From: Pedobacter sp. Leaf41
GTDB lineage: Bacteria; Bacteroidota; Bacteroidia; Sphingobacteriales; Sphingobacteriaceae
Assembly: GCF_001422545.1 (NCBI RefSeq)
Contig: NZ_LMLE01000001.1
Coordinates: 1,362,127 to 1,426,126 of the forward strand
DNA: 64,000 bases
Reading direction: 5' to 3'
The notes beneath the pieces are model-generated. The model saw only the letters and a list, made by a program, of their open reading frames with translations, made no database searches and was not told the DNA's origin. Both the position numbers and the translations under genes were made by a program. Positions 1 to 64,000 of this stretch are shown one piece after another. The stretch's first letter is position 1, and the number at the start of each line of letters is the position of its first letter.

Positions 1-613
1 CCGAATTATTATAACCAATGATCACTGCATTAGCGGTATCAATAACCATTGATGATATATTGCTGATGTAATTAGTCTGCAGTGGTGCATCCGCACTGCT
101 TAACATGTACTCCCATACATTAAATTTAGTTGGAACAGCTTTATCAATGGTGTATAAAGCACCGTTTTTAACAAATTGACCACCACCTGTAACAGCAGCT
201 TCTTCAAATGTGTTGCCTACCAGTGTAGCGAATTTTTTATTGATCAACTGAATGCGTAAAGTATCTGAAGCGGTTTTTGGAGCCACCACCGTAGTTAAAG
301 CAATGTGGTTGGCTACAAAATCTTTGAGTTTTGCCGGATCGGATGAAATTGCAGCATCTAAAGAAGTTAACGCGTCGTTTGTTGGTGCCCAAACCGTATA
401 ATTTTGAGATGATGCCAACAGTTTGTCGTAACCTGTACTTCGTACAAAATCACTAAACTTACTTAAATTAGGTTGCGCAGATAGTTTCTGAAAAACGTCG
501 ATCGTGTTATCAACATTCACAATTTCTGTATGCTCTTCCAATACATCTTTACATGCACTTAGCCAAAAAATGGTACTAAGCAGTAATATGGTGTGAAGTA
601 TATTTGTTTTCAT
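1..613 (-). CDS. FAS1 (fasciclin) domain lipoprotein, C-terminus beyond the window
   Basis: The ATG at 613 opens a frame that stays open to the left edge (204 codons seen). The N-terminus is a lipoprotein signal with the lipobox LSAC around residue 20, so the protein should sit on the outer membrane. A FAS1 domain follows: an F..LSAQPNLSKF start, the typical YTVWAPTNDAL segment near residue 75 and a later LYTIDKAV segment. It is the last visible gene of the operon that carries SusC and SusD, 60 bp after the preceding FAS1 gene. FAS1 domains mediate adhesion or glycan contact; a role as a surface glycan-binding accessory of the SusCD complex is inferred from position only. Confidence 0.85.
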   Translation of the reverse strand, partial: MKTNILHTILLLSTIFWLSACKDVLEEHTEIVNVDNTIDVFQKLSAQPNLSKFSDFVRSTGYDKLLASSQNYTVWAPTNDALTSLDAAISSDPAKLKDFVANHIALTTVVAPKTASDTLRIQLINKKFATLVGNTFEEAAVTGGGQFVKNGALYTIDKAVPTKFNVWEYMLSSADAPLQTNYISNISSMVIDTANAVIIGYNNS

Positions 614-673
614 TGAGAATTTTCTTTTGGTTAGAATTCGTTTGCCGGAGCATTGCTACCCCGGCTTTATAAG

Positions 674-2485
674 TTATGGGCGGTTAAACACTGTTCCAAA
701 GGTTGAAAAACGTGGGTAGTTCTGGTCGGCATCAACAGGAATAAAATGGATCATATCCAAGTAGGTTGCATTACTAAGACCGGCGTTGCTTACTACAGTT
801 AACCTCACCCAGTGCCTGTCAGTAGTTTGAATATCAGCAGTACCTGCCAAGCGGCCAACCAGTTGATCCCATCCAGAACCGTTTATAGAAACTTCTCCCC
901 TTGCTGTACCCTGGAAATCGGCAGTTGTTGCCATGTAACGTTTGTAACCGTTAGTTAACATTAAAGCATCTGCCGATGGTAGCGTGGCCGTTGTTGCACT
1001 AATACCGGAAGAGCCGAGGTATTGTCTAAAATCGACTAAATTTGGCAGAATTTGTTCCCCTGGCCTACCCACATCCACACCAACTTGAAATAAGTTTGAA
1101 TTTCCGTTTTGAGCATAACATATCCATATTTTATATTTTCCTTTTACCAACATCGGCGTGCGGATATCGATGTATTGAATCCTCGCTGTACTTACTCCCA
1201 TCGATAAATTGAAAAAATCGTTGTAGGCATATTTACGGGTTGCATTAGGTACGATTACCCTTTCATAATTACTTCCTTGACTTACTTTGGAAAGGTCGTT
1301 ACCGAAAAGCAATCCATTTACCGTGGTTAATCCATTCGCATACAACGGAATGGTTCCGGCAGCGGCGCCTCTCCATTTAGGGTTAATTCTCAAATCTGCA
1401 TGATCAGAAACATCAAAATAAACGGCAGATTGTACCCTCACTTTTATTGCAAATGGTTTTTTCACTTCATGAGATACGCCATTTGACGCCGTTACATCGC
1501 TAAAAGTTCTATTCAGTTCAACACCAGGTTCTACTACTCCATTAAATTCATCTTCATTCAGCAAAATTTTCTGTCCAGAAAATTTTGTTGTGATCACCTC
1601 TTTAGGTGCCAATGTATAAATTGCTGGCGAGCTGATGATATCAGGTGTGTAAGACGGACCTGTAGAAATGTGATAAGCCATGTATAACCATAAACTATCA
1701 GCATGATTTTTAGGATCTCCCGTTTTTGAATATCTGCTTTTAAAACTAGCGTAGCTCGAATATCCTGCAGCTTTCAAAGCAGAGTCTGACTCTAAAATTA
1801 AAGTTTGAAAACGGCGGGTGGTGTCTTTAGCTGCAGCGCCATCAATGTTTAGTGAATCATAAAACCCAGTCTCTTTTAATGCCTGAGTAAAATAGCTGTA
1901 GCGAGAATTGGCTTCGACACTTTTGGCTAATGTTAAAGTTGCTGGTACAAGTACATGATCTAACACATGGATAATTCCATTGCCTACTCTAATATTCGAC
2001 TTTGTTAATTTGGCAATCTTATTTACCACGTAACTACTGATCCCGCCTTGGTTAACTGCACCTGTTTGAAGATATTGACCATATAATGTTATTTGAGGTA
2101 ACTTGCCATCGGTAAAACGGTTGGTTGCTACAGTATCAGGCAGAATATGAAACTTAATCATATCTCTGGCTTCATCAACCGTCAAATCTGCAACCGCAGC
2201 TTTTCCTTTTGCTTTTAGCCATGCCGTTACGGCCACGTTATCTGGCGTAAACAAGGTGTATTTTCCGTAGGCACCTAAAAAACCTGTTGTGGCAGATCGG
2301 TCCATGATTTGTCTCATCATGGAAAACTGATCAGGATAGCGGTCCAGATATCCTGTAATATTTACATCATCTGTAGTTGTTAAGGTAAGCGATTCTCTTT
2401 TACAAGCATTTATAAATACAAATGTAAAAGCTAATACAACCATCATGATGATTGCATTGCGGCCATTTAAATTATTTTTCATCAT
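674..2485 (-). CDS. FAS1 domain lipoprotein of the SusCD operon
   Basis: I place the start at 2485 (MMKNNLNG), 4 bp after the SusD stop codon; an upstream in-frame start would overlap susD by about 60 bp. The resulting 603-residue protein has a lipoprotein signal ending in FINAC. A clear FAS1 domain lies at about residues 30-175, with YTLFTPDN and the closing GIIHVLDHVL segment. A second, weaker FAS1 region follows (SRYSYFTQALKETG). The last 250 residues are beta-rich and contain a Gly-rich segment ending near FIPVDADQ, which could be a carbohydrate-binding jelly roll, though I cannot assign a family. It is probably surface-exposed and co-expressed with SusC/SusD. Confidence 0.85.
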   Translation of the reverse strand: MMKNNLNGRNAIIMMVVLAFTFVFINACKRESLTLTTTDDVNITGYLDRYPDQFSMMRQIMDRSATTGFLGAYGKYTLFTPDNVAVTAWLKAKGKAAVADLTVDEARDMIKFHILPDTVATNRFTDGKLPQITLYGQYLQTGAVNQGGISSYVVNKIAKLTKSNIRVGNGIIHVLDHVLVPATLTLAKSVEANSRYSYFTQALKETGFYDSLNIDGAAAKDTTRRFQTLILESDSALKAAGYSSYASFKSRYSKTGDPKNHADSLWLYMAYHISTGPSYTPDIISSPAIYTLAPKEVITTKFSGQKILLNEDEFNGVVEPGVELNRTFSDVTASNGVSHEVKKPFAIKVRVQSAVYFDVSDHADLRINPKWRGAAAGTIPLYANGLTTVNGLLFGNDLSKVSQGSNYERVIVPNATRKYAYNDFFNLSMGVSTARIQYIDIRTPMLVKGKYKIWICYAQNGNSNLFQVGVDVGRPGEQILPNLVDFRQYLGSSGISATTATLPSADALMLTNGYKRYMATTADFQGTARGEVSINGSGWDQLVGRLAGTADIQTTDRHWVRLTVVSNAGLSNATYLDMIHFIPVDADQNYPRFSTFGTVFNRP

Positions 2486-2489
2486 GCTA

Positions 2490-3965
2490 TTATTTGGTGT
2501 AAAATGGATTTTGAACAAGTTGAGGATCAGCAAAAAGTTCTGCCTCATGAATTGGAAAATAGTGACTGTTAACGTCTCTAAACTTAGTAATTGCCGATTG
2601 TTGTAATGCTGGATTAACAGTTTGAGCCACTATGTTTAATAAAAGATCAAGTCGTTTGTAATTATCGCGTTTCGCTATGCGAAGAAGATCGTACCAGCGC
2701 TTTCCTTCGAATGCAAATTCACGGGCACGTTCAGCTAAAATATAATCAGATATTGCATCTTTATCGCCAGGATCTACCGTTTGCGAAGTGGCTACAACGG
2801 CTCCTCTTTTTAACCTAATTTCTTCAATTAAAGCAAGTGCCTCTGCACCTCTGCTGGTTTCGGCAAGGGCTTCAGCTTTCATTAGCATCAAATCAGAAAT
2901 ACGGTAAACCTGCCAGTTGATAAATGTTACGGCATCAGTTCCCCATTTAACAACCGCTAAATCCGAACCACGGTAAAAGGCTTCTTCTCTAATATCATAA
3001 AACCTGGTTGGGTCAACATCATCAGGAATAAAAACATCACTACCCAGATATGAACTAGCCAAAAATCTTTTAGGAGATCTTCCTAATGCATTAAACAAAG
3101 GACTGCTAACGGATGACTTATTATTGAATTCAAAAACCGTCTCGATAGAACTTCCGTTAAAAAACACGTTGAAGTACCACGAAGAGGCTGCTGACTGTAA
3201 GGCGAAACGTTGCGAATTAATCACTTTATTACATTCCTGGATGCAGCCTTCGTAATTATCCATCCACAGGTAAACATCAGCCAACACTGAATTTACAGTA
3301 AATTTGGTCACCCTGCCTTTATCTGTTACCGTATTGCCAAACGTAGTAACTGCCCCAGCTTCCGCTTTTTTTAGATCGTTTACAACTTGAGTTAAAATGG
3401 CTGCTGCCGATGTTTTAGGCAAATCTTGTAAATCGGTATCTTTTGTGGTTGCCGTTAATTTTAAAGGCACATCGCGATAGCTTTTCACCAGATAGAAATA
3501 CATCAGGCTTCTTAACGTTAACACTTCACTTAAATAGGCATTAAGCTGTTCTACACTAAGCGTTGGATCGATTTCACGAACCGATGGTGCGTTATCTATA
3601 ACCGTGTTGCAGAAATTGATGGTGCGGTAAAATGCATTCCAGCGACTCAATGAATTGCTTTGCGTAATATTTACATTAAAAATATCAGTTTCATCATTTA
3701 AGGCTCCAGGTCCCGGATCAATCATATCGGCTCTTATCTCACCAAAAACGAAAATGTTTTCGATTAAAGATCTCTCATTTACCCCAGGAGGCGGCGCCAG
3801 CAAAGACGCGTAGCAACCGGCTACTGCAGCTTGGATATCTTCTTTGGTTTTCCAAAAACCTTGTCTGGTGATGCCATCACGAGGTTGCGTATCTAACCAT
3901 TTTTTACATGAGCTCGACATGATCAGCACCATGACAACAGCCGCACTATATATAATTTTTTTCAT
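2490..3965 (-). CDS. SusD/RagB-type outer-membrane glycan-binding lipoprotein
   Basis: This 491-residue protein has a lipoprotein signal with lipobox SSSC at about residue 20, followed by KKWLDTQP, the classic SusD start. An internal helical repeat region contains the family's ..LSRWNAFYRTINFCN and LRSLMYFYLVKSYRDVPL segments. Near the C-terminus AERAREFAFEGKRWYDLLR is the SusD signature, and the protein ends in a QNPFYTK-like tail. SusD lids the SusC barrel and captures oligosaccharides at the cell surface. It lies 10 bp downstream of the SusC gene and is followed at 4 bp by a FAS1 gene, so translation is probably coupled. The substrate, RG-I fragments, is inferred from the surrounding enzymes. 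Confidence 0.97.
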   Translation of the reverse strand: MKKIIYSAAVVMVLIMSSSCKKWLDTQPRDGITRQGFWKTKEDIQAAVAGCYASLLAPPPGVNERSLIENIFVFGEIRADMIDPGPGALNDETDIFNVNITQSNSLSRWNAFYRTINFCNTVIDNAPSVREIDPTLSVEQLNAYLSEVLTLRSLMYFYLVKSYRDVPLKLTATTKDTDLQDLPKTSAAAILTQVVNDLKKAEAGAVTTFGNTVTDKGRVTKFTVNSVLADVYLWMDNYEGCIQECNKVINSQRFALQSAASSWYFNVFFNGSSIETVFEFNNKSSVSSPLFNALGRSPKRFLASSYLGSDVFIPDDVDPTRFYDIREEAFYRGSDLAVVKWGTDAVTFINWQVYRISDLMLMKAEALAETSRGAEALALIEEIRLKRGAVVATSQTVDPGDKDAISDYILAERAREFAFEGKRWYDLLRIAKRDNYKRLDLLLNIVAQTVNPALQQSAITKFRDVNSHYFPIHEAELFADPQLVQNPFYTK

Positions 3966-3975
3966 TTTTTGCTGA

Positions 3976-6900
3976 TTAAAAGTTTGCTGTTAAACCTAGG
4001 GTGATTGTTTTTATCGGAGGTGTGGTAGAGTTATCTACTACTGTTGAAAAGGTAGATAACTTAACAGGAACCTCGGGATCTTGTCCGGTATATTTGGTGA
4101 AGGTTAAAATATTTTCCATCATGATATTGGCACTTAAGCCCCTTACCCCGATACGTCTCAATAAATTTTTGCTGAAATCATATTTTAGGGTAATACTTCT
4201 CAAACGCAAATAAGAACCATCTTCCACATATCTGTCCGATCCTAAAAAGTTATAACCCGTTGCATAAGTAGCACGAGGAATATCGGTGATATCACCTTCG
4301 GCTCTCCATCTGCGTAGCACTGCTGTACTTTGATTATTAAAACCGTACATACTGGTGGTATTAATTTTTGTTCCATTGATAATTTGATATCCCGTTCTGT
4401 AGGTAAAGTTGGCACCTAAGCGCAGGTTACCATTGAAGGTTATAGCTGTACCAAAACCACCGGTTAAATTAGGGTTACCATTACCCAAATAGACAATATC
4501 CTTATAATCAATATTTCCATCGTGATTGATATCCTCATACATGGCATCGCCTGGCTGGAAAACATAATCGATAGATGGATAAGCGAAACGCATAAATATC
4601 TGCTGGCCATTCGGACCTACGATTTGGTTGCCGTTTTCATCCAGGGCAATTGTTGAATTTTTATCAACATACACACCTTTAAATTTAAATCCATAGAATG
4701 AACCAAATGGGTTATTTTCCTGCAAATAAACCTTGAAAGCGTTATTGGTAGTTATCCGAGCGTTATTTTCTCTAGGCACCAAAGGCGAGATCTCACGAAT
4801 CATATTCTCATTGTGTGAAATATTAAAATTCACATCAATACGAAGTTTTTTTGATTTAACTGGCGTGTAAAACAAGCTGAATTCCCATCCCTGGTTATCC
4901 ATTGTACCCACATTCATATCTACTCCAGAATAACCGTTGTAGGTAGGAATAGCGATGCCATTATAAAATAAATCGGTTGTACGTTTGCGGTAAACATCAA
5001 TATCCATATTTAATGAATTTTTTAATAAAACCACCGTTAAACCAACGTTAGACTGCGTTACTTTTTCCCATCTTAAATCTGATAATTCGATATTAGATGG
5101 ATATACGCCCGAAGATCCTAAGTAACTGAAACCATAATTCTGGTAAGTGTTGAAATAAGAGTAATCGTTTCTTGGAGCGTTACCAACCACACCATAACTT
5201 GCTCTTAAAGCTAAATTATCAATGTATTTGGTGGTGTTTTTCATAAATGGCTCTCCAGAGATTCTCCAAAGAACAGATGCCGATGGAAATAAACCGTACC
5301 GATTATTAGGACCAAATTTAGAGTTTCCATCGCCCCTAACTCCACCATTTACAATATAACGATCCATGAATTTATACTGCGCACTCACTAATAAACCAAC
5401 AGAACGGCTTTGCGAAAATGAAGAATAAGCGGAGCCAGTTTGATTCGTTCTGCCATCAATGGAAGGATCGGCTAAAAAGGAAGAAGCTGTATTGGTTGCA
5501 AACATTCCTTGTCCTGTTCTTCTGCTGTCGTTACTATCAAATCTGGCAAAAGTGATTAAATCGTGGTTTTTGCCCAATGTTGGCGTATATGCCAAAGTGA
5601 TATTGGTAGCCATAGTAAACGAATCACCATCAGAATCTCCGGCATAATTCACTACAGCTTCAGAGAACGGACGACCTGTGGCTACTTGAGGTAAAAACTT
5701 TTTAACTTTCGTATTATTAATATCCGCCTGGAAATTTGCGTTTAACCTCAATTTATCAGGGATGATTTGATATTGTAAACTAAATTTAGGAATGATCCGC
5801 TCTCCCAATTGCTGATTACTTGCTGCGAGCGCCATAGCCAACGGATTATAGGTTCCTAAAACACGGGAATTTGCAAAATCGTATACAAATCCTCCCTGTG
5901 CGGTTGTAGCCGGACTAAAGTAGTTTGAGGTAATGTTTCCATATTCGTCATACTCATACACGGCCTGATTAGGCATCTTGGTATAAGCCACATCTCTCAC
6001 ATTTGCGTCTCTCGATCCACTTGGATAAAGGTTTTTGTTATCAATGTGAGTGTAAGCGATATCTGCACTGAAACGAATTTTGGTTGATACGGTATAATCT
6101 AAATTTACCCTTGCACTTAAACGACCCAAACTCGTTCCAACAGTTGTACCATTTTGATTAAAATAATTGACTGATGCACGGTATTTTGCTTTCTCACCAC
6201 CACCTGAGATCGATAAGTTATGATCTTGTAGGTAGCCAATTCTGGTAATGCTTTCTAACCAATTGGTGTTATTGCTGTAATTGTAGTAATTGTAAGGATC
6301 GTTGCGATCGTACTGAAACTGTTTTGCAAAATCTGAAGTAGCAAACTGCCTCCCCGCATTGTAAAACTCTTCTAAAATTAACGAGGAATATTGATTACCA
6401 GTCAACATTGGTATCGCACTTGGCTGCTTTGAATAAGAGCCTTTAAAGTTGTACGAAATGCTAGGTGGACCCAAAACACCTCTTTTGGTATTAATCACCA
6501 ATACACCATTTGCAGCTCTCGAACCCCAAACCGCAGTTGCAGCAGCATCTTTTAAAACGCTGATGTCTTTGATATCAGATGGTGCAATGTTTAAAAGCTG
6601 ACCATAATTATTTTCGTCTGATGTAGCGAAGTTAAAATCAGATGGAATCGTGATATCGTAAGGCATACCATCTACCACAATTAAAGGATCTACCGCACCA
6701 TTGATTGACGATGTACCCCGAATTCTGATCTGCATGGGTGCACCTGGATCGCCGCTACTGGCCGCGATATCTAAACCCGCTAACCTTCCTTGCAAAGCCT
6801 GATCAATTGATGCAGCTTGCATATCTTCCAATTCTTTTGCATTGATGGTACCTACTGCCGAGGTTTGATCTCGCTTATCGATACTCATACCACTCCCGTT

Positions 6901-7269
6901 ATCCGTTTTAGCCCGCGATACAATTTGAACCTCCTCCATCTGGTTGTCTGCAGATTCTAATTGAAAATTGATCACTGCTTTATCAATGGCAAGCGGTGCC
7001 GTAGATTTATAGCCAATGTAGGAAACCATGATCCTATAAGTTTTATCATTAACCGGAAGTGAGTAGTTTCCATCAATATCAGTGGAAACGCCTTTCATTA
7101 CCCTGCGGTCTTTATCTACAATGGTTACAGAGGCACCAATAATGGGCTGGCGATCTTTCTTGTCGATTACTTTCCCCTTCACATAATTGATTTGCTGTGC
7201 AGATGCGATAGAAGACAACAGCAAACAGCATAGTAAAATAAAAATACTATATGTATATTTCTTAGTCAT
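3976..7269 (-). CDS. SusC/RagA-type TonB-dependent outer-membrane transporter
   Basis: The protein has 1097 residues, normal for SusC. A signal peptide ends at ASAQ, near residue 25. A carboxypeptidase-D-like regulatory domain covers about 30-115 (VKGKVIDKKDRQPIIGASV and SYIGYKS). The plug covers about 135-265, with GRLAGLDI, the RIRGTSSING segment and SVLKDAAATAVWGSRAANG, all diagnostic. The rest is the 22-strand barrel, ending in an aromatic residue (LGLTANF) as barrel assembly requires. The start ATG lies 5 bp after the stop of the upstream FAS1 gene. With SusD it would import RG-derived oligosaccharides, energised through TonB. No anti-sigma/ECF sigma pair lies beside it, so control is probably by the operator upstream of the operon. 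Confidence 0.97.
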   Translation of the reverse strand: MTKKYTYSIFILLCCLLLSSIASAQQINYVKGKVIDKKDRQPIIGASVTIVDKDRRVMKGVSTDIDGNYSLPVNDKTYRIMVSYIGYKSTAPLAIDKAVINFQLESADNQMEEVQIVSRAKTDNGSGMSIDKRDQTSAVGTINAKELEDMQAASIDQALQGRLAGLDIAASSGDPGAPMQIRIRGTSSINGAVDPLIVVDGMPYDITIPSDFNFATSDENNYGQLLNIAPSDIKDISVLKDAAATAVWGSRAANGVLVINTKRGVLGPPSISYNFKGSYSKQPSAIPMLTGNQYSSLILEEFYNAGRQFATSDFAKQFQYDRNDPYNYYNYSNNTNWLESITRIGYLQDHNLSISGGGEKAKYRASVNYFNQNGTTVGTSLGRLSARVNLDYTVSTKIRFSADIAYTHIDNKNLYPSGSRDANVRDVAYTKMPNQAVYEYDEYGNITSNYFSPATTAQGGFVYDFANSRVLGTYNPLAMALAASNQQLGERIIPKFSLQYQIIPDKLRLNANFQADINNTKVKKFLPQVATGRPFSEAVVNYAGDSDGDSFTMATNITLAYTPTLGKNHDLITFARFDSNDSRRTGQGMFATNTASSFLADPSIDGRTNQTGSAYSSFSQSRSVGLLVSAQYKFMDRYIVNGGVRGDGNSKFGPNNRYGLFPSASVLWRISGEPFMKNTTKYIDNLALRASYGVVGNAPRNDYSYFNTYQNYGFSYLGSSGVYPSNIELSDLRWEKVTQSNVGLTVVLLKNSLNMDIDVYRKRTTDLFYNGIAIPTYNGYSGVDMNVGTMDNQGWEFSLFYTPVKSKKLRIDVNFNISHNENMIREISPLVPRENNARITTNNAFKVYLQENNPFGSFYGFKFKGVYVDKNSTIALDENGNQIVGPNGQQIFMRFAYPSIDYVFQPGDAMYEDINHDGNIDYKDIVYLGNGNPNLTGGFGTAITFNGNLRLGANFTYRTGYQIINGTKINTTSMYGFNNQSTAVLRRWRAEGDITDIPRATYATGYNFLGSDRYVEDGSYLRLRSITLKYDFSKNLLRRIGVRGLSANIMMENILTFTKYTGQDPEVPVKLSTFSTVVDNSTTPPIKTITLGLTANF

Positions 7270-7274
7270 GTTGG

Positions 7275-9500
7275 TTAGAATTGATATTTTAGATAAGAGT
7301 TGATCTGGTGGATAACTGTTCTATTTGATAGTACATTACTTCTATCAGTAGCACCCAATAGCACATTCACTGTGGCACCGGTTACGTCACGCAATGAAAG
7401 TGTAGTAGTGGTATTCATAACCACATTTATTTTTGATGCATCGCCAGAATCACTTTTGAGAAGCGTTTCAAATTCACCTGTTTTTTGCCCATCACTCACT
7501 ACAGTACTTTTATTGATGATGTGGTATTGGATAAACTTATTGATCAAGGTAACAGAAGCACCATCGGTAGCGGTGAAATTCGGAACGCCAGTAGTCACAT
7601 TGCCCGGTAGCCAGCCAGCCTTTACAGCATTAACGATTGCGGCATTTGTTGGAATAAACACAGTATAACTCACCCCATCGGTTACTCCTGATATTGCACC
7701 AGTTGTTTTGTTATATAGGGTAGCATTATTAAATAAAAATTGAAAAAAGTTATAGTATGGGTCGGTAGCTACTGTACCGTATCTTTCGATGTGTTTACCA
7801 ACATTAAGTGCGGTATAGGTTAAGGCCTCTTTGCCATAAACTACAGCACCGTTTACAGGGGTTGTGTTAATAGAATCAACAGGAATAGTTTGTTTTGCAA
7901 CCGCAATGCTGTCTTGCGTACCTGCCGATAATAAGGTATTGCGGTTATATTTAATGTATTCGCCATTAGAAGTTTCCAAAATACCAGACCCAGATCTAAA
8001 ATCAGGAATTGCCCTGTTGCCTAATGGAATAATATGTGTTTGCAAGATGCGTCTTAATGCTTGCAAATCTCCACGAATCGGCTGGCTTACAAAAAATGGT
8101 TCGTAAGAGAAGCCCATTTTCTTTAAAGTAACATCGGGGATCGGAATAATTACATATCTAATCGAAGGTGTTTTAAGCGGAATTGTTAAATTGAAATACA
8201 ACAATGCCTGTTTCATGATATTGTAATCAGGATCGAGATTTACATTGCCATAAATTGTAGAGAATACGTTAGCATCCTGGCTTTTATTAGAACCATAGAA
8301 AAATCCATTGCTCAATACTTGTTTATCGATAATATCGGTAGTGCTTTGCTTGGTTATATCACCCAAAACATTTTGGGTGATGGCAAATTTAGCTGGCCAC
8401 AAAGTAGTGTTGTAAAGATGAGAATTAACATAATCGCGAATTAAATCTGGCGCAACAACATAAAGTTCATTCAAAGTATTTACGCCTTTTTTTCTCCAGT
8501 ATTTTAATAATACGTTTTTTGCATAAGCATCAACAGCAGCATTTGTAGGTGCAATTACACTGTAAGAACCTTGCTGAGCATCATTAGCATCTACCTTCAA
8601 AAAGTTTTCGTTATTTGGCGAGAAACCTAATAGTGTGCTATAACTCTTCACATATACATTGGCTGCTTTCCCGGTTAATACTTCGTAGCGATGCGATATA
8701 TCTGCATTTAAGCCGTATGTTACAAATTTATCTAACAAACTTTTGAAAGTACTGTATTCTGGTTTAGATCCAACATACTGATCAATGCTTAATGGTGGCG
8801 TTAAAACGCGGTCGATTACGTGAATGACTCCGTTTTCTGCAATGATGTTTTGTTGATCGCCTAAAATATGAGCGGGACCAACGTTACTGCCATTGTAAGC
8901 AATATTAGGATAGAAAAAGTTATAATCTGCGGCAGATAAACCAGAGAAAGCCATAAATGGCGCTAAGAAGTAGGTTATACTTTTATTGTTAAAATCGCCT
9001 GCGAAGTAATTTCCGTTTCTATTGGTAGCGATAGCCTTGATAGGATTGCCGTTATTGTCTTTCTCGTCATAGACAAAATCGTAATAAACAGATCTCCTTC
9101 TAAATGCGGTATTTTTGATGAAACCTTTTACAGAGAAAAAATCACTCAGTTTTTCCGTTTTTTCCCCATCATAAATCATTGAATAACGGACAATCTTCGA
9201 AGCTAAATCTGCAGTAATTTCTGTAAGCGAATTTTCTTGTAGGTAAGTTTTAAACGCCTCATCAGTTGGTGCAAAAACTGTCCAAGAACCGGCCGTGCTT
9301 AAGGTTTCCTTGTAGCCAGCCTTGTCTATACATTCCAAAAATTTGGTAAACTTGCCCTTTGCCTGGAGCTGCTGATAGATAGGATCGCCTAAATTTTCGG
9401 GGCGACCATAAAATTCATCAAACTCTTTCTTCCGGCAACTGCTCAGAATAACAATAAATGTCAAAATGACGATTAAAAATTTTGGTAAAATTTTACTCAT
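7275..9500 (-). CDS. Large multi-FAS1 domain lipoprotein, first gene of the SusCD operon
   Basis: The start is ATG at 9500 (MSKILPKFL), preferred over a longer reading because it begins the lipoprotein signal (lipobox LSSC). The 741-residue product contains several FAS1-like modules: one beginning near residue 35 with WTVFAPTDEAF and closing with GVIHVIDRVLTPP, one with YSVIAPTNAAV near 300, and one near 590 with SYTVFIPTNAAI that closes with VIHQINSYL at the extreme C-terminus. A middle segment is more divergent. It precedes susC by 5 bp and is transcribed from the operator-bearing region at 9502-9854. Surface adhesion or glycan presentation to SusCD is inferred. Confidence 0.88.
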   Translation of the reverse strand: MSKILPKFLIVILTFIVILSSCRKKEFDEFYGRPENLGDPIYQQLQAKGKFTKFLECIDKAGYKETLSTAGSWTVFAPTDEAFKTYLQENSLTEITADLASKIVRYSMIYDGEKTEKLSDFFSVKGFIKNTAFRRRSVYYDFVYDEKDNNGNPIKAIATNRNGNYFAGDFNNKSITYFLAPFMAFSGLSAADYNFFYPNIAYNGSNVGPAHILGDQQNIIAENGVIHVIDRVLTPPLSIDQYVGSKPEYSTFKSLLDKFVTYGLNADISHRYEVLTGKAANVYVKSYSTLLGFSPNNENFLKVDANDAQQGSYSVIAPTNAAVDAYAKNVLLKYWRKKGVNTLNELYVVAPDLIRDYVNSHLYNTTLWPAKFAITQNVLGDITKQSTTDIIDKQVLSNGFFYGSNKSQDANVFSTIYGNVNLDPDYNIMKQALLYFNLTIPLKTPSIRYVIIPIPDVTLKKMGFSYEPFFVSQPIRGDLQALRRILQTHIIPLGNRAIPDFRSGSGILETSNGEYIKYNRNTLLSAGTQDSIAVAKQTIPVDSINTTPVNGAVVYGKEALTYTALNVGKHIERYGTVATDPYYNFFQFLFNNATLYNKTTGAISGVTDGVSYTVFIPTNAAIVNAVKAGWLPGNVTTGVPNFTATDGASVTLINKFIQYHIINKSTVVSDGQKTGEFETLLKSDSGDASKINVVMNTTTTLSLRDVTGATVNVLLGATDRSNVLSNRTVIHQINSYLKYQF

Positions 9501-9701
9501 AATAATTTTATTGAATGCCAACGGCCATAAAACTAATTGCAAAACAGTACGCTATGAAGGATCGGAAAAATGTAATGATGAAAACGGAAAGAGCGTAGAA
9601 GTTTATTGCATAGATTCGCTAAACGAACGTTGTTTTAAATATTTGGTTAAAGATTATTTGGTTAGTAAACTTGACTAAAGATAAATAGGCTATCAATTAT
9701 T

Positions 9702-9721
9702 CCCATCCTGTACCATCCTGT
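9702..9721 (-). promoter_or_regulatory. Tandem-repeat operator upstream of the FAS1-SusCD operon
   Basis: On the + strand this reads as two near-identical decamers, CCCATCCTGT and ACCATCCTGT, head to tail. The same arrangement occurs at 19891, 26560 and 36686, each upstream of a minus-strand PUL operon. It lies 201 bp from the ATG at 9500. Eighteen bases nearer the gene, at 9676-9683, the minus strand reads TATCTTTA, 5 of 6 fixed positions of the Bacteroidota -7 box TAnnTTTG. The rest of the 354-bp interval (9501-9854) holds an AT-rich inverted repeat and the leader motif TTAACCAAATAT (minus strand, 9639-9650); I see no gene in it. Confidence 0.65.
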
Positions 9722-9750
9722 CATTTATTATGAAATATTATCATAAATGA
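9721..9750. repeat. AT-rich inverted repeat next to the operator
   Basis: TCATTTAT (9721-9728) and ATAAATGA (9743-9750) are perfect 8-bp inverted arms around a 14-bp spacer, directly abutting the tandem operator. It could form the weak end of the GH106 transcript or a second protein site. The low GC content makes a strong intrinsic terminator unlikely. Confidence 0.4.
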
Positions 9751-9854
9751 AGTATCTGATGACGAAAGTTCATTTAAATCGATTTAGTTGAATACTGGGG
9801 TTTAAATACTAGCTCTAATTCATCTAACTATTATTAAAATAATACCAAATTAAA

Positions 9855-12626
9855 TCAAAAATAAGGGGTGATTACTACCGGGCCAATCAATCCAGATGGC
9901 ATTACTGACCATTTAGAGGCATCAAAATCTTTATAATTTATGTTTACAAAATTAATTTCGTGGTATTTTCGCCATTCTATTTTCTTGATATCCATATCAC
10001 GGATTCGGTTAGCCATTAAATTTACCACTTCAATTTTGATCGTATTACTTCCCTGCTTCAGGTATTTACCTATTCGTGCCTGAAATGGAATACTCCATAA
10101 AATTCCGACCTCTTGTCCATTTATCCAAACCCGGGCACTTTCATCAACCTGATTAAGGTTTAATACATACTCTTTAGCCTTTTTCGATTTCAAATTAAAT
10201 TTAGTCGTGTAAACTCCAGTTCCAGAGAACGCATCTAGCTTAGGGTCGTTCAGTTTTGTCCAGGAAACCAATTGATTTAGTTTCTGATCTGAGGGAAGCG
10301 CTGGTCCTCCTGCAGTAAAGTGTAATAACCATGGTTGGGTAATGGCAATTGGCTGCCCGCTTTTATTCAGATACTGCCAGGCAATATTATCTGATTGATT
10401 TTTGGACATATTAAGAAAGAGCGCCTCTCCTGATTTAATCTGCACATGAACATTTTTACCCTGCATCGCAGCGGAGCCGATAAGCCCACTTTGTGGGTCC
10501 ATAATAGTAGCTTTTCCATCAGCGTTTATAGGAATCTGGGTATCGATATCTTTAGCCGTATGGTTTACCAAATAGTAATAAGTATCGCTATTCACTTTCC
10601 TTCTGATAAACTGCAAACCCGAATCGGTTAAAGCTTCTCTATTGATCGCAAGATGCGAAAGCGCTTGGGAAATATCAGCAGACAAAAGCACCTTACCCGC
10701 ACCTATTGTATAAGTAAATGAGCCATTTTTTAAAGGTTTAAATACTATTTTAGACAAAGCTGCCTTCAATTCAGCTCTTCTATTTTCAAGGTTAGCTAAA
10801 CCCGGAACATCTTTAGGCAATTCCTGAAAAATAACCGTTGCACCATTGTTCGCCAATTGTAGGATATTATCCAAAGTTTCGGGGCTCATCAAATTACAAG
10901 AAGGGATAATCAAGACCTTAAAAGGAGAAGCATTTTCTCCAGTACGAAGCACTCCGTTCTCTGCCTTAGTTTTCGCCAATAACCTATCTGAAGCGAAATC
11001 GAACGAATACCCGGATTTTGAAAGATTTTTAGCTAGTTTATAGAAAGCACTCGGATGGAGCCATTCATCAACATCGTGAACTTTTAGTGCCATATCCAAT
11101 CCCTTCGCTTTATTCCACACATCGTAAACAGGCCAGTAGATCAGCAATTCATTATCAGATTTACCCGATTGTAAGATGGATTGACAACGAGCTAAGTAGT
11201 TATTTAAACCTTGGGCATGCGGCCACAAACTGTTGTTCGGGTTCATTTCTACAGAGGCATAAAACAACCAACCCGGCCAAGGCACGTTTTCAGGAGAATT
11301 TGTGGTCCCGTGATAAAAAATATGATTCACGCCAGATAAGAACAATTGTTCGGCTTCAGGCTTACATTGTGAATATGATGTTTTAAAATGCTCGGTAAGC
11401 CAGGTAAAAGTTTCAGAAGATACCAGCTTTTTCCCGCCGGTGTGCGCTGCTGAAGATGCAAATTTACTCATCATCGGATCAGGATCGACATTTCTAATAT
11501 CAGCAGAATCTCTCCTCAAACCAGGAATAGCAAAGGCACTCGAGCCAAAAGTTTCGGTTTCAGGTATATCAACAGCGCCATAAAGATCAAGCAAATTGCC
11601 TGGTGAACCATGAGATTGGTTTTTTGTTAATGATTTTAACGCATGTGCCCAGTTCGTCCAATTTTTTGTGAAATTTTCCAGCAGCAATTCATCCATGGTT
11701 TCACGGTAGTCGGACTTTAAACGAGCAATATTTTCATTCGTTGAGTCTTTGCTTACCAAATCTTTTAAATGCGTGGCTAAATCATACCCGCGGTTCTTTT
11801 TAAATTGAGCGAAAAAAGTTGGGGTCCAGGTGGCGCCATACACTTCATAACTATCGTTAAAAAACGACCGTACTCCTTGTGGCTTATTCCGAAATGAATC
11901 GGTAAAGCGTTTTAAGTAAACATCTACCGAAGGTTTATCAAGGTGATCTAGTGTAAACCCCTCACCGCCAGGAGCGGCACGTTTTACCATCTGGCGGGTT
12001 TTACCGGCAAAAGCTGCATAAATTTGCCAAACTCCAGATTTCGGCGACCAGCTCAAACTCCCATCTTGATTTACAGCTGCAAATAAATCAGCTGTTTCAC
12101 CATTTGGCCCGTAAGCGGTAAGCGCCTGCAATTTGGCAAAATCCTGTTTACTTTCCTTTACTTTTATTACCTCATTCAGCTTTTCGCCGGCAGCTAATTT
12201 GTATTCTTGCACAATTAATTTTGTTGCGGCATTTTCTGGCTTTACCTGCGGACCACCAAAGGGCCAGCCTGTTCCGGTATTCATATCTACGCCCATTCCG
12301 AGCGAATTGGCCTTATTGACTGTGTACTTTAATGCATTGATCCATTGGGGCGAAAGAAACGACAAATATTGCTTTTCATAACCCATGGCACCATAAATCG
12401 GCGTAATCTCTACCCCGCCCAAACCTGCAGCGGCATATTTTTGCAAAACGATGTTTAGATTCTTTTCATCTACGGCATTTCCCATCCACCACCATCGGGT
12501 CCATGGTTTCATTTGGCGCTCTATCTTCGGCCAGGTTACTTCCTTTTTAGAGACAGACTGGGCACTAGTTATATGGTAAGATAAAAAGCTTATAAAAAGC
12601 AGCGAGACGAATCGTTTAGTTTGCAT
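9855..12626 (-). CDS. GH106-type alpha-L-rhamnosidase, secreted
   Basis: The start is ATG at 12626 (MQTKRFVSLL), 5 bp after the rhaM stop; it begins a signal peptide ending near TSAQ, giving 923 residues. The segment PWTRWWWMGNAV (about 41-52), then GLGGVEITPIYG and GMGVDMNTGTGWPFGG, are hallmarks of the large rhamnosidase family GH106. The C-terminal part carries a galactose-binding-like beta-sandwich with ESARVWINGQEVG. GH106 enzymes remove terminal alpha-L-rhamnose from RG-I or RG-II oligosaccharides. It is the last gene of the GH2-GH105-GH31-rhaM operon, and its pairing with rhamnose mutarotase supports rhamnose release. Exact linkage specificity cannot be read from the sequence. Confidence 0.87.
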   Translation of the reverse strand: MQTKRFVSLLFISFLSYHITSAQSVSKKEVTWPKIERQMKPWTRWWWMGNAVDEKNLNIVLQKYAAAGLGGVEITPIYGAMGYEKQYLSFLSPQWINALKYTVNKANSLGMGVDMNTGTGWPFGGPQVKPENAATKLIVQEYKLAAGEKLNEVIKVKESKQDFAKLQALTAYGPNGETADLFAAVNQDGSLSWSPKSGVWQIYAAFAGKTRQMVKRAAPGGEGFTLDHLDKPSVDVYLKRFTDSFRNKPQGVRSFFNDSYEVYGATWTPTFFAQFKKNRGYDLATHLKDLVSKDSTNENIARLKSDYRETMDELLLENFTKNWTNWAHALKSLTKNQSHGSPGNLLDLYGAVDIPETETFGSSAFAIPGLRRDSADIRNVDPDPMMSKFASSAAHTGGKKLVSSETFTWLTEHFKTSYSQCKPEAEQLFLSGVNHIFYHGTTNSPENVPWPGWLFYASVEMNPNNSLWPHAQGLNNYLARCQSILQSGKSDNELLIYWPVYDVWNKAKGLDMALKVHDVDEWLHPSAFYKLAKNLSKSGYSFDFASDRLLAKTKAENGVLRTGENASPFKVLIIPSCNLMSPETLDNILQLANNGATVIFQELPKDVPGLANLENRRAELKAALSKIVFKPLKNGSFTYTIGAGKVLLSADISQALSHLAINREALTDSGLQFIRRKVNSDTYYYLVNHTAKDIDTQIPINADGKATIMDPQSGLIGSAAMQGKNVHVQIKSGEALFLNMSKNQSDNIAWQYLNKSGQPIAITQPWLLHFTAGGPALPSDQKLNQLVSWTKLNDPKLDAFSGTGVYTTKFNLKSKKAKEYVLNLNQVDESARVWINGQEVGILWSIPFQARIGKYLKQGSNTIKIEVVNLMANRIRDMDIKKIEWRKYHEINFVNINYKDFDASKWSVMPSGLIGPVVITPYF

Positions 12627-12631
12627 AATTT

Positions 12632-12940
12632 TTAATCTAAATGAAATACCTGTTCTAATGGAATTGATACTGGAGATTGGTCTGCATTCGTTTCCATAAT
12701 ATCGGCCATGTATGCCCACCATTTCTTAACTATTGCTGTACTGCCCAAATCTTGCGATGAATTTCCATTTTGTTGTTGTACGGCAAATAAGGTATCGGTT
12801 TCTTCATCTAAAAAAATCGAATAATCACTGATCCCGTTTTCTTTGAGCAATACAGCCAACTCTGGCCAAATTTCATCGTGACGGGTTTTATATTCATCCT
12901 TAAATCCACGCTTAAGTTTCATTTTAAATGCAATTTTCAT
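12632..12940 (-). CDS. rhaM: L-rhamnose mutarotase
   Basis: This 102-residue protein matches the length and whole pattern of RhaM/RhaU: AFKMKLKRG at the start, EYKTRHDEIWPEL with the catalytic Tyr17 and His21 equivalents, DYSIFLDEETDTLFA, KKWWAYMADIM, and the N-DQSPVS-LEQVFHL tail. It has no signal peptide and should act in the cytoplasm or periplasm, interconverting alpha- and beta-L-rhamnose for isomerisation. It lies between GH31 and GH106 and only 5 bp before GH106, directly linking rhamnose release to rhamnose catabolism. The 269-bp gap upstream (12941-13209) holds a dispersed repeat and no credible gene. Confidence 0.95.
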   Translation of the reverse strand: MKIAFKMKLKRGFKDEYKTRHDEIWPELAVLLKENGISDYSIFLDEETDTLFAVQQQNGNSSQDLGSTAIVKKWWAYMADIMETNADQSPVSIPLEQVFHLD

Positions 12941-13039
12941 TTTTTTTTTATTTCTATGTTTTAGGATAACAAACCCAGCGCTATCATCCAGAAGTTAATC
13001 TACTTGATAAAATCGATCTGAGCGGCATTTTAAGGGCGG

Positions 13040-13157
13040 TCGTCGTTGCGAGGGAGTATTTCTTGACTGTTGCAATCTTCTCTTTTACGAATGAGATTGT
13101 GCCAAAGGCATTCCTCTGGAGCTTCAAATCGATGAAAAATCTATTTCGCAATGACGA
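13040..13157. repeat. Dispersed imperfect palindrome in the GH31-rhaM gap
   Basis: The left arm TCGTCGTTGCGAG (13040-13052) pairs with the right arm TTCGCAATGACGA (13145-13157). Internal pieces such as GCAATCTTC and GAGATTG also pair loosely. Elements with CGTCATTGCGAG-type ends are common between genes in Bacteroidota genomes. Here it splits an operon and may act as a mRNA hairpin that lowers downstream expression. Confidence 0.6.
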
Positions 13158-13209
13158 AAATAAAAACATCAATGGTAGATACGAAGCATCCTTACCTTTC
13201 ATCCCCACA

Positions 13210-15657
13210 TTAATTTACTTTCAAACTAAGATCCCTGTCATTATTGCCAGTAGATTTTATCCAAATCACATTCACTTTAGCATCATAGTACCAACCAGCA
13301 GCTTTATCCAACGAATCCACGGATTTGAGCTTTTCCAACATATTCCCATTTTCGGAAACTGATTGTGGAGTTGTTCTACCATTCCAATGAATCTTCGCTA
13401 AATAGCGATGATTACTTGGCTTAAATGCCCCAGAAGGTTTTGCAATGTTTAATGTCAATTGGCTATCTTTTAACGACGAGGTGATTTTAGTCATCGAGAA
13501 GTTTCCTGTTTTATACGTTGAACTTAGGTTATCATCTTCGTAAAGATCATATTTTGAATCTGCGTAAGGAAAAACATCCAATGTGATTACGTCAACAGGC
13601 TTTTCTCCAGCATAAATCATTTCTGGTTGCATGGGAATAATGCTTCCAGCCTTTACAAAAAGTGGGATTGTATCTAATGGAGCCACTACATGATGGTAAC
13701 TTTTGCCGGCAAACTTTTCTCCAGTATAATAATTAAACCAGGTGCCTTCTGGTAAATAAATAGACCGCGTAACAGCACCTTTGGTAGTTACCGGGGCAAC
13801 CATAAAGTTGTCGCCAAACATATATTGATCGCCAATTTCGTAAACATTCTCATCATCTTGATGGTTTAAAACCAAAGCCCGCATCATTGGCAAACCTGTT
13901 GCATATTGCTGATGCATACTGCCGTATAAATATGGAAACAGACGGTAGCGTAGCAGATCATATTTTTTAAAATTCTGTAACGCCTGCTCTCCATAATTCC
14001 AGGGCTCTTTATAGCCTGGATGATCCATCCCAAATACAAGTGCTATGGGACTAAACATCCCAAACTGAACCCAACGAATGTATAACTCTGGATCGGCCTG
14101 ATGTTCGAAACCGCCCATACAATGTGCCCATGAACCCACACCTGAAAGGCCAACATTTAAGCCTGACTTTACTACGGGTGCAAAATACTGCCATTCACTA
14201 GGCCAGTCGCCGGCAAAAATATAAGGATAACGTTGGATGCCTGAGTAACCCTCACGAGTTTGATTCAATCCACGAAAACCATTAAGCTTTTCAAATTCAA
14301 GAAAAGGTGCTTTGGCATAGGCTAGGGGAAATAAATTATGCAGTCGTTCTGCTTCTTTACCTGTTGGTCCAACTTTCTCACTCTCATTTGCCAGTGCACC
14401 AAAAGCACTTCCTTCATCGGTTTTAAGAAATTTAGCACCTAATTTTGCAACCCGCATCACCCCGTTATCCCACCACCATTGGGTCGCTTTGTCATCGAAA
14501 AAATTAACGAATTCTCCTGGTTTTCCATTTTCAGGATAGGTAAAGCCTTTCGCTTGTGCTTGATCTAATAGATTTAATTTTTTCGCATTATCAAACCGCG
14601 GACGAAGGTGTAATCCTACCATTTTGTAGTTCATGGCATAAATACTGTCAAACATTCCCTTTGGATTTTTGAAAGTATCTCGCCATTCGAAAGAGGTAGC
14701 CCCTTTCCCACCCTTTTCGCCAAACAATCTCCAGGTAGAATCAAGCCAAAGCAAATCAACTGGAATCCCTAATGCTCTATATTTTCCAGCCAATTCAACT
14801 ACGTATTGGTCTGAAGTTTTATCTTCATATCCCCAGGTTCCTCCGCTATAGGTACCGGCATGCAAACCAAGTGCAAATTGCGGTAACATGGGCGATTTTC
14901 CAGTGATGGAAGTGTAAGAATTTAATATTTCAGGAAAAGTGGGTCCGTAAATAAAATAGTAATCCAGTTCTCCATCGGCCGCTTTGAAGCTGTATTGATC
15001 TTTGTTTGATGCGCCCATATCCCACTCTGTGGCAAAAGAATTATGAAAGAAAATGCCATAACCTTTTGTACTCATAAAAAACGGAACAGGACAATAATTT
15101 GCCTCTAAAATATTATAGGCGCCAATGGCATGGGGCAAACCTTTACCACGACCAACATTTAAAGTAACTTTTTTAAAACGGCGATCCATAAAATCCATCC
15201 TTTCTCCAAAGCCGAAAAAATGCTCATCAGACTGAAGCTTCTTAGTTACGCCAACTTTTGAAGCAGACTTAGTAATCGACCCATTATTTTCAGCACTTAA
15301 AAGTTTTCCTTCCAAATCAAAAACATCCATTTTAAATGGAGTTTTATAAATTTTAATTAAGAGTTTGGCCGTGGAGATTATAAACTGATCTTTCTTTTCC
15401 TCAACTTTAGCAGTAACATTCGGCCAGCTATATTTAATCACCATTAAATTTTCATTTGCCTCGTATTTTCCGTTCCAGCTTGATCTGATTCGGAACATTT
15501 CCGGGGTACAAAAATCAAGCTTCACCTCACCATTTGTAGTTAGGAATGAAATTGCGTTACCATCTTTTTTAAAGCCCGATTTATAGTTTCCAATGGTTTG
15601 AGCGGAAGCTGTAAATGAGATTAAAAGAAAAGTAAAAGCCAGATATTTTTTCAACAT
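13210..15657 (-). CDS. GH31 family alpha-glycosidase, secreted
   Basis: This 815-residue protein has a signal peptide ending near TASAQ. The N-terminal beta-sandwich contains FFGFGERMD; the (beta/alpha)8 barrel starts near residue 255 with LPQFALGLHAGTYSGGTWGY and IPVDLLWLD. The nucleophile is the Asp in FLKTDEG (about D414) and the acid/base the Asp in AGDWPSEW (about D484). C-terminal beta domains follow. GH31 covers alpha-xylosidases, alpha-glucosidases and, in Pedobacter, alpha-galactosidases; in an RG-I operon an alpha-galactosidase or alpha-xylosidase seems likelier than a starch enzyme, but this is inference. It follows GH105 at 21 bp and ends 269 bp before rhaM. Confidence 0.9.
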   Translation of the reverse strand: MLKKYLAFTFLLISFTASAQTIGNYKSGFKKDGNAISFLTTNGEVKLDFCTPEMFRIRSSWNGKYEANENLMVIKYSWPNVTAKVEEKKDQFIISTAKLLIKIYKTPFKMDVFDLEGKLLSAENNGSITKSASKVGVTKKLQSDEHFFGFGERMDFMDRRFKKVTLNVGRGKGLPHAIGAYNILEANYCPVPFFMSTKGYGIFFHNSFATEWDMGASNKDQYSFKAADGELDYYFIYGPTFPEILNSYTSITGKSPMLPQFALGLHAGTYSGGTWGYEDKTSDQYVVELAGKYRALGIPVDLLWLDSTWRLFGEKGGKGATSFEWRDTFKNPKGMFDSIYAMNYKMVGLHLRPRFDNAKKLNLLDQAQAKGFTYPENGKPGEFVNFFDDKATQWWWDNGVMRVAKLGAKFLKTDEGSAFGALANESEKVGPTGKEAERLHNLFPLAYAKAPFLEFEKLNGFRGLNQTREGYSGIQRYPYIFAGDWPSEWQYFAPVVKSGLNVGLSGVGSWAHCMGGFEHQADPELYIRWVQFGMFSPIALVFGMDHPGYKEPWNYGEQALQNFKKYDLLRYRLFPYLYGSMHQQYATGLPMMRALVLNHQDDENVYEIGDQYMFGDNFMVAPVTTKGAVTRSIYLPEGTWFNYYTGEKFAGKSYHHVVAPLDTIPLFVKAGSIIPMQPEMIYAGEKPVDVITLDVFPYADSKYDLYEDDNLSSTYKTGNFSMTKITSSLKDSQLTLNIAKPSGAFKPSNHRYLAKIHWNGRTTPQSVSENGNMLEKLKSVDSLDKAAGWYYDAKVNVIWIKSTGNNDRDLSLKVN

Positions 15658-15678
15658 AGTATTTGTGATGGAGTATTG

Positions 15679-16806
15679 CTATTTTTTCAATTTATAAATC
15701 TCGGCACCGGCCAGTAAGAAGCAGCCCAATCCATAATCCTCAAAATCAGGCTTGCTGGTATAGGTCACAGGTTGTCCATCTTTCGGCTCTTTACCTGTAC
15801 CCTGCGTATACCCCAGGAAGCCATCTTTTTGAACCGCGTATTTTGCCATGCCATTCCATGCTTTATTGATAATTGGCAAATAAGTTTTCTTATCTAAAAT
15901 ACCTTTGTTAACACCCCAAGCCATCCCATAGATAAATAAGGAGGTTCCTGAAGTTTCCTTACCCCCAAAATGATTCGGATCTTGTAAACTTACATTCCAA
16001 AATCCGTCTGTGCGTTGCAATGGAACCAAAGCTTTGATCATTTCATGGTAGGTTTTCAAATATTCGTCATAACCAGCTGCGTTTTTTGGCATAATATCCA
16101 ATACCCTCACCAGTGCCGCAACTACCCATCCATTTCCCCGCGACCAATAACAATCTTCGCCATTTGGCTCTTTATACGGCGGTACGAAATCTTTATCTCG
16201 CCACCAAAGGCCATCCTTTTCGTTGTATAAACCGCCACCCTGCACATTTTTGCTGTGTAAATACATTTTATACATGTAATCGTAATAGCTGTTATCGTTG
16301 TACAGATTCCCTAACTTTGCAAAAACAGGCATTCCCATTTGCAAAGCATCTATCCAGGTCCAATCGTCTACCTTACCAGATTTAACCACCATATCAATCG
16401 ATGCCTTTATATCTTTTATACGCTCTGGCTTTTTGTCGATGTTATAAAGTTCAATATAAGTTTGACCACAAGCATGATTGTCTGCATCTCGCGTTTTCAC
16501 ACCATCTCTTAATCCCCAATGATGTTTTTCGCCCCATTGAACGGCGTAGTCATAATATTTCTGTTCACGATTAACTTCATACAAAGCCATTAATCCTTCA
16601 TAATAAACCGCCCTGGTCCAAAGGTTACTTGGCCGCTCTTTGTTGGTGATGATAGATTTACCAGCATCGGGCCATTTGTTCATGAAATAGGTATTGGTTA
16701 ATTTCATGGCACTTAAAACCGCTTTTTTATTTGGAATTTTCTGCGCAAAAACTAGCTGCGCTGATAAGCCAATGATGAGGGAGAAAAGGAATGTGAATTT
16801 CTTCAT
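15679..16806 (-). CDS. GH105 unsaturated rhamnogalacturonyl hydrolase, secreted
   Basis: The product has 375 residues and a signal peptide ending near VFAQ. The (alpha/alpha)6 fold is recognisable from WTRAVYYEGLMALYEV, WGLRDGVKTRDADNHACGQ, WTWIDALQMGMP with the catalytic Asp at about D153, CYWSRGNGWVVAAL and the C-terminal PDFEDYGLGCFLLAG. GH105 enzymes hydrate the double bond left by RG lyases and free the unsaturated galacturonic acid from the oligosaccharide end. This makes it the natural follow-up to the PL11 lyase at 21848-23716. It is the second gene of its operon, 100 bp after the GH2 gene; the signal peptide suggests periplasmic action. Confidence 0.95.
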   Translation of the reverse strand: MKKFTFLFSLIIGLSAQLVFAQKIPNKKAVLSAMKLTNTYFMNKWPDAGKSIITNKERPSNLWTRAVYYEGLMALYEVNREQKYYDYAVQWGEKHHWGLRDGVKTRDADNHACGQTYIELYNIDKKPERIKDIKASIDMVVKSGKVDDWTWIDALQMGMPVFAKLGNLYNDNSYYDYMYKMYLHSKNVQGGGLYNEKDGLWWRDKDFVPPYKEPNGEDCYWSRGNGWVVAALVRVLDIMPKNAAGYDEYLKTYHEMIKALVPLQRTDGFWNVSLQDPNHFGGKETSGTSLFIYGMAWGVNKGILDKKTYLPIINKAWNGMAKYAVQKDGFLGYTQGTGKEPKDGQPVTYTSKPDFEDYGLGCFLLAGAEIYKLKK

Positions 16807-16906
16807 TATTATTAATTTATGGTTGCCATTAGGTTTAAATCGGAAACAATCTCTTCAACGTTGGTGCTTTCAGATTGCCGCCTTAGGCGCTATGACAATA
16901 GGTTTT

Positions 16907-19813
16907 CTAATTTGAATTTGGTTTAGGCTTTAACTCGTCAGGACTATCTTTTGTAAACGTATCGAACTGAATTTTAGATGGGCTTTCGAAAATATCCTTT
17001 ACAGTATTGTAGGCCACTTCATACTTCGGCTTAAAGTTTTCAGACATCATGTATCGCTGCAAGCTAAAAAAAAGTTGCTGTGCCGCAGGCGAATCTTTCA
17101 AATCGGGATTTAGATTGGCACTTGAAATAATCAATTTGCCTTTACCCACTTTTGCCTCTAAAACTAAAGCCAGTTTACGATTTAGAAACCAGGTATCAAT
17201 CGGTTGAACGATCGGCTTAAATCCTTTAGGAAAATCTTCCAAATTCATTACCTGCGCTTTATTTACAATTTCCCACCATTGCATATTGCTGTGGCTTTCA
17301 GTCGGGAAGTTTTCAAAGGCTGGATTTGCTGGATCGCAAAGAATGCCTAATGTATGCGGCGGACGCATTTTAAACCAGGATGTATTCCAGAAAACGGGCA
17401 AAAATGTTTGAACCACTTCCTTACCCTTTATTACTTTGCCTGCTGCGTTTAAGAATACATTTCCGCCTTCATCCAATATCTTTTTTGCCTGATCGTCCAA
17501 CCTATCTGTATAATAAAAACTGGTTTTAAATTTTGGAAGTTCTGCCGGATAAACCCAAAAGCTCCAATCGTTGGCAAAATCGGTACCATCAATGTTTACT
17601 TCTACATTTAACTTGGTGGCTTTTTGAATAGTATTCAAATCAAATTTGATATCGCCAATTACAATTCCATTTGCAACGGGCAATGTTTGCGGACTAAAAG
17701 CGCCTTGAGCCAATGTTAATCCCGAAGCATCTTTTATAGTCCATAAAACCTTGGCATCTTTTAATGGCGCTTTGCCAAAGTGCGCAACCTGAACAGCAGC
17801 AGTTAGCGTTTCGTTGTTGGTATAAACAAATTTAGGAACGTTAAGCAATGGAACTGTGCTGTTCGAAAACCGTCTAAATTCTTTAGCAGTGATGTATCCT
17901 TTCTCATCCCAAAAGGCATCCAAAACACCAACCAAAGCTGTTCCCTGGCCAGGGTAATCATTTAATGACAGTAATTGATAACCATTGTAATTTGGGGTTC
18001 TTAAAGCTTTCTCAATTTCATTTTTATAACAAAGGGCTTGTAATTTTCCCGAAGCCATTAAAAAATCTTTGGCCTGGTCAGCCATATCATGATCGGCTAA
18101 ATCTTCCTGAAACATCTCGAAGTTTTTCGGCTTGTAAACACCGATATATTTTTTCATTTCCGCAAAATTTGGAAATGCACAATATTGTCCCATTTCGTGG
18201 GCCACAAATGGAACGGTGAATTGTTCAATTTGCTTGGCGTAAGTAGAAATGCTTTCTGGTTTTTTATTCCAATCTAAGCCCCGGGCACCAGCACGAACCA
18301 TATATTCATTATTTGGGATTACCGGCCAACTGCCACCTACTGATGCTCCGGTGTACAATCTTCTCGAATCTTTCGCTTTCCAATAATTATTAAATTTTGT
18401 TAGATATTCTACCTGTCTGCCCCGAGGCTCGTTGCCGTAAGCCATCATACAAAACGAGGCGTAGTTGCCGTAATTTTTAGTCATCCGATTTGTTTCATCA
18501 TAGATGAATTGATCAATTGGCTTCCCTTCGCCTATTGATGTACCATGGTTGGCCCAACTTGGCCCTTCAGGTTGCAAATAAAATCCAGTTAAATCGGCGG
18601 CAATAAAAGCGGCTTCGGGTGGGCACCAGGAGTGGAAACGCATGTGGTTTAATCCATGCGCTTTTGATATTTTGAAAATTCGCTCCCAGGCAGCAACATC
18701 CATAGATGGATAACCGGTTAATGGAAATTCGCAATTGTTAGCTGTTCCACGTAAAAATACCGGGCGACCATTAATTTCAAAACTTCTGCCAACAGCCTTA
18801 AACTCACGCATGCCAAACTGAACATTTTTCGTGTCCTTTTTACCATCTTTAGCAGTTAGAGTAGCTGTTAAGCGATATAAAGCGGGATCAAATTCATCCC
18901 AGGTGGCAATGTTACCGCCCATTGGCAAATCGATTTCTAAAGTACCTACTCCATTTTTAAGTTGATATGGAACCGTTACCGGCTTTACACTGATAATATT
19001 TTTGGTGTTAAAACTTTTTGCAGATAAAGTAACCTTCCCGCTGGAAGAAATATTAGAACCTGCTTTAAGTTCAATTTTTACTTTTGCAGATTTTTTCTTT
19101 AAGTCTGGATAAATCTGAACATCTTCAAAGTATACAGGAGAGCCAGCCTGTAAAAACATTTTGCCCACTACACCATTCCAGTTTCCCTGCGTATGGTCTG
19201 TTAAACTGTGAGAATCCTGACCGACATTAATGGCTTTAATCCGATTGTCTATTAACAATGTGATGGTGTGTTTTCCTGCTTTTAAATTTGCTGGCAACTC
19301 AAAATTTTGTGCCACCACAAAGGTGTATTGCGTGCCAATTTCCACGTCATCAATCCAAACACGTGTTTCTGAGTGGGGATATTCGAGAGATAAAACCACC
19401 CGCTGCCCTTTCCAGTTTGCCGAAATTTCTACATCTTTCTGATACCATGCGGCACCTGTATAATGTTTTGCAGGGGTTAACCAGAAAGGAATTTTAAGGT
19501 TCCCAGGTTTACGATATTTTTCCAAACGTGGATGATAGAAATAAGAACTATCGTAAATACTTCCCGTCCATTTTGTTTTAAGCGTGATATCGTCGCCCTT
19601 TAAATTTTCTGCCATAGAACCAGGCAAGTTTATAGTTTCGGGCAATTTGGTATTGTACCATTTCGCCTTGATGCCTTCGTCACCAGCATCAATTTTAAAC
19701 CTCCATTTCCCTGAAACAGAAATGGTTTGACCGAAGCTGCTCGTAGAAAAAACGGTTAGGAAACATATAGCCAGTGCTACACATTTTGCAAACGACAATA
19801 CTTTTATCTGCAT
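16907..19813 (-). CDS. GH2 family beta-glycosidase, first gene of the GH105/GH106 operon
   Basis: This 968-residue protein has a signal peptide ending near SSFGQ. An N-terminal sugar-binding sandwich (about 30-230) contains YPHSETRVWIDDVEIG. The immunoglobulin-like domain is followed by a barrel starting near FEINGRPVFLRGTANN. The acid/base candidate is Glu in CMMAYGNEPRG (about E462) and the nucleophile candidate is Glu in FVAHEMGQY (about E540). The C-terminal 350 residues are additional beta domains of unknown role. Beta-galactosidase or beta-glucuronidase activity on RG-I side chains is plausible, but the subfamily cannot be decided here. Translation starts 77 bp downstream of a tandem operator. 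Confidence 0.85.
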   Translation of the reverse strand: MQIKVLSFAKCVALAICFLTVFSTSSFGQTISVSGKWRFKIDAGDEGIKAKWYNTKLPETINLPGSMAENLKGDDITLKTKWTGSIYDSSYFYHPRLEKYRKPGNLKIPFWLTPAKHYTGAAWYQKDVEISANWKGQRVVLSLEYPHSETRVWIDDVEIGTQYTFVVAQNFELPANLKAGKHTITLLIDNRIKAINVGQDSHSLTDHTQGNWNGVVGKMFLQAGSPVYFEDVQIYPDLKKKSAKVKIELKAGSNISSSGKVTLSAKSFNTKNIISVKPVTVPYQLKNGVGTLEIDLPMGGNIATWDEFDPALYRLTATLTAKDGKKDTKNVQFGMREFKAVGRSFEINGRPVFLRGTANNCEFPLTGYPSMDVAAWERIFKISKAHGLNHMRFHSWCPPEAAFIAADLTGFYLQPEGPSWANHGTSIGEGKPIDQFIYDETNRMTKNYGNYASFCMMAYGNEPRGRQVEYLTKFNNYWKAKDSRRLYTGASVGGSWPVIPNNEYMVRAGARGLDWNKKPESISTYAKQIEQFTVPFVAHEMGQYCAFPNFAEMKKYIGVYKPKNFEMFQEDLADHDMADQAKDFLMASGKLQALCYKNEIEKALRTPNYNGYQLLSLNDYPGQGTALVGVLDAFWDEKGYITAKEFRRFSNSTVPLLNVPKFVYTNNETLTAAVQVAHFGKAPLKDAKVLWTIKDASGLTLAQGAFSPQTLPVANGIVIGDIKFDLNTIQKATKLNVEVNIDGTDFANDWSFWVYPAELPKFKTSFYYTDRLDDQAKKILDEGGNVFLNAAGKVIKGKEVVQTFLPVFWNTSWFKMRPPHTLGILCDPANPAFENFPTESHSNMQWWEIVNKAQVMNLEDFPKGFKPIVQPIDTWFLNRKLALVLEAKVGKGKLIISSANLNPDLKDSPAAQQLFFSLQRYMMSENFKPKYEVAYNTVKDIFESPSKIQFDTFTKDSPDELKPKPNSN

Positions 19814-19890
19814 AATTTTATCTGAAATGAATGCTAAAGCATTCTATATATTTGGTTAAGGGCACTATAATAGCATTAAATATAAATATG

Positions 19891-19910
19891 GGCAACCTGT
19901 AGTGTCCTGT
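19891..19910 (-). promoter_or_regulatory. Tandem-repeat operator upstream of the GH2-GH105-GH31-rhaM-GH106 operon
   Basis: The + strand shows decamers GGCAACCTGT and AGTGTCCTGT in direct repeat, the least conserved copy of the four. It lies 77 bp from the ATG at 19813. Between the two, at 19848-19859, the minus strand carries TTAACCAAATAT, the same leader motif as in the SusCD operon. The -7 position predicted from the other copies (19865-19872, TATTATAG on the minus strand) matches TAnnTTTG at 4 of 6 positions. Confidence 0.6.
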
Positions 19911-19998
19911 TAAACCTTATTTATTCGTAGTGATTTTGAACTGTGTCCAAAGCAAAAATGGAATTGTTCGAGATCTTATTAATGAGTTTTTGTAGAAG

Positions 19999-20040
19999 GA
20001 GATCTCTCCGCTTTGCAAAACCGCGTTCGAGAAGACGATC
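19999..20040. repeat. Degenerate copy of a dispersed repeat arm
   Basis: The stretch from GGAGATCTCTCC through GCGTTCGAGAAGACGATC closely follows the reverse complement of the left arm of the element at 52261-52398 (TCCTCGCTGCGC, then GCGTTCGATATGACGAG). It sits just past the end of the CE12 operon. It may be the remnant of a terminator-like palindrome. Confidence 0.45.
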
Positions 20041-20075
20041 AGTTAGAGGTAAGAACCCTATTTTATATATTAACT

Positions 20076-20870
20076 CTATTTTAAGTAAGCTTTCAGCTTA
20101 TTTTTTTTCAATGCTTTCAAGCCCTCCACAACTATTGCAGCATTTACTTTGGCGCCATCTTCATTGGTATGTGTATGGTCCTTTTCAGTGAAATAGCTTT
20201 TAATTTGATCTGCTGATGAAAACGAATACTTATCTTTAATCAATTGGTTTAAGGGAATAAAATCTACGTTTTCAGCCTTTGCAACTTCTTGCGCCCATCC
20301 AGCATAACTATCATTCACTAAAATTACTTTACCATCTTTTACCGGATTTCTGGGAATCGACGAGCAAATAATTGGCGTTGCGCCTTTAGCCTTGATGTCT
20401 TTTATAAACTTCCGCATATACCAGCCATAGGTATAAACAGTTTCCTGTTTCTTTTTGATGGGGTTGAAAGTATTTTTGCTTTCCATGCCGATACCTTTTA
20501 TAGTACCACGGGCACGTGCAGTATCATCAAGCGGACTGCTGTCGTTGTGTCCAAACTGCATCATCACAAAATCCCCTTTTTTTACCTTGTTTAAAACGGC
20601 ATCCCATAAACCATTGGTTTGAAATGTCCTGCTGCTTGTTCCGCCCAGGGCATCATTTTCAACATTAATTTTTTCTGTATTGAAAAAATTTTCAATAAAA
20701 CTTCCCCATCCCCATAAAGCACCATCGCCTTTCCCCTTTCCGTTTTTTACAGTAGAATCTCCTATTAAAAATAAGGTTGGTTTCTGTTTTTGCTTTAAGA
20801 TCATGCAAGAAGAAAAGACGAGAAAGGCACCTGTTAAGATAAGCGCTAAGTATGTTTGTTTTGATTTCAT
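20076..20870 (-). CDS. CE12 rhamnogalacturonan acetylesterase (SGNH fold), lipoprotein
   Basis: The protein has 264 residues with a lipoprotein-type signal (FSSC near residue 22). The SGNH blocks are complete: FLIGDSTV with nucleophile Ser39, GGTSSRTF (block II Gly), MMQFGHNDSS (block III Asn) and EKDHTHTNEDGA with the Asp231/His234 pair. The latter layout is typical of family CE12, which removes acetyl groups from galacturonic acid in RG-I and opens the backbone to the lyase. It is the last gene of the operon, 148 bp after a second CE12 gene from which it differs substantially, so this is an old duplication. The lipid anchor suggests surface or outer-membrane action, while the sister enzyme appears soluble. 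Confidence 0.93.
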   Translation of the reverse strand: MKSKQTYLALILTGAFLVFSSCMILKQKQKPTLFLIGDSTVKNGKGKGDGALWGWGSFIENFFNTEKINVENDALGGTSSRTFQTNGLWDAVLNKVKKGDFVMMQFGHNDSSPLDDTARARGTIKGIGMESKNTFNPIKKKQETVYTYGWYMRKFIKDIKAKGATPIICSSIPRNPVKDGKVILVNDSYAGWAQEVAKAENVDFIPLNQLIKDKYSFSSADQIKSYFTEKDHTHTNEDGAKVNAAIVVEGLKALKKNKLKAYLK

Positions 20871-20962
20871 AAGAATTTATTTTAAAAGGATAATGGTAAA
20901 GAATTTTAAGACTTCTATTTTTTGTTAGGTCATGTTTTGCAAAAGATCTCGATCAATTTTAT

Positions 20963-20986
20963 CGTCCTTCGACAAGCTCAGGATGA
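20963..20986. repeat. Dispersed repeat fragment between the two CE12 genes
   Basis: The interval carries CGTCCTTCGACAAGCTCAGG, followed by ATGA, a sequence type that recurs between genes in many Bacteroidota genomes, usually as one arm of a palindrome. Only one arm is evident here, within the 148-bp gap. Confidence 0.45.
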
Positions 20987-21018
20987 AAATCGTAACCTAT
21001 GATACAGCCAAATTCATC

Positions 21019-21786
21019 TTACAATAAATAATTTTTCAGTTTACAGCCCTTCAGTTTCTTAATTCCTTCTACCACCGATTGTGCATTTAGTTTAGCACCT
21101 TCCAAATTGGTATGTGTATGGTCTCCAGGAAAAAAGGCTTTAACTTTTTCAGGTCCCAGCTCGTCATATTTATCACCAGTAATTTTGTTGAGATCAACGA
21201 AATAAGCGTGCTCTTGCTCGGCTACTTCTGCGGCCCATTTTCCAAAGCTTTGATCAGCCCGGAGCACTTTGCCATCTTTAAATTGATTTCTGGGAATCAT
21301 AGAAACCACAATTGGCGTGGCGCCTTTGGCCTTCGTTTCGCGAACGAACTTGCGAATATACCAACCATAAGTATGTACAGTTTCCATCTTTCCATCAGGC
21401 CAGGTTAGCACTTTTGTTTCTTCTCCAGTTCCTTTCAAAACACCCCTTCTGCCAGCTTTTGTGGTGTCGGGTTCGCTACCATCGTTATGCCCAAACTGCA
21501 TCGTTACAAAATCACCAGGCTTTAACGTTTCCAAAACTCTATCCCATCTTCCTTCTGAAAGAAAAGTTCTTGTACTTCTGCCCGCCATGGCATTATTTTC
21601 TACATGAATTCTGGTGGTATCAAAAAGTGCGGCAATTGGTGTGCCCCAACCCCAGGTTTCTTTATTTGAATTACGTACGGTAGAGTCGCCAATGGTATGA
21701 AGTGCTGGTTTTTCAGGCTTAATAAATGCTGAAGCAACGGTAAATATCGCTGCAAATGCAAATAGCTTTATTGATATTGATTTCAT
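21019..21786 (-). CDS. CE12 rhamnogalacturonan acetylesterase (SGNH fold), secreted
   Basis: This 255-residue protein has a signal peptide ending near ASAFIKPE. It shows all SGNH/CE12 blocks: HTIGDSTVRNS with nucleophile Ser35, GRSTRTFLSEGRW, TMQFGHNDGSEPD and PGDHTHTNLEGA with the catalytic Asp/His. The length is standard for CE12. It follows the PL11 lyase gene at 61 bp and precedes another CE12 gene. Presence of two enzymes together with the distant CE12-like protein at 35131-36453 suggests different acetyl positions (O-2 versus O-3 of galacturonate) or different compartments; which enzyme does what cannot be told from sequence. Confidence 0.94.
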   Translation of the reverse strand: MKSISIKLFAFAAIFTVASAFIKPEKPALHTIGDSTVRNSNKETWGWGTPIAALFDTTRIHVENNAMAGRSTRTFLSEGRWDRVLETLKPGDFVTMQFGHNDGSEPDTTKAGRRGVLKGTGEETKVLTWPDGKMETVHTYGWYIRKFVRETKAKGATPIVVSMIPRNQFKDGKVLRADQSFGKWAAEVAEQEHAYFVDLNKITGDKYDELGPEKVKAFFPGDHTHTNLEGAKLNAQSVVEGIKKLKGCKLKNYLL

Positions 21787-21847
21787 ATGTTTATATTCTT
21801 TTCAAATTTGTAGATATTAAACTGAGCTTGTTGATAATTAATTCTGC

Positions 21848-23716
21848 CTATTTTATGTTTTGAGCTGCAGGCTTAACAAGTATAATATTTGGTTTTGGTG
21901 CCTTTTTCATTCCATAGCCAAAATAAAAACCAGTATGCGGAGGCTGGTTGTAGCCAACATTTTGCCACGCAATGCTCAGGCGATATTGTGGATCATGCAT
22001 CAAGGTATAATTTCTATGCTCCGTTGGAATAGTCGTGGTGTAAATTCGGAGACTTTGATTGTCATACGACCGGAGAACAAGCTCTTCACGCCAATCGCCA
22101 AAAAGGTCTGCACTTAATGTTGGGGTGGACTTTGTCCAGTTATTCGCAATAGCACCATCAGCGGTCAAAAGTCTTCCACCGTTATATTTATCGATATGAT
22201 TGCCATCTAAAAGTTCTCTGGAAGGATCTTCATCCCAGTAAATCAAAAAGTTGGTAGATCGTGGCTGTGCTCCAATTCTATTACCCTTAATATCGAATAA
22301 ACCGTTGGAACCCGACCACCACATTTGCGCACCAACCCTGGTATTGTCTATGTTATCTGCCACACCTCTTCCCACGTCTTCATCTTCGGATCCATGCCAT
22401 AGAATTTCGCCAGTTCTTGCGTCGTAAACTGCCACTCCAGGCCCTTTTGTTCCTTCTTCAATTTCGTGGACACCAAAAACTTCTAGTCCCGGTCTTTCGG
22501 GATCAAGATCGGAAACATGCAAGGCATCGCCATGGCGTAAACCAGTTGTGTATAAACCTTTTCCGTTATCGTCCACACACATCGACCCGAAAATAATTTC
22601 ATCCTTTCCATCCCCATCTACATCAGCTACGCTTAAATTATGGTTTCCCATTCCTGAAAACGGGCTTCTTCCATCTTTTGAGTCAAAAACCCATCTGGAG
22701 GAAAGCTTGCCCCCTCGCCAATCCCAAGCTGCTAAAACGGTTCTACCATAATAACCTCTGGCCATCACCACACTCGGGTGGATGCCATCAAGGTAGGCGA
22801 TACATGCTGTAAAACGATCAACCCGATTTCCTGAATTATCGTTTTTGCCATTACCACCTTTTCCACCCCAAGCGCTAATGTCGCCTCTCGCAGGAATATA
22901 ATCTGTAGTCGCCAAAGCTTCGCCTGTTTTGCCGCTAAAAATGGTAAAAAATTCTGGGCCTTCTAAAATCCGTCCATTGCGATTGCGATAATCTTTTGTT
23001 GAATCGCCTATTACTTTCCCTATGCCATCAATAGTACCATCAGCAGTTTTACAGGCGAATTCGGCAATTCCGTCTCCATCTAAATCGTAAACCATAAACT
23101 GTGTATAATGAGCACCTTCTCTGATGTTCTTGCCCAAATTAATCTCCCACAAAAAAGTACCATCAATTTTGTAAGCCTGAAAAATTGGTGGATCCGTTAG
23201 TCCATTTGATGAATTATCACGACTTCTACCCGTTTGGTGCAAAACAATATCATATTCCCCATCGCCATCGAGATCACCTACCGATGCATCATTAGGCGTA
23301 TATCCAACTGGAGTTTTTAATGGAATAGTTAAATATTGATTTACAGCGCTTTTAGCCTTTAATAAGAAGGGTTTGCTCGCTTCTTGCTCCTGATTTTTTA
23401 TTATCGCTTTCACAAAATAGCTATTATCCAAATCAGGATTTATCGCAACATCAACAAAATTTGTTCCTTTGGATAGCGGGGTTTGATTCAACTTTTTAGC
23501 TGTTGTATTGGCTGTTTTCCGATAAAGATTAAAAGTGATGTCATCAGGTTCAGTCCCTAAAATCCTCCAGCTGATAAATACCGAATCAGCACCCTGGCGA
23601 ACGGCAACCACTCCTCTCCCCAGGTTTTCCATTTGGCGCTGGGCAGAAACATACAATGATGAAATGATCATCAGCAGCAGGAAGCCGAATTTCAAAACGA
23701 CTGGTTTATCTTTCAT
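21848..23716 (-). CDS. PL11 rhamnogalacturonan lyase, secreted
   Basis: The ATG at 23716 is preferred over a TTG one codon upstream. The 622-residue product has a signal peptide (ISSLYVSAQ) and begins MENLGRGVVAVRQG, then SVFISWRILGTEP, the family's beta-sandwich. The remainder is an eight-bladed propeller with calcium-binding loops: DLDGDGEYDIVLHQ, DLDGDGIAEFACKTADGT, DVDGDGKDEI, and the ends HDPQYRLSIAWQNVGYNQPPH and GYGMKKAPKPN, all diagnostic of PL11. It cleaves the Rha-(1,4)-GalA bond of RG-I by beta-elimination. It follows the MG2-type gene at 26 bp and precedes CE12. This is the only backbone-depolymerising enzyme in the window, making it the key evidence that RG-I is the substrate. 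Confidence 0.96.
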   Translation of the reverse strand: MKDKPVVLKFGFLLLMIISSLYVSAQRQMENLGRGVVAVRQGADSVFISWRILGTEPDDITFNLYRKTANTTAKKLNQTPLSKGTNFVDVAINPDLDNSYFVKAIIKNQEQEASKPFLLKAKSAVNQYLTIPLKTPVGYTPNDASVGDLDGDGEYDIVLHQTGRSRDNSSNGLTDPPIFQAYKIDGTFLWEINLGKNIREGAHYTQFMVYDLDGDGIAEFACKTADGTIDGIGKVIGDSTKDYRNRNGRILEGPEFFTIFSGKTGEALATTDYIPARGDISAWGGKGGNGKNDNSGNRVDRFTACIAYLDGIHPSVVMARGYYGRTVLAAWDWRGGKLSSRWVFDSKDGRSPFSGMGNHNLSVADVDGDGKDEIIFGSMCVDDNGKGLYTTGLRHGDALHVSDLDPERPGLEVFGVHEIEEGTKGPGVAVYDARTGEILWHGSEDEDVGRGVADNIDNTRVGAQMWWSGSNGLFDIKGNRIGAQPRSTNFLIYWDEDPSRELLDGNHIDKYNGGRLLTADGAIANNWTKSTPTLSADLFGDWREELVLRSYDNQSLRIYTTTIPTEHRNYTLMHDPQYRLSIAWQNVGYNQPPHTGFYFGYGMKKAPKPNIILVKPAAQNIK

Positions 23717-23742
23717 CAAATTGTCTTCTTTTGGTTTTTGTT

Positions 23743-26166
23743 TTATTGAACAACATATGTACTTTTTGCAGTAACTGCCGATCCTTTTTCTGTGATCCCG
23801 TCTGTCTTAATTACAATTGTTCCTTTATTATCGCCATTGTAAAAAACTACGCTTGCTTCTCCTTTGGCATTGGTTTCTACTTTTGGAGCCCAAAAAATGG
23901 TTGTCCTCAGATCTTTATTTTTATTTGCAGGATTGCTATAATTGGGAGAGTAAAATGTTCTTGCATTATAATATCCAGTTAAGTCGAGGTTTAGTAAATG
24001 AAGATTTGTTGCACCGAGCGCATCCTGTTTTAAGTTAAGACTGATCACATAAACATCGGTACCCGAATTATTAATAAGGTGCTGCACTTTAACCTGATTA
24101 ATTTTATCCATCCTCAAACTATAATAGTCCCGCCTTTCGCCGACCAACTCTTCCCGATTATTGACTCTTATGATTGGCGTGATTTTTTTGCCATTTGAAA
24201 TAAATGCAATCCCCTCTGATCCTACTGAATCTACATCTTCGCGAGGGTAAGCTCCACTTACTTTAGTGAGCAAGAAATGCTCGAGCCCGTTAAAAGCGTA
24301 ATCGGCAGGAGTGATATTGAAAACCTGCTCAGGATAGCCAAATGTCATTACGGTTTCATTAAAGAGGACAACTTTCTTCTTATTTTGATCTGCCTTAATT
24401 TGAATATCGTTTAAAGTAATTGAATCGCCGAACTTATATGTTTTATTATAATCCATACGTCTACTGATTTCTGCGTCGATATTTTTAGTAAAATCTTGTA
24501 ATCCTCTTTTAAAAGTGATGGATATAGGTTTGGTTGCCGAATCAATTTCAAGCCAGCCGCCCTTCTTGCCTTTAGCATCTTGCGAAGAAATTTTTATAGG
24601 CTGATCGCCATACCACTTTAGTCCATCAATAAAATAATTTCCATTCTGATCCGTTGTGGTGGTAAATAACTTTTCGCCAGTAAAGCCAGATCCAAATAAT
24701 GTGATATTCATATTTGGGAGTGGTTTATTACCCACTTTTTCTCTTACAAAGCCTTTTATTGATAGTGCAGGTTCAGGCAAATAACTTACAGACATACTTG
24801 TATCGGCAAATTTTCGCCATAAATACGCTCTCCAACCTTGTGTCAGCAAAAGCAAATCCAATTGCTTTAACCGTGAAGGATTTTTAGCATCAAAATATTG
24901 GTCCGGATTTTTAATCTCGCCCTTAATTTCTGATTGAAGCAACAAGTAAGTCCGTATATCATTGCCATCATCCGGAATCAAACCATCAACAGCGGCCAGT
25001 GAGAAATTGGTTTTGACCGGCATACCAAAAACGTCAGTAGCTTTTACATTAAGCACTACTTTTTCCCGGGCTTGATAAGCCTGTTTGTTGGGTTTAAGTG
25101 TATAGGAAACTTTCTTTTCGTCAGCGATAAAAATCAAACGCTCACAATGCGGTTTTCCTAAATCATCAACTAAAGTAATTACAGCAATACCGGCTGGAAA
25201 ACCCTTGGTCGGAATAGAAACTGAAATACTTTGCTTTGCCATTTTAACTGCTCCTGTGTAAATCTTGTCTCCCGCGTGTTTAATCACAACTGATAAAGTC
25301 TTTCCAGCAATTTCACTAAACATCATCTCATTGGCGGTAATTGATGCTTTTAAGTAAAGCGAATCGGCAGTTACATGTAACGACAAACCTTTTTTAAGTA
25401 TTTCTGGAAGGGGCGTCGAAAATTTCTCGTTGCCAAAAACCACTACCGCTAGATAGGTTTCATTTATTTTGGGCGTGAAAGTAAATAGTCCCATTCCCAC
25501 GGCTGTGCTTTGAAAACTTGCTACTGTATCGCCTTTGCCAGACACAATACTACCTGAAGCTTTGAGACCATTGCCTAAATCATCATTCGTTTTGAAAGCC
25601 ACCAAACTGTTTACCCCCTCAACGAGTGCCCCTCCTTCAGGAAAAAATGTAATTGTTTTTTTGTCGCCACTTTCGGCAATGCCAACAGGTTTTTTGTTTG
25701 CATTTCGCGTAGCATAAGTGGCATTTTCTTTCAGGTTGTTGGTGATATAGATACTTTTCTGGAATACGAATTCATCGCCAAAATTGCGCATCCAATTGGT
25801 GTAAGCACGTATATTATACCAGCCCGTAGCGATAGAATCTGGTAATTTGAAATCGCCACTCCCTAACCCTTTGCTTAGTAAAATCGTTTTTTTATCTAAT
25901 ATCGCCGATTGGGGAGAAACGAGTTCTACATATAAGTTCGCACTACTCGATGTAAGACTTGTGCTTTTTCCGTTCACCAGATAGGCGCTAAACCAAACAT
26001 CCTCGCCAGTGCTAAAATAGTTCCTGTCCGTTTGCAGGTAAACCTTTTCAAAGAATAACTTCATTGTTTTCGCATCGGGAAGTGGCTTAGCTGATTTTTG
26101 CTGTGCCATACCCAACCAGGAGTAGCAACTCACCACAACAAAAACAATAATATGTTTGATTTTCAT
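23743..26166 (-). CDS. Large secreted MG2/macroglobulin-like protein with carboxypeptidase-like repeat
   Basis: This 807-residue protein has a signal peptide ending at GMAQQ. The start of the mature protein (FEKVYLQTDRNYFSTGEDVWFSAYLV) is the MG2 domain found in bacterial alpha-2-macroglobulin-like proteins. Near residue 470 GFVREKVGNKPLPNMNITLFG begins a carboxypeptidase-regulatory-like beta domain; near 740 LRTTIFWAPKVETNAKGEASVVF is the bacteroidal macroglobulin C-terminal pattern. No thioester CxEQ motif was noticed, so protease trapping by thioester is unlikely. Such proteins are widespread in Bacteroidota but rarely characterised. Its place directly upstream of PL11, behind a PUL operator, is the odd point. 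A role as a surface scaffold or assembly factor for the SusCD/lyase system is speculation. Confidence 0.75.
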   Translation of the reverse strand: MKIKHIIVFVVVSCYSWLGMAQQKSAKPLPDAKTMKLFFEKVYLQTDRNYFSTGEDVWFSAYLVNGKSTSLTSSSANLYVELVSPQSAILDKKTILLSKGLGSGDFKLPDSIATGWYNIRAYTNWMRNFGDEFVFQKSIYITNNLKENATYATRNANKKPVGIAESGDKKTITFFPEGGALVEGVNSLVAFKTNDDLGNGLKASGSIVSGKGDTVASFQSTAVGMGLFTFTPKINETYLAVVVFGNEKFSTPLPEILKKGLSLHVTADSLYLKASITANEMMFSEIAGKTLSVVIKHAGDKIYTGAVKMAKQSISVSIPTKGFPAGIAVITLVDDLGKPHCERLIFIADEKKVSYTLKPNKQAYQAREKVVLNVKATDVFGMPVKTNFSLAAVDGLIPDDGNDIRTYLLLQSEIKGEIKNPDQYFDAKNPSRLKQLDLLLLTQGWRAYLWRKFADTSMSVSYLPEPALSIKGFVREKVGNKPLPNMNITLFGSGFTGEKLFTTTTDQNGNYFIDGLKWYGDQPIKISSQDAKGKKGGWLEIDSATKPISITFKRGLQDFTKNIDAEISRRMDYNKTYKFGDSITLNDIQIKADQNKKKVVLFNETVMTFGYPEQVFNITPADYAFNGLEHFLLTKVSGAYPREDVDSVGSEGIAFISNGKKITPIIRVNNREELVGERRDYYSLRMDKINQVKVQHLINNSGTDVYVISLNLKQDALGATNLHLLNLDLTGYYNARTFYSPNYSNPANKNKDLRTTIFWAPKVETNAKGEASVVFYNGDNKGTIVIKTDGITEKGSAVTAKSTYVVQ

Positions 26167-26263
26167 AAACGCTTAATTAGAATCAATCTCGAAATTATAT
26201 TTTACCTATAATCAAATTCAGTGTATTATAGTACAATTTGCCCTGCTTTGTTCGCATGGGGCT

Positions 26264-26476
26264 TCAAGCTTGGAGGCTAACATAGGCTAAAGGTTTAATT
26301 GTATTAGAAGTAACAATATATTTTGGTAGTTCTCCCTTTCTAATTGACAAAGCTTCATCGCCATTGCTTGCTGAATTTCTAAACATTAATGTGCCGCTTA
26401 ACGATTGCCACTGCCCGTAAGAAACCGTACAGAAACAGACCATCATTAACAAAAAATTGATACAAGGGAACCTCAT
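26264..26476 (-). CDS. Small secreted protein of unknown function, operon leader gene
   Basis: The 70-residue ORF begins with a good signal peptide (MRFPCINFLLMMVCFCTVSYGQ) and leaves a mature peptide of about 48 residues with no recognised domain. Its ATG is preceded by TAACCAATATC, and it is the first reading frame downstream of the tandem operator at 26560-26579; the MG2 gene starts 97 bp further on. It may be a real small secreted protein, or the N-terminal stump of a larger secreted enzyme that has been lost. I cannot tell which. Confidence 0.45.
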   Translation of the reverse strand: MRFPCINFLLMMVCFCTVSYGQWQSLSGTLMFRNSASNGDEALSIRKGELPKYIVTSNTIKPLAYVSLQA

Positions 26477-26559
26477 AAAAAAGATATTGGTTAGAAAAGC
26501 GTCTCCAAATTAAACTAAACACTCTTTAAGTCGACAATTTAAAGACTAAATCAGAAACT

Positions 26560-26579
26560 GGCATCCTGTGGTATCCTGT
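26560..26579 (-). promoter_or_regulatory. Tandem-repeat operator in the divergent PL11/arabinan interval
   Basis: The + strand reads GGCATCCTGT then GGTATCCTGT, the best-conserved tandem copy. Orientation relative to the minus-strand operon matches the other three sites, and it is 83 bp from the ATG at 26476. Because the plus-strand arabinan operon starts at 26825, one site could serve both. The interval 26477-26824 also holds TTACATTTAC at 26789-26798 (a poor TAnnTTTG match on the + strand, 27 bp before ATG) and ACCAAATAT at 26810-26818 just before the arabinofuranosidase start. No gene is seen there. Confidence 0.65.
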
Positions 26580-26824
26580 AATTAGATGTTAACATGCTAC
26601 AGTAACGATCTGAACCCTATAAAGCGATATGAAATTATAATTGAGATATAAATCTTAACAAATTTAATGGAAACATCTTTTTAATGATAGGAACAAGGAC
26701 AAAGCATGCAAAACCTGGCATGGTAATATTGTAGAATAACATTCGCGAAAAATAATCGTACAATTAACGTTTATTATTTAAAAAAAAATTACATTTACAA
26801 TTAGTACTGACCAAATATTATATA

Positions 26825-28825
26825 ATGAAACTCATTGCACCTGTAAAAAGTGTTTTAATTACATGCTTAACGGCTTTCTTTGTGATTCCGTTAAATGCAC
26901 AGCAGCCAAAAATCGTCAAAGTTAAGTTAGATCAACCCATTGCAAAGGTTCAACCCAATATGTGGGGTGTATTTTTCGAGGATATTAATTTTGGTGCAGA
27001 TGGCGGAATTTACGCGGAACTCATTAAAAACAGATCTTTCGAATTTGCTAAACCTTTAATGGGCTGGTCGATTTACAGGAATAAACCGAGAGAAGGTGAA
27101 GTTTTGGTTGTGAACCGCAAAGAAGCCAACGAAACGAATCCCCGCTACCTCCAGATTAAAAAATTAACTGATGATTTCGAATTGATTAATGAAGGCTTCA
27201 AGGGCATAGGAGTTAAAAAAGGGATGCGATATGATTTTTCAACGATGTACCGTCAGTTGCAACCTGGAGTGAAAATGGTGTTAATTTTGAAGGATGAAAA
27301 TAGAAAAATTATTGGTCAGGGCAATTTCATTCCTGAAAGCACCGGTAGCGAGTGGAAAAAGCAATCGGTAAGTTTTGTAGCAACCGAAACCAACCCAAAG
27401 GCAAAATTTGGGATTATCTTTCAAGGGAAAGGAAGTATCGATTTAGATATGATTTCGCTATTTCCTGGCGATACCTGGAAGAATCGCAAACAAGGGCTTA
27501 GGGCAGATATGGTCCAGTTGCTGGCGGATATGAAGCCAGGATTTATCCGTTTTCCCGGTGGATGTATTGTGGAAGGTACTGATTTAGCGAACCGCTATCA
27601 GTGGAAAAATACAATTGGCCCTATTGAAGAGCGGAAACTACTTATTAACCGCTGGAATACCGAATTTGCCCATCGCCCTGCCCCAGATTATTATCAAACT
27701 TTTGGACTGGGATTTTTTGAGTATTTCCAGCTGGCAGAAGACATTGGATCAGATGCTTTGCCGATTCTTAATTGTGGAATGGCCTGCCAGTTTAATACCG
27801 GCGAAGTAGTGGCTTTAGATGAATTACAACCTTATGTTCAGGATGCGCTCGATTTAATTGAGTTTGCAAATGGAGATTTAAGTACCACCTGGGGAAAAAA
27901 GCGAGCTGAGCTTGGTCATCCAAAACCATTTAACCTAAAAATGATGGGGGTAGGCAACGAAAACTGGGGACCGCAATATCTAGAGCGCTTGGCTATTTTC
28001 ACGAAGGCTATCAAGGCAAAATATCCCGATTTTAAATTGATTAACAGCTCCGGAACCGATCCGGAAGGTGATCGTTTCAATCTATTAAATACCTCCCTGC
28101 GTGAAAATAAAGCCGATTTTATAGATGAACATTATTATCGCCCTGCAGATTGGTTTTTGAAAAACGCTGGCCGCTACGATAGTTATCCAAGAAACGACAC
28201 CAAAATTTTTGTGGGGGAATATGCTGTTCATGCCGATAAAAACGTAATTGGCAGCAATAGGAACAACTGGGAAAGCGCACTGGCATCGGCTTCATTAATG
28301 ACTGGATTAGAGCGCAATGCCGATGTAGTGCAAATGGCATCGTACGCACCGCTTTTCGCCCATATTGATGGCTGGCAATGGGCGCCAGATATGATCTGGG
28401 TTGATAATCTAAATTCTTACGGTACGCCAGATTATTACGTTCAGAAACTATTTTCTACCAACAAAGGCACCGATGTGGTTTCCATCACACTTGATGATCA
28501 AAACATCATCGGACAAGATGGTCTTTTTGCTTCATCCGTAATCGACAAAACAAAAAAAGAACTGATCATTAAAATTGCAAATAACACCAAAGAAAGCCAA
28601 AGCATAATTTTTGATCTGGAAGGAAAAACTAAATTGAAAACCAAGGGAACAATTGAGGAATTGGCAAGTGAGCAGTTAAGTCAGTTAAATTCTTTCGAAA
28701 ACCCGCTTGCCGTGAGTCCGAAGGCAGCTGCTATCAGTATAAAAGACAAAAAGCTGAGTACCTCTCTAAAGCCATATTCATTCAACGTTATTAAAATTCC
28801 ATTCATCTCATACGCCAAACCATGA
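26825..28825 (+). CDS. GH51 alpha-L-arabinofuranosidase with N-terminal CBM-like domain
   Basis: The 666-residue protein has a signal peptide ending near PLNAQQ. The start of the barrel ([29 protein letters not shown]) is interrupted by a beta-sandwich (about 75-215, CBM4-like) typical of one GH51 branch. The barrel resumes with [12 protein letters not shown]. Acid/base is Glu379 in [12 protein letters not shown] and the nucleophile Glu465 in FVGEYAVHA. These enzymes cut terminal alpha-L-arabinofuranose from arabinan or arabinogalactan side chains. It is the first gene of a four-gene plus-strand arabinan operon and overlaps the next gene by 4 bp (ATGA). Confidence 0.95.
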
Positions 28826-30363
28826 AGAAATTAATGTTCTTTTTCGCAATGCTCTGCATTAGCTATTTTGCAAATGCGCAAAGCGAAACGTTATTATCCG
28901 TTAAGCCTGCGGGCGATCAAATTGTTAGTAAACACATTTATGGTCATTTCTCAGAACATTTAGGAAGATGTATCTACGATGGGTTTTGGGTAGATGAAAA
29001 CTCTCCTATCTCAAATAAAGGCAGAATAAGGTTGGATGTGGTAGCGGCTTTGAAAAAAATAAATGTACCTAATCTACGTTGGCCAGGTGGTTGTTTTGCC
29101 GATGAATACCACTGGAGAGATGGTATTGGACCACGAAATGAGCGCCCGAAAATGGTTAATACCAACTGGGGCGGCGTAACCGAAGACAATAGTTTTGGCA
29201 CACATGAATTTCTGGAGCTCTGCCAAATGCTAAACTGTGAGCCTTACATTGCAGGAAATGTGGGAAGTGGAACTGTTGAGGAAATGGCCAAATGGGTAGA
29301 ATATCTCAATTTCGACGGCGTGAGCCCAATGACGGCAATCAGGAAGCAAAACGGAATGGATAAACCCTGGAAAGTTTCATTTTGGGGCGTAGGAAACGAA
29401 AGCTGGGGTTGTGGCGGTAACATGACCGCTGATTACTACAGCGATTTATACCGCCGATATGCTACTTATGCCCGTGATTATCCTGGTGCTCCGTTGAAAA
29501 GAATTGCCAGTGGTGCCAACGCAGAAGATTACCGTTGGACGGAAACCTGCATGAAAAACATTGGGCCAAATAGAATGTGGGGTTTAACACTTCATTATTA
29601 TACCCTCCCGACAGGGAACTGGGGCGTAAAAGGCTCGGCAACAAAATTCGATGAAGCACAATACTTCAATACGATGAAAAATTGTATTCGTATGGAAGAA
29701 ATTGTAGCCAAACATTCGGCAATTATGGACAAGTACGACCCCAAGAAAAAAGTTGCTTTAATTGTTGACGAATGGGGAATTTGGACTGACGTAGAACCGG
29801 GAACCAATCCGGGCTTTCTTTACCAGCAGAATAGCTTACGCGATGCGCTAATTGCCGGCACAACCTTAAATATTTTTAACAACCACTCTGATAGGGTGCG
29901 AATGGCAAATTTGGCACAAACCGTAAATGTTTTGCAAGCCATGATTTTAACAGAAAAAGATAAAATGCTGCTCACTCCTACCTATCATGTTTTCGACTTA
30001 TTCAAAGTACACATGGATGCCAAGTACCTTCCGATAAGTTTCACCAGTCCGAATTATACAATGGGTGATCAAAAAATTCCAGCATTGAATGTTTCTGCTT
30101 CGCAGGATTCAACCGGAGCCATTCACGTTTCGCTGGTAAATCTCGACCCAAAAAATAAAATCTCTATCAATACAGATTTAGGTGATTTAAAATGGAAAAC
30201 GGTAACTGGCCAGATTCTTACTTCGGCAAAATTAACGGATATCAACACGTTTTCTGATCCAAATAAAATACACAACGCAAAATTTAATGGTGCAAAAAAA
30301 TCAGGCAAAGTACTCAAAGTAGATATTCCAGCTCAGTCTGTGGTGGTGCTTGAGCTGAAATAA
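28822..30363 (+). CDS. GH51 alpha-L-arabinofuranosidase, compact form
   Basis: This is a 513-residue single-barrel GH51 enzyme with a signal peptide ending at FANAQ. Diagnostic segments are [50 protein letters not shown] (acid/base Glu193), LHYYTLP and [10 protein letters not shown] (nucleophile Glu317), followed by a C-terminal beta domain with SVVVLEL. It lacks the CBM-like insert of its upstream neighbour, so the two probably act on different linkages or chain lengths. Translational coupling through a 4-bp overlap argues for balanced synthesis. Confidence 0.96.
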
Positions 30364-30374
30364 CCAGTATAACT

Positions 30375-31310
30375 ATGAAGAAGATATATATCCTTTTGGC
30401 AGCAATGATATGTTGCGCCTCCAATCTATTTGCACAATCAAATAAAGCCGTATATCTGTTTGCCTATTTTAAAAATAACGGTAAAGATGGCCTACACTTG
30501 GCTTACAGTAGAGATGCTTACCAATGGACTGCCCTAAAAAATGATTCTTCTTTTTTGAAACCAACAGTAAGTAAAGATCAATTGATGAGAGACCCCTGCA
30601 TTATTCGTGGCGCAGACGGTTTATTTCACATGGTATGGACAGTAAGCTGGAAAGATAAAGGAATTGGATATGCAAGTTCGAAAGATTTAATTCATTGGAG
30701 CGAACAACAATTTTTGCCGGTGATGGCTAAACAGGAAGGCGCAAGAAATACCTGGGCTCCTGAAATTACCTATGATAGCCTTACCAAAACCTATATTATT
30801 TATTGGGCAAGTACTATAACAGGAAAATTTAATGAAACCGCTTCGAGCTTAGAAGATGGTTACAATCACAGAATTTATTTTGTAAGCACTAAAGATTTCA
30901 AAACCTATTCGGAAACAAAACTGCTTTATGAGCCAGGTTTTAACGTAATCGATGCAACCATCGTAAAGGACAAGGGAAAGTTTATTATGTTTTTAAAAGA
31001 TGAAACACGCGAACCCGTTCAAAAAAACATCAAGATTGCCACTGCCGATCATTTGAATGGTCCTTACTCAAACTCTAGTCAATCCATAACTGGAAAATAC
31101 TGGGCTGAAGGGCCAACGGCAATCAAAGTAGGCAATGAATGGCTTGTTTACTTTGATAAGTATCGCGATCATCGATATGGCGCCATCTTATCTTCAGATT
31201 TAAAAGACTGGACTGATGTTTCGGACAAAATTTTACTCCCGAAAGGTTTGAGGCACGGAACCATCCTCACAATAAAAGAAAAAGAACTCAAAAAATTATT
31301 AAAGCAATAA
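30375..31310 (+). CDS. GH43 family glycosidase (arabinan side-chain enzyme)
   Basis: The protein has 311 residues and a signal peptide ending near LFAQS. The five-bladed propeller signature is present: LHLAYSRDAYQWTAL, MRDPCIIRGADGLFHMVWTVSW with the general-base Asp, NTWAPEITYDSLTKTYIIYWAS, NVIDATIVKDKGKFIMFLKDE and YWAEGPTAIKVGNEW with the acid Glu. This version belongs with GH43 proteins often annotated as beta-xylosidase or arabinosidase. In this operon arabinofuranosidase activity is likely, but the subfamily cannot be fixed. It follows GH51 at 11 bp and precedes a second GH43 by 1 bp. Confidence 0.88.
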   Translation: MKKIYILLAAMICCASNLFAQSNKAVYLFAYFKNNGKDGLHLAYSRDAYQWTALKNDSSFLKPTVSKDQLMRDPCIIRGADGLFHMVWTVSWKDKGIGYASSKDLIHWSEQQFLPVMAKQEGARNTWAPEITYDSLTKTYIIYWASTITGKFNETASSLEDGYNHRIYFVSTKDFKTYSETKLLYEPGFNVIDATIVKDKGKFIMFLKDETREPVQKNIKIATADHLNGPYSNSSQSITGKYWAEGPTAIKVGNEWLVYFDKYRDHRYGAILSSDLKDWTDVSDKILLPKGLRHGTILTIKEKELKKLLKQ

Positions 31311-31311
31311 C

Positions 31312-32295
31312 ATGATATTAAGACGATTAGGCCTATCAATAGTAGTGCTTCTAACGATGCAATTTGGCAGTAATGCGCAAGAGAAAATTATCGTAGCGAA
31401 AGGCAATCCAATTATAACGGATAAATATACGGCAGACCCTGCGGCCTATGTTTACGGCGATTCGGTTTACTTATACACCGGACATGATGTAGCGCCGAAG
31501 GGAAAGGAGAACTATGAAATGCATGATTGGTTAGTGTATTCTTCAGCAGATATGATCAATTGGAAGGAACATCCTTCACCGCTAAATGTTAAAAACTTTG
31601 TGTGGGCAAAAAACGATGCCTGGGCTTCACAAGTAATTGAACGCGATGGAAAGTTTTATTGGTATGTGGCTATTTCTCACGGAACTATACATGGAAAATC
31701 TATCGGAGTAGCGGTGTCTGACAGTCCTCGGGGGCCTTTTAAAGATGCGATTGGTAAAGCACTGATTACAAATGATATGACTACTGATGTCAAAATCAGC
31801 TGGGACGACATTGATCCATCTGTAATAATTGATGATGATGGACAGGCGTATTTATTTTGGGGAAACCAAAGATGCTATTATGCCAAGCTTAAAAAGAACA
31901 TGATCGAATTGGATGGCCCGATACAAAAAATTAACATTCCCGAATTTACCGAGGCACCTTGGATACATAAACGCAAAAACTGGTATTATCTTTCTTATGC
32001 TTCAGGTTTCCCTGAGAAGATTGTTTATGCCATGAGCAAAAATGTAAATGGACCATGGGAATATAAAGGCATTTTAAATGAAATAGCTGGGAATTCGAAT
32101 ACCAATCATCAGGCTATAATCGATTTCAAAGGAAAATCATATTTCATTTACCACAATGGCGCCATTAATACCGACGGCGGCAGTTTCAGAAGATCTGTTT
32201 GCATCGATTATTTGAACTATAATAGCGACGGAACGATAAAAAGAATAGTGATGACCAGCGAGGGAGTAAAAAAGCAAAATAAACACCTTGATTAG
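31312..32295 (+). CDS. GH43 family arabinofuranosidase/beta-xylosidase-type enzyme
   Basis: This 327-residue protein has a signal peptide ending near SNAQ. GH43 propeller landmarks are ITDKYTADPAAYVYGDSVYLYTGHD (general-base Asp in TADP), WAKNDAWASQVIERDGKFYWYVA, DDIDPSVIIDDDGQAYLFWGN (pKa-modulating Asp), EAPWIHKRKNWYYLSYA (acid Glu) and NHQAIIDFKGKSYFIYHNG. The arrangement is typical of single-domain GH43 arabinofuranosidases. It ends the arabinan operon; downstream are two hairpins and a palindromic repeat. Comparison with the preceding GH43 shows different motif wording, so the pair is not a recent duplication. Confidence 0.9.
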   Translation: MILRRLGLSIVVLLTMQFGSNAQEKIIVAKGNPIITDKYTADPAAYVYGDSVYLYTGHDVAPKGKENYEMHDWLVYSSADMINWKEHPSPLNVKNFVWAKNDAWASQVIERDGKFYWYVAISHGTIHGKSIGVAVSDSPRGPFKDAIGKALITNDMTTDVKISWDDIDPSVIIDDDGQAYLFWGNQRCYYAKLKKNMIELDGPIQKINIPEFTEAPWIHKRKNWYYLSYASGFPEKIVYAMSKNVNGPWEYKGILNEIAGNSNTNHQAIIDFKGKSYFIYHNGAINTDGGSFRRSVCIDYLNYNSDGTIKRIVMTSEGVKKQNKHLD

Positions 32296-32363
32296 TGGTG
32301 AAGATTATTATCTAGCTTTCGCTTACAGGACCTGAACTATTTTTGCTAAAACTGCATCTTTTT

Positions 32364-32381
32364 CTTCCGCATCAGCGGAAG
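32364..32381 (+). terminator. Probable terminator after the arabinan operon
   Basis: CTTCCGC (32364-32370), loop ATCA, GCGGAAG (32375-32381) form a perfect 7-bp GC-rich stem. It is flanked by a T run on the left and an A run on the right, so the structure could stop transcription from either side. It lies 69 bp past the GH43 stop. The gap 32296-32775 (480 bp) contains this hairpin, a second one, and a palindromic repeat, and no gene that I can support. Confidence 0.5.
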
Positions 32382-32465
32382 AGAAAAAAAGCTCAAAGAT
32401 AAAAGCTTAAAAGCTAAAGTAAAAGGACTAAAGCTGGCAAAATCGATTGGCGATAAATTTTATTG

Positions 32466-32485
32466 CCGTCAGTTTCAACTGACGG
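32466..32485 (-). terminator. Strong hairpin, possible terminator between convergent operons
   Basis: CCGTCAGTT (32466-32474), loop TC, AACTGACGG (32477-32485) are perfect 9-bp arms. On the minus strand the hairpin is followed by CAATAAAATTT, only partly U-rich. The arabinan operon (+) and the GH146 operon (-) converge here, so termination is the natural reading; which strand it serves is uncertain. Confidence 0.45.
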
Positions 32486-32614
32486 AAAATAAATAAAGCA
32501 ACCAAGGCTTTAGCCAAATGCTGCCGTTTGAAAGTCTTTGTTTCTTGTAGCTCATTAAGTACCTAAACCCGACAGCAGCGAAAATACTTTTTATTTGCAG
32601 CAACCTTGAATACG

Positions 32615-32680
32615 CTGTCATGCTGAGGCACGAAGCATCTGCAGCCGATGAAACAGATGCTCCGTAGCTCAGCATGACAG
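32615..32680. repeat. Perfect palindromic dispersed repeat
   Basis: The outer arms CTGTCATGCTGAG (32615-32627) and CTCAGCATGACAG (32668-32680) are exact 13-bp inverted repeats. A 6/6 internal loop is followed by a second perfect stem, AGCATCTG (32634-32641) with CAGATGCT (32654-32661), around a 12-nt loop. GTCATGCTGAGGCACGAAGC is a recurring intergenic sequence in Bacteroidota. It lies between convergent operons, where it could act as a bidirectional transcription or decay barrier. Confidence 0.75.
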
Positions 32681-32775
32681 AAAGCCGATAAAAAGATTGT
32701 AGCGAATGGCGGGAAGCAGATAAATAAACTTCTTTAACTAATTATTGGTTGCTAAGATTTCCTAACCTTCAAATG

Positions 32776-35127
32776 TTATCGCATCAATCTTACTTCGTAA
32801 ATATTGGCAATTCTGGCGCCTTTACTAGCTTCGAATCTTAGGGTGATTTCCTTATTCATCAGAGATTCTGGAATTAAAATATCTTTTGAGAAAAAGGTAT
32901 TCCCATTACCTCCATCCATTGAGATTTGCGTTACAAGTTTGCTATTAATAATCACATCGAAAGTTCGGTTTTTTTCTGCTCCATATAATAATAATCTCAC
33001 TTTGCGAGCTTGTAAATCTTTGTTTTGCAACACATAACTGAACCAACCAGATCCATTTCTAAAATGTTGATCGTTGAAAGTTCCATTTTCCGTTTTCTCA
33101 CCTTTAAAATCGTGATCAGACTCGGGTTGCTGTTCACCAGTATTTACAAGATCAATGGTTGCCAATTCTAACGCCTGTTTCTCCTTTTCGGCAAGCGCAA
33201 TAGCCTTCGCCCGTTCGGGTAAGCCTTCTATCGTAGCATAAGGAAAATAAATGACGTATCGTTTCTCCTCTAAATTGTAAAAAGGAACAAGCTTTAAATC
33301 TTTGTATTTCGGTTGATAAATCAATGTTGCAGCACTAAATTCCAATGCATCGTTCGGTAAAGGTTTTACCTGATTAGCAAGGGTGCTCTTAGTTCCAGTT
33401 ACCAAAGGCGCTTCGTTTATCGGTAAAAGCTTACCCGATGCAATATGTCCCATTCTGCTACCGTCGGCAGTGATATTCGGCTGGTCCAGCGTATCTAACG
33501 CTGCCGCCAATACCACCGGACCATGTACAAAGGAAACCCAGTCAGATCCATCAGGCATAAATTCAGTTGAGGTATGCATTGGTAAAACTACCTTGATCCG
33601 ATCGCCTGTTGACCATAGTCTGTTAACACTCACATAACCATTTTTCAAATCTTTCACTTCAACAGATTTTCCGTTAACAAAAACCTGCATTTTATTTTTT
33701 TCAACCCATGAAGGATAACGGAAGTTCACAGCGAATTGCTGTTTTTTCGTCAATGAAATTTCAAGCGTGGTAAAATCGGTGTTTGGAAAAGATGTTCTTT
33801 GAACAGCCTTTAATCCGCGTTCTTTCCAATCAACTTGTGATGGAATGAAGAGGTTTACAAACAAATTTTTTTCATCATGAGCATAAATCAACTCGCCGTA
33901 TTTACCATGGTTTTCCAATCCTGATCCCACACAACACCAAAAACTTTCCTGAGGATTTGAATAGGTTCGGTAATGCCCGGGACGCATGGGGGTAAAATAC
34001 ACAAACCCGCCTTTGCTGCGTTGCGAACTGAGAATATGGTTATAAAGCGTTCGTTCGTAATAATCTAAATAAGTGTTTGATGGATTGGCAAGAAACAGCT
34101 GCTTGGTGAGCTTCAGCATATTGTAAGAATTACATGTTTCCGGTCCTTCCCTCGACTCAAGCATCGAAGAAAAATCGTTTGAAGGATGAAAATGTTCCCT
34201 CACACTGTTTCCACCAATGGAGGTGGTTCGATGGTTTACAACTGTTTTCCAAAAAAAATCTGCAGCGTTTGCCATTGTGGTATCGGCTGCAACCAAGGCA
34301 ATTTGTTCAAACCCAATTACCTTCGGAATTTGAGTATTGGCATGCAAACCATTTAAAGAATCTTTATTGTCTTCAAGCGGATTTAAAATAGAGAGATCTG
34401 AAAACTGCCTGGCCAGTTTAAGATATTTTTTATCTTTAGTAATTGAATATACATTGGCAAAAACCTCATTTAAGCCGCCATGTTCACTCTTTAACAAAGT
34501 TTGAATTTGCTTATCGGTTAAACCCGACACCAGATCAATGCACCAATCAGTAAGCTTAATGAGCATTCCTTTCGCCTTAACGTTTCCAGCAATAGCATAA
34601 GCATCGTAAAGGCCGGCGTAAATTTTATGAATGTTATACAATGGGACCCATCTATCATTTAGCGAGAAACTTGATGATATTATATTGCCTGCTTTAATCT
34701 GCTCCCAAATTTTCTTTCCGTCAGGCACCCCGGAAAGATAGCCATTACCATTTTTGATTTGACATTTCTCCAACTCATCGATCATATAATCGAGCCGCTG
34801 CTTTACTTTAAAATCGCCGGTTGAGGCATACATTAGTGAGAGTGCAGAAACGTAGTGGCCACCGATGTGCCCATCTAAACCCGTATTTTCCCAGTTACCG
34901 TACGAAGTTGTTTTTGGTGTTAAGCCAGCCTCTATAAGGTATGGTGCTAAAAGTTTATCCGCGTTTAGCGAGAGCATATAATTTAGATCGGTTTGCTGGG
35001 CGGCCACAAAAGGACCTTCTAGTAAACGCACATCTCTCAACTGAAATGCAGTAATTTTCTGTTGCGCTAAGCAGCATACTGTTACAGTAGAGAAACAAAT
35101 AAGGGAAAGAATAAATTTCATAATCAT
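32776..35127 (-). CDS. GH146 (GH127-related) beta-L-arabinofuranosidase, secreted
   Basis: This 783-residue protein has a signal peptide ending near CCLAQQ (an alternative ATG lies two codons in). The (alpha/alpha)6 fold is indicated by FVAAQQTDLNYMLSLNADKLLAPYL, NTGLDGHIGGHYVSALSLMY, GGLNEVFANVYSIT, REHFHPSND, EGPETCNSYNMLKL and ESFWCCVGSGLENHGKYGE. In the GH127/GH146 enzymes the paired cysteines here (about C398-C399), a third Cys (about C332) and a Glu bind zinc, and a Cys serves as nucleophile. It should release beta-L-arabinofuranose, a minor arabinan decoration that the GH51/GH43 enzymes cannot touch. It follows the esterase gene by 3 bp. Confidence 0.9.
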   Translation of the reverse strand: MIMKFILSLICFSTVTVCCLAQQKITAFQLRDVRLLEGPFVAAQQTDLNYMLSLNADKLLAPYLIEAGLTPKTTSYGNWENTGLDGHIGGHYVSALSLMYASTGDFKVKQRLDYMIDELEKCQIKNGNGYLSGVPDGKKIWEQIKAGNIISSSFSLNDRWVPLYNIHKIYAGLYDAYAIAGNVKAKGMLIKLTDWCIDLVSGLTDKQIQTLLKSEHGGLNEVFANVYSITKDKKYLKLARQFSDLSILNPLEDNKDSLNGLHANTQIPKVIGFEQIALVAADTTMANAADFFWKTVVNHRTTSIGGNSVREHFHPSNDFSSMLESREGPETCNSYNMLKLTKQLFLANPSNTYLDYYERTLYNHILSSQRSKGGFVYFTPMRPGHYRTYSNPQESFWCCVGSGLENHGKYGELIYAHDEKNLFVNLFIPSQVDWKERGLKAVQRTSFPNTDFTTLEISLTKKQQFAVNFRYPSWVEKNKMQVFVNGKSVEVKDLKNGYVSVNRLWSTGDRIKVVLPMHTSTEFMPDGSDWVSFVHGPVVLAAALDTLDQPNITADGSRMGHIASGKLLPINEAPLVTGTKSTLANQVKPLPNDALEFSAATLIYQPKYKDLKLVPFYNLEEKRYVIYFPYATIEGLPERAKAIALAEKEKQALELATIDLVNTGEQQPESDHDFKGEKTENGTFNDQHFRNGSGWFSYVLQNKDLQARKVRLLLYGAEKNRTFDVIINSKLVTQISMDGGNGNTFFSKDILIPESLMNKEITLRFEASKGARIANIYEVRLMR

Positions 35128-35130
35128 GGA

Positions 35131-36453
35131 TTAATTGCCATCAGGTTTGATTAAGCTGCTATTAGGGCTTTCAGGCCATTTCCAAACTGATGGGTCATCT
35201 GGTTTTGATGGATCAAAATTAGGAAAATCGTTCACAATATATTTTGCAATACCAAGCTGCTGAGCTTTAATTCCTAAAACCACGCATTTTGCAATTTCAT
35301 AAGCCCCGTACGGGTTGAAATGTGTATTGTCTGCCAATGGTTTATCTTGGTCGGGATAGCTATTTGCTGGATAATGAACAAAAGCTTTTTTAGATTTTTC
35401 TTCGCCCAATGCATCGTACAATTTGGCTGTCATCACATTAAGATCAATTAACGCAACTTTTTCCTCTTTAGCCACCTTCCTTGCGGCATCTGGATAATCG
35501 CCAAGTGTATTCTGTGTTTTTCCATCTGCTCCAAAAGATCTTCTGCTAGTGGAAGTAACAATTACAGGGATTCCACCAATTTTCTTAAATTCAGAAACGA
35601 AGGTCTTCATCCGCTCCGTATAGGATTTATAAGCTCCATCATTGACGCCTTTTTCCTTTTGATCGTTGTGGCCAAATTCTATAAACAGGTAATCGCCTGG
35701 CTTTGCAATACTCAGAATTTTATCCAACCTTCTGCTGCCTTGAAAAGAGCCCAATGTGAGGCCAGACTCTGCATGGTTGGCAATGGCAACACCAGGTTTA
35801 AAAAACCGGGGAATCATTTGCCCCCAGGATGCCCAAGGTTCATTTTCCTGATTGACAACTGTAGAATTGCCAGCCAAAAAAACAGTAATCTGATCTTCAA
35901 CTTTTGCAATTTCTAAGCCTGCTAATGCTGTTTGGTGATCAAACTCTAAAGTTAATTTATCGTCCCAATCTAGTTTGGTGAGCTCACGGGTTTTCAGCCC
36001 GACAACCCGGCCATCTTTAATGTTTTTATTTTTTACATTGACAATGAATGATTTGACCACATGTTGGCCTGGTTTCGTTTTCACGTCTTCTAACATCAAA
36101 CGGCGGGATTCTGCTTTAACCGTAGTTAACGACGATTCTTTTGCATCTCCCAATGTTAAGGTTACACTATAATTTCCCTCTGGTACCGCTACCGAAAAAT
36201 AAAACGGCTTATTGCTTCGCACCAGGTCGGCATTGAGCAGGTTTTTGCCTCCCCGGTCGATTCCTTCTACCTTACTATCAAAATCGAAACCATATTTTTT
36301 ATTATTTGAAAAGCTGGTTGTTGGTAAAATTTTGATGTGGTTTTTAGCTGCCTTGCCTGGACCAAAGTCAAACTTATAATCTATACTTTGCGCTCTTAAT
36401 TGGTGGCAGAAAAACACAACGCCGCTAATTAATATTAGTTTTTTAAAATTCAT
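35131..36453 (-). CDS. CE12-type rhamnogalacturonan acetylesterase with N-terminal beta-domain
   Basis: The 440-residue protein has a signal peptide ending near LRAQS. Residues about 25-185 form a malectin/CBM-like beta-sandwich (DYKFDFGPGKAAKNHI, GFDFDSKVEGIDRGG). The SGNH hydrolase starts at TVFLAGNSTVV, with nucleophile Ser197 but Asn instead of the usual Asp before it; FIEFGHNDQKEKG and DNTHFNPYGAYEIA supply the remaining blocks. This two-domain layout is common in RG acetylesterases of Bacteroidota. It opens the operon shared with GH146. Upstream lie a short remnant-like ORF, a hairpin and a tandem operator, so its leader is unusually long (232 bp from operator to ATG). Confidence 0.88.
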   Translation of the reverse strand: MNFKKLILISGVVFFCHQLRAQSIDYKFDFGPGKAAKNHIKILPTTSFSNNKKYGFDFDSKVEGIDRGGKNLLNADLVRSNKPFYFSVAVPEGNYSVTLTLGDAKESSLTTVKAESRRLMLEDVKTKPGQHVVKSFIVNVKNKNIKDGRVVGLKTRELTKLDWDDKLTLEFDHQTALAGLEIAKVEDQITVFLAGNSTVVNQENEPWASWGQMIPRFFKPGVAIANHAESGLTLGSFQGSRRLDKILSIAKPGDYLFIEFGHNDQKEKGVNDGAYKSYTERMKTFVSEFKKIGGIPVIVTSTSRRSFGADGKTQNTLGDYPDAARKVAKEEKVALIDLNVMTAKLYDALGEEKSKKAFVHYPANSYPDQDKPLADNTHFNPYGAYEIAKCVVLGIKAQQLGIAKYIVNDFPNFDPSKPDDPSVWKWPESPNSSLIKPDGN

Positions 36454-36471
36454 TTGCTTTTTTTTCGATGG

Positions 36472-36588
36472 TTATTTTCCGTGGGTAGATGTTTTATTTC
36501 CGGCGATGTTTAAATCGATCTTATCCGCCCTGATATTGGTGGCATATACATTCCATAAATCATCCACAAATAAAATTATTGTATTCAT
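36472..36588 (-). pseudogene. Short ORF in the esterase leader, possible remnant of a lost gene's C-terminus
   Basis: ATG at 36588 to TAA at 36472 encodes 38 residues, including LFVDDLWNVYATNIRADKI and then DLNIAGNKTS. The composition resembles the end of a secreted beta-helix or beta-sandwich carbohydrate enzyme, and the frame stays open for another 20 codons upstream of the ATG. It ends 18 bp before the esterase start. It could be a leader peptide, a fragment of a gene deleted between operator and esterase, or chance. I favour a remnant, weakly. Confidence 0.3.
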
Positions 36589-36624
36589 AAATTGAATGTT
36601 CAGACCGCAATCGGCAGTAGGAAA

Positions 36625-36666
36625 ATATTTGGTTAAGCAATTGAAAACTCAATCGCAACCAAATAT
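36625..36666. repeat. Inverted repeat built from the leader motif
   Basis: ATATTTGGTT (36625-36634) and AACCAAATAT (36657-36666) are perfect 10-bp arms. Inside them GCAATTG and CAATCGC pair with one mismatch, giving a long hairpin with an AAAACT loop. It lies 19 bp from the tandem operator on the gene side, so it would be in the promoter or early leader of the esterase-GH146 operon. It might alternatively end the GH2 transcript that comes in from 36738. Confidence 0.6.
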
Positions 36667-36685
36667 GCAGAAACAATTTTTATTT

Positions 36686-36705
36686 GCCATCCTGTAGCCA
36701 CCCGT
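36686..36705 (-). promoter_or_regulatory. Tandem-repeat operator upstream of the esterase-GH146 operon
   Basis: The + strand reads GCCATCCTGT then AGCCACCCGT; the first decamer is canonical, the second degenerate. It has the same orientation as the other three copies. Exactly 18 bases nearer the gene, at 36660-36667, the minus strand shows CATATTTG, 5 of 6 fixed positions of TAnnTTTG, the same spacing as in the SusCD operon. The operator lies only 32 bp beyond the stop of the upstream GH2 gene, so the downstream operon has its own control. Confidence 0.6.
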
Positions 36706-36737
36706 CCAAATCATTCAAGAAAAAAAACAAACTAAAG

Positions 36738-39170
36738 CTATTTTACTTTGGAAATAATTTCTGTTTGCGCCGCCTTTAAACCACCACCATTTACGTTTAA
36801 TTTTATTTTTCCCGGATTAACGGTCGACTCTACCAGAACAACCAGTTTTCCGCTAAATAATTTCATGGTAGGTTTCTCAAAACTCTCTAAAGATGTTGCA
36901 TCTCCATTACACACAGCTTTAAATTTTCCATTACCGCTCACATAAAACTTGAGTTGTTGACTAGCTGTAGGACATAGATTTCCGTCTTTATCAATGACCG
37001 AAACGGTAACAAAAGACAAATCTTTTCCATCTGCATCAATTACGCTGCGATCTGGAGTAAGTACAATTTTATAAGGCTTACCTGCAGTTACTATCTTTTC
37101 TTCCGCAGCAGGTTTACCTTGTGCATCGAAAGCTACAACTTTTAGCGTTCCCGGTTGATATTTTACATCCATCCACATCAATCTGTATCTATTCTGGGGT
37201 GATTTTTTGTCTTTTTTACGAATGCCGAGGCTTTTTCCATTCAAAAAAAGCTCAGCGCTATCATAGCTGGTGTAAACAAAAACAGGTGTAGTGTCTCCAG
37301 TTCTATTTTCCCAATTCCAATGTGGAAGTAAATGCAATGTTGGTTTAGTTTTGTTCCATCGGCTTCTGTATAAATAGAATCGGTCTTTTGGCAGACCTGC
37401 TAAATCAGAAATTCCGAAATATGAACTTCTTGAAGGCCAGCTATTATCGTAAGGTGTTGGCTCGCCCAGGTAGTCGAAGCCAGTCCATACAAACTCCCCG
37501 ATCACCCATGGTTTATCATCCTGCATTACAAAATCATCATCAGGAAGATTAGACCAGCTGCAGTATTCCATATCATAAGATGAAGATTGAAAATCATCAT
37601 ACTGTTTATCTTTGGCTTTGACCACGGGAAATTTATAAACCCCTCGCGAACTTACTGTAGAGGCGGTTTCAGAGCCTAAAATAAAACCTTGTGGGAAAGC
37701 CTTGTTGGCCTCCTCGTAAAGATGCACCCGATAATTTAATCCTGGAATATCAAGAAGTGCCCCGAAGCCAGATTGCATAGTGGCCTTAACCTGATCCATG
37801 CCTACGGTAACCGGACGAGTAGGATCTTCACGATGAAAAATTTCCTGTAACCATTTTGCCCGTTTAACCCCTTCAGCTCCAAACTGATCGGGTACTTCAT
37901 TTCCTGAACTCCACATCACAATACTCGGGTGGTTTTTGTTTGCCTGTACAAGATTTACGATATCTTTCTCAGCATCGGTATCGAAATACAAATGATAACC
38001 ATTTTCTACCTTTGCTTTTGCCCATTCATCGAAACTTTCTGCCAGGAACATAAATCCCATTTCATCGCAAAGCTCCAATTGTTCGGGTGATGGCATATTA
38101 TGCGAACTCCTGATTGCATCGCAACCCATATCTTTCAAGATGGTTAGTTGTCTGCGTAAGGCGGCCACATTAATCGCGGCTCCGAGCGGACCTAAATCAT
38201 GATGTAAACAAACACCTTTAAATTTTCGTACTTGTCCATTCAAACTGAAACCCTGATTGGCCTTAAAGCTAATGGTTCTGATGCCGAAACGCGTTTTAAC
38301 GATATCTTTTACCTGGTCACCATCGTATACTGTAGAAACAAGCGTGTATAAATATGGGTTTTCGGGGCTCCATAATCTTGGTTCAGAAACGCGAATATTC
38401 TGATCTGCCTCCTGTCCGAAAAAAGATTTTGTAGTATCTACAGCAACCTGTTTACCCGAACTATCCAAAACCTGATTAACCAGGCGCAAGTTTGAGCCAG
38501 TTAGTTTGGTTTTTACGTTCACCTTGGCGAATCCCTTTTCTACCACCGGTGTAGTGATGGTAATGCCCCATTGATCGATGCTTTTCTCTTCTTTGACGAT
38601 GAGGTGAACATTGCGATACAACCCTGCACCAGGATACCACCGGGAAGATTTTGGCTTGTTATTAAGGTGAATGGCCAGCACATTATCTTTTGATTTTAGT
38701 CCATGGGTAATGTCTATATAAAAATAATTGTAACCATAATTCCACTGCCCCACTTGCTTTCCGTTAAGGTAAACCCGGGGTTCGCTCATTGCACCATCGA
38801 TTTGTAGCAACACTTTTTGCGTTGAAGTAACGGCTGGAAGAATAAGTTTTTTTCTGTACCACCCTTCGCCAATATAGGGTAATGCACCCGTTCTACCTGT
38901 TTTTTCAGTAGGCTTAGTTTCACCGTTCTGCGTGATGGCAGTAACTTGTTTGTCTATTTCCTTATCGAAAGGACCAGAAATAGCCCAATCATGAGGAACC
39001 CGAACGCTTTGCCATTTACTGTCGTCAAAACCTGGTGCAGCTGCATCGGCAAAAGTGCCTTTAGAAAACTTCCAACCATCGTTAAGTACGATTTGATTTC
39101 TTTGCGCTAAACCCTGAAAATAAACGGATAAAAGAAGCGATAGGATTAAGATTACTTTGGGTTTGAACAT
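36738..39170 (-). CDS. GH2 beta-galactosidase, secreted
   Basis: This 810-residue enzyme has a signal peptide ending near QGLAQ. The domains are a sugar-binding sandwich (WYRKKLILP, DGAMSEPRVYLNGKQVG), an Ig-like domain, and a barrel from about 310 (FKGVCLHHDLGPLG, DAIRSSHNMPSPE). Acid/base is Glu425 in IVMWSSGNEVPDQ and the nucleophile Glu501 in FILGSETASTVSSRG; PWVIGEFVWTGFDYLGEP is strand eight. C-terminal Ig-like domains with SAELFLNGKSLG follow. This is the common beta-galactosidase branch of GH2 in Bacteroidota, suited to galactan side chains. It is transcribed alone, divergently from the AraC gene, and no tandem operator precedes it. Confidence 0.92.
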   Translation of the reverse strand: MFKPKVILILSLLLSVYFQGLAQRNQIVLNDGWKFSKGTFADAAAPGFDDSKWQSVRVPHDWAISGPFDKEIDKQVTAITQNGETKPTEKTGRTGALPYIGEGWYRKKLILPAVTSTQKVLLQIDGAMSEPRVYLNGKQVGQWNYGYNYFYIDITHGLKSKDNVLAIHLNNKPKSSRWYPGAGLYRNVHLIVKEEKSIDQWGITITTPVVEKGFAKVNVKTKLTGSNLRLVNQVLDSSGKQVAVDTTKSFFGQEADQNIRVSEPRLWSPENPYLYTLVSTVYDGDQVKDIVKTRFGIRTISFKANQGFSLNGQVRKFKGVCLHHDLGPLGAAINVAALRRQLTILKDMGCDAIRSSHNMPSPEQLELCDEMGFMFLAESFDEWAKAKVENGYHLYFDTDAEKDIVNLVQANKNHPSIVMWSSGNEVPDQFGAEGVKRAKWLQEIFHREDPTRPVTVGMDQVKATMQSGFGALLDIPGLNYRVHLYEEANKAFPQGFILGSETASTVSSRGVYKFPVVKAKDKQYDDFQSSSYDMEYCSWSNLPDDDFVMQDDKPWVIGEFVWTGFDYLGEPTPYDNSWPSRSSYFGISDLAGLPKDRFYLYRSRWNKTKPTLHLLPHWNWENRTGDTTPVFVYTSYDSAELFLNGKSLGIRKKDKKSPQNRYRLMWMDVKYQPGTLKVVAFDAQGKPAAEEKIVTAGKPYKIVLTPDRSVIDADGKDLSFVTVSVIDKDGNLCPTASQQLKFYVSGNGKFKAVCNGDATSLESFEKPTMKLFSGKLVVLVESTVNPGKIKLNVNGGGLKAAQTEIISKVK

Positions 39171-39280
39171 TGTCTTTGCGCCTTTTACCGGCGTGGTTTA
39201 TGGTTAGGATTTTATCGGTTTGTGAAGAAACGAAAGATTTAACAGAAAGTCAATTAAAATAAGTAAAACATGGAAATTGT

Positions 39281-39288
39281 TATATTTG
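39281..39288 (+). promoter_or_regulatory. Candidate -7 element for the AraC gene
   Basis: TATATTTG matches the Bacteroidota -7 consensus TAnnTTTG at every fixed position, 104 bp before the ATG at 39393. No clear -33 TTTG is found at the usual distance, so confidence is modest. Confidence 0.4.
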
Positions 39289-39358
39289 CTATGCTTGAAG
39301 AATTAACCTGACAACATTAACTAACCATTGATTTATGCATATTTAAAAAAAATTGATG

Positions 39359-39366
39359 CAAAGATA
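39359..39366 (-). promoter_or_regulatory. Candidate -7 element for the GH2 beta-galactosidase gene
   Basis: The minus strand reads TATCTTTG, a full match to TAnnTTTG, 188 bp before the ATG at 39170. Because the AraC element at 39281 points the opposite way and lies inside this leader, the two transcripts would overlap by about 70 bp at their 5' ends if both promoters are real. Confidence 0.35.
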
Positions 39367-39392
39367 CGATCATTGGTAGCGGCTATCCACTT

Positions 39393-40289
39393 ATGACCTA
39401 TAAATTAAAATCAGACAAAAAGATAAAGGAGGGTTTTGTAGGCCAACAAATGATTGTTCTTCCACCGAATGTTAAAAATTCGGTTGTTAAGAATGATTTA
39501 ATTAATCAGTTGTATCTCACAGCCATAGGCTATTATCCACATGCGGTTTACCATAGCAGGGAGCGTAAACTCGGGTGCAGCGAATACATATTGCTCTTTT
39601 GTATCACAGGGAGCGGGTCTGTAACCATCGAAGATCAAAACTTTAAGCTTAATCCCAACCATTTCATCATTCTGCCGAAACAAGTTGGGCATAAATACGA
39701 AAGTTCACAAAGCAACCCGTGGACACTTTATTGGATACATTTTAAAGGCGCTAATGCTGATATTTTTTATCGTCGATACTTGGAAAATATCCAAACCCCT
39801 GTGTTCTCTGCGTATGATGAAAAAAGATTTCGAGAATTTGAGATGATGTTGAAAATACTCGGGAACAGCTTTGAGAATAGAGATTTAGAAATTGTAAACT
39901 TGAGCCTACAGAATTTCTTGGCACATTTAATCTATTCCAAAGAGATTAATCCATCCCATATCGAATTGGATAAAGTTGCCAGATCGATTGCATTTATGAA
40001 ACAAAATATTGCCATCAACTATTCGCTTCAGGATCTGGCAACCGCACAACTCTTGTCTGTAACCCACTATTCCAGACTTTTCAAAGCAAAAACCGGACGT
40101 TCTCCTAACCAATATTTTAACGAGTTGAAAATACAGAAGGCTTGCCAGTTTTTATATTTTAGTGATTTGAATATCAAGGAAATCTGTGTAGAGGTGGGTT
40201 TCTCTGATCAATATTATTTTTCACGATTATTTAAAAAAATGATGGGCATCGCTCCTGTTATATATAAAAACCAACATAAACGGTCTTAG
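39393..40289 (+). CDS. AraC-family transcriptional regulator, candidate PUL activator
   Basis: This 298-residue protein has no signal peptide and should be cytoplasmic. Residues about 50-160 form a cupin-like sensor (ILLFCITGSGSVTIEDQNF, then HFIILPKQVGHKYES). Residues about 195-295 carry the two helix-turn-helix units: INYSLQDLATAQLLSVTHYSRLFKAKTG and NIKEICVEVGFSDQYYFSRLFKKMMG, the second with the classic AraC GFSDQYYFSRLFK signature. It is the only DNA-binding regulator in the window, sits at the right edge of the RG-I locus and is divergent from a beta-galactosidase. I infer that it recognises a released sugar and may bind the four tandem decamer operators; direct proof is lacking. Confidence 0.93.
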   Translation: MTYKLKSDKKIKEGFVGQQMIVLPPNVKNSVVKNDLINQLYLTAIGYYPHAVYHSRERKLGCSEYILLFCITGSGSVTIEDQNFKLNPNHFIILPKQVGHKYESSQSNPWTLYWIHFKGANADIFYRRYLENIQTPVFSAYDEKRFREFEMMLKILGNSFENRDLEIVNLSLQNFLAHLIYSKEINPSHIELDKVARSIAFMKQNIAINYSLQDLATAQLLSVTHYSRLFKAKTGRSPNQYFNELKIQKACQFLYFSDLNIKEICVEVGFSDQYYFSRLFKKMMGIAPVIYKNQHKRS

Positions 40290-40380
40290 CAACAAACAAG
40301 AGCGATTAAAAAGGCAATAAAATAATAGATAGTTGAGGCGACAAAAATGAAAAATCGAAGTAAATCATATCTCTAATTAA

Positions 40381-43300
40381 TTATGTACTTGCCAACTTTC
40401 GCAAACCTTCAGTAGCCAAAAGCAGCGAATGACTTTTCGCTCCGAAATGCATTGCATCCAAATCAATAATAGAATTGAAAGTTTTGACCGCTTCATCTAT
40501 TTTCCCTAAACCCGCGAGTCCAAGTCCTGACATATACAAACAATGAATTTTATTCCGCAAATTCAGGTCATCATCAAAAATTAACAGGTTAGGCAATGAA
40601 ACAGCAAAATAGTCTAATACCACCTGGTCTTCCTGATGGGTTTGTCCATAAGAAAGCAAATCATTAAAGATAATATTAGCTTTATCATCCTCTCCGAGTT
40701 TTCTCCAGGCCAAACCCTGATAAAATATTTTATCGGGCTGTTGATCATTGTAAAACATTGCCGCCCCTAAAGCCGAATTTCCTTCAGTTGCCTTTTGATA
40801 ACAAGCGATTGCACTGTTACGATATTCTTCACCGGTATGCGATTCACTTAACCTTTCGTAACACACACCTAACCAATAAAATACATCATTTTCTGCTGCG
40901 CCATATAACTTTCCTTCACCCAAATTGTCTGGATATGTCTGCGCCTCCTGAAGCAAAGAAAGTGCATGATCATATTTACCTTCCATACCATAAGCTTTGG
41001 CCATTTCAGTCAAGGCGTACAAGTATTGACCAGAAACTTTGCCTTCACCACCTTCCCAAGGATGAAACTGCCTGGACATGATTAACTCGTAGGCCCTTTC
41101 ATGTTGACCGATAAAATTATAGATAGACAATCGTTCCAAATACAGATCATCACGTTGCAAGACTATTTCTAAATGTTCCTCCAGAAATTTAAGGCGCTCA
41201 GTAACTTCATAGTTTAATCTTTTGTACAACTGATCGAGTTCCATTAATACCCGTGCATCGGTTTTATCTAAATTAAAGGCTTTTTGAAAAGAAGCCAATG
41301 CTAAATTCGGCTGATTAAGTTTGTTAAAATAAGCGATACCGAGATTTCTATGAGCAGTGGGAAACTGATTGTCAATCGAAACGGACAGTTCCCAGCTTTT
41401 GATGGCCTCATGGTATTGACGCTTATCGTACCATAAATTACCGAGATAATACGGTGCCTTAGCATCTAATGTTTGATTGGCAATGGCATATTGCAACACC
41501 TTGATATCCGTAAGTTTATTTGGAAAACAGAGATAGGAATTCGCTTTAGAAGCGAGTTCAAGATAATGTTTTGCAATCTCGATCGTTCCATATTGAGCAG
41601 AGAACCAAGCGAGGTAATAATATACCATTGGAGAAGTATTTCCATTTCTTTCGGCCAGTTTCAAAAACCTGCCGGCTTCTCTAAATAATCCTGCAGCCGC
41701 ATAGTCGATGGCATATTCCAACAAATTATGTTCTGTACCCCGAGATAAAATCAACACTTGATTAAGATTCAATTTGGCTTCCTCGATATTGCCGATTGCC
41801 TCATTAATCAAATACCGTTCAAACCTCGCCCCTAAATTAAAACGATCTTTTTCTATAGCGGTTGAGCAAACAAGCAACGCTTTTTCATAATCCTTGAGAT
41901 ATCTCAACACCGTTGCTTTCAGTGCCCAGGCTTTGCTATTTCCCATGTTTCGGTTCAAAGCCAGATCTATATGTTCATCAGCCAGCTGATAATCTCCGCG
42001 GAAAACATCAATTTGGGAAATAGAGAAAAAGGCGGTATCCTGCCATGCTTTACTCCACGTAGCTTTATAGAAAGCACTATATGCCTCGCTAATTTGATCC
42101 TGATATTTTAGACAAAAGCCTAAATTGTAATAGGGTTCGCTATCGTAAGGATTGGGGTTTCTACCTATTGATGTTGCAACAGCTTTTTGAAAATAGGGTT
42201 CGGCTTTTTCAAACTGACCTCTGCGTAAATACCAAAGTCCGAGTGCGTTGTTGTTGCGCAAATCAGATGTATCCCTGTTTAAAGCTTCTTCATAGTATGG
42301 AACCGGGCTGAAAGTAGCGTGCCTGTACTGCTCCAAATGTTGACCAATCAAAAAAAGCTGTTCATTGCTCTTCACTTCTTTTGGCATTAAGGCTGGCATA
42401 GCCGCTTCTGGCATCTCATTTTTTTTGTTTTCAGCAGGCTGATAACGAATTAGTTCTTTTCCCTCTTCGTTCAAAACCTGAAACAACAGCTGTTTCTCAT
42501 CAAAATCAGCCTCAATCGCAATCAAATCCTCGAAAATTTCTTCGGGTTGAAGATTTACCTGATTGTTGTAACCCAATTTGCCTCCAATGGAAACGAGGAT
42601 TTTACTTGTAGGCTGAATAGAGGTTACCATTATTTTAAAGTGGAGTTTACTTTCTTCGGCAGTTACAGTAAGTAAAATATCTTTTGTTGCATTTTTTACT
42701 TTTCCAAGTTCGCGATAAGGCAGAAAATATTGGGTAAATGTTTTCTCCTCGTAAGGCATCAGCCAGGTAAAATCGGGCTGATTATCAGTGAATACTCCCG
42801 TCATCAGTTCAATATAGGGGCCGTCTTCATCAGTAAGGTTCCTATCCCAGGCTTGCCCGAAATCACTATAACCCCATGTCCATTGTTTTTTTCCTGGCGA
42901 AACATGGTGATTGGCTACATGCAATAGCCCCCCTTTTGAGTCGTGCTCATAGCCCCCCATAAAGTCGTAATCGGAGTTGATGGCCATATATGAGGTTGGA
43001 ACGGGAATGTTTTTATATCTGGAAATATCTGTTCCAGGAGAATAATCTACTTTGTAATATGTTCCTGTTGCAATTGGGAAGGAAGAAACATCACGTTTGC
43101 CGTGGTCGAAAACGGCATTCACATCCGGTGGGAAAATGGATTGATAATCATCGTTAACCTTTACTGCTGGATTTGCCCACCACAAAAAAGTTTGCGGTAA
43201 TGGTGTCCTATTAAACAATTTGGCCTTAATCTCTATGTATGCCCTATCTGGATGCAAGGTAAAACCGACCAATCCCTTCGTTCCAAACATCCTTTCCACC

Positions 43301-43752
43301 TCATTTACCCACACAGTTTTGCTTCCATCACTGTTTTCGCTGGTATCAAAATCAATCGCTTCGAAGGTGCTTGGTCTATGGTGCTGAGGCCAATTGAATT
43401 CAATTCCGCCCGAAATCCACGGTCCGGTCAATCCAACCAGCGCTGGTTTAATCACCTGGTTATAATATACAAAATGACGTTTTTTTATTTTATCGTAAGC
43501 CATTTGGATACGACCACCCAATTCGGGCAAGATCATAATCTTGATATAACGATTTTCCAAAAACAAGCCTTTGTAGGCCTTGTCTGTTTTTTCATCTTCA
43601 ATCTTTTCAATTACCGCGTTTGGATACACCACGCCGCTACTCCCCTGATAGACACGTTTCTCGAAAAACATAGGATTTTTATCAGGTTTACCGATACCGT
43701 AAGTAGGAATGATCACTTCTTCCTGCCAAACTTTTACCTCTGAAATACTCAT
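40381..43752 (-). CDS. DUF5107 domain protein with long TPR array, cytoplasmic
   Basis: The 1123-residue protein has no signal peptide. The first 400 residues match the DUF5107 type: a mutarotase-like beta-sandwich with ENRYIKIMILPELGGRIQMAYDK, GLTGPWISGGIEFNWPQHHRP, NRTPLPQTFLWWANPAVKV and KQWTWGYSDFGQAWDRNL. From about residue 480 to the end runs a series of TPR units (for example NALGLWYLRRGQFEKAEPYFQ, and AHRNLGIAYFNKLNQPNLAL). The mutarotase-like fold with conserved acid and Trp residues suggests carbohydrate binding or catalysis inside the cell. It follows a sugar importer by 14 bp and a secreted GH35, so a role on an imported galactoside or as a sensor scaffold fits, but nothing proves it. 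Confidence 0.8.
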   Translation of the reverse strand: MSISEVKVWQEEVIIPTYGIGKPDKNPMFFEKRVYQGSSGVVYPNAVIEKIEDEKTDKAYKGLFLENRYIKIMILPELGGRIQMAYDKIKKRHFVYYNQVIKPALVGLTGPWISGGIEFNWPQHHRPSTFEAIDFDTSENSDGSKTVWVNEVERMFGTKGLVGFTLHPDRAYIEIKAKLFNRTPLPQTFLWWANPAVKVNDDYQSIFPPDVNAVFDHGKRDVSSFPIATGTYYKVDYSPGTDISRYKNIPVPTSYMAINSDYDFMGGYEHDSKGGLLHVANHHVSPGKKQWTWGYSDFGQAWDRNLTDEDGPYIELMTGVFTDNQPDFTWLMPYEEKTFTQYFLPYRELGKVKNATKDILLTVTAEESKLHFKIMVTSIQPTSKILVSIGGKLGYNNQVNLQPEEIFEDLIAIEADFDEKQLLFQVLNEEGKELIRYQPAENKKNEMPEAAMPALMPKEVKSNEQLFLIGQHLEQYRHATFSPVPYYEEALNRDTSDLRNNNALGLWYLRRGQFEKAEPYFQKAVATSIGRNPNPYDSEPYYNLGFCLKYQDQISEAYSAFYKATWSKAWQDTAFFSISQIDVFRGDYQLADEHIDLALNRNMGNSKAWALKATVLRYLKDYEKALLVCSTAIEKDRFNLGARFERYLINEAIGNIEEAKLNLNQVLILSRGTEHNLLEYAIDYAAAGLFREAGRFLKLAERNGNTSPMVYYYLAWFSAQYGTIEIAKHYLELASKANSYLCFPNKLTDIKVLQYAIANQTLDAKAPYYLGNLWYDKRQYHEAIKSWELSVSIDNQFPTAHRNLGIAYFNKLNQPNLALASFQKAFNLDKTDARVLMELDQLYKRLNYEVTERLKFLEEHLEIVLQRDDLYLERLSIYNFIGQHERAYELIMSRQFHPWEGGEGKVSGQYLYALTEMAKAYGMEGKYDHALSLLQEAQTYPDNLGEGKLYGAAENDVFYWLGVCYERLSESHTGEEYRNSAIACYQKATEGNSALGAAMFYNDQQPDKIFYQGLAWRKLGEDDKANIIFNDLLSYGQTHQEDQVVLDYFAVSLPNLLIFDDDLNLRNKIHCLYMSGLGLAGLGKIDEAVKTFNSIIDLDAMHFGAKSHSLLLATEGLRKLAST

Positions 43753-43766
43753 TATTGATGTTAATT

Positions 43767-45116
43767 TTAATGTCCTACAAAAGTGCTTTCCAATTCCTCT
43801 AACGTTTTTCCTTTAGTTTCCCTTACCTTTTTCAACACGAACAAAAACCCAAGAAAGCATATTACCGCATACAGGTAAAAGGGCCCATAAGTACCGAGTT
43901 TTTCGGCTAAAATTGGAAAGGTGAAAACTAGAATAAAATAAGCTCCCCAAAGCGATACAATTGCTACAGAAGAAGCGAGCCCTCTAATATGATTGGGGAA
44001 TATTTCAGAAATCAATACCCAGGTAACCGGCGCCAAAGAGCTGGCATACATACTAATCGCAATGAGGACGAAAACAGAAACTAAACCCGCAGCGGCACCA
44101 CTTTGTAGCAAATATGCCAGTATAATATAGGTAATCGATAAACCAATTGAACCGAAAAGCATTAAAGGTTTCCGCCCGAGTTTGTCTACCTGCCACATGG
44201 CAAGGAACGTAAATACAAGATTTACAATTCCGATTGCAACGGTTTCGAAAAGCTGCCTATCTAAGCTGGCCCCAACAGATTCAAAGATGGTTGAAGTATA
44301 ATTGAAAACGACATTGATCCCACATAATTGCTGAAATACTGCAAGGGTAATCCCCACCAAAACTGCAGGGCGTACCGCTTTTGCAAAAACCGCCGCATAA
44401 CTTTGTTTCCCTGGATTTTCAGCATTGGAACGCTGAATATCATGCATTGTTGATTCTACGTATTGGGGGGTCCCAATTTTGTTCAGGATGGCTTTTGCTT
44501 TTTCAGCTTGCCCGGAAACAATTAACCATCTAGGGCTTTCTGGCAGCCAAATCACGCCTAACAAAAATAAAACTGATGGCACAACGCCCAAGCCAAACAT
44601 CCATCGCCAGGCATCAGGTCCAATATCTGCGAGTTTGTAGTTTACCAAATTGGTAATCAATATTCCAATAACAATCGTGAGTTGATTGATAGCCACATTT
44701 CTTCCTCTTACTTTTGCAGGAGATACCTCGGCGATATACATCGGGCTCAACATCGACGCCATACCTACACCTATACCAGCCGCAAACCTCATGGCTACAA
44801 ATACGCTTAAGGTTGTGGAAAAAGCCATGCCAACAGATGAAACAGCAAACACGATTGCAGCAATTGCAAGACCTGGTTTTCGCCCATATCCATCTGCAAT
44901 TTTTCCAGCAGCAAGGCAGCCGACAATACAACCTAGGGCCAATGAGCCCGTAAGAAAACCCTCCCACCAGGCATTAAGCAGAAATTCAGTTCTTAAAAAA
45001 GGTAATGCCCCTGAAATCACCGCGAAATCAAAACCAAATAAATATCCGCCAAGCGCTGATATAAAAGAAATTCCTATGATATAACCATTGTGAAATCCAG
45101 TATTTGTCTGTGTCAT
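43767..45116 (-). CDS. Sugar porter family MFS transporter (sugar:H+ symporter)
   Basis: This 449-residue inner-membrane protein has 12 predicted helices and the full sugar-porter signature set: GYLFGFDFAVISGALPFL in helix 1, GKIADGYGRKPG in loop 2-3, RFAAGIGVGMASMLSPMYIAE, PESPRWLIVSGQ after helix 6, QQLCGINVVFNYTSTIFE in helix 7, DKLGRKP, LAPVTWVLISEIFPNHIRG, and the tail ETKGKTLEELE. It resembles the XylE/GLUT branch and would import monosaccharides such as galactose, arabinose or xylose. It starts 1 bp after the GH35 stop codon, so galactose is the most plausible substrate. Confidence 0.95.
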   Translation of the reverse strand: MTQTNTGFHNGYIIGISFISALGGYLFGFDFAVISGALPFLRTEFLLNAWWEGFLTGSLALGCIVGCLAAGKIADGYGRKPGLAIAAIVFAVSSVGMAFSTTLSVFVAMRFAAGIGVGMASMLSPMYIAEVSPAKVRGRNVAINQLTIVIGILITNLVNYKLADIGPDAWRWMFGLGVVPSVLFLLGVIWLPESPRWLIVSGQAEKAKAILNKIGTPQYVESTMHDIQRSNAENPGKQSYAAVFAKAVRPAVLVGITLAVFQQLCGINVVFNYTSTIFESVGASLDRQLFETVAIGIVNLVFTFLAMWQVDKLGRKPLMLFGSIGLSITYIILAYLLQSGAAAGLVSVFVLIAISMYASSLAPVTWVLISEIFPNHIRGLASSVAIVSLWGAYFILVFTFPILAEKLGTYGPFYLYAVICFLGFLFVLKKVRETKGKTLEELESTFVGH

Positions 45117-45117
45117 T

Positions 45118-47565
45118 CTATTTTATTTTGATGGTAAAAGTGTATTCTGGAACAAAGATTAATTTTTTAATATCGACTAATTTGGAGTCTCTTTCAAACT
45201 TAGGTAGAGCCTGTGGTAACAGATCTACCAAGTATGGGGCTGTTTTGTAAATAGGTCTGAAATAAAACTGGAGTTCATTTGATTTCGACTGCCCGATAAA
45301 CTGCTTCAAACCAATATTCCATGGAAGCCCTTTATAAAAATCATCTGCAACCAGCGTATTATCAAGATAAGCTAAGCCAACATCACCCAAGTAATCAATA
45401 TTTAGAAAAATATCATTCAATCCCTTTTCTAAAACCGGCAGCTTAACCTGAACCTTATCTTTTGCTGTTGAATTTTTATCCAATACAGGACTAACCTCAG
45501 GAACTGAAACCGTATAGTGATCGGTAGGAAAATTATCCTTCTGTACCTTCATCTCAGAAGTATTTTCAAAAACTAAACTTCCCTTGGGATAGACTGATAA
45601 ATTAAAATTCGCTTTTCCTAAAGAGAGGAGTTGCAATTGATCTTTATCTTTTAAAATAATGGCCTCAGAAAAGCAAATGGCTTTTTGATCGTCAGCTGAT
45701 ATCACATAGGATTGCAATGCTTTTGCTTTGGAAACGATCAAGATCTTCGTTTTTTTCCCCGCCAGCTCTATGCTGACCTCTGCGAAAGACTTTAGATCTG
45801 GTAGAATTTTGATTGTGTTGCCGACTTGCGAAACTTTACAATTGCTGAGGTTAACTATCTTAAGCCCTGCTGACTTTGTAAACACCAACTCTGCAGGTTG
45901 TTGTCCATCAGCGAAAAAAACGTAATAAGGATTTGCACCATTAGACTTGGTGAGCAGCTGGGCAGTTGCATACTTCAGGTTTGCCCCATTAATATTGAGG
46001 TTAAAGGGATATATAGCATTCTCTCCACTTTTCAGATTGACTGGAACAGAAATTTTCCTGGTTTTGGTATTGAGGTTTACCATTAATCCAGATTTATCGG
46101 TCGGTTTTGCATCATCCTGAAAGTTATTGATAAAAAGAAAACCACTTTTTCCATCAGACCTTACCGAATAGCGTAACGTTTCTAAGTTTTCTGATTTAAT
46201 TTTATTATTATCTGGCGGTAATGTGACCGCCATCGGAGCCAGAAGATAGCCAAATTCTTTCAAGAAGAAATGGATCAGTTTTAAGCGGTGGAACGCTGGC
46301 CTAATCTGCCCATACTCACCAATAGGAGCCTGAAAATCGTATGAAATCTTCGGGTAACCATAAGTTTCATCACTAAAATAAAATTCACCTTTTGGTGTAG
46401 AACCACCATGATACATGTAATAACCCAGGCCATTGGCCGCACTTCCTAAACACCTATTAATTAAGGCATCCATACTTTCGGCAGCAACTGTGGGCCTTCT
46501 ACTATAGGTACTCATAATTCCTGAACCAAGCTCTGCTGCAAATGCTGGATAAGCTTGCGGATTATAACTTATTGGAGCGTAATCGGGAACTTTGGTCATA
46601 TCCTTGTACAAGAAAAATGGTGAAATATCGGCCTTCTCTGTCCATGTTGGATAAGCATAAGCAGCGGTAACGGGCAGGCTTTCATTTTCAACGATGGCAG
46701 CATTTCCCCAACCGGTGGCGGTATACAATGGGGTTATTATCCCGTTTTTAATGGCAAGACTTTTAAGCATTTTCATATGATCCTGACCAAGTGCGGCATA
46801 TGGATTTTTAACATCGGAAACCGCTACACCCTGATGGGTAACAGCACGATCTCTTGCCGAAGCTGTGAAATCGTAAGGCTCTCCAGGATAAGATATTCCC
46901 CATGGCGCAGCAGAGTGCTGGTATTCGTTTTCTAACTGCGTGGCTACAACGGGGCCGCCATCTTTAAAAAACAGGCCTTTCATTTGTTTGCCAATTTCAT
47001 TATACAGCCTATCTACGTAGCCCAAATATCCAGCATCATTGGATCTAATTGAAAATGGCTTTGACAGTAACCAGTCTGGCAAACCACCATTTCTAATTTC
47101 TCCATGGCAGAATGGTCCGATCCTGATGATCACCTGAATATCGTTCGCTTTGCATAGTTGAAGAAACTTTCTTAGATTTCTGTTACCAGTCCACTTGAAG
47201 CTACCTTCTTTTTCTTCATGCATGTTCCAGAAAACATAGGTAGCAATCATGGAGATGCCACCTGCCTTCATTTTCTTAATAGATTCGCCCCAATAAGTTT
47301 CAGCGTATCTACTAAAATGAAACTCCCCAGTAATTGGAATTATAGCCTGATTATTATAGGAAATAAAGTAGTTGTTTACCTCGATTTTATTTCCTTGTGG
47401 ATCAACACCTCCCAGATTAAGTTGACCATTAACAATCTCTTTTGCGGCATTGGAAATATCAATATTATATTTTTTTTGCTGTGCTGAAGCAAAGTTTAGA
47501 GAAAGGGCCGACAGCAAAAACGCCAAAGCCTTCGGATAGTATATTTTTTTAATGCTCAGAAACAT
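45118..47565 (-). CDS. GH35 beta-galactosidase, secreted
   Basis: The product has 815 residues with a signal peptide ending near NFASAQ. The GH35 barrel shows PITGEFHFSRYAETYWGESI, ATYVFWNMHEEKEGSFKWTG, IRIGPFCHGEIRNGGLPDWL, VVATQLENEYQ (acid/base Glu214) and AFAAELGSGI (nucleophile Glu345). C-terminal beta domains end with NIGLKQFIGQ. The enzyme should release terminal beta-galactose from galactan or arabinogalactan. It is the first gene of an operon with a sugar porter and a DUF5107 protein. The 269-bp upstream gap to the alcohol dehydrogenase holds a promoter-like element and the dehydrogenase terminator but no tandem operator, so it is probably under separate control. Confidence 0.93.
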   Translation of the reverse strand: MFLSIKKIYYPKALAFLLSALSLNFASAQQKKYNIDISNAAKEIVNGQLNLGGVDPQGNKIEVNNYFISYNNQAIIPITGEFHFSRYAETYWGESIKKMKAGGISMIATYVFWNMHEEKEGSFKWTGNRNLRKFLQLCKANDIQVIIRIGPFCHGEIRNGGLPDWLLSKPFSIRSNDAGYLGYVDRLYNEIGKQMKGLFFKDGGPVVATQLENEYQHSAAPWGISYPGEPYDFTASARDRAVTHQGVAVSDVKNPYAALGQDHMKMLKSLAIKNGIITPLYTATGWGNAAIVENESLPVTAAYAYPTWTEKADISPFFLYKDMTKVPDYAPISYNPQAYPAFAAELGSGIMSTYSRRPTVAAESMDALINRCLGSAANGLGYYMYHGGSTPKGEFYFSDETYGYPKISYDFQAPIGEYGQIRPAFHRLKLIHFFLKEFGYLLAPMAVTLPPDNNKIKSENLETLRYSVRSDGKSGFLFINNFQDDAKPTDKSGLMVNLNTKTRKISVPVNLKSGENAIYPFNLNINGANLKYATAQLLTKSNGANPYYVFFADGQQPAELVFTKSAGLKIVNLSNCKVSQVGNTIKILPDLKSFAEVSIELAGKKTKILIVSKAKALQSYVISADDQKAICFSEAIILKDKDQLQLLSLGKANFNLSVYPKGSLVFENTSEMKVQKDNFPTDHYTVSVPEVSPVLDKNSTAKDKVQVKLPVLEKGLNDIFLNIDYLGDVGLAYLDNTLVADDFYKGLPWNIGLKQFIGQSKSNELQFYFRPIYKTAPYLVDLLPQALPKFERDSKLVDIKKLIFVPEYTFTIKIK

Positions 47566-47584
47566 GTTTATAAATGGTATGAGC

Positions 47585-47592
47585 CAAAAATA
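47585..47592 (-). promoter_or_regulatory. Candidate -7 element for the GH35 operon
   Basis: The minus strand reads TATTTTTG, a complete match to TAnnTTTG, 19 bp before the ATG at 47565. A -33 TTTG is not obvious at the expected distance, and the very short leader makes this tentative. Confidence 0.4.
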
Positions 47593-47786
47593 ATTGTAAC
47601 GAACACTAATTCACATGGACGAGTTGCTACATAAAGATGGACAATCTTATCATCATAAATTTTAAAAAATATAAATTGAACCAAGAGGCAGATCGCTTTA
47701 TCAACTGAAGCGAAGCTTTTTGTGAGAGAAATATCTGATGGTAAACTAAAGCTAAACGAGGATGAATGTCGATTTATAAAACAAAA

Positions 47787-47814
47787 AGCCCAGCAAATTG
47801 ACATCTACTGGGCT
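47787..47814 (-). terminator. Intrinsic terminator of the alcohol dehydrogenase gene
   Basis: On the minus strand AGCCCAG, a 14-nt loop and CTGGGCT form a 7-bp GC-rich stem directly followed by TTTTTG. It begins 21 bp past the dehydrogenase stop. It also insulates the GH35 operon from read-through. Confidence 0.75.
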
Positions 47815-47834
47815 ATGTGCTTATTTCCTATTTT

Positions 47835-48878
47835 TTATAGCGTTGCCATATCAATTACAAATCTATAACGAACGTCGCCTTTTTCCATTCGTTCATAAGC
47901 AGTCTGAATATCTTTCATATCAATCATTTCAATATCAGAAACAATGTTATTTTCCGCACAGAAATCTAACATCTCCTGAGTTTCGGCAATGCCGCCAATG
48001 CCAGAACCCGCCAAACTCTTTCTACCACCTAATAAACTAAACGCAGCAATTTCTGCCGGTTTTGGTGGAACACCTACGCAAATATGAACACCGTTAGTTC
48101 TAAGTAGCGATAAATACATATTGAAATCGTGTTCTGCTGAAACGGTGTCTAAAATGAAATCGAAAGTTCCAATAGCGGCTTTAACCTGTTCCGCATCTGT
48201 AGTTACCACAAAATGATGAGCACCAAGTTTTTTTGCATCCTCCTCTTTCTTAGGTGAAGTACTTAATACCGTAACGTCAGCTCCGAAAGCAACGCCGAAC
48301 TTAACCGCCATATGGCCTAGTCCACCCAAACCAAGTACAGCCAATTTATGGCCTTTGCCAACTTTCCAATGGCGTAGTGGAGAATACGTAGTGATCCCAG
48401 CACATAAAAGTGGGGCAACAGCGGCAAGGTCCAATTTATCAGATACATGCAATACAAATTCTTCCCTTACGACGATTGAATCAGAGTAACCGCCATAAGT
48501 GGGAGTTTTTCCGTCTCTTTCCAAGCCATTGTAAGTTTGGGTATTTCCTTCCAAACAATATTGTTCCAGATCTTGCTTACAATTCTCGCAAACCTGACAA
48601 GAATCAACCATACACCCTGTTCCAGCTAAATCACCTACTTTAAATTTCTTTACGTGGTCTCCAACTTTTATTACTCTACCTACTATTTCATGACCAGGAA
48701 CCATCGGAAAAATTCCAGGAAACCAATCATTTTTAATTTGGTGTAAATCTGAATGGCAAACGCCACAGAATAAAATTTCAAATTGAACATCGTGTGGTCC
48801 AACTTCTCGGCGTTCGAAATTCCAGGGGGCTAAATCTGTACCAGGGTTTTGTGCCGCATATCCTCTTGTTGCTATCAT
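47835..48878 (-). CDS. Zinc-dependent NAD(P) alcohol dehydrogenase (YahK/CAD-like)
   Basis: This cytoplasmic 347-residue enzyme belongs to the cinnamyl-alcohol-dehydrogenase-like group of medium-chain dehydrogenases. CGVCHSDLHQIKNDW and MVPGHEIVGRV supply catalytic-zinc ligands. The four-cysteine structural-zinc loop (CMVDSCQVCENCKQDLEQYC) is complete. AVLGLGGLGHMAVKFG is the Rossmann nucleotide-binding segment. Such enzymes reduce a broad range of aldehydes with NADPH. It is monocistronic, with its own promoter-like element and terminator, and has no evident link to the RG-I locus; it marks the boundary between the sugar region and the lipoprotein cluster. Confidence 0.93.
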   Translation of the reverse strand: MIATRGYAAQNPGTDLAPWNFERREVGPHDVQFEILFCGVCHSDLHQIKNDWFPGIFPMVPGHEIVGRVIKVGDHVKKFKVGDLAGTGCMVDSCQVCENCKQDLEQYCLEGNTQTYNGLERDGKTPTYGGYSDSIVVREEFVLHVSDKLDLAAVAPLLCAGITTYSPLRHWKVGKGHKLAVLGLGGLGHMAVKFGVAFGADVTVLSTSPKKEEDAKKLGAHHFVVTTDAEQVKAAIGTFDFILDTVSAEHDFNMYLSLLRTNGVHICVGVPPKPAEIAAFSLLGGRKSLAGSGIGGIAETQEMLDFCAENNIVSDIEMIDMKDIQTAYERMEKGDVRYRFVIDMATL

Positions 48879-48907
48879 TTTCTAAATTTTAGGTAATTAT
48901 ACTTCAA

Positions 48908-48915
48908 CAAAAGTA
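48908..48915 (-). promoter_or_regulatory. -7 promoter element of the alcohol dehydrogenase gene
   Basis: The minus strand reads TACTTTTG, a full match to TAnnTTTG, 29 bp upstream of the ATG at 48878. An ATTG at 48941-48944 is the nearest -33 candidate but is slightly too far. This is one of the cleanest -7 boxes in the window. Confidence 0.5.
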
Positions 48916-49062
48916 ATGGCAAATTGTTAGTCGCCTATTGCAATATTCAAAGTATTACTTACAAAATTCAAACAATATGTGGATTGATCTCAAAATCTCC
49001 AATCAATAGCCACAGCCAATACAGCAAAGGTATTGACACATCATTCTCTGCCTGCAAGTCAA

Positions 49063-49710
49063 TTATCCGGCAATTAGCTGTTTCTTAACTTGAAGATGGT
49101 GACCATCCCATAGAAAAATCCATGTCCACTGGTATTCTTCACAAACCTCTTCCTCATCCGGATGCTGTTGTCTATAAACATCATCAGAATTTGTTCCATA
49201 AGAAATGATGACTTCTTTATTTATTACCTTAATGGAATAGATGTAATAGCAGCCATCATTTTTGATATGATAGGTATTACTGATGTAATTTTTATCCTCC
49301 AATTCTTTCAAATTCAAATGCTTAAAAAGATTTGAGAACTCAGTTAAATCCCAATAATCGTATAATCTGGAGAACTGCTGGATTAACATTTCTTTGGTTA
49401 ACTGATTATTATTGGCTGCCCTTTGTTGATCAAAATCTGGGTTTACCTCAGAAATAATTAAAGCAGTATCTCTTACGGGTAATGAAAAAAAGTTCCCTAA
49501 TTCTTCTGGATTTTTATTTTCTAGCGCAGATTGTAGCTTCGTCAACTCTTCAATCAATCTATGCTGATGAAGCATCTTTCCTTCAGCTTTTTTAGAAGTT
49601 AAAACATTTGCGGTATCTCCACCTATAACTGTCTTGCTCTCTGTTTTTTTACTTTCAGTGCATGCAATAAAAGAACAGCTCAATACTATTGCTATAATTA
49701 AATTCTTCAT
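49063..49710 (-). CDS. Lipoprotein of unknown function, related to the protein at 62221-62889
   Basis: The 215-residue protein starts with a lipoprotein signal (SCSFIACTES). No named domain is recognised. After a helical stretch (IEELTKLQSALENKNPEELGNFF) comes FSLPV, then an alpha/beta region and a C-terminal segment ending DGHHLQVKKQLIAG. The same plan, with FKFPV and an end in FKGFTVAG, occurs in the lipoprotein at 62221-62889, suggesting distant paralogs with an NTF2-like or similar small fold. Its ATG overlaps the stop of a 47-codon secreted ORF (ATGA), so the two are translationally coupled. Confidence 0.8.
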   Translation of the reverse strand: MKNLIIAIVLSCSFIACTESKKTESKTVIGGDTANVLTSKKAEGKMLHQHRLIEELTKLQSALENKNPEELGNFFSLPVRDTALIISEVNPDFDQQRAANNNQLTKEMLIQQFSRLYDYWDLTEFSNLFKHLNLKELEDKNYISNTYHIKNDGCYYIYSIKVINKEVIISYGTNSDDVYRQQHPDEEEVCEEYQWTWIFLWDGHHLQVKKQLIAG

Positions 49711-49850
49711 TCTATTTTGCGTCTAAAATACTGAAATGATTTTGGAAGCTGATCGTAAGTGGCTATAAACCCCACTGAAACAACCTTTTTCTGCTGCCCT
49801 GAAGTGGATATCGCATAGCATAAAAACAAAATTAAAGTGAATCCTTTCAT
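49707..49850 (-). CDS. Small secreted protein of 47 residues, coupled to the next gene
   Basis: ATG at 49850 to TGA at 49707 encodes 47 residues. The first 18 form a good signal peptide (MKGFTLILFLCYAISTSG) followed by QQKKVVSV. The stop overlaps the ATG of the lipoprotein gene at 49710 by 4 bp, the usual coupling overlap. The mature part would be about 29 residues with no recognised motif and a basic C-terminus (FRRKIE). The signal peptide plus overlap argue for a real gene or for the retained N-terminal part of a shortened one. Confidence 0.5.
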   Translation of the reverse strand: MKGFTLILFLCYAISTSGQQKKVVSVGFIATYDQLPKSFQYFRRKIE

Positions 49851-49877
49851 AGGGTTAATTGAGCTTTTAACTCTTAA

Positions 49878-50702
49878 TTAATATCCGGTAACCAATAAAT
49901 TTTTAGATGCTTTTAAGCTGCACTTCTGAAATTTTGTATAAGCCATAGCGCCTTTGGTGCAGATTTTATCGGCAGTTCCACCAGCAATATAACTGCTCAA
50001 AGCATCATGCAAAGTATAAGCTTCGGGCGCCATTAATCCGGTTGTCCATAGTAGTGGATTTGCTTTTGCCTGGCTTAAATGGGGTGCAAAATATTTTTTA
50101 CTGATGCAGGCCAAAATAATGGCATCTCGTTTTTTGCCATCAGCGTTGCTAAAATTTTCATTCAGCTGAAAATCCATTAAACCATCATGGCCAATGTAAG
50201 CCACCATTTTTGCATTACCGTTTATTCCAATGGTTGTTTTATTAATTTTGATAGTATCTTTCAACTGCCCTGCGGCACTATAAAGAAAATCTGTAGTTGT
50301 TTTTTTAATGTATTGCCCGTCATACGCATCTGCAACAAGGTAATAATGTTTGCTAACGTGTTTAAAAACCAAACGTTCCATTCGTATTTTATCCAGCTTT
50401 TGCGTTTTTAGCAACTTCCACTCTTTACTTTTTTTGAAATAGCTCCTGATTCCATTTGCACATCCCCAATACAAATTATTATTTGGATCTTGTCCATTGC
50501 CAATGGCTTTTGGTACAGGAACAATGCCTTGATATTTGTTATCGCAAAGGGCTACAAAAACATGAATAGTTTTGGTAGCTGTATCGAACTTAGATACATT
50601 AATATCGCGTTTGTCATTCGCTTCAATAGGTTTTTGCTCACTATGGCAACTTGAAGCCAAAAGACTAAAAACTATGCACAGTATTAAATATTTTTTCATC
50701 AT
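49878..50702 (-). CDS. Lipoprotein of unknown function
   Basis: The 274-residue protein has a lipoprotein signal (LLASSCHSEQ) preceded by tandem ATG codons. The mature protein has two cysteines (CDNKYQG and LYWGCANGIRSYF) in its middle region and a C-terminal helical segment with GLMAPEAYTLHDALSSYIAGG. I do not recognise a named family with certainty. The segment HDGLMDFQL follows a conserved hydrophobic strand. It belongs to the minus-strand lipoprotein cluster, 12 bp after the membrane protein gene at 50715, so they are probably cotranscribed. Confidence 0.75.
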   Translation of the reverse strand: MMKKYLILCIVFSLLASSCHSEQKPIEANDKRDINVSKFDTATKTIHVFVALCDNKYQGIVPVPKAIGNGQDPNNNLYWGCANGIRSYFKKSKEWKLLKTQKLDKIRMERLVFKHVSKHYYLVADAYDGQYIKKTTTDFLYSAAGQLKDTIKINKTTIGINGNAKMVAYIGHDGLMDFQLNENFSNADGKKRDAIILACISKKYFAPHLSQAKANPLLWTTGLMAPEAYTLHDALSSYIAGGTADKICTKGAMAYTKFQKCSLKASKNLLVTGY

Positions 50703-50714
50703 TTTATTGTTTAT

Positions 50715-51152
50715 TTATTCTTGTACTACTTCATTATTACCCATCTCCAGCATTCCAGTAATGGCCGCAAAAACTATTGCTAATGGCAAAAGAGCCGACA
50801 AAGCGAAATTGAAACAGTAACTAATATAATCATGGAAACTATATTGTTGAAAAGCCTCGATCAGCGGATCGTCTCCACTGTTAACAGCAATCCAAATCCC
50901 TAGTGAGGTCACTAAAAATGGTATCGAGAACCTAAAGATGAAATGTGGCGCCAATAACCCTGCATGATCGAAAAATTTAATGATATAACAATAAACAACT
51001 ACACCAACTAACACAGCTGGGCTAATGCTTAAAAAAAATAGGCCTCCATAACCACTATTTAACTCAGGATTTATGAATACATAAATCAGAAAGCCAATGG
51101 TAGTTATTATTGCAATTAACAAGGCTTTAATAAATGACAGCTTAATTTTCAT
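50715..51152 (-). CDS. Four-helix inner-membrane protein of unknown function
   Basis: I place the start at 51152 (MKIKLSFIKALLIAI), because a longer reading would overlap the upstream gene by about 140 bp; the chosen start overlaps it by only 11 bp. The 145-residue product has four hydrophobic segments: about 8-28, 40-62, 72-90 and 115-135. No domain is recognised. The neighbours are a single-pass protein upstream and a lipoprotein downstream, all tightly packed. Confidence 0.7.
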   Translation of the reverse strand: MKIKLSFIKALLIAIITTIGFLIYVFINPELNSGYGGLFFLSISPAVLVGVVVYCYIIKFFDHAGLLAPHFIFRFSIPFLVTSLGIWIAVNSGDDPLIEAFQQYSFHDYISYCFNFALSALLPLAIVFAAITGMLEMGNNEVVQE

Positions 51153-52119
51153 TACTATTTCTGGGTTTAATGATATAATAAACATCGTCTTCATAGAGGA
51201 GTGCGTATGACAGATTTTTAGGTCTATAGTAGCTAAAATTGTATGTAGGATACTTCCCTTGATCGTTTTTTGGCTTTTCATTCTGGAATAACTTTGCCTT
51301 TATTTTAATTGTATCTGTTTTATAAAATAAATTGATGTAAGCGACTCCGTACCAGCTGTCTTCTTTTACCAGGTTTATTCTTTGATAATCAGCAACATAG
51401 ACGATTGAGTTAGGTTTATCAAAGGCTTTACTATCAGGAACCAGATTTGGCAATTGGGCGCCAGGGAGGTCATCAAGATTTACATACAATTTCTTACCAT
51501 AAAGTGCAAGCCATTTTCCGTTAATTAAAAATATGGCCTTATCTATTTCACGATTTCTATTTGAATCATCGTACTTCCATAAGCGATCGAATTTGAAATA
51601 GAAAACGTCTGTAGCCTTTTGATTTAGTCTGGAAAATTCCTCTTCAACTTTATCTTCTGGCCAGTCAACACTTGCGTTAAGCTCAATATATTTTTTAGTG
51701 GTCGTATCGCCATCTAATATCCAGCTTGAATATGCTGTGTTTTGCACTATATAATCGCCACGGATTATAGTACTATAATCGTTGTTGAATGTAATGCTAT
51801 CGGCTACATTTCCTAAGCTATCTAATCTATAAAATGATTGTTTCCTCTTATCTTCATGATGCTCAATAAAAATGATATTCTTTCTTGAAGCGAAATAATA
51901 AGGCTTCGAAAGATTATTTCTATAGGATTTTTTGAAAAGACGAGTCACACTGTATCTTTCCGTCTTTACCCCTTCTGGCAGCAATTTATATTGGCTGTCT
52001 TTCAACTTGAAGTCAGGTTGGCGGATAAAATTGCGGAAAAAATATCCATAGGCAATGCTTAAGATAAAGCCTGCAATTGCCAGTAAGATTACTAAGATAT
52101 TTTTCCTATAGATACCCAT
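51142..52119 (-). CDS. Single-pass membrane-anchored protein of unknown function
   Basis: This 325-residue protein has one N-terminal hydrophobic helix (NILVILLAIAGFILSIAYGY) that looks like an uncleaved anchor; the rest should be periplasmic. It is strand-rich with many Tyr and Asp residues (for example RRLDSLGNVADSITF-type repeats and YYIIKPRNSNEN at the end). No family is recognised. It opens a three-gene unit with the four-helix protein and the lipoprotein at 49878. The 296-bp gap upstream contains a dispersed repeat. Confidence 0.75.
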   Translation of the reverse strand: MGIYRKNILVILLAIAGFILSIAYGYFFRNFIRQPDFKLKDSQYKLLPEGVKTERYSVTRLFKKSYRNNLSKPYYFASRKNIIFIEHHEDKRKQSFYRLDSLGNVADSITFNNDYSTIIRGDYIVQNTAYSSWILDGDTTTKKYIELNASVDWPEDKVEEEFSRLNQKATDVFYFKFDRLWKYDDSNRNREIDKAIFLINGKWLALYGKKLYVNLDDLPGAQLPNLVPDSKAFDKPNSIVYVADYQRINLVKEDSWYGVAYINLFYKTDTIKIKAKLFQNEKPKNDQGKYPTYNFSYYRPKNLSYALLYEDDVYYIIKPRNSNEN

Positions 52120-52260
52120 ATATATTTGTGATTTATCTAAATTTCTTTTCCATGAAACTTCATTGTTTTAATGTGTTTTTGTTCAATTAAAAACAGCCTA
52201 AGCATAATTTAAAGTGATCTGCATTTTTTGGGTAGGTTATTTTTTTTTGACTGGCGCTCT

Positions 52261-52398
52261 CGTCATATCGAACGCAGCGCAGCGAGGAGATATCTGTTTC
52301 GTATTTTTACTGCTTTAACAACATTTTGTGCTGATAGCTTGGAGATTCCTTTCCGATAAAACGGAACTGGCTCTATTGAAAACTCGTTCCGAATGACG
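52261..52398. repeat. Dispersed imperfect palindrome
   Basis: The left arm CGTCATATCGAACG (52261-52274) pairs imperfectly with CGTTCCGAATGACG (52385-52398). The left part continues into CAGCGCAGCGAGGAGATATC, which matches the degenerate copy at 19999-20040 in reverse. It fills most of the gap 52120-52415, which otherwise shows no gene. Confidence 0.6.
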
Positions 52399-52415
52399 GG
52401 TTTAAATGGTTGCAT

Positions 52416-53057
52416 CTACTTCACTTCCTGCCATTTCATGGATAATTTGGCTAAATACAGTGCAAATTGTTGTTTTTGCTCTGGCGTATTCAGCTTTTGG
52501 ATTAAACCTGCTGATTTACTGCTCCAATCCATATAAGCTTTTTCCTTTGCTGCAATTTCGGCTTTGCTTTTATTTTTAAAGGCAGTTGAATATTCTTGTA
52601 AAAGTATTTCGAATGATGCAAAGTGCTGATCAACTTCTGGATTACCGAAATCTGGTTTTTCCATGGCATTGATTTTTTCAATTCCCTTTTGTCGGTTTTC
52701 TTCCGAAGTTTTCACTAACTCCTCTGTGCTCGTTTTTTTCTTTCCCGTAAAAATTAGAATAGAAAAAAACAGCGCAAGCGAGGCCAACGACACCAAGGCG
52801 TATAAGCCAATTTTTCCTCCATGGCCCATCCATTTCTTAAGGCCGAAAAACAATAGTGCAAGCCCGAGCAAAACCATTGTTACCGCCAGTCCAGTATTTC
52901 CTAAATAAATAAATACAGGGTATAAAATGCGGGGAATGTTGTAGTTAGATTGAGGTTGAAAATACAATGTTCCCTGACTAAATATTCCTGCGCCAATGAA
53001 TCCGATCGCAGCAGATTTTAATTGCTCGGCAGTTTGAATTTCCTTATTATTTTCCAT
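52416..53057 (-). CDS. Membrane protein with C-terminal helical domain shared with 61712-62074
   Basis: The 213-residue protein has no cleavable signal but hydrophobic segments at about 15-28, 43-72 and 84-104. The C-terminal 80 residues are helical and charged. They align by eye with the lipoprotein at 61712-62074: EVDQHFASFEILLQEYSTAFKN against EVNNHLNDFKNLWNVLSTALKN, then DWSSK against DWTIK, and a final L.MKWQEVK against LTKKWDEKR. Thus one small helical domain occurs on two different anchors within 10 kb. Its function is unknown. Confidence 0.75.
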   Translation of the reverse strand: MENNKEIQTAEQLKSAAIGFIGAGIFSQGTLYFQPQSNYNIPRILYPVFIYLGNTGLAVTMVLLGLALLFFGLKKWMGHGGKIGLYALVSLASLALFFSILIFTGKKKTSTEELVKTSEENRQKGIEKINAMEKPDFGNPEVDQHFASFEILLQEYSTAFKNKSKAEIAAKEKAYMDWSSKSAGLIQKLNTPEQKQQFALYLAKLSMKWQEVK

Positions 53058-53186
53058 ATTCGAGAGTTTTTTTCATTGAAGATAACTTCCTTTCCCATTC
53101 TCTCTATAAATAATAATTATTCGCTTTAGCATTTTATAAATTTGTTGCTCTTGCTTTATTATTCGTAAACAAATGCCTTAAACCCC

Positions 53187-54128
53187 TTACTTTTTCTTTT
53201 CGGTTTTAACCAATACAGATTTGCCGTTTTCGATCTTGTAATAGGTTAAATGCGTGTAGTTGTCATTTTCGTAAACCCGCTCCTCTTTCACTAAAAACAG
53301 CTTTCCATTTTGCCATCGGTAATATTGTGTTCCTTCGTTTCCGCTTCCATCTGCATCTATGGTTTGGGCTTCTTTTTTAACGGCATCAAAAAATATCACA
53401 CCTAAATCATTCAACCTTTTGCTTTGGATAAATCCACGTTTTTCGGGTTTATAGATAAAATACAGGAAGGAGTAATCCCCTTTCGCTACGCCTGGGTAAT
53501 AGATGGGGATTTTAATATCGAGATAACCATCAAAATTCAGATCCTCGAGCAAAACTTCGGATTCTTTCATAAAAACATCATGAAAATCTGTAAAAATCCA
53601 GCGCTGGCTTTTGTTTACGAAGACCTTGAGCAAAACCAGATTGAAATAATATTGCGCATCGGCTGGAAGGTTATCTAGCTTTGCTCGGTTTCTTGAGTAC
53701 TGAAAAACGTAATTGGAAGGATTAAATGCCTTTAAATTTTCTCTAGCTGTCAATTTTACGGTTAGATATGCTGCGTTTTTACCAGGTTTTTGCCAACTGC
53801 CGCTCAAATAAATCTGGTCTATATAATTAAGCCTGAATTTTCCGGTGTTTTCATATTTCCGCTTTGTGATGTTGTAAGTGCTTTCTTGCAGGTTGAGTTC
53901 GCCATCTATTAATTTGCCCTCGAGAATTATTTTCTCGGTAATGCCATTCTGTTTGTAGTAATATTCGCCAGCTACGCTATCACTCTTTTGGTTCATTTCC
54001 AATTTCATTTCTATCGGATATTTATCGATCAATCCTGTGAAATTTATAATTGAAGTTACTTTTGCATCTTGGGCTTTTAATTCAAAAAAAGACAGTGCTG
54101 ATAATAGTATGATAATTATTTTTTTCAT
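53187..54128 (-). CDS. Secreted protein, XAC2610-like C-terminal part
   Basis: This 313-residue protein has a signal peptide ending near ELKAQD. The first half is beta-rich (KYPIEMKLEMNQKSDSVAGEYYYK, GELNLQESTYNITKRKYENTG). In the second half LLEDLNFDGYLDIKIP is a calcium-binding-type DxNxDGxxD loop followed by SFLYFIYKPEKRGF, the arrangement seen in XAC2610-type proteins, some of which inhibit cell-wall hydrolase effectors. The same type of segment occurs in the lipoprotein at 62886-63596. Assignment to that family and any immunity role are inference. Confidence 0.7.
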   Translation of the reverse strand: MKKIIIILLSALSFFELKAQDAKVTSIINFTGLIDKYPIEMKLEMNQKSDSVAGEYYYKQNGITEKIILEGKLIDGELNLQESTYNITKRKYENTGKFRLNYIDQIYLSGSWQKPGKNAAYLTVKLTARENLKAFNPSNYVFQYSRNRAKLDNLPADAQYYFNLVLLKVFVNKSQRWIFTDFHDVFMKESEVLLEDLNFDGYLDIKIPIYYPGVAKGDYSFLYFIYKPEKRGFIQSKRLNDLGVIFFDAVKKEAQTIDADGSGNEGTQYYRWQNGKLFLVKEERVYENDNYTHLTYYKIENGKSVLVKTEKKK

Positions 54129-54142
54129 CGTTTGTTAAATTT

Positions 54143-54240
54143 GATCGTCATTCGCGTGAAAACGGGAATCTTAAAGCGATAAAAGGATTTAGTCCGATAC
54201 AATCGCATTAAGATTGCCAGTCAAGCTGGCAATGACGATC
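54143..54240. repeat. Dispersed palindrome between lipoprotein genes
   Basis: GATCGTCATT (54143-54152) and AATGACGATC (54231-54240) are exact 10-bp inverted ends. Inner parts GGGAATCTTAA and TTAAGATTGCC, and AGCGAT and ATCGCA, pair further. It nearly fills the gap between 53187-54128 and 54249-55160. It is of the CGTCATT-ended type seen at 13040 and 52261. Confidence 0.7.
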
Positions 54241-54248
54241 GTGTTATC

Positions 54249-55160
54249 TTAATAATCGAACCATTCTAAAATATAGGCTTCATTTTTTTCCTCTGCTCCT
54301 TTATAAATCCCAATGGGTGCGCCGTAAAATAGTTGCATCGCTTTGGCATCAAATTTTGCTCGACAATCATCTACAGTTAACCCGCAATAAATTTTTACAG
54401 GCACCAGAAATTGGTCTTCATTGTTAGCATTATAACCTCTATAAACCCACTTTTTATCATCAGCGCTGGCAAAATAATATTCGCAACGATCATATTCGAT
54501 AGTTCTGCTTTTAATACTGTTCTCGAATTTCTCTTTACCATCAGCACGATAATATTCAGCGGGATTATAATCTGCTAACTTCGAGCGCAAGGCCGTTAAT
54601 TCGGCAAGAGTTAAAGGCATATGCACAATAAAATATAGGAAGTATTTATTCGTCTCGTGTTCAATAAAGTAACGTTTTCTTTCATACCATCTCCCTTCAT
54701 TAGATTTTTCAAGTTCTTTTCGCTTGGCTACATACTTCGCTTCATCCTCAATAATTTCTTTATGATATTTAAGCTTTTTAAAAATTTTCGGATCAAGGTT
54801 TTTCGGGTCGATATTTAATACATATTGCGCATTGGTGTAAACATTTCTGCCTTCCTTGTAATAACTGATGTAGGCGTTCCAACGTGGAATACTGCTCATC
54901 CAACTCACATCTAAAACTAATGGCACTAAGTCCGAAGATTTAATAGTGTACTGCTCGTTACCAATTTTTGCAATTAAAAAATCTGTTTCTACATTAAAAT
55001 CGGGCATAAAATCGCCAACTGGTTTCCGCTGTTTAATTAAACCTAAAGGTTCTACGGGAACTGTGCTCACTTTCTCTTCCATTTTTTTAGGTTTTACTTC
55101 TTGCCCGATGCAGCTAAACGAGACAAACAACAGGAAAAGGGCAGTTATTTTAAATTTCAT
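54249..55160 (-). CDS. Secreted or lipidated protein of unknown function
   Basis: The 303-residue protein has an N-terminal signal with a possible lipobox (VSFSCIGQ). The mature part contains DFNVETDFLIAKIGNEQYTIKS and a charged helical stretch (EDEAKYVAKRKELEKSNEGRWYERKR). Later, CEYYFASADDKKWVYRGY and KIYCGLTVDDCRAKFDAKAMQLFYG contribute three cysteines. No family is recognised. It is 62 bp downstream of the DUF6688-like membrane protein gene and may share its transcript. Confidence 0.75.
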   Translation of the reverse strand: MKFKITALFLLFVSFSCIGQEVKPKKMEEKVSTVPVEPLGLIKQRKPVGDFMPDFNVETDFLIAKIGNEQYTIKSSDLVPLVLDVSWMSSIPRWNAYISYYKEGRNVYTNAQYVLNIDPKNLDPKIFKKLKYHKEIIEDEAKYVAKRKELEKSNEGRWYERKRYFIEHETNKYFLYFIVHMPLTLAELTALRSKLADYNPAEYYRADGKEKFENSIKSRTIEYDRCEYYFASADDKKWVYRGYNANNEDQFLVPVKIYCGLTVDDCRAKFDAKAMQLFYGAPIGIYKGAEEKNEAYILEWFDY

Positions 55161-55222
55161 ATTGTTTGGTTATTTTCTATTTTAGTCTATCTGCTTTAAT
55201 CTTTAGTCTTTCAGCTTTATTC

Positions 55223-56293
55223 TTATATCGCATATTGTTTGTTAATTTTTTCTTCGGGTTTTGCACTACACAAGTACAGCACCATCAAAAAGAAATATTC
55301 TAAAGGTTTCATTAAGATATAAACTGCGTTTGAAGCCTTGGCTGTCGTAATTTTTCGCGATAGCGGGTAACCATATTTATCGTAAAAACCTCTCATCACT
55401 TTGTGTAAACGAGGTGAATGTTCTTGTATCAGCTCCTCAAAAGCATTGGCAATTAACAACTGTCTGTTCACAATAATTTCGTGGCCATGTCTTTTACCTA
55501 AGCGTAAAGGTTTTACAATTGCAGGCGTTCCGCAAACGGCAACAGTACATAAATAATGACCATTATGCCCTAAAAAAGGTGGATGTGTTTTTTGTGAAAA
55601 TGTCCAAGTTGTGGTTTCTGTAAAAACTTTGGTTATGGAGTTAGCATCTTGACCGAAAAGCATTAAAACAGCCACTATGATTGCGAAAACAGGAATGAGC
55701 ACTGCAAAAATCAATAAGGGTTGCCTTCCTGTTCTAGCTAATTTTTGATTTAAGTAATTTAAAAATTTATTTCGATAACTTTTTGTATTGGCTGTATCTG
55801 CTTCGGGAATAACTATTTTAGTTAATACCACGACGGCAGTAACAATATAAGAGAACGGCAATAAAGCAAATAAAAAAGCTTCGCCACTTTGCTCCGTATT
55901 AGTACTGGTTTGGATAATCACAGCAATACTAATTGGAATTCCAATAATAACAAAAACCACAAATAGCGAAAATAACAAAGGAGGTAATGCCCTACCTTTA
56001 TACCAAAGTTTAATTAAGCCAAAAACTGCGAGTACAAAAAACACTAAAAGCGTCGGTAAATGTCTGGAGGCAAAAGGGGTATAGCCACCATCTACAGGGT
56101 CTATTGCATCGTAATAATCATCTCCATTAAATAGCCATCCTAAACCGAATAAACCGGCAGACAGGATAAAAAGACCAATAAAAATAAACTCCCCAATAAC
56201 GACTGCAGGTGTTGCCTTTCGCCTTACCCGCTTGTAGAATAGATAGCCAGCAATGGGACAAATAATAAAAAACAAGATGATGATTACCGTCAT
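55223..56293 (-). CDS. DUF6688-like multi-pass membrane protein
   Basis: This 356-residue protein has hydrophobic helices near residues 1-20, 30-52, 78-98, 105-128, 138-160 and 193-215, and one at the end. The C-terminal soluble part contains GHNGHYLCTVAVCGTPAIVKPLR and VNRQLLIANAFEELIQEHSP followed by LHKVMRGFYDKYGYPLS. This pattern matches, from memory, the DUF6688 family, for which no function is established. Such proteins are often found among small secreted proteins of polymorphic type. The ATG lies 1 bp after the stop of the upstream secreted-protein gene. Confidence 0.7.
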   Translation of the reverse strand: MTVIIILFFIICPIAGYLFYKRVRRKATPAVVIGEFIFIGLFILSAGLFGLGWLFNGDDYYDAIDPVDGGYTPFASRHLPTLLVFFVLAVFGLIKLWYKGRALPPLLFSLFVVFVIIGIPISIAVIIQTSTNTEQSGEAFLFALLPFSYIVTAVVVLTKIVIPEADTANTKSYRNKFLNYLNQKLARTGRQPLLIFAVLIPVFAIIVAVLMLFGQDANSITKVFTETTTWTFSQKTHPPFLGHNGHYLCTVAVCGTPAIVKPLRLGKRHGHEIIVNRQLLIANAFEELIQEHSPRLHKVMRGFYDKYGYPLSRKITTAKASNAVYILMKPLEYFFLMVLYLCSAKPEEKINKQYAI

Positions 56294-56294
56294 T

Positions 56295-56984
56295 TTAATT
56301 CCCTCTTGGCGCTTCTAGGCCTTTTTTATCTGGATCGATACCATCAATATAAAAAGCAATTTTATAACTATATCTTGCAAAATCATTTTCCCATCTAAAA
56401 GAAAAATTAATACTTTTCTGTTGTAATTTTTCGACATAAGCTTTCGGATAATTTAAATTGGCAATCTGTAGCAATTCATTATCTACCTTTTGCAACCTAA
56501 ACCTGTAAGATCCATATCTAGCATAACCACTAATTTGATGGGCCATATCAATTGTTTTCTTATTAAATGCATCCGTGGTTTCTATTGGATCATGGTTAAT
56601 CATTACCGGAAACCCATCAACCAATATAATACCATAATTTTTTACTTCCTTGTCATTCAATTTGCTGTCATCAACCTGTATTTCAATGATATAATCAACA
56701 CCTTTATATTTAACAGTGGAAAGGCTCACCAAACCATTTTTAGAACGAAAATTTTTACCATCGGTCGAGTTTAATTCCAATGTTGGGCACATGAAGATAA
56801 CCTGTTTAATAGGTTTAAAAAGTTCAATTTTGATATTGTTATATAAGATAGAGGGGTTATCGATGCTATAAATTAAACCAGCAGGTTCATCAGCTTTTTT
56901 ATATAAGCTTTCTGTTTTAATTTGCGCCGTAACATTTTTTGCTAAGCCAAATAAAATGAATAAAAATACGCCGATTTTTTTCAT
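56295..56984 (-). CDS. Secreted protein of unknown function
   Basis: The 229-residue protein has a signal peptide ending near NVTAQI. The mature part is an alpha/beta protein with IYSIDNPSILYNNIKIELFKP, YGIILVDGFPVMINHDPIET and SGYARYGSYRFRLQKV. No domain is recognised. Its ATG overlaps the stop of the lipoprotein gene at 56981 (ATGA) and it precedes the DUF6688-like gene by 1 bp, so three genes are translationally coupled. Confidence 0.75.
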   Translation of the reverse strand: MKKIGVFLFILFGLAKNVTAQIKTESLYKKADEPAGLIYSIDNPSILYNNIKIELFKPIKQVIFMCPTLELNSTDGKNFRSKNGLVSLSTVKYKGVDYIIEIQVDDSKLNDKEVKNYGIILVDGFPVMINHDPIETTDAFNKKTIDMAHQISGYARYGSYRFRLQKVDNELLQIANLNYPKAYVEKLQQKSINFSFRWENDFARYSYKIAFYIDGIDPDKKGLEAPRGN

Positions 56985-57805
56985 TTCAACTTCGTTAATT
57001 TCATTTGATATAAATCTACATCAGAGATATTGTATTTCCCCGTAAGCGCTTTGAGTTTGCCTGCATCGAATAGCATTTTCGTATTGTTCAAAACCTGATA
57101 GCTCCCTTTTGTATTTGTGGTATCCGGTGGTCGGTTTGGCCCATCGAAAGTGCTATTATATTCGCAAATCATATTTATTTCAAATGGTGATTTTTGGGCA
57201 TCAAACCTCACCTCTATCATTCTCCTAATCATTCCCTCTGGGAGATTTTTAGCACCAGTATAGGCGTTGTCTACAAGCCTTTGATACTCGCTGTAAAACG
57301 GACTGCACCTATCTGTTTTACACCATTCTCTGAAACCATTTTTAAGCAAATAAATAGTATCAGCCTGTTTGTTAAAGGCTAACTTCCAATCGCTATTTTT
57401 TAGCAAAGCTGATATATCAAATGTTTCGTTTGTTCTTCTTAGAAAAATAGTATCAATTTTATATTTCGCACCTTTTGATTGCCCACCGCCTCTTGTACTA
57501 TACATTGAAACCGCATCTTTTTCAAAGCCTTCTTTTTCTACCGGCTCAAAAACCATTAAGGGAGGAGCTTCCATAGCAAATATTTCAGTTAGCAAAAATG
57601 CATTGTAACGTTCTTCAGCAAGCTTAAACCTTCCTTTTTTATCTGTTAAAGCTTCGCCAACCGTGCAATTGGCAATGGGGTTTTTATCGTAATCTACAAT
57701 TACGCCAGTAATTTCTGGTCGCCTAAGCCGCGAAACGCAAGATTGAAAACTAAGCAAAATGCAACCCAACCATATCAAACATAAATGTGCTTTAAACTTT
57801 TGCAT
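56981..57805 (-). CDS. Lipoprotein with carboxypeptidase-regulatory-like N-terminal domain
   Basis: The 274-residue protein has a lipoprotein signal (SFQSCVSR). Directly after it, ITGVIVDYDKNPIANCTVGEA and LTDKKGRFKLAEE form a carboxypeptidase-D-type regulatory beta domain. The remainder includes FREWCKTDRCSPFYSEYQRLVDN, with a Cys pair, and a C-terminal segment FDAGKLKALTGKYNISDVDLYQ. Function unknown. It is 4 bp downstream of the DUF6694-like lipoprotein gene and overlaps the next gene by 4 bp. Confidence 0.75.
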   Translation of the reverse strand: MQKFKAHLCLIWLGCILLSFQSCVSRLRRPEITGVIVDYDKNPIANCTVGEALTDKKGRFKLAEERYNAFLLTEIFAMEAPPLMVFEPVEKEGFEKDAVSMYSTRGGGQSKGAKYKIDTIFLRRTNETFDISALLKNSDWKLAFNKQADTIYLLKNGFREWCKTDRCSPFYSEYQRLVDNAYTGAKNLPEGMIRRMIEVRFDAQKSPFEINMICEYNSTFDGPNRPPDTTNTKGSYQVLNNTKMLFDAGKLKALTGKYNISDVDLYQMKLTKLK

Positions 57806-57809
57806 ATTT

Positions 57810-58712
57810 TCACATTTTATCAGTCAATTCTAATTCATCTAAAGTTGCTTTGGTTACTTTAAGTGCTTTAATTTCTTCGTTTAGCTTTTTAATTTCAGCA
57901 TCAAAATAAGTGACATCCGCTTTTGGTCTTTCAATGGTTCCACCTTTTTTAGTGGTTATTTTAGTGGCGTAAGCTTTGATTACCAAATCATATGGAGAAA
58001 AATCGGTGATAGGATATTTTGCAGTTTTCCATAAGTTAGAATGCTGAACCGCATTATGTAGCAAGGGTTGGTGATAATCGAAATTTTCATTCGGTTTTAA
58101 AACATAATCATCATTCCAGGTACCTCCCTGACCTTCTGAAGCTATTAATTCTCCTGTTTTTTTGGAATAAATATTAATGTATAACATATACTCTCCGATT
58201 AAATTTTCTTTAAAAGTGTTTGTAAAAGTTAAATCCAAAAAAGGCTGTTTGGGATCATCCGAAAAAAACACATCTTCACTAATGGAGATTTTAGTTAATT
58301 TAAAAGCATCTATCTGCTGAGTTATTTTAACCGCCTTCAGCTTATCTTTCTCCAAACTATCTATTTCGGCTGTTTTGTTGGCAATCTTTTCATCCCTATC
58401 GGCTTTTAAAAAATCCTCAGCATAGCTGATGATTGCGCTATAGCTTTTGCCATCAATTATCTCCATAGAAATTTTGTCGAATGATTTTCCTTCATATTTC
58501 TCCGGAGAATTCCATTTCTCTTTCATCGCTTTTACAACGATTATTCGCAAAGCTTTCTCCAGGTTTTCTCTTTCTTCTTTATCTAGTTTTTCTTCCATCT
58601 TAGCTTTTGAGCTTTTAAAAGCTTTCTCATCTTTGCCAGAAATAGTTGGACCACACGCCGCAAAAGGCGTTATGATTAGGAAAAGCATTAAAACCGTATA
58701 GGAATTTTTCAT
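57810..58712 (-). CDS. DUF6694-like lipoprotein
   Basis: The 300-residue protein has a lipoprotein signal (PFAACGPTISG). The segment GKDEKAFKSSKAKMEEKL followed by EKALRIIVVKAM and the Ser-rich helix before YAEDFLK resembles the DUF6694 lipoproteins I recall. After a coiled-coil stretch (about 105-130) comes a beta domain with DVFFSDDPKQPFLDLTFTN, GEYMLYINIYSKKTGE and KPNENFDYHQPLL. It ends in another coiled-coil segment (FDAEIKKLNEEIKALKVTK). The role is unknown; the coiled coils suggest oligomers or a partner. It leads a four-gene coupled run. Confidence 0.65.
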   Translation of the reverse strand: MKNSYTVLMLFLIITPFAACGPTISGKDEKAFKSSKAKMEEKLDKEERENLEKALRIIVVKAMKEKWNSPEKYEGKSFDKISMEIIDGKSYSAIISYAEDFLKADRDEKIANKTAEIDSLEKDKLKAVKITQQIDAFKLTKISISEDVFFSDDPKQPFLDLTFTNTFKENLIGEYMLYINIYSKKTGELIASEGQGGTWNDDYVLKPNENFDYHQPLLHNAVQHSNLWKTAKYPITDFSPYDLVIKAYATKITTKKGGTIERPKADVTYFDAEIKKLNEEIKALKVTKATLDELELTDKM

Positions 58713-58738
58713 TTTGATTGTTGTTTTAAATTATAAGC

Positions 58739-59119
58739 CTAAGCTTGTTGAATACTTTTTGCATGATTAAATATCGCACTGGTTAGTTCAGTTGTATCTT
58801 CTGCCGAAAAATGACTGTGTCCAATTCCTACCAATTGGGCATTAATCCCTTCTGTTGGCTGCAAAAATGTATCGTAGGCAAAATCAATTAAGCCACTTAC
58901 ATATTTTTCTCCAGCACCTAGTTCAATTAATTAATGTTTTACAAATGCGTTTATTCCGGTTGGATCTAGAAAGCATAATAAATTTCCGATCCCGAAGCTA
59001 TAGCCATAATAACTTAAAGCAAAAACATTAAATAAGGTTTGGTTATTGATACCCCACCTTTAATCGTTTGTTACTTGACTAAATAATTGTTCGCTTTTTT
59101 GTTTAAAAATTTCTATCAT
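58739..59119 (-). pseudogene. Decayed or recoded small gene with two in-frame TAA stops
   Basis: From ATG at 59119 one frame runs for 126 codons to TAG at 58739-58741, interrupted only by TAA at codon 20 and at codon 65. The interrupted product reads sensibly throughout: an N-terminal helix (MIEIFKQKSEQLFSQVTND), then WGINNQTLFNVFALSYYGYS, GIGNLLCFLDPTGINAFVK, and after the second stop LGAGEKYVSGLIDFAYD and a C-terminal helix. No frameshift is needed. It lies 14 bp downstream of the DUF6882-like gene, as expected for an operon partner, so this looks like a recently inactivated cytoplasmic protein. It fills the gap 58713-59133. I do not recognise the family. Confidence 0.7.
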
Positions 59120-59133
59120 TTTGTGCTGAATTT

Positions 59134-59868
59134 TTATCCTTTCAACTTTGTTAATCTCGATAAATCATCGAACTCGGCTGTAATCGTTTGTCCGTTTTTT
59201 GCAGCAACTAACTTGGCTCCATACTCAGAAATTTGATAGCCTTTTGAGGCTAGATAATTGGTTAGCGCCAATTTGTGGTTCATCTCAAATTGCGAAATCA
59301 ATTGGGGAAAAACGGTTGCAATTCTGTGGTGATTGTGCCGGCGAATTTTATCTACTTTTTCACTTTGTATGGTAACCACCATTGCGCCTTCGCCATAGTC
59401 GGCGATATAATAACCACTGGTGTTAAACATGCCCGAAGCTACCGATCCAATTAAGTGTAAATCAGCATTTGTTGCATCAAATTGGTTAATACTTAGCAGA
59501 TCTATATCGTTTTCGTCACCATATTTTTTTAGTTGGTTTGCTTGTTGCATAATGCTTTCAGGCAATCCGGATTTTGTATTTGCCCAAGCCCAAAGCCAGG
59601 TTTGAGATGAATGTGAGAATGTTCCTAAAACCTGGATAGGAAACGCCAAATCTGCGCCAAAGCTAATTTCTCCCTTTGTCATGTCAACATTCCAATTATT
59701 GCTGCCGATTACATCGCCTAAATCAATTTGCTTATCGAACGCAATACCGCCAAACTGTTCTATAAGTTCTTGTTCGGTTTTACAGATTGGTATACTTGGT
59801 GTTTGCAATGTTTCTTTTGGCTGTTCAGCTTTATCGTTTTGTCCCAATATTTTATCAAAAAATCCCAT
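59134..59868 (-). CDS. DUF6882-like cytoplasmic protein
   Basis: I choose the ATG at 59868 (MGFFDKILGQ), as the five preceding codons add nothing recognisable; this gives 244 residues. There is no signal peptide. The pattern W-VD--KG-ISFGADLAFPIQVLGTFSHSSQTWLWAWANT and then KYGDENDIDLLSINQF matches the DUF6882 type. Proteins of this type often lie in variable clusters beside toxins or other small domain proteins. It is followed by the interrupted gene at 58739-59119. Function unknown. Confidence 0.72.
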   Translation of the reverse strand: MGFFDKILGQNDKAEQPKETLQTPSIPICKTEQELIEQFGGIAFDKQIDLGDVIGSNNWNVDMTKGEISFGADLAFPIQVLGTFSHSSQTWLWAWANTKSGLPESIMQQANQLKKYGDENDIDLLSINQFDATNADLHLIGSVASGMFNTSGYYIADYGEGAMVVTIQSEKVDKIRRHNHHRIATVFPQLISQFEMNHKLALTNYLASKGYQISEYGAKLVAAKNGQTITAEFDDLSRLTKLKG

Positions 59869-59966
59869 AAGAAAAATGATCATAACCTGCGATATTTTAA
59901 AGGTGACTTCGTTTTTCTTTAACCTATCGCAGGCACTATGTTAATAGTAATATTATTTAATCAGGT

Positions 59967-60098
59967 CTATTCTAAGTTGTCCCATTTCCAGGCGTACTCA
60001 CCCATGTTTGGGGCTTTTTCGGGTTCAGTGGCTGTAATCCTTCTTAGTGTGAATGGAATTACTACTTTTTCATGCGATATGTACGGTTTGATGAAAAA
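59967..60098 (-). pseudogene. C-terminal gene fragment
   Basis: On the minus strand a stop-free run of 43 codons, bounded upstream by TAA and downstream by TAG, encodes a protein-like tail: FFIKPYISHEKVVIPF, then RRITATEPEKAP and GEYAWKWDNLE. It has no start codon in its first 31 codons and no signal sequence. It looks like the last part of a gene whose front was lost. It sits in the gap between the DUF6882-like gene and the lipoprotein gene at 60139. Confidence 0.45.
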
Positions 60099-60138
60099 TT
60101 AACCTTTGGTATTAAAATGTTCAGTTTCAATTAACCTT

Positions 60139-60630
60139 TTAATTCGCTTTATCTATTCTTGTTTCGCTTGGACCGCCATAATAAACAGATTTGTCGTTCA
60201 TAGTTGTTTTGCTTCTATCAACTTGTAAATCCATAGTAAAAGATACTTCCATTTTATCTGTGTATTTTAAGGGTTTTCCTTCGTTATCGTAAAATACAAC
60301 CTGATCCATTGTAAATGTACCGGGTGCGTCAAATTCATTTTTCCCTTTTCCATTACCCATAGGTAGCGATGCAATCATTTTTCCTTTTCCACCTGGCTCA
60401 TCATAAAAAGCGATATGCGGCAATTGGCTATCGTTAGACAATGTACTTTTTACTGTGATATCGCCGTCAACAAAAGGATAACCGACAATGGCAAATCGTT
60501 TCCCATTATTTTCTTCTTTTTGATTTAAGGCATGGTATTCTTCAAACGTTACAACTTTTCCTTTTTCTTTGTTTTGGCTACATGAAATAAGCATAGCTGA
60601 TGCAAGAGCGATAAATAGCATTTTCTTCAT
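60139..60630 (-). CDS. Small lipoprotein of unknown function
   Basis: The 163-residue protein has a lipoprotein signal (AMLISCSQNK). The mature part is mostly beta: VTFEEYHALNQKEENNGKRFAIVGYP, GDITVKST and GTFTMDQVVFYDNEGKPLKYTD, resembling a small OB-fold-type or jelly-roll binding protein. The C-terminal YYGGPSETRIDKAN is short and polar. No family is recognised. The 242-bp gap upstream (60631-60872) contains no clear gene and may hold its promoter. Confidence 0.75.
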   Translation of the reverse strand: MKKMLFIALASAMLISCSQNKEKGKVVTFEEYHALNQKEENNGKRFAIVGYPFVDGDITVKSTLSNDSQLPHIAFYDEPGGKGKMIASLPMGNGKGKNEFDAPGTFTMDQVVFYDNEGKPLKYTDKMEVSFTMDLQVDRSKTTMNDKSVYYGGPSETRIDKAN

Positions 60631-60872
60631 TCTGTTTTTTGTTAAGTTTAAAATTTATTGTTATTGTAGTATTTAAATTTGTAAGTCTGAGCCGTTTGAT
60701 ACTAATTTTAGTTGTATTTAGCCAATTCAAGTTTATACTAATACTTGTGGTGTAAACGTCATAAATCTAGCAACCTAAACGCTTTTAAGTTTGGCTAACG
60801 ACTGCGCAATTTCTAAGGAAGTCGTTTGCGATGATAATTTCTTCAAGATTTTTGGAACGTTTTCTACAAACC

Positions 60873-61712
60873 TTATCTTTGCGCTTGCTTGTAAATTGCT
60901 TCAGTTACTTTTTCTCCATTAAAGTAGTAATGTGTAAAAAGGACTGATCCATCTGGTTTGTACATGTGTGAAACGCCATGACGTTTACCATTCAAAAATT
61001 CGGTATCCATGCTTTTTTTACCAAGCGTGTACATAGTTGATAAACCGTTTTGCAAATTATCTTTATAATTGGTTTCGGTCGTCACTTGCCCATCATTATA
61101 AACACGATACACACCATTTCGCTTATCATCTTTATAATTGATTTCTGTAGTTAATTTCCCATCTAAACCATAATTTTTAGATGTTCCATTCTTCAAATCG
61201 TTTTCATAATAAGCTTCGGTTATCACTTGGTCGCCAGAGAAGGTTTGAGATAAACCATGTTTTTTATCAGCTTTGTATACACATTTATTGGATAATTTAC
61301 CATTGCTGTACATTTCGCTGGCACCGTTTTTTTTGCCATCCTTATAGTCCTGGCGTAACCAAACTTTACCTTCATTATCGTAATTTTCTTTTAGCCCATT
61401 ACGAACGCCGTTTTTGTAGTAAAGTTTGCATTCCATTCTTCCGCCTTGCGAATACCAAAAGGCCTCGCCAGTAATTATACCCTTTTTGATATTGTAAAGC
61501 GCAAAACCACCTTCATCAAATGGAATTTTGTACTTGCCTTGTAAAAGCTTGTTATTTAAGCTGAGCACTAATTCGCTGCTATCGGCATTGTAATCCTTTT
61601 GCAGGTGTTTCCACTTAATTTCTTCTGGTAGTTGGGCGTAAATTGGTTTAGCCAAACAAAGCAACAGAAACAAAGGAATAATCCTCAAAATTATTTTTGG
61701 AGCCATTTTCAT
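60873..61712 (-). CDS. YwqK/MORN-type repeat protein, secreted
   Basis: The 279-residue protein has a signal peptide ending near IYAQLPEE. From about residue 75 on it consists of seven or more repeats of about 22 residues with the pattern YKDGKKNG-S-MY-NGK (for example KNGVRNGLKENYDNEGK, DDKRNGVYRVYNDGQ, NGKRHGVSHMYKPDG). This is the MORN-2/YwqK-type beta-strand repeat; YwqK itself is annotated as an antitoxin. A protein-binding or immunity role is possible. Its ATG overlaps the TAA of the lipoprotein gene at 61712 (TAATG), so they are coupled. Confidence 0.85.
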   Translation of the reverse strand: MKMAPKIILRIIPLFLLLCLAKPIYAQLPEEIKWKHLQKDYNADSSELVLSLNNKLLQGKYKIPFDEGGFALYNIKKGIITGEAFWYSQGGRMECKLYYKNGVRNGLKENYDNEGKVWLRQDYKDGKKNGASEMYSNGKLSNKCVYKADKKHGLSQTFSGDQVITEAYYENDLKNGTSKNYGLDGKLTTEINYKDDKRNGVYRVYNDGQVTTETNYKDNLQNGLSTMYTLGKKSMDTEFLNGKRHGVSHMYKPDGSVLFTHYYFNGEKVTEAIYKQAQR

Positions 61713-62074
61713 TAATCTAGATTGTTTCTTTTTTCATCCCACTTTTTTGTAAGGTCCTCTATAAATCCGTAATAGGTTTTGCGCTCATCACGTTTAAGCT
61801 TATCTTCTAATTTAAGTGCCTTTATCGTCCAGTCAGAAAACTGGATGCTTAATTCGGGTGAATATGATTTATCATCATTTTTTAATGCCGTTGAAAGTAC
61901 ATTCCAAAGATTTTTGAAATCGTTTAGATGATTATTTACTTCGTCATTACTATATTTCGGGATTTCGATACCAGATTTGGAGAAGTAATCAACTCCATCA
62001 CTTTTAGGCGAATTTGAACAGCAGTACACAAGGGATAGGACAATAAATAGGAAGAAAAAATTTAGCGTTCTCAT
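61712..62074 (-). CDS. Small lipoprotein with helical domain shared with 52416-53057
   Basis: This 120-residue protein has a lipoprotein signal (SLVYCCSNSP, with Cys-Cys at the cleavage point). The mature part is helical: DEVNNHLNDFKNLWNVLSTALKN, FSDWTIKALKLEDKLKRDERK, YYGFIEDLTKKWDEKR. The same helical domain forms the C-terminus of the membrane protein at 52416-53057. It is translationally coupled to the YwqK-type gene. Confidence 0.75.
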   Translation of the reverse strand: MRTLNFFFLFIVLSLVYCCSNSPKSDGVDYFSKSGIEIPKYSNDEVNNHLNDFKNLWNVLSTALKNDDKSYSPELSIQFSDWTIKALKLEDKLKRDERKTYYGFIEDLTKKWDEKRNNLD

Positions 62075-62220
62075 GCTTATATCATTTTATAAACACCAAA
62101 CTATAAATTTTCATTTTATCGAAATCGCTCAATTATTATTTGCAAGGAATTGTTTATTATTCGCTTATGCTTTATATATTGTATACAACCTAAATTGTTT
62201 GGTTTGTAGCTTTCGAATGA

Positions 62221-62889
62221 TTAACCTGCCACAGTAAAGCCTTTGAAAATGATTCGTTTATTGTCGATAACTTCAAACATATAAATGTTGTTATGTTCTC
62301 CCTCACTTACATTCTCTCCGTTTTCATCAACACCGGTGTTGCCAAAACTCATATTTAAATACAGGGCGTTTTGTTCTTCTACGTAAAAATCAGCTAACAT
62401 TTGATAGGTATAATCTCCTTTGGTAAATACTGGTGATTCCGAATGCTGCTCGTTCAAAAGCTTGACGGTTTTTATTTTTGTTATGGTCTTCACAAAGTCG
62501 GGATCAAAAATCAGGTTAAGGTAACGGTCTAAATCCTCTTCATAAAAGGAATCGGCTTTGCTTCCATATTTTAACTTTCGCTTTTTCCACTCCGCATCGC
62601 TCAATTGAATTAAATACCACAAACTAGAATTCTCTGTAGCGACTACAGGAAATTTAAAATAGGTTTTAAGCTTGGACTTATCCTTTATTAAAACAGCAGA
62701 CCTAAAATTTTTAAAATCATCAACCCAGGTTTTTACCGGGATGTATTTTGAAGTAATAGCTACCTTTATTTGAGTGGTATCGGCAACTTTTTCCTGCACC
62801 ACATTTTGGGTATCCGCATCTTTCTTTTTGTCGCCACCATTACATGCAAATAATAGCGACGCTGCAAAAAGCATCAATATTTTCTTCAT
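62221..62889 (-). CDS. Lipoprotein of unknown function, related to 49063-49710
   Basis: The 222-residue protein has a lipoprotein signal (ASLLFACNGG). The mature part begins with a helical stretch (VDDFKNFRSAVLIKDKSKLKTYF) ending in KFPV, followed by SLWYLIQLSDAEWKKR, a Glu/Asp-rich segment, and YMFEVIDNKRIIFKGFTVAG. The plan parallels the protein at 49063-49710. Its ATG overlaps the stop of the upstream lipoprotein gene (ATGA at 62886-62889). Confidence 0.78.
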   Translation of the reverse strand: MKKILMLFAASLLFACNGGDKKKDADTQNVVQEKVADTTQIKVAITSKYIPVKTWVDDFKNFRSAVLIKDKSKLKTYFKFPVVATENSSLWYLIQLSDAEWKKRKLKYGSKADSFYEEDLDRYLNLIFDPDFVKTITKIKTVKLLNEQHSESPVFTKGDYTYQMLADFYVEEQNALYLNMSFGNTGVDENGENVSEGEHNNIYMFEVIDNKRIIFKGFTVAG

Positions 62890-63596
62890 TTTCGATTTTT
62901 ATCTAAAATTTCTTTAATCTTACGATCCAAAACCTCCTCATCTCCGTCGAAATCATCCTCAAAACTTGCACCAATTTGGTAAACTTTGTTGGCTTTGGAA
63001 ATTTTATAAACACTATAGTTGTTTGTTCCAGAATAACCATAACCTAGAATTACATTATATTTCTTGTTAAATTCTGGATTAACAATATTCTCAAAATCTA
63101 GTACGCGATTAACCTTATAATTTTTGCTATCTACCAGATATAAAAAGTAATATGAGTTTGAACCTCTCGCACCCGTTTCTGAAAAGATAACAATATCATT
63201 TACATCATCTCCATTGAAATCCTTGTATTCTATAAAATCTTTTTGGGTTTTGATAAATACATTTTCACAATAGATTATTCTATCTGTTTGCCCCCTATCT
63301 ATACCAAAATAAATTCGGGCTGTTTTTCCTTTTTCCAGGTATTCTTCCCCACAATTTTGAACTGCAAAAACATAACTAGTGTCTGCAAACGGATGATAAT
63401 ATTCCCAAATACAATTTGGATCGCATTGATAAAAGACCTTACTATCACTCCTATTTCCCACGACGGGATTTTCGATTTTGATTTGCTTTTTCTGTTGCTT
63501 TTGAAACGTCTTCACTTCTTTACCTGAGTGTTTATTATTCACTGGTTTACAAGCAGCTATGCTAAACAAAAATATAAGAATAATTAAATTTCTCAT
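62886..63596 (-). CDS. Lipoprotein with XAC2610-like domain
   Basis: The 236-residue protein has a lipoprotein signal (FSIAACKPVN). After a Lys-rich linker, CDPNCIWEYYHPF may carry a disulfide. The core IEYKDFNGDDVNDIVIFSE, then SNSYYFLYLVD, and FENIVNPEFNKKYNVILGYGYSG follow the XAC2610-type layout (DxNxDxxxD loop, then a strand with FLYLVD, then NPEF). The 53187-54128 protein shows a similar segment. Family assignment is from pattern memory. Confidence 0.72.
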   Translation of the reverse strand: MRNLIILIFLFSIAACKPVNNKHSGKEVKTFQKQQKKQIKIENPVVGNRSDSKVFYQCDPNCIWEYYHPFADTSYVFAVQNCGEEYLEKGKTARIYFGIDRGQTDRIIYCENVFIKTQKDFIEYKDFNGDDVNDIVIFSETGARGSNSYYFLYLVDSKNYKVNRVLDFENIVNPEFNKKYNVILGYGYSGTNNYSVYKISKANKVYQIGASFEDDFDGDEEVLDRKIKEILDKNRK

Positions 63597-63607
63597 TGCT
63601 TTTAAGG

Positions 63608-64000
63608 CTAGTCTATAAAACCATTTTTACGCTGATACTGCCAAAGCTCCTTATTATTTTCTAGGTAGCGAGAAGGCGAATCGATATAGTTCGCATCTTT
63701 GTCATAACCATTTTTAAGCAGCGTTTTCACACTATCTGATAATTTGCTGAAAGCTTCTTCGAAATACGCTTGTTTCGATATTTTTCCATCGAAGTAAAAA
63801 TCAGCAGCCTTTGGAATTTTTGGTTTTAAATTTACACGCAAAATTTCCTGCTCCAAATTTACTCCCCTTAACCATATCATTACATTGCCTTTATTTGCAA
63901 CTCCAACCATAAACGACAACCCTTTCCGCCGACCAGCATAATCAGATAATACTAAAAACTGGTTATTATGACGAGCTGAATCGAATATTTTTTCTATGCT
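63608..64000 (-). CDS. DUF2931-like protein, N-terminus beyond the window
   Basis: The frame is open from the right edge (131 codons seen) to the stop at 63608. The segment LSFMVGVANKGNVMIWLRGVNLEQEI followed by KIPKAADFYFDGKISKQAYFEEAF corresponds to the C-terminal part of DUF2931 proteins, which have the recurring VG-A--G-V-VWLRG pattern. These are usually lipoproteins found in repeated arrays in Bacteroidota, and some are suspected immunity proteins. It ends 11 bp before the XAC2610-like lipoprotein gene, so the unit continues outside the window. The start cannot be seen. Confidence 0.7.
   Translation of the reverse strand, partial: SIEKIFDSARHNNQFLVLSDYAGRRKGLSFMVGVANKGNVMIWLRGVNLEQEILRVNLKPKIPKAADFYFDGKISKQAYFEEAFSKLSDSVKTLLKNGYDKDANYIDSPSRYLENNKELWQYQRKNGFID

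Follow-up and report, generated by a model that had tools for sequence, protein, structure and literature searches.

What might a large, apparently cytoplasmic protein be doing in an operon that otherwise encodes a secreted glycosidase and a sugar importer? The window, by which we mean the whole stretch of 64,000 nucleotides that was analysed, raises this question through three consecutive minus-strand open reading frames with intergenic gaps of 1 and 14 bp: a GH35 gene, a sugar porter gene and a gene for a protein of 1123 residues that joins a DUF5107 domain to a long TPR part. The main features of the region are as follows.

45118..47565, minus strand: GH35 gene, 815 aa, signal-peptide-like start, first in the operon (GH35 in Pfam, 205.8 bits; cut-off 27)
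43767..45116, minus strand: sugar porter (MFS), 449 aa, the most constant partner (Sugar_tr, 380 bits; cut-off 22.3)
40381..43752, minus strand: YphG-type DUF5107/TPR protein, 1123 aa, no signal peptide seen (PF17128 and identity to YphG)
42721..43632, minus strand: DUF5107 domain, aa 41-344 (PF17128, 185.8 bits; gathering cut-off 24.4)
39393..40289, plus strand: AraC-type regulator, nearest gene beyond the operon end (Pfam)
36738..39170, minus strand: GH2 beta-galactosidase (NCBIfam GalB, 901.2 bits, just over the cut-off of 900)

The original prediction had described a tight operon of these three genes whose last product lacks a signal peptide, and both points hold: the reading frames, their spacing and the Pfam labels agree, and no signal peptide was seen at the N-terminus of the DUF5107 protein (MSISEVKVWQEEV...) or in the 12 of 82 orthologous N-termini that were inspected, as judged by eye rather than with a predictor and with some gene starts over-extended. 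By the same visual judgement (at most 12 sequences per cluster), GH35 and most hydrolases from related loci have signal-peptide-like starts, and the importer, DUF5107/TPR, epimerase and galT genes have none. The porter, at 365.7 bits against a TIGR00879 cut-off of 237.8 (NCBIfam), belongs to the sugar porter family. The AraC-type gene runs towards the DUF5107 gene (convergent) and away from the GH2 gene (divergent), beyond which lie a GDSL esterase-like gene, GH127 and GH43 (Pfam). No Bacteroidota-type promoter was found upstream of the operon with a motif that matched three times in the window against 3.95 expected. One terminator-like site occurs in 40250-40500 against 0.3 expected; since it falls inside the 3' end of the DUF5107 gene, we do not count it as evidence. 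Further along, positions 674-36453 hold a large polysaccharide-utilisation cluster with SusC/SusD, GH106, GH31, GH88, GH2, GH43, GH127 and GDSL genes and two proteins with alpha-L-arabinofuranosidase C-terminal domains, which looks like a rhamnogalacturonan or arabinogalactan locus.

The 1123-aa protein is 40% identical to E. coli YphG across 1093 aa, with an identical two-part architecture and homology over the whole length, and on this sequence comparison we regard it as the Bacteroidota counterpart of YphG. For scale, matches in its own genome to E. coli GalK and GalT are 35-36% and 48% identical, respectively; the genome holds one DUF5107 match. The resemblance is concentrated in aa 1-355, where identity reaches 67.1% with E. 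coli YphG, 69.5% with a Klebsiella protein and 65.9% with a Cetobacterium protein, against 27.6%, 33.2% and 40.4% for the TPR part. A new carbohydrate-active family, or else a sugar-sensing scaffold, had been suggested, and as to novelty this calls for correction: the family is already named in databases as DUF5107/YphG, and it counts a protein of E. coli and a distant relative of solved structure among its members, but it is uncharacterised, and the RefSeq name of the E. coli counterpart, 'DUF5107 domain-containing protein YphG', gives no function. No glycoside hydrolase profile matched the protein at E<=0.001 in Pfam or NCBIfam, nor did the aldose epimerase profile PF01263 at the same threshold in Pfam, and a search of viral contigs added no more diverse relatives.

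Three lines of evidence, from sequence, from a domain model and from bridge proteins, agree that the DUF5107 domain is most probably a galactose-mutarotase-like sandwich. The best structural match of the domain model is PDB 5cd6 (Z 17.7, rmsd 4.0, 271 residues aligned), followed by several mutarotases (aldose 1-epimerases and galactose mutarotases) at Z 11-14, values obtained with a poor model (mean pLDDT 59.6). Foldseek with the same model gave E values of 2.7e-10 for 5cd6 and 7.3e-6 for GalM; with the full-length model other TPR proteins dominate and 5cd6 ranks 19th. In sequence, 5cd6 matches the domain with a phmmer E value of 4e-19. The mutarotase-like look claimed at the outset is thus borne out, on a weak model. 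Confidence in the pocket region was below 50 pLDDT in both AlphaFold models (41 and 69 close relatives as input), probably because the input relatives are too alike. In the structure lists, GalM rows are mixed with rows for mutarotase-like domains from GH38, GH2 and GH36 enzymes, and therefore the fold alone names no function.

The sequence link to GalM runs through proteins of about 320-330 aa (L137:682-1650, L138:1468-2421 and L140:670-1659, which also have weaker DUF4432 matches) that appear, from their profile matches, to be useful bridge members of the mutarotase superfamily. All three of those scanned match PF17128 (E about 1e-7), and two of the three also match PF01263 (about 2e-8). HHalign connects DUF5107 to the bridge with a probability of 97.2% (E 3e-11), and its bridge-to-GalM step is weak (16.8%, E 0.0015), yet the motifs align. 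A direct HHalign comparison of the DUF5107 domain with an aldose-epimerase alignment gave no link (0.8%), and HMMER with an epimerase profile of our own found none of five bridge proteins.

Conservation in the putative pocket was followed in 64 YphG-type rows, which fall into 60 clusters at >99% identity, and in a further 17 rows from more distant DUF5107 proteins (L145-L160 and L173). Three of its residues are encoded at these positions, all within the DUF5107 domain.

42808-42810, minus strand: E315 codon
43171-43173, minus strand: N194 codon
43378-43380, minus strand: H125 codon

None of the 81 rows departs from E118, H125, W192, H217, K289, W291, Y313 or E315. The conserved acidic and Trp residues that had been pointed out are thus real, with E118, W192, W291 and E315 found in 64/64 and 17/17 rows, and 137 of the 195 invariant positions lie within aa 1-355. 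Through the bridge, whose last alignment step is weak, E315 aligns with the mutarotase catalytic Glu in all 64 YphG-type rows, H124, which adjoins the more widely kept H125, aligns with the first mutarotase His, and N194 stands where GalM has its second catalytic His, which we take to be the general acid H170 of L. lactis GalM. Asn, not His, occupies this position in every YphG-type row and in 14 of the 17 more distant ones. An ordinary aldose mutarotase with a TPR tail would share the fold, the Glu and the first His, all of which are present. Because Asn replaces the second His (64/64 rows, mapped through the weak step), the protein is not expected to be one; 40 of 80 loci moreover encode a separate aldose epimerase within the operon, PF01263 gave no match at E 0.001, and we consider this explanation very unlikely.

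The TPR part has features of its own, of which two are placed here.

40387..42366, minus strand: TPR helical part, aa 463-1122 (Pfam TPR families and helices in the predicted structure)
41041..41064, minus strand: loop HPWEGGEG, aa 897-904, identical in all 64 YphG-type rows

An array of about 640 residues had been predicted, and the predicted helices extend over about 660. Within aa 461-1123 there are 56 invariant positions, 31 of which fall in loops that cover 190 of the 663 positions (hypergeometric p 1e-5, a statistic weakened by the fact that Gly, Pro and Asn favour loops anyway). Many of the invariant residues cluster at aa 472-487, 896-904 (FHPWEGGEG), 941-955, 1001-1002 and 1049-1054. 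In the 17 more distant rows P898 and E900 are each kept in 15, P941 in 17 and G947 in 16; E903, N1002 and D1003 are not kept there. This conservation appears to exceed what a generic TPR scaffold would need, and the loops may close over the pocket, whose pLDDT is below 50 in both models. The expectation that the TPR array serves protein interaction is accordingly kept in part: the long array is there, and its invariant loops are compatible with a composite active site as well as with the binding of other proteins. In its strongest form, a composite site would make these proteins a new class of carbohydrate-active enzyme, in which sandwich and superhelix jointly form the active site and carry out non-anomeric chemistry on a free aldose just after its import, an unrecognised step in the use of galactose-type sugars in Bacteroidota, Fusobacteriota and Enterobacteriaceae (YphG included). 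We regard this as possible but doubtful.

An operon context that is not conserved in related genomes had been named beforehand as something that would refute the original prediction; the context proved to be conserved, and the prediction was not refuted on this count. Near relatives were sampled as the best 80 of 203 related stretches from genome contigs, which at 58-70% identity are biased to close kin. Of the 78 loci in which an open reading frame precedes the DUF5107 gene, 76 have the sugar porter gene there, directly adjacent and in the same orientation; L064 and L094 are the exceptions. With operons defined by gaps under 250 bp, and families assigned from one representative per cluster, an aldose 1-epimerase occurs in 40/80 operons, and GH36, GH36-like, GH97, GH35, GH2-type enzymes or GalT in 54/80; one or the other is found in 64/80, and neither in the remaining 16, five of which are short or cut near the gene. 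GH35 itself is present in 10/78 operons, and the window's exact gene order, GH35 then porter then DUF5107, is found again in L044, L090, L170 and L174; galT is found in three loci, and an AraC-type gene within seven open reading frames in 60/78. The galactoside context is supported, but it is the importer, often accompanied by an aldose 1-epimerase, and not GH35 that forms the constant partner. Porter and DUF5107 distances correlate (r 0.76 over 76 loci), as they might through common descent alone. In 11 of the loci (cluster c10; for example L050:6360-8606) a secreted-looking protein of about 748 aa adjoins the module; it matches nothing in Pfam at E 0.01, its sequence ties it only weakly to alpha-galactosidases of the GH36 type (1zy9, for instance, at E 4e-4), and it is possibly an unlisted GH36 branch.

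A separate draw of 296 Bacteroidota genomes gave 35 with a DUF5107 match, 29 of them over the family cut-off. Apart from the window's own, 13 loci from this draw encode a protein of about 1100 aa, 12 at 53-64% identity to the window protein and L173 at 32%. The porter is directly upstream in 8/13 and within two genes in 10/13, with none within two genes in L164, L168 and L173; several of these porters are only 42-45% identical to that of the window, and L161 additionally has an aldose epimerase and a galE relative. At the level of whole genomes, a search of 99 (the window's own and 98 relatives) that scores a limited number of candidates per genome found a porter orthologue (E<=1e-100, at least 67% identity) in 13, all 13 of which also have a DUF5107 orthologue; 85 lack both the porter and a full YphG-type match. 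Fisher's test gives p 2e-15 when shared ancestry is ignored; the 13 porter-bearing genomes, being all of one genus, are not independent events. In the one other genome, G036, DUF5107 is on a short contig and no porter matched. G048, counted among the 85, carries a decayed YphG-type gene (contig 1, 1145732-1146544; L019) in fragments in several frames with stops and has no porter match, a possible joint loss of the pair, and the match in G059 contains one stop codon.

More distant Bacteroidota DUF5107 proteins (mostly about 1040 aa) are about 25% identical to the window protein and share most pocket residues together with P898, E900, P941 and G947. No gene labelled as a porter relative occurs in the 16 neighbourhoods of L145-L160, and ten neighbours scanned from seven of these comprise GH123, M1 peptidase, cytochrome c, FG-GAP/UnbV, beta-helix, PhyH, molybdopterin oxidoreductase and GH43. 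Since these neighbours differ, this clade probably has another role.

The module reaches beyond Bacteroidota. In E. coli K-12 the order is yphG, an ABC importer (yphFED), yphC and yphB, the last being an aldose 1-epimerase. A search of a plasmid collection matched 10 records, of which three were examined. The Klebsiella match lies in a chromosome-like block of a plasmid record, with the gene order ROK regulator, DUF5107, sugar porter, aldose 1-epimerase, and the porter there is 45% identical to the window porter, compared with 34% for AraE and for the available part of GalP. In the Cetobacterium record DUF5107 is accompanied by ABC sugar importer genes, an AraC gene and an aldose 1-epimerase, and for the unannotated Phocaeicola record our own labels of open reading frames give porter, DUF5107 and GH2. 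Near glyA/hmp, the Klebsiella and E. coli loci (L143 and L002) share a ROK regulator, the DUF5107 gene and an aldose 1-epimerase; the place taken in E. coli by an ABC importer and a dehydrogenase is filled in Klebsiella by an MFS porter. The recurring set is thus an importer with DUF5107/TPR, often joined by an aldose 1-epimerase, and the types of importer and regulator vary.

Because the importer adjoins in most of the genomes examined, often with an epimerase or galactose-releasing enzymes, DUF5107/TPR probably handles imported sugar. That this would be an aldose is suggested by the varied secreted-looking galactosidases, which likely share galactose or a galactose-like aldose as product (the GH97 and GH2 families have other specificities too), and galT and the galE relative agree. 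The porter could instead import an intact galactoside for DUF5107/TPR to split as a cytoplasmic glycosidase or phosphorylase, the epimerase then equilibrating the galactose. Glycosidases that combine a sandwich with a helical barrel exist, two carboxylates in the domain (E118 and E315) are invariant, and an aldose 1-epimerase recurs alongside. The neighbouring alpha- and beta-galactosidases, however, look secreted (by eye), which makes free galactose the likely common product; the sugar porter family normally carries monosaccharides; and neither Pfam nor NCBIfam gave a match to a GH family. We therefore consider a glycosidase or phosphorylase unlikely. A further candidate role, as a substitute for a missing Leloir step, was dropped: a search for galK, galT and aldose epimerases located the first two, and four of the last, elsewhere in the genome, so that no galactose-breakdown step is obviously missing, and by the same token the chemical step is not obvious.

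This redundancy would also suit a protein with no catalytic role. Such a sensor or scaffold would bind the imported sugar in its pocket and signal through the TPR part to the importer, to an AraC or ROK regulator or to pathway enzymes. TPR parts usually bind proteins, the pairing with the importer is tight, and the mutarotase His is Asn in 64/64 rows. Across phyla, however, both the importer (MFS or ABC) and the regulator (AraC or ROK) change, leaving no constant protein partner, the catalytic Glu is retained, and the pocket is 67% conserved against 28% for the TPR part, the reverse of what a TPR interaction hub would lead one to expect. The much stronger constraint on the pocket than on the TPR surface, together with the change of importer and regulator between phyla, leads us to favour an enzyme, and we rate a sensor or scaffold as rather doubtful.

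Our tentative preference is thus for a YphG-type cytoplasmic protein dedicated to imported sugar, which would chemically change a galactose-like aldose in a mutarotase-type pocket. Secreted galactosidases (here GH35) would release galactose or a galactose-like aldose, which the porter would import and the DUF5107 domain would bind. DUF5107/TPR would then most likely alter the sugar chemically with E315 as the predicted base, and one or more of E118, H125, H217, K289 and D308 may stand in for the missing mutarotase His. The TPR superhelix could fold back so that the loops at aa 472-487, 896-904, 941-955, 1001-1002 and 1049-1054 line or cap the pocket, and the aldose 1-epimerase that roughly half of the loci encode in addition would equilibrate the anomers. 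If the protein is an enzyme, bacteria of three or more phyla share a sugar-use step that has so far escaped notice, and a TPR solenoid may have been recruited into its active site; if it is a sensor, it would represent a new way of coupling sugar import to regulation.

Among known systems, GalM (aldose 1-epimerase, PF01263) corresponds to the DUF5107 domain in fold, in the Glu and in one His; DUF5107/TPR differs in its Asn for the second catalytic His, in its large TPR part and in having true aldose epimerases alongside. The solved relative, BDI_1685 of Parabacteroides distasonis (5cd6), has identical partners for E118, H125, W192, N194, H217, K289, W291, Y313 and E315. It is shorter (575-580 aa), with a much smaller helical part, N120 and D308 are not matched in it, and its title gives no function. 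In the literature, a search with subscription journals mostly outside its scope showed, among the papers listed and judged by their titles and the openings of their abstracts, no functional study of the DUF5107/YphG family. A table of protist orthogroups lists DUF5107 as of unknown function (PMC8163842), YphG has served as a PCR marker for K. pneumoniae in a report whose passages on it give no function (PMC10569728), and YphF is reported among the transporters raised on levoglucosan in engineered E. coli (PMC8753852).

Also among the closest known systems is E. coli YphG itself (b2549, NP_417044), which is similar in length, has the same two-part architecture and adjoins sugar importer genes. 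The yph locus differs in its ABC importer, zinc dehydrogenase and ROK regulator, with no galactosidases in the stretch shown, and given the dehydrogenase YphC and the ABC importer the sugar there may differ too. YphG is a 1093-aa protein of E. coli K-12 without an assigned function, and the module context, an importer, DUF5107/TPR and often an epimerase, with galactosidase-type enzymes, galT or galE nearby, supplies a concrete substrate hypothesis for it. The module is real, conserved and uncharacterised, and it makes this E. coli orphan testable.
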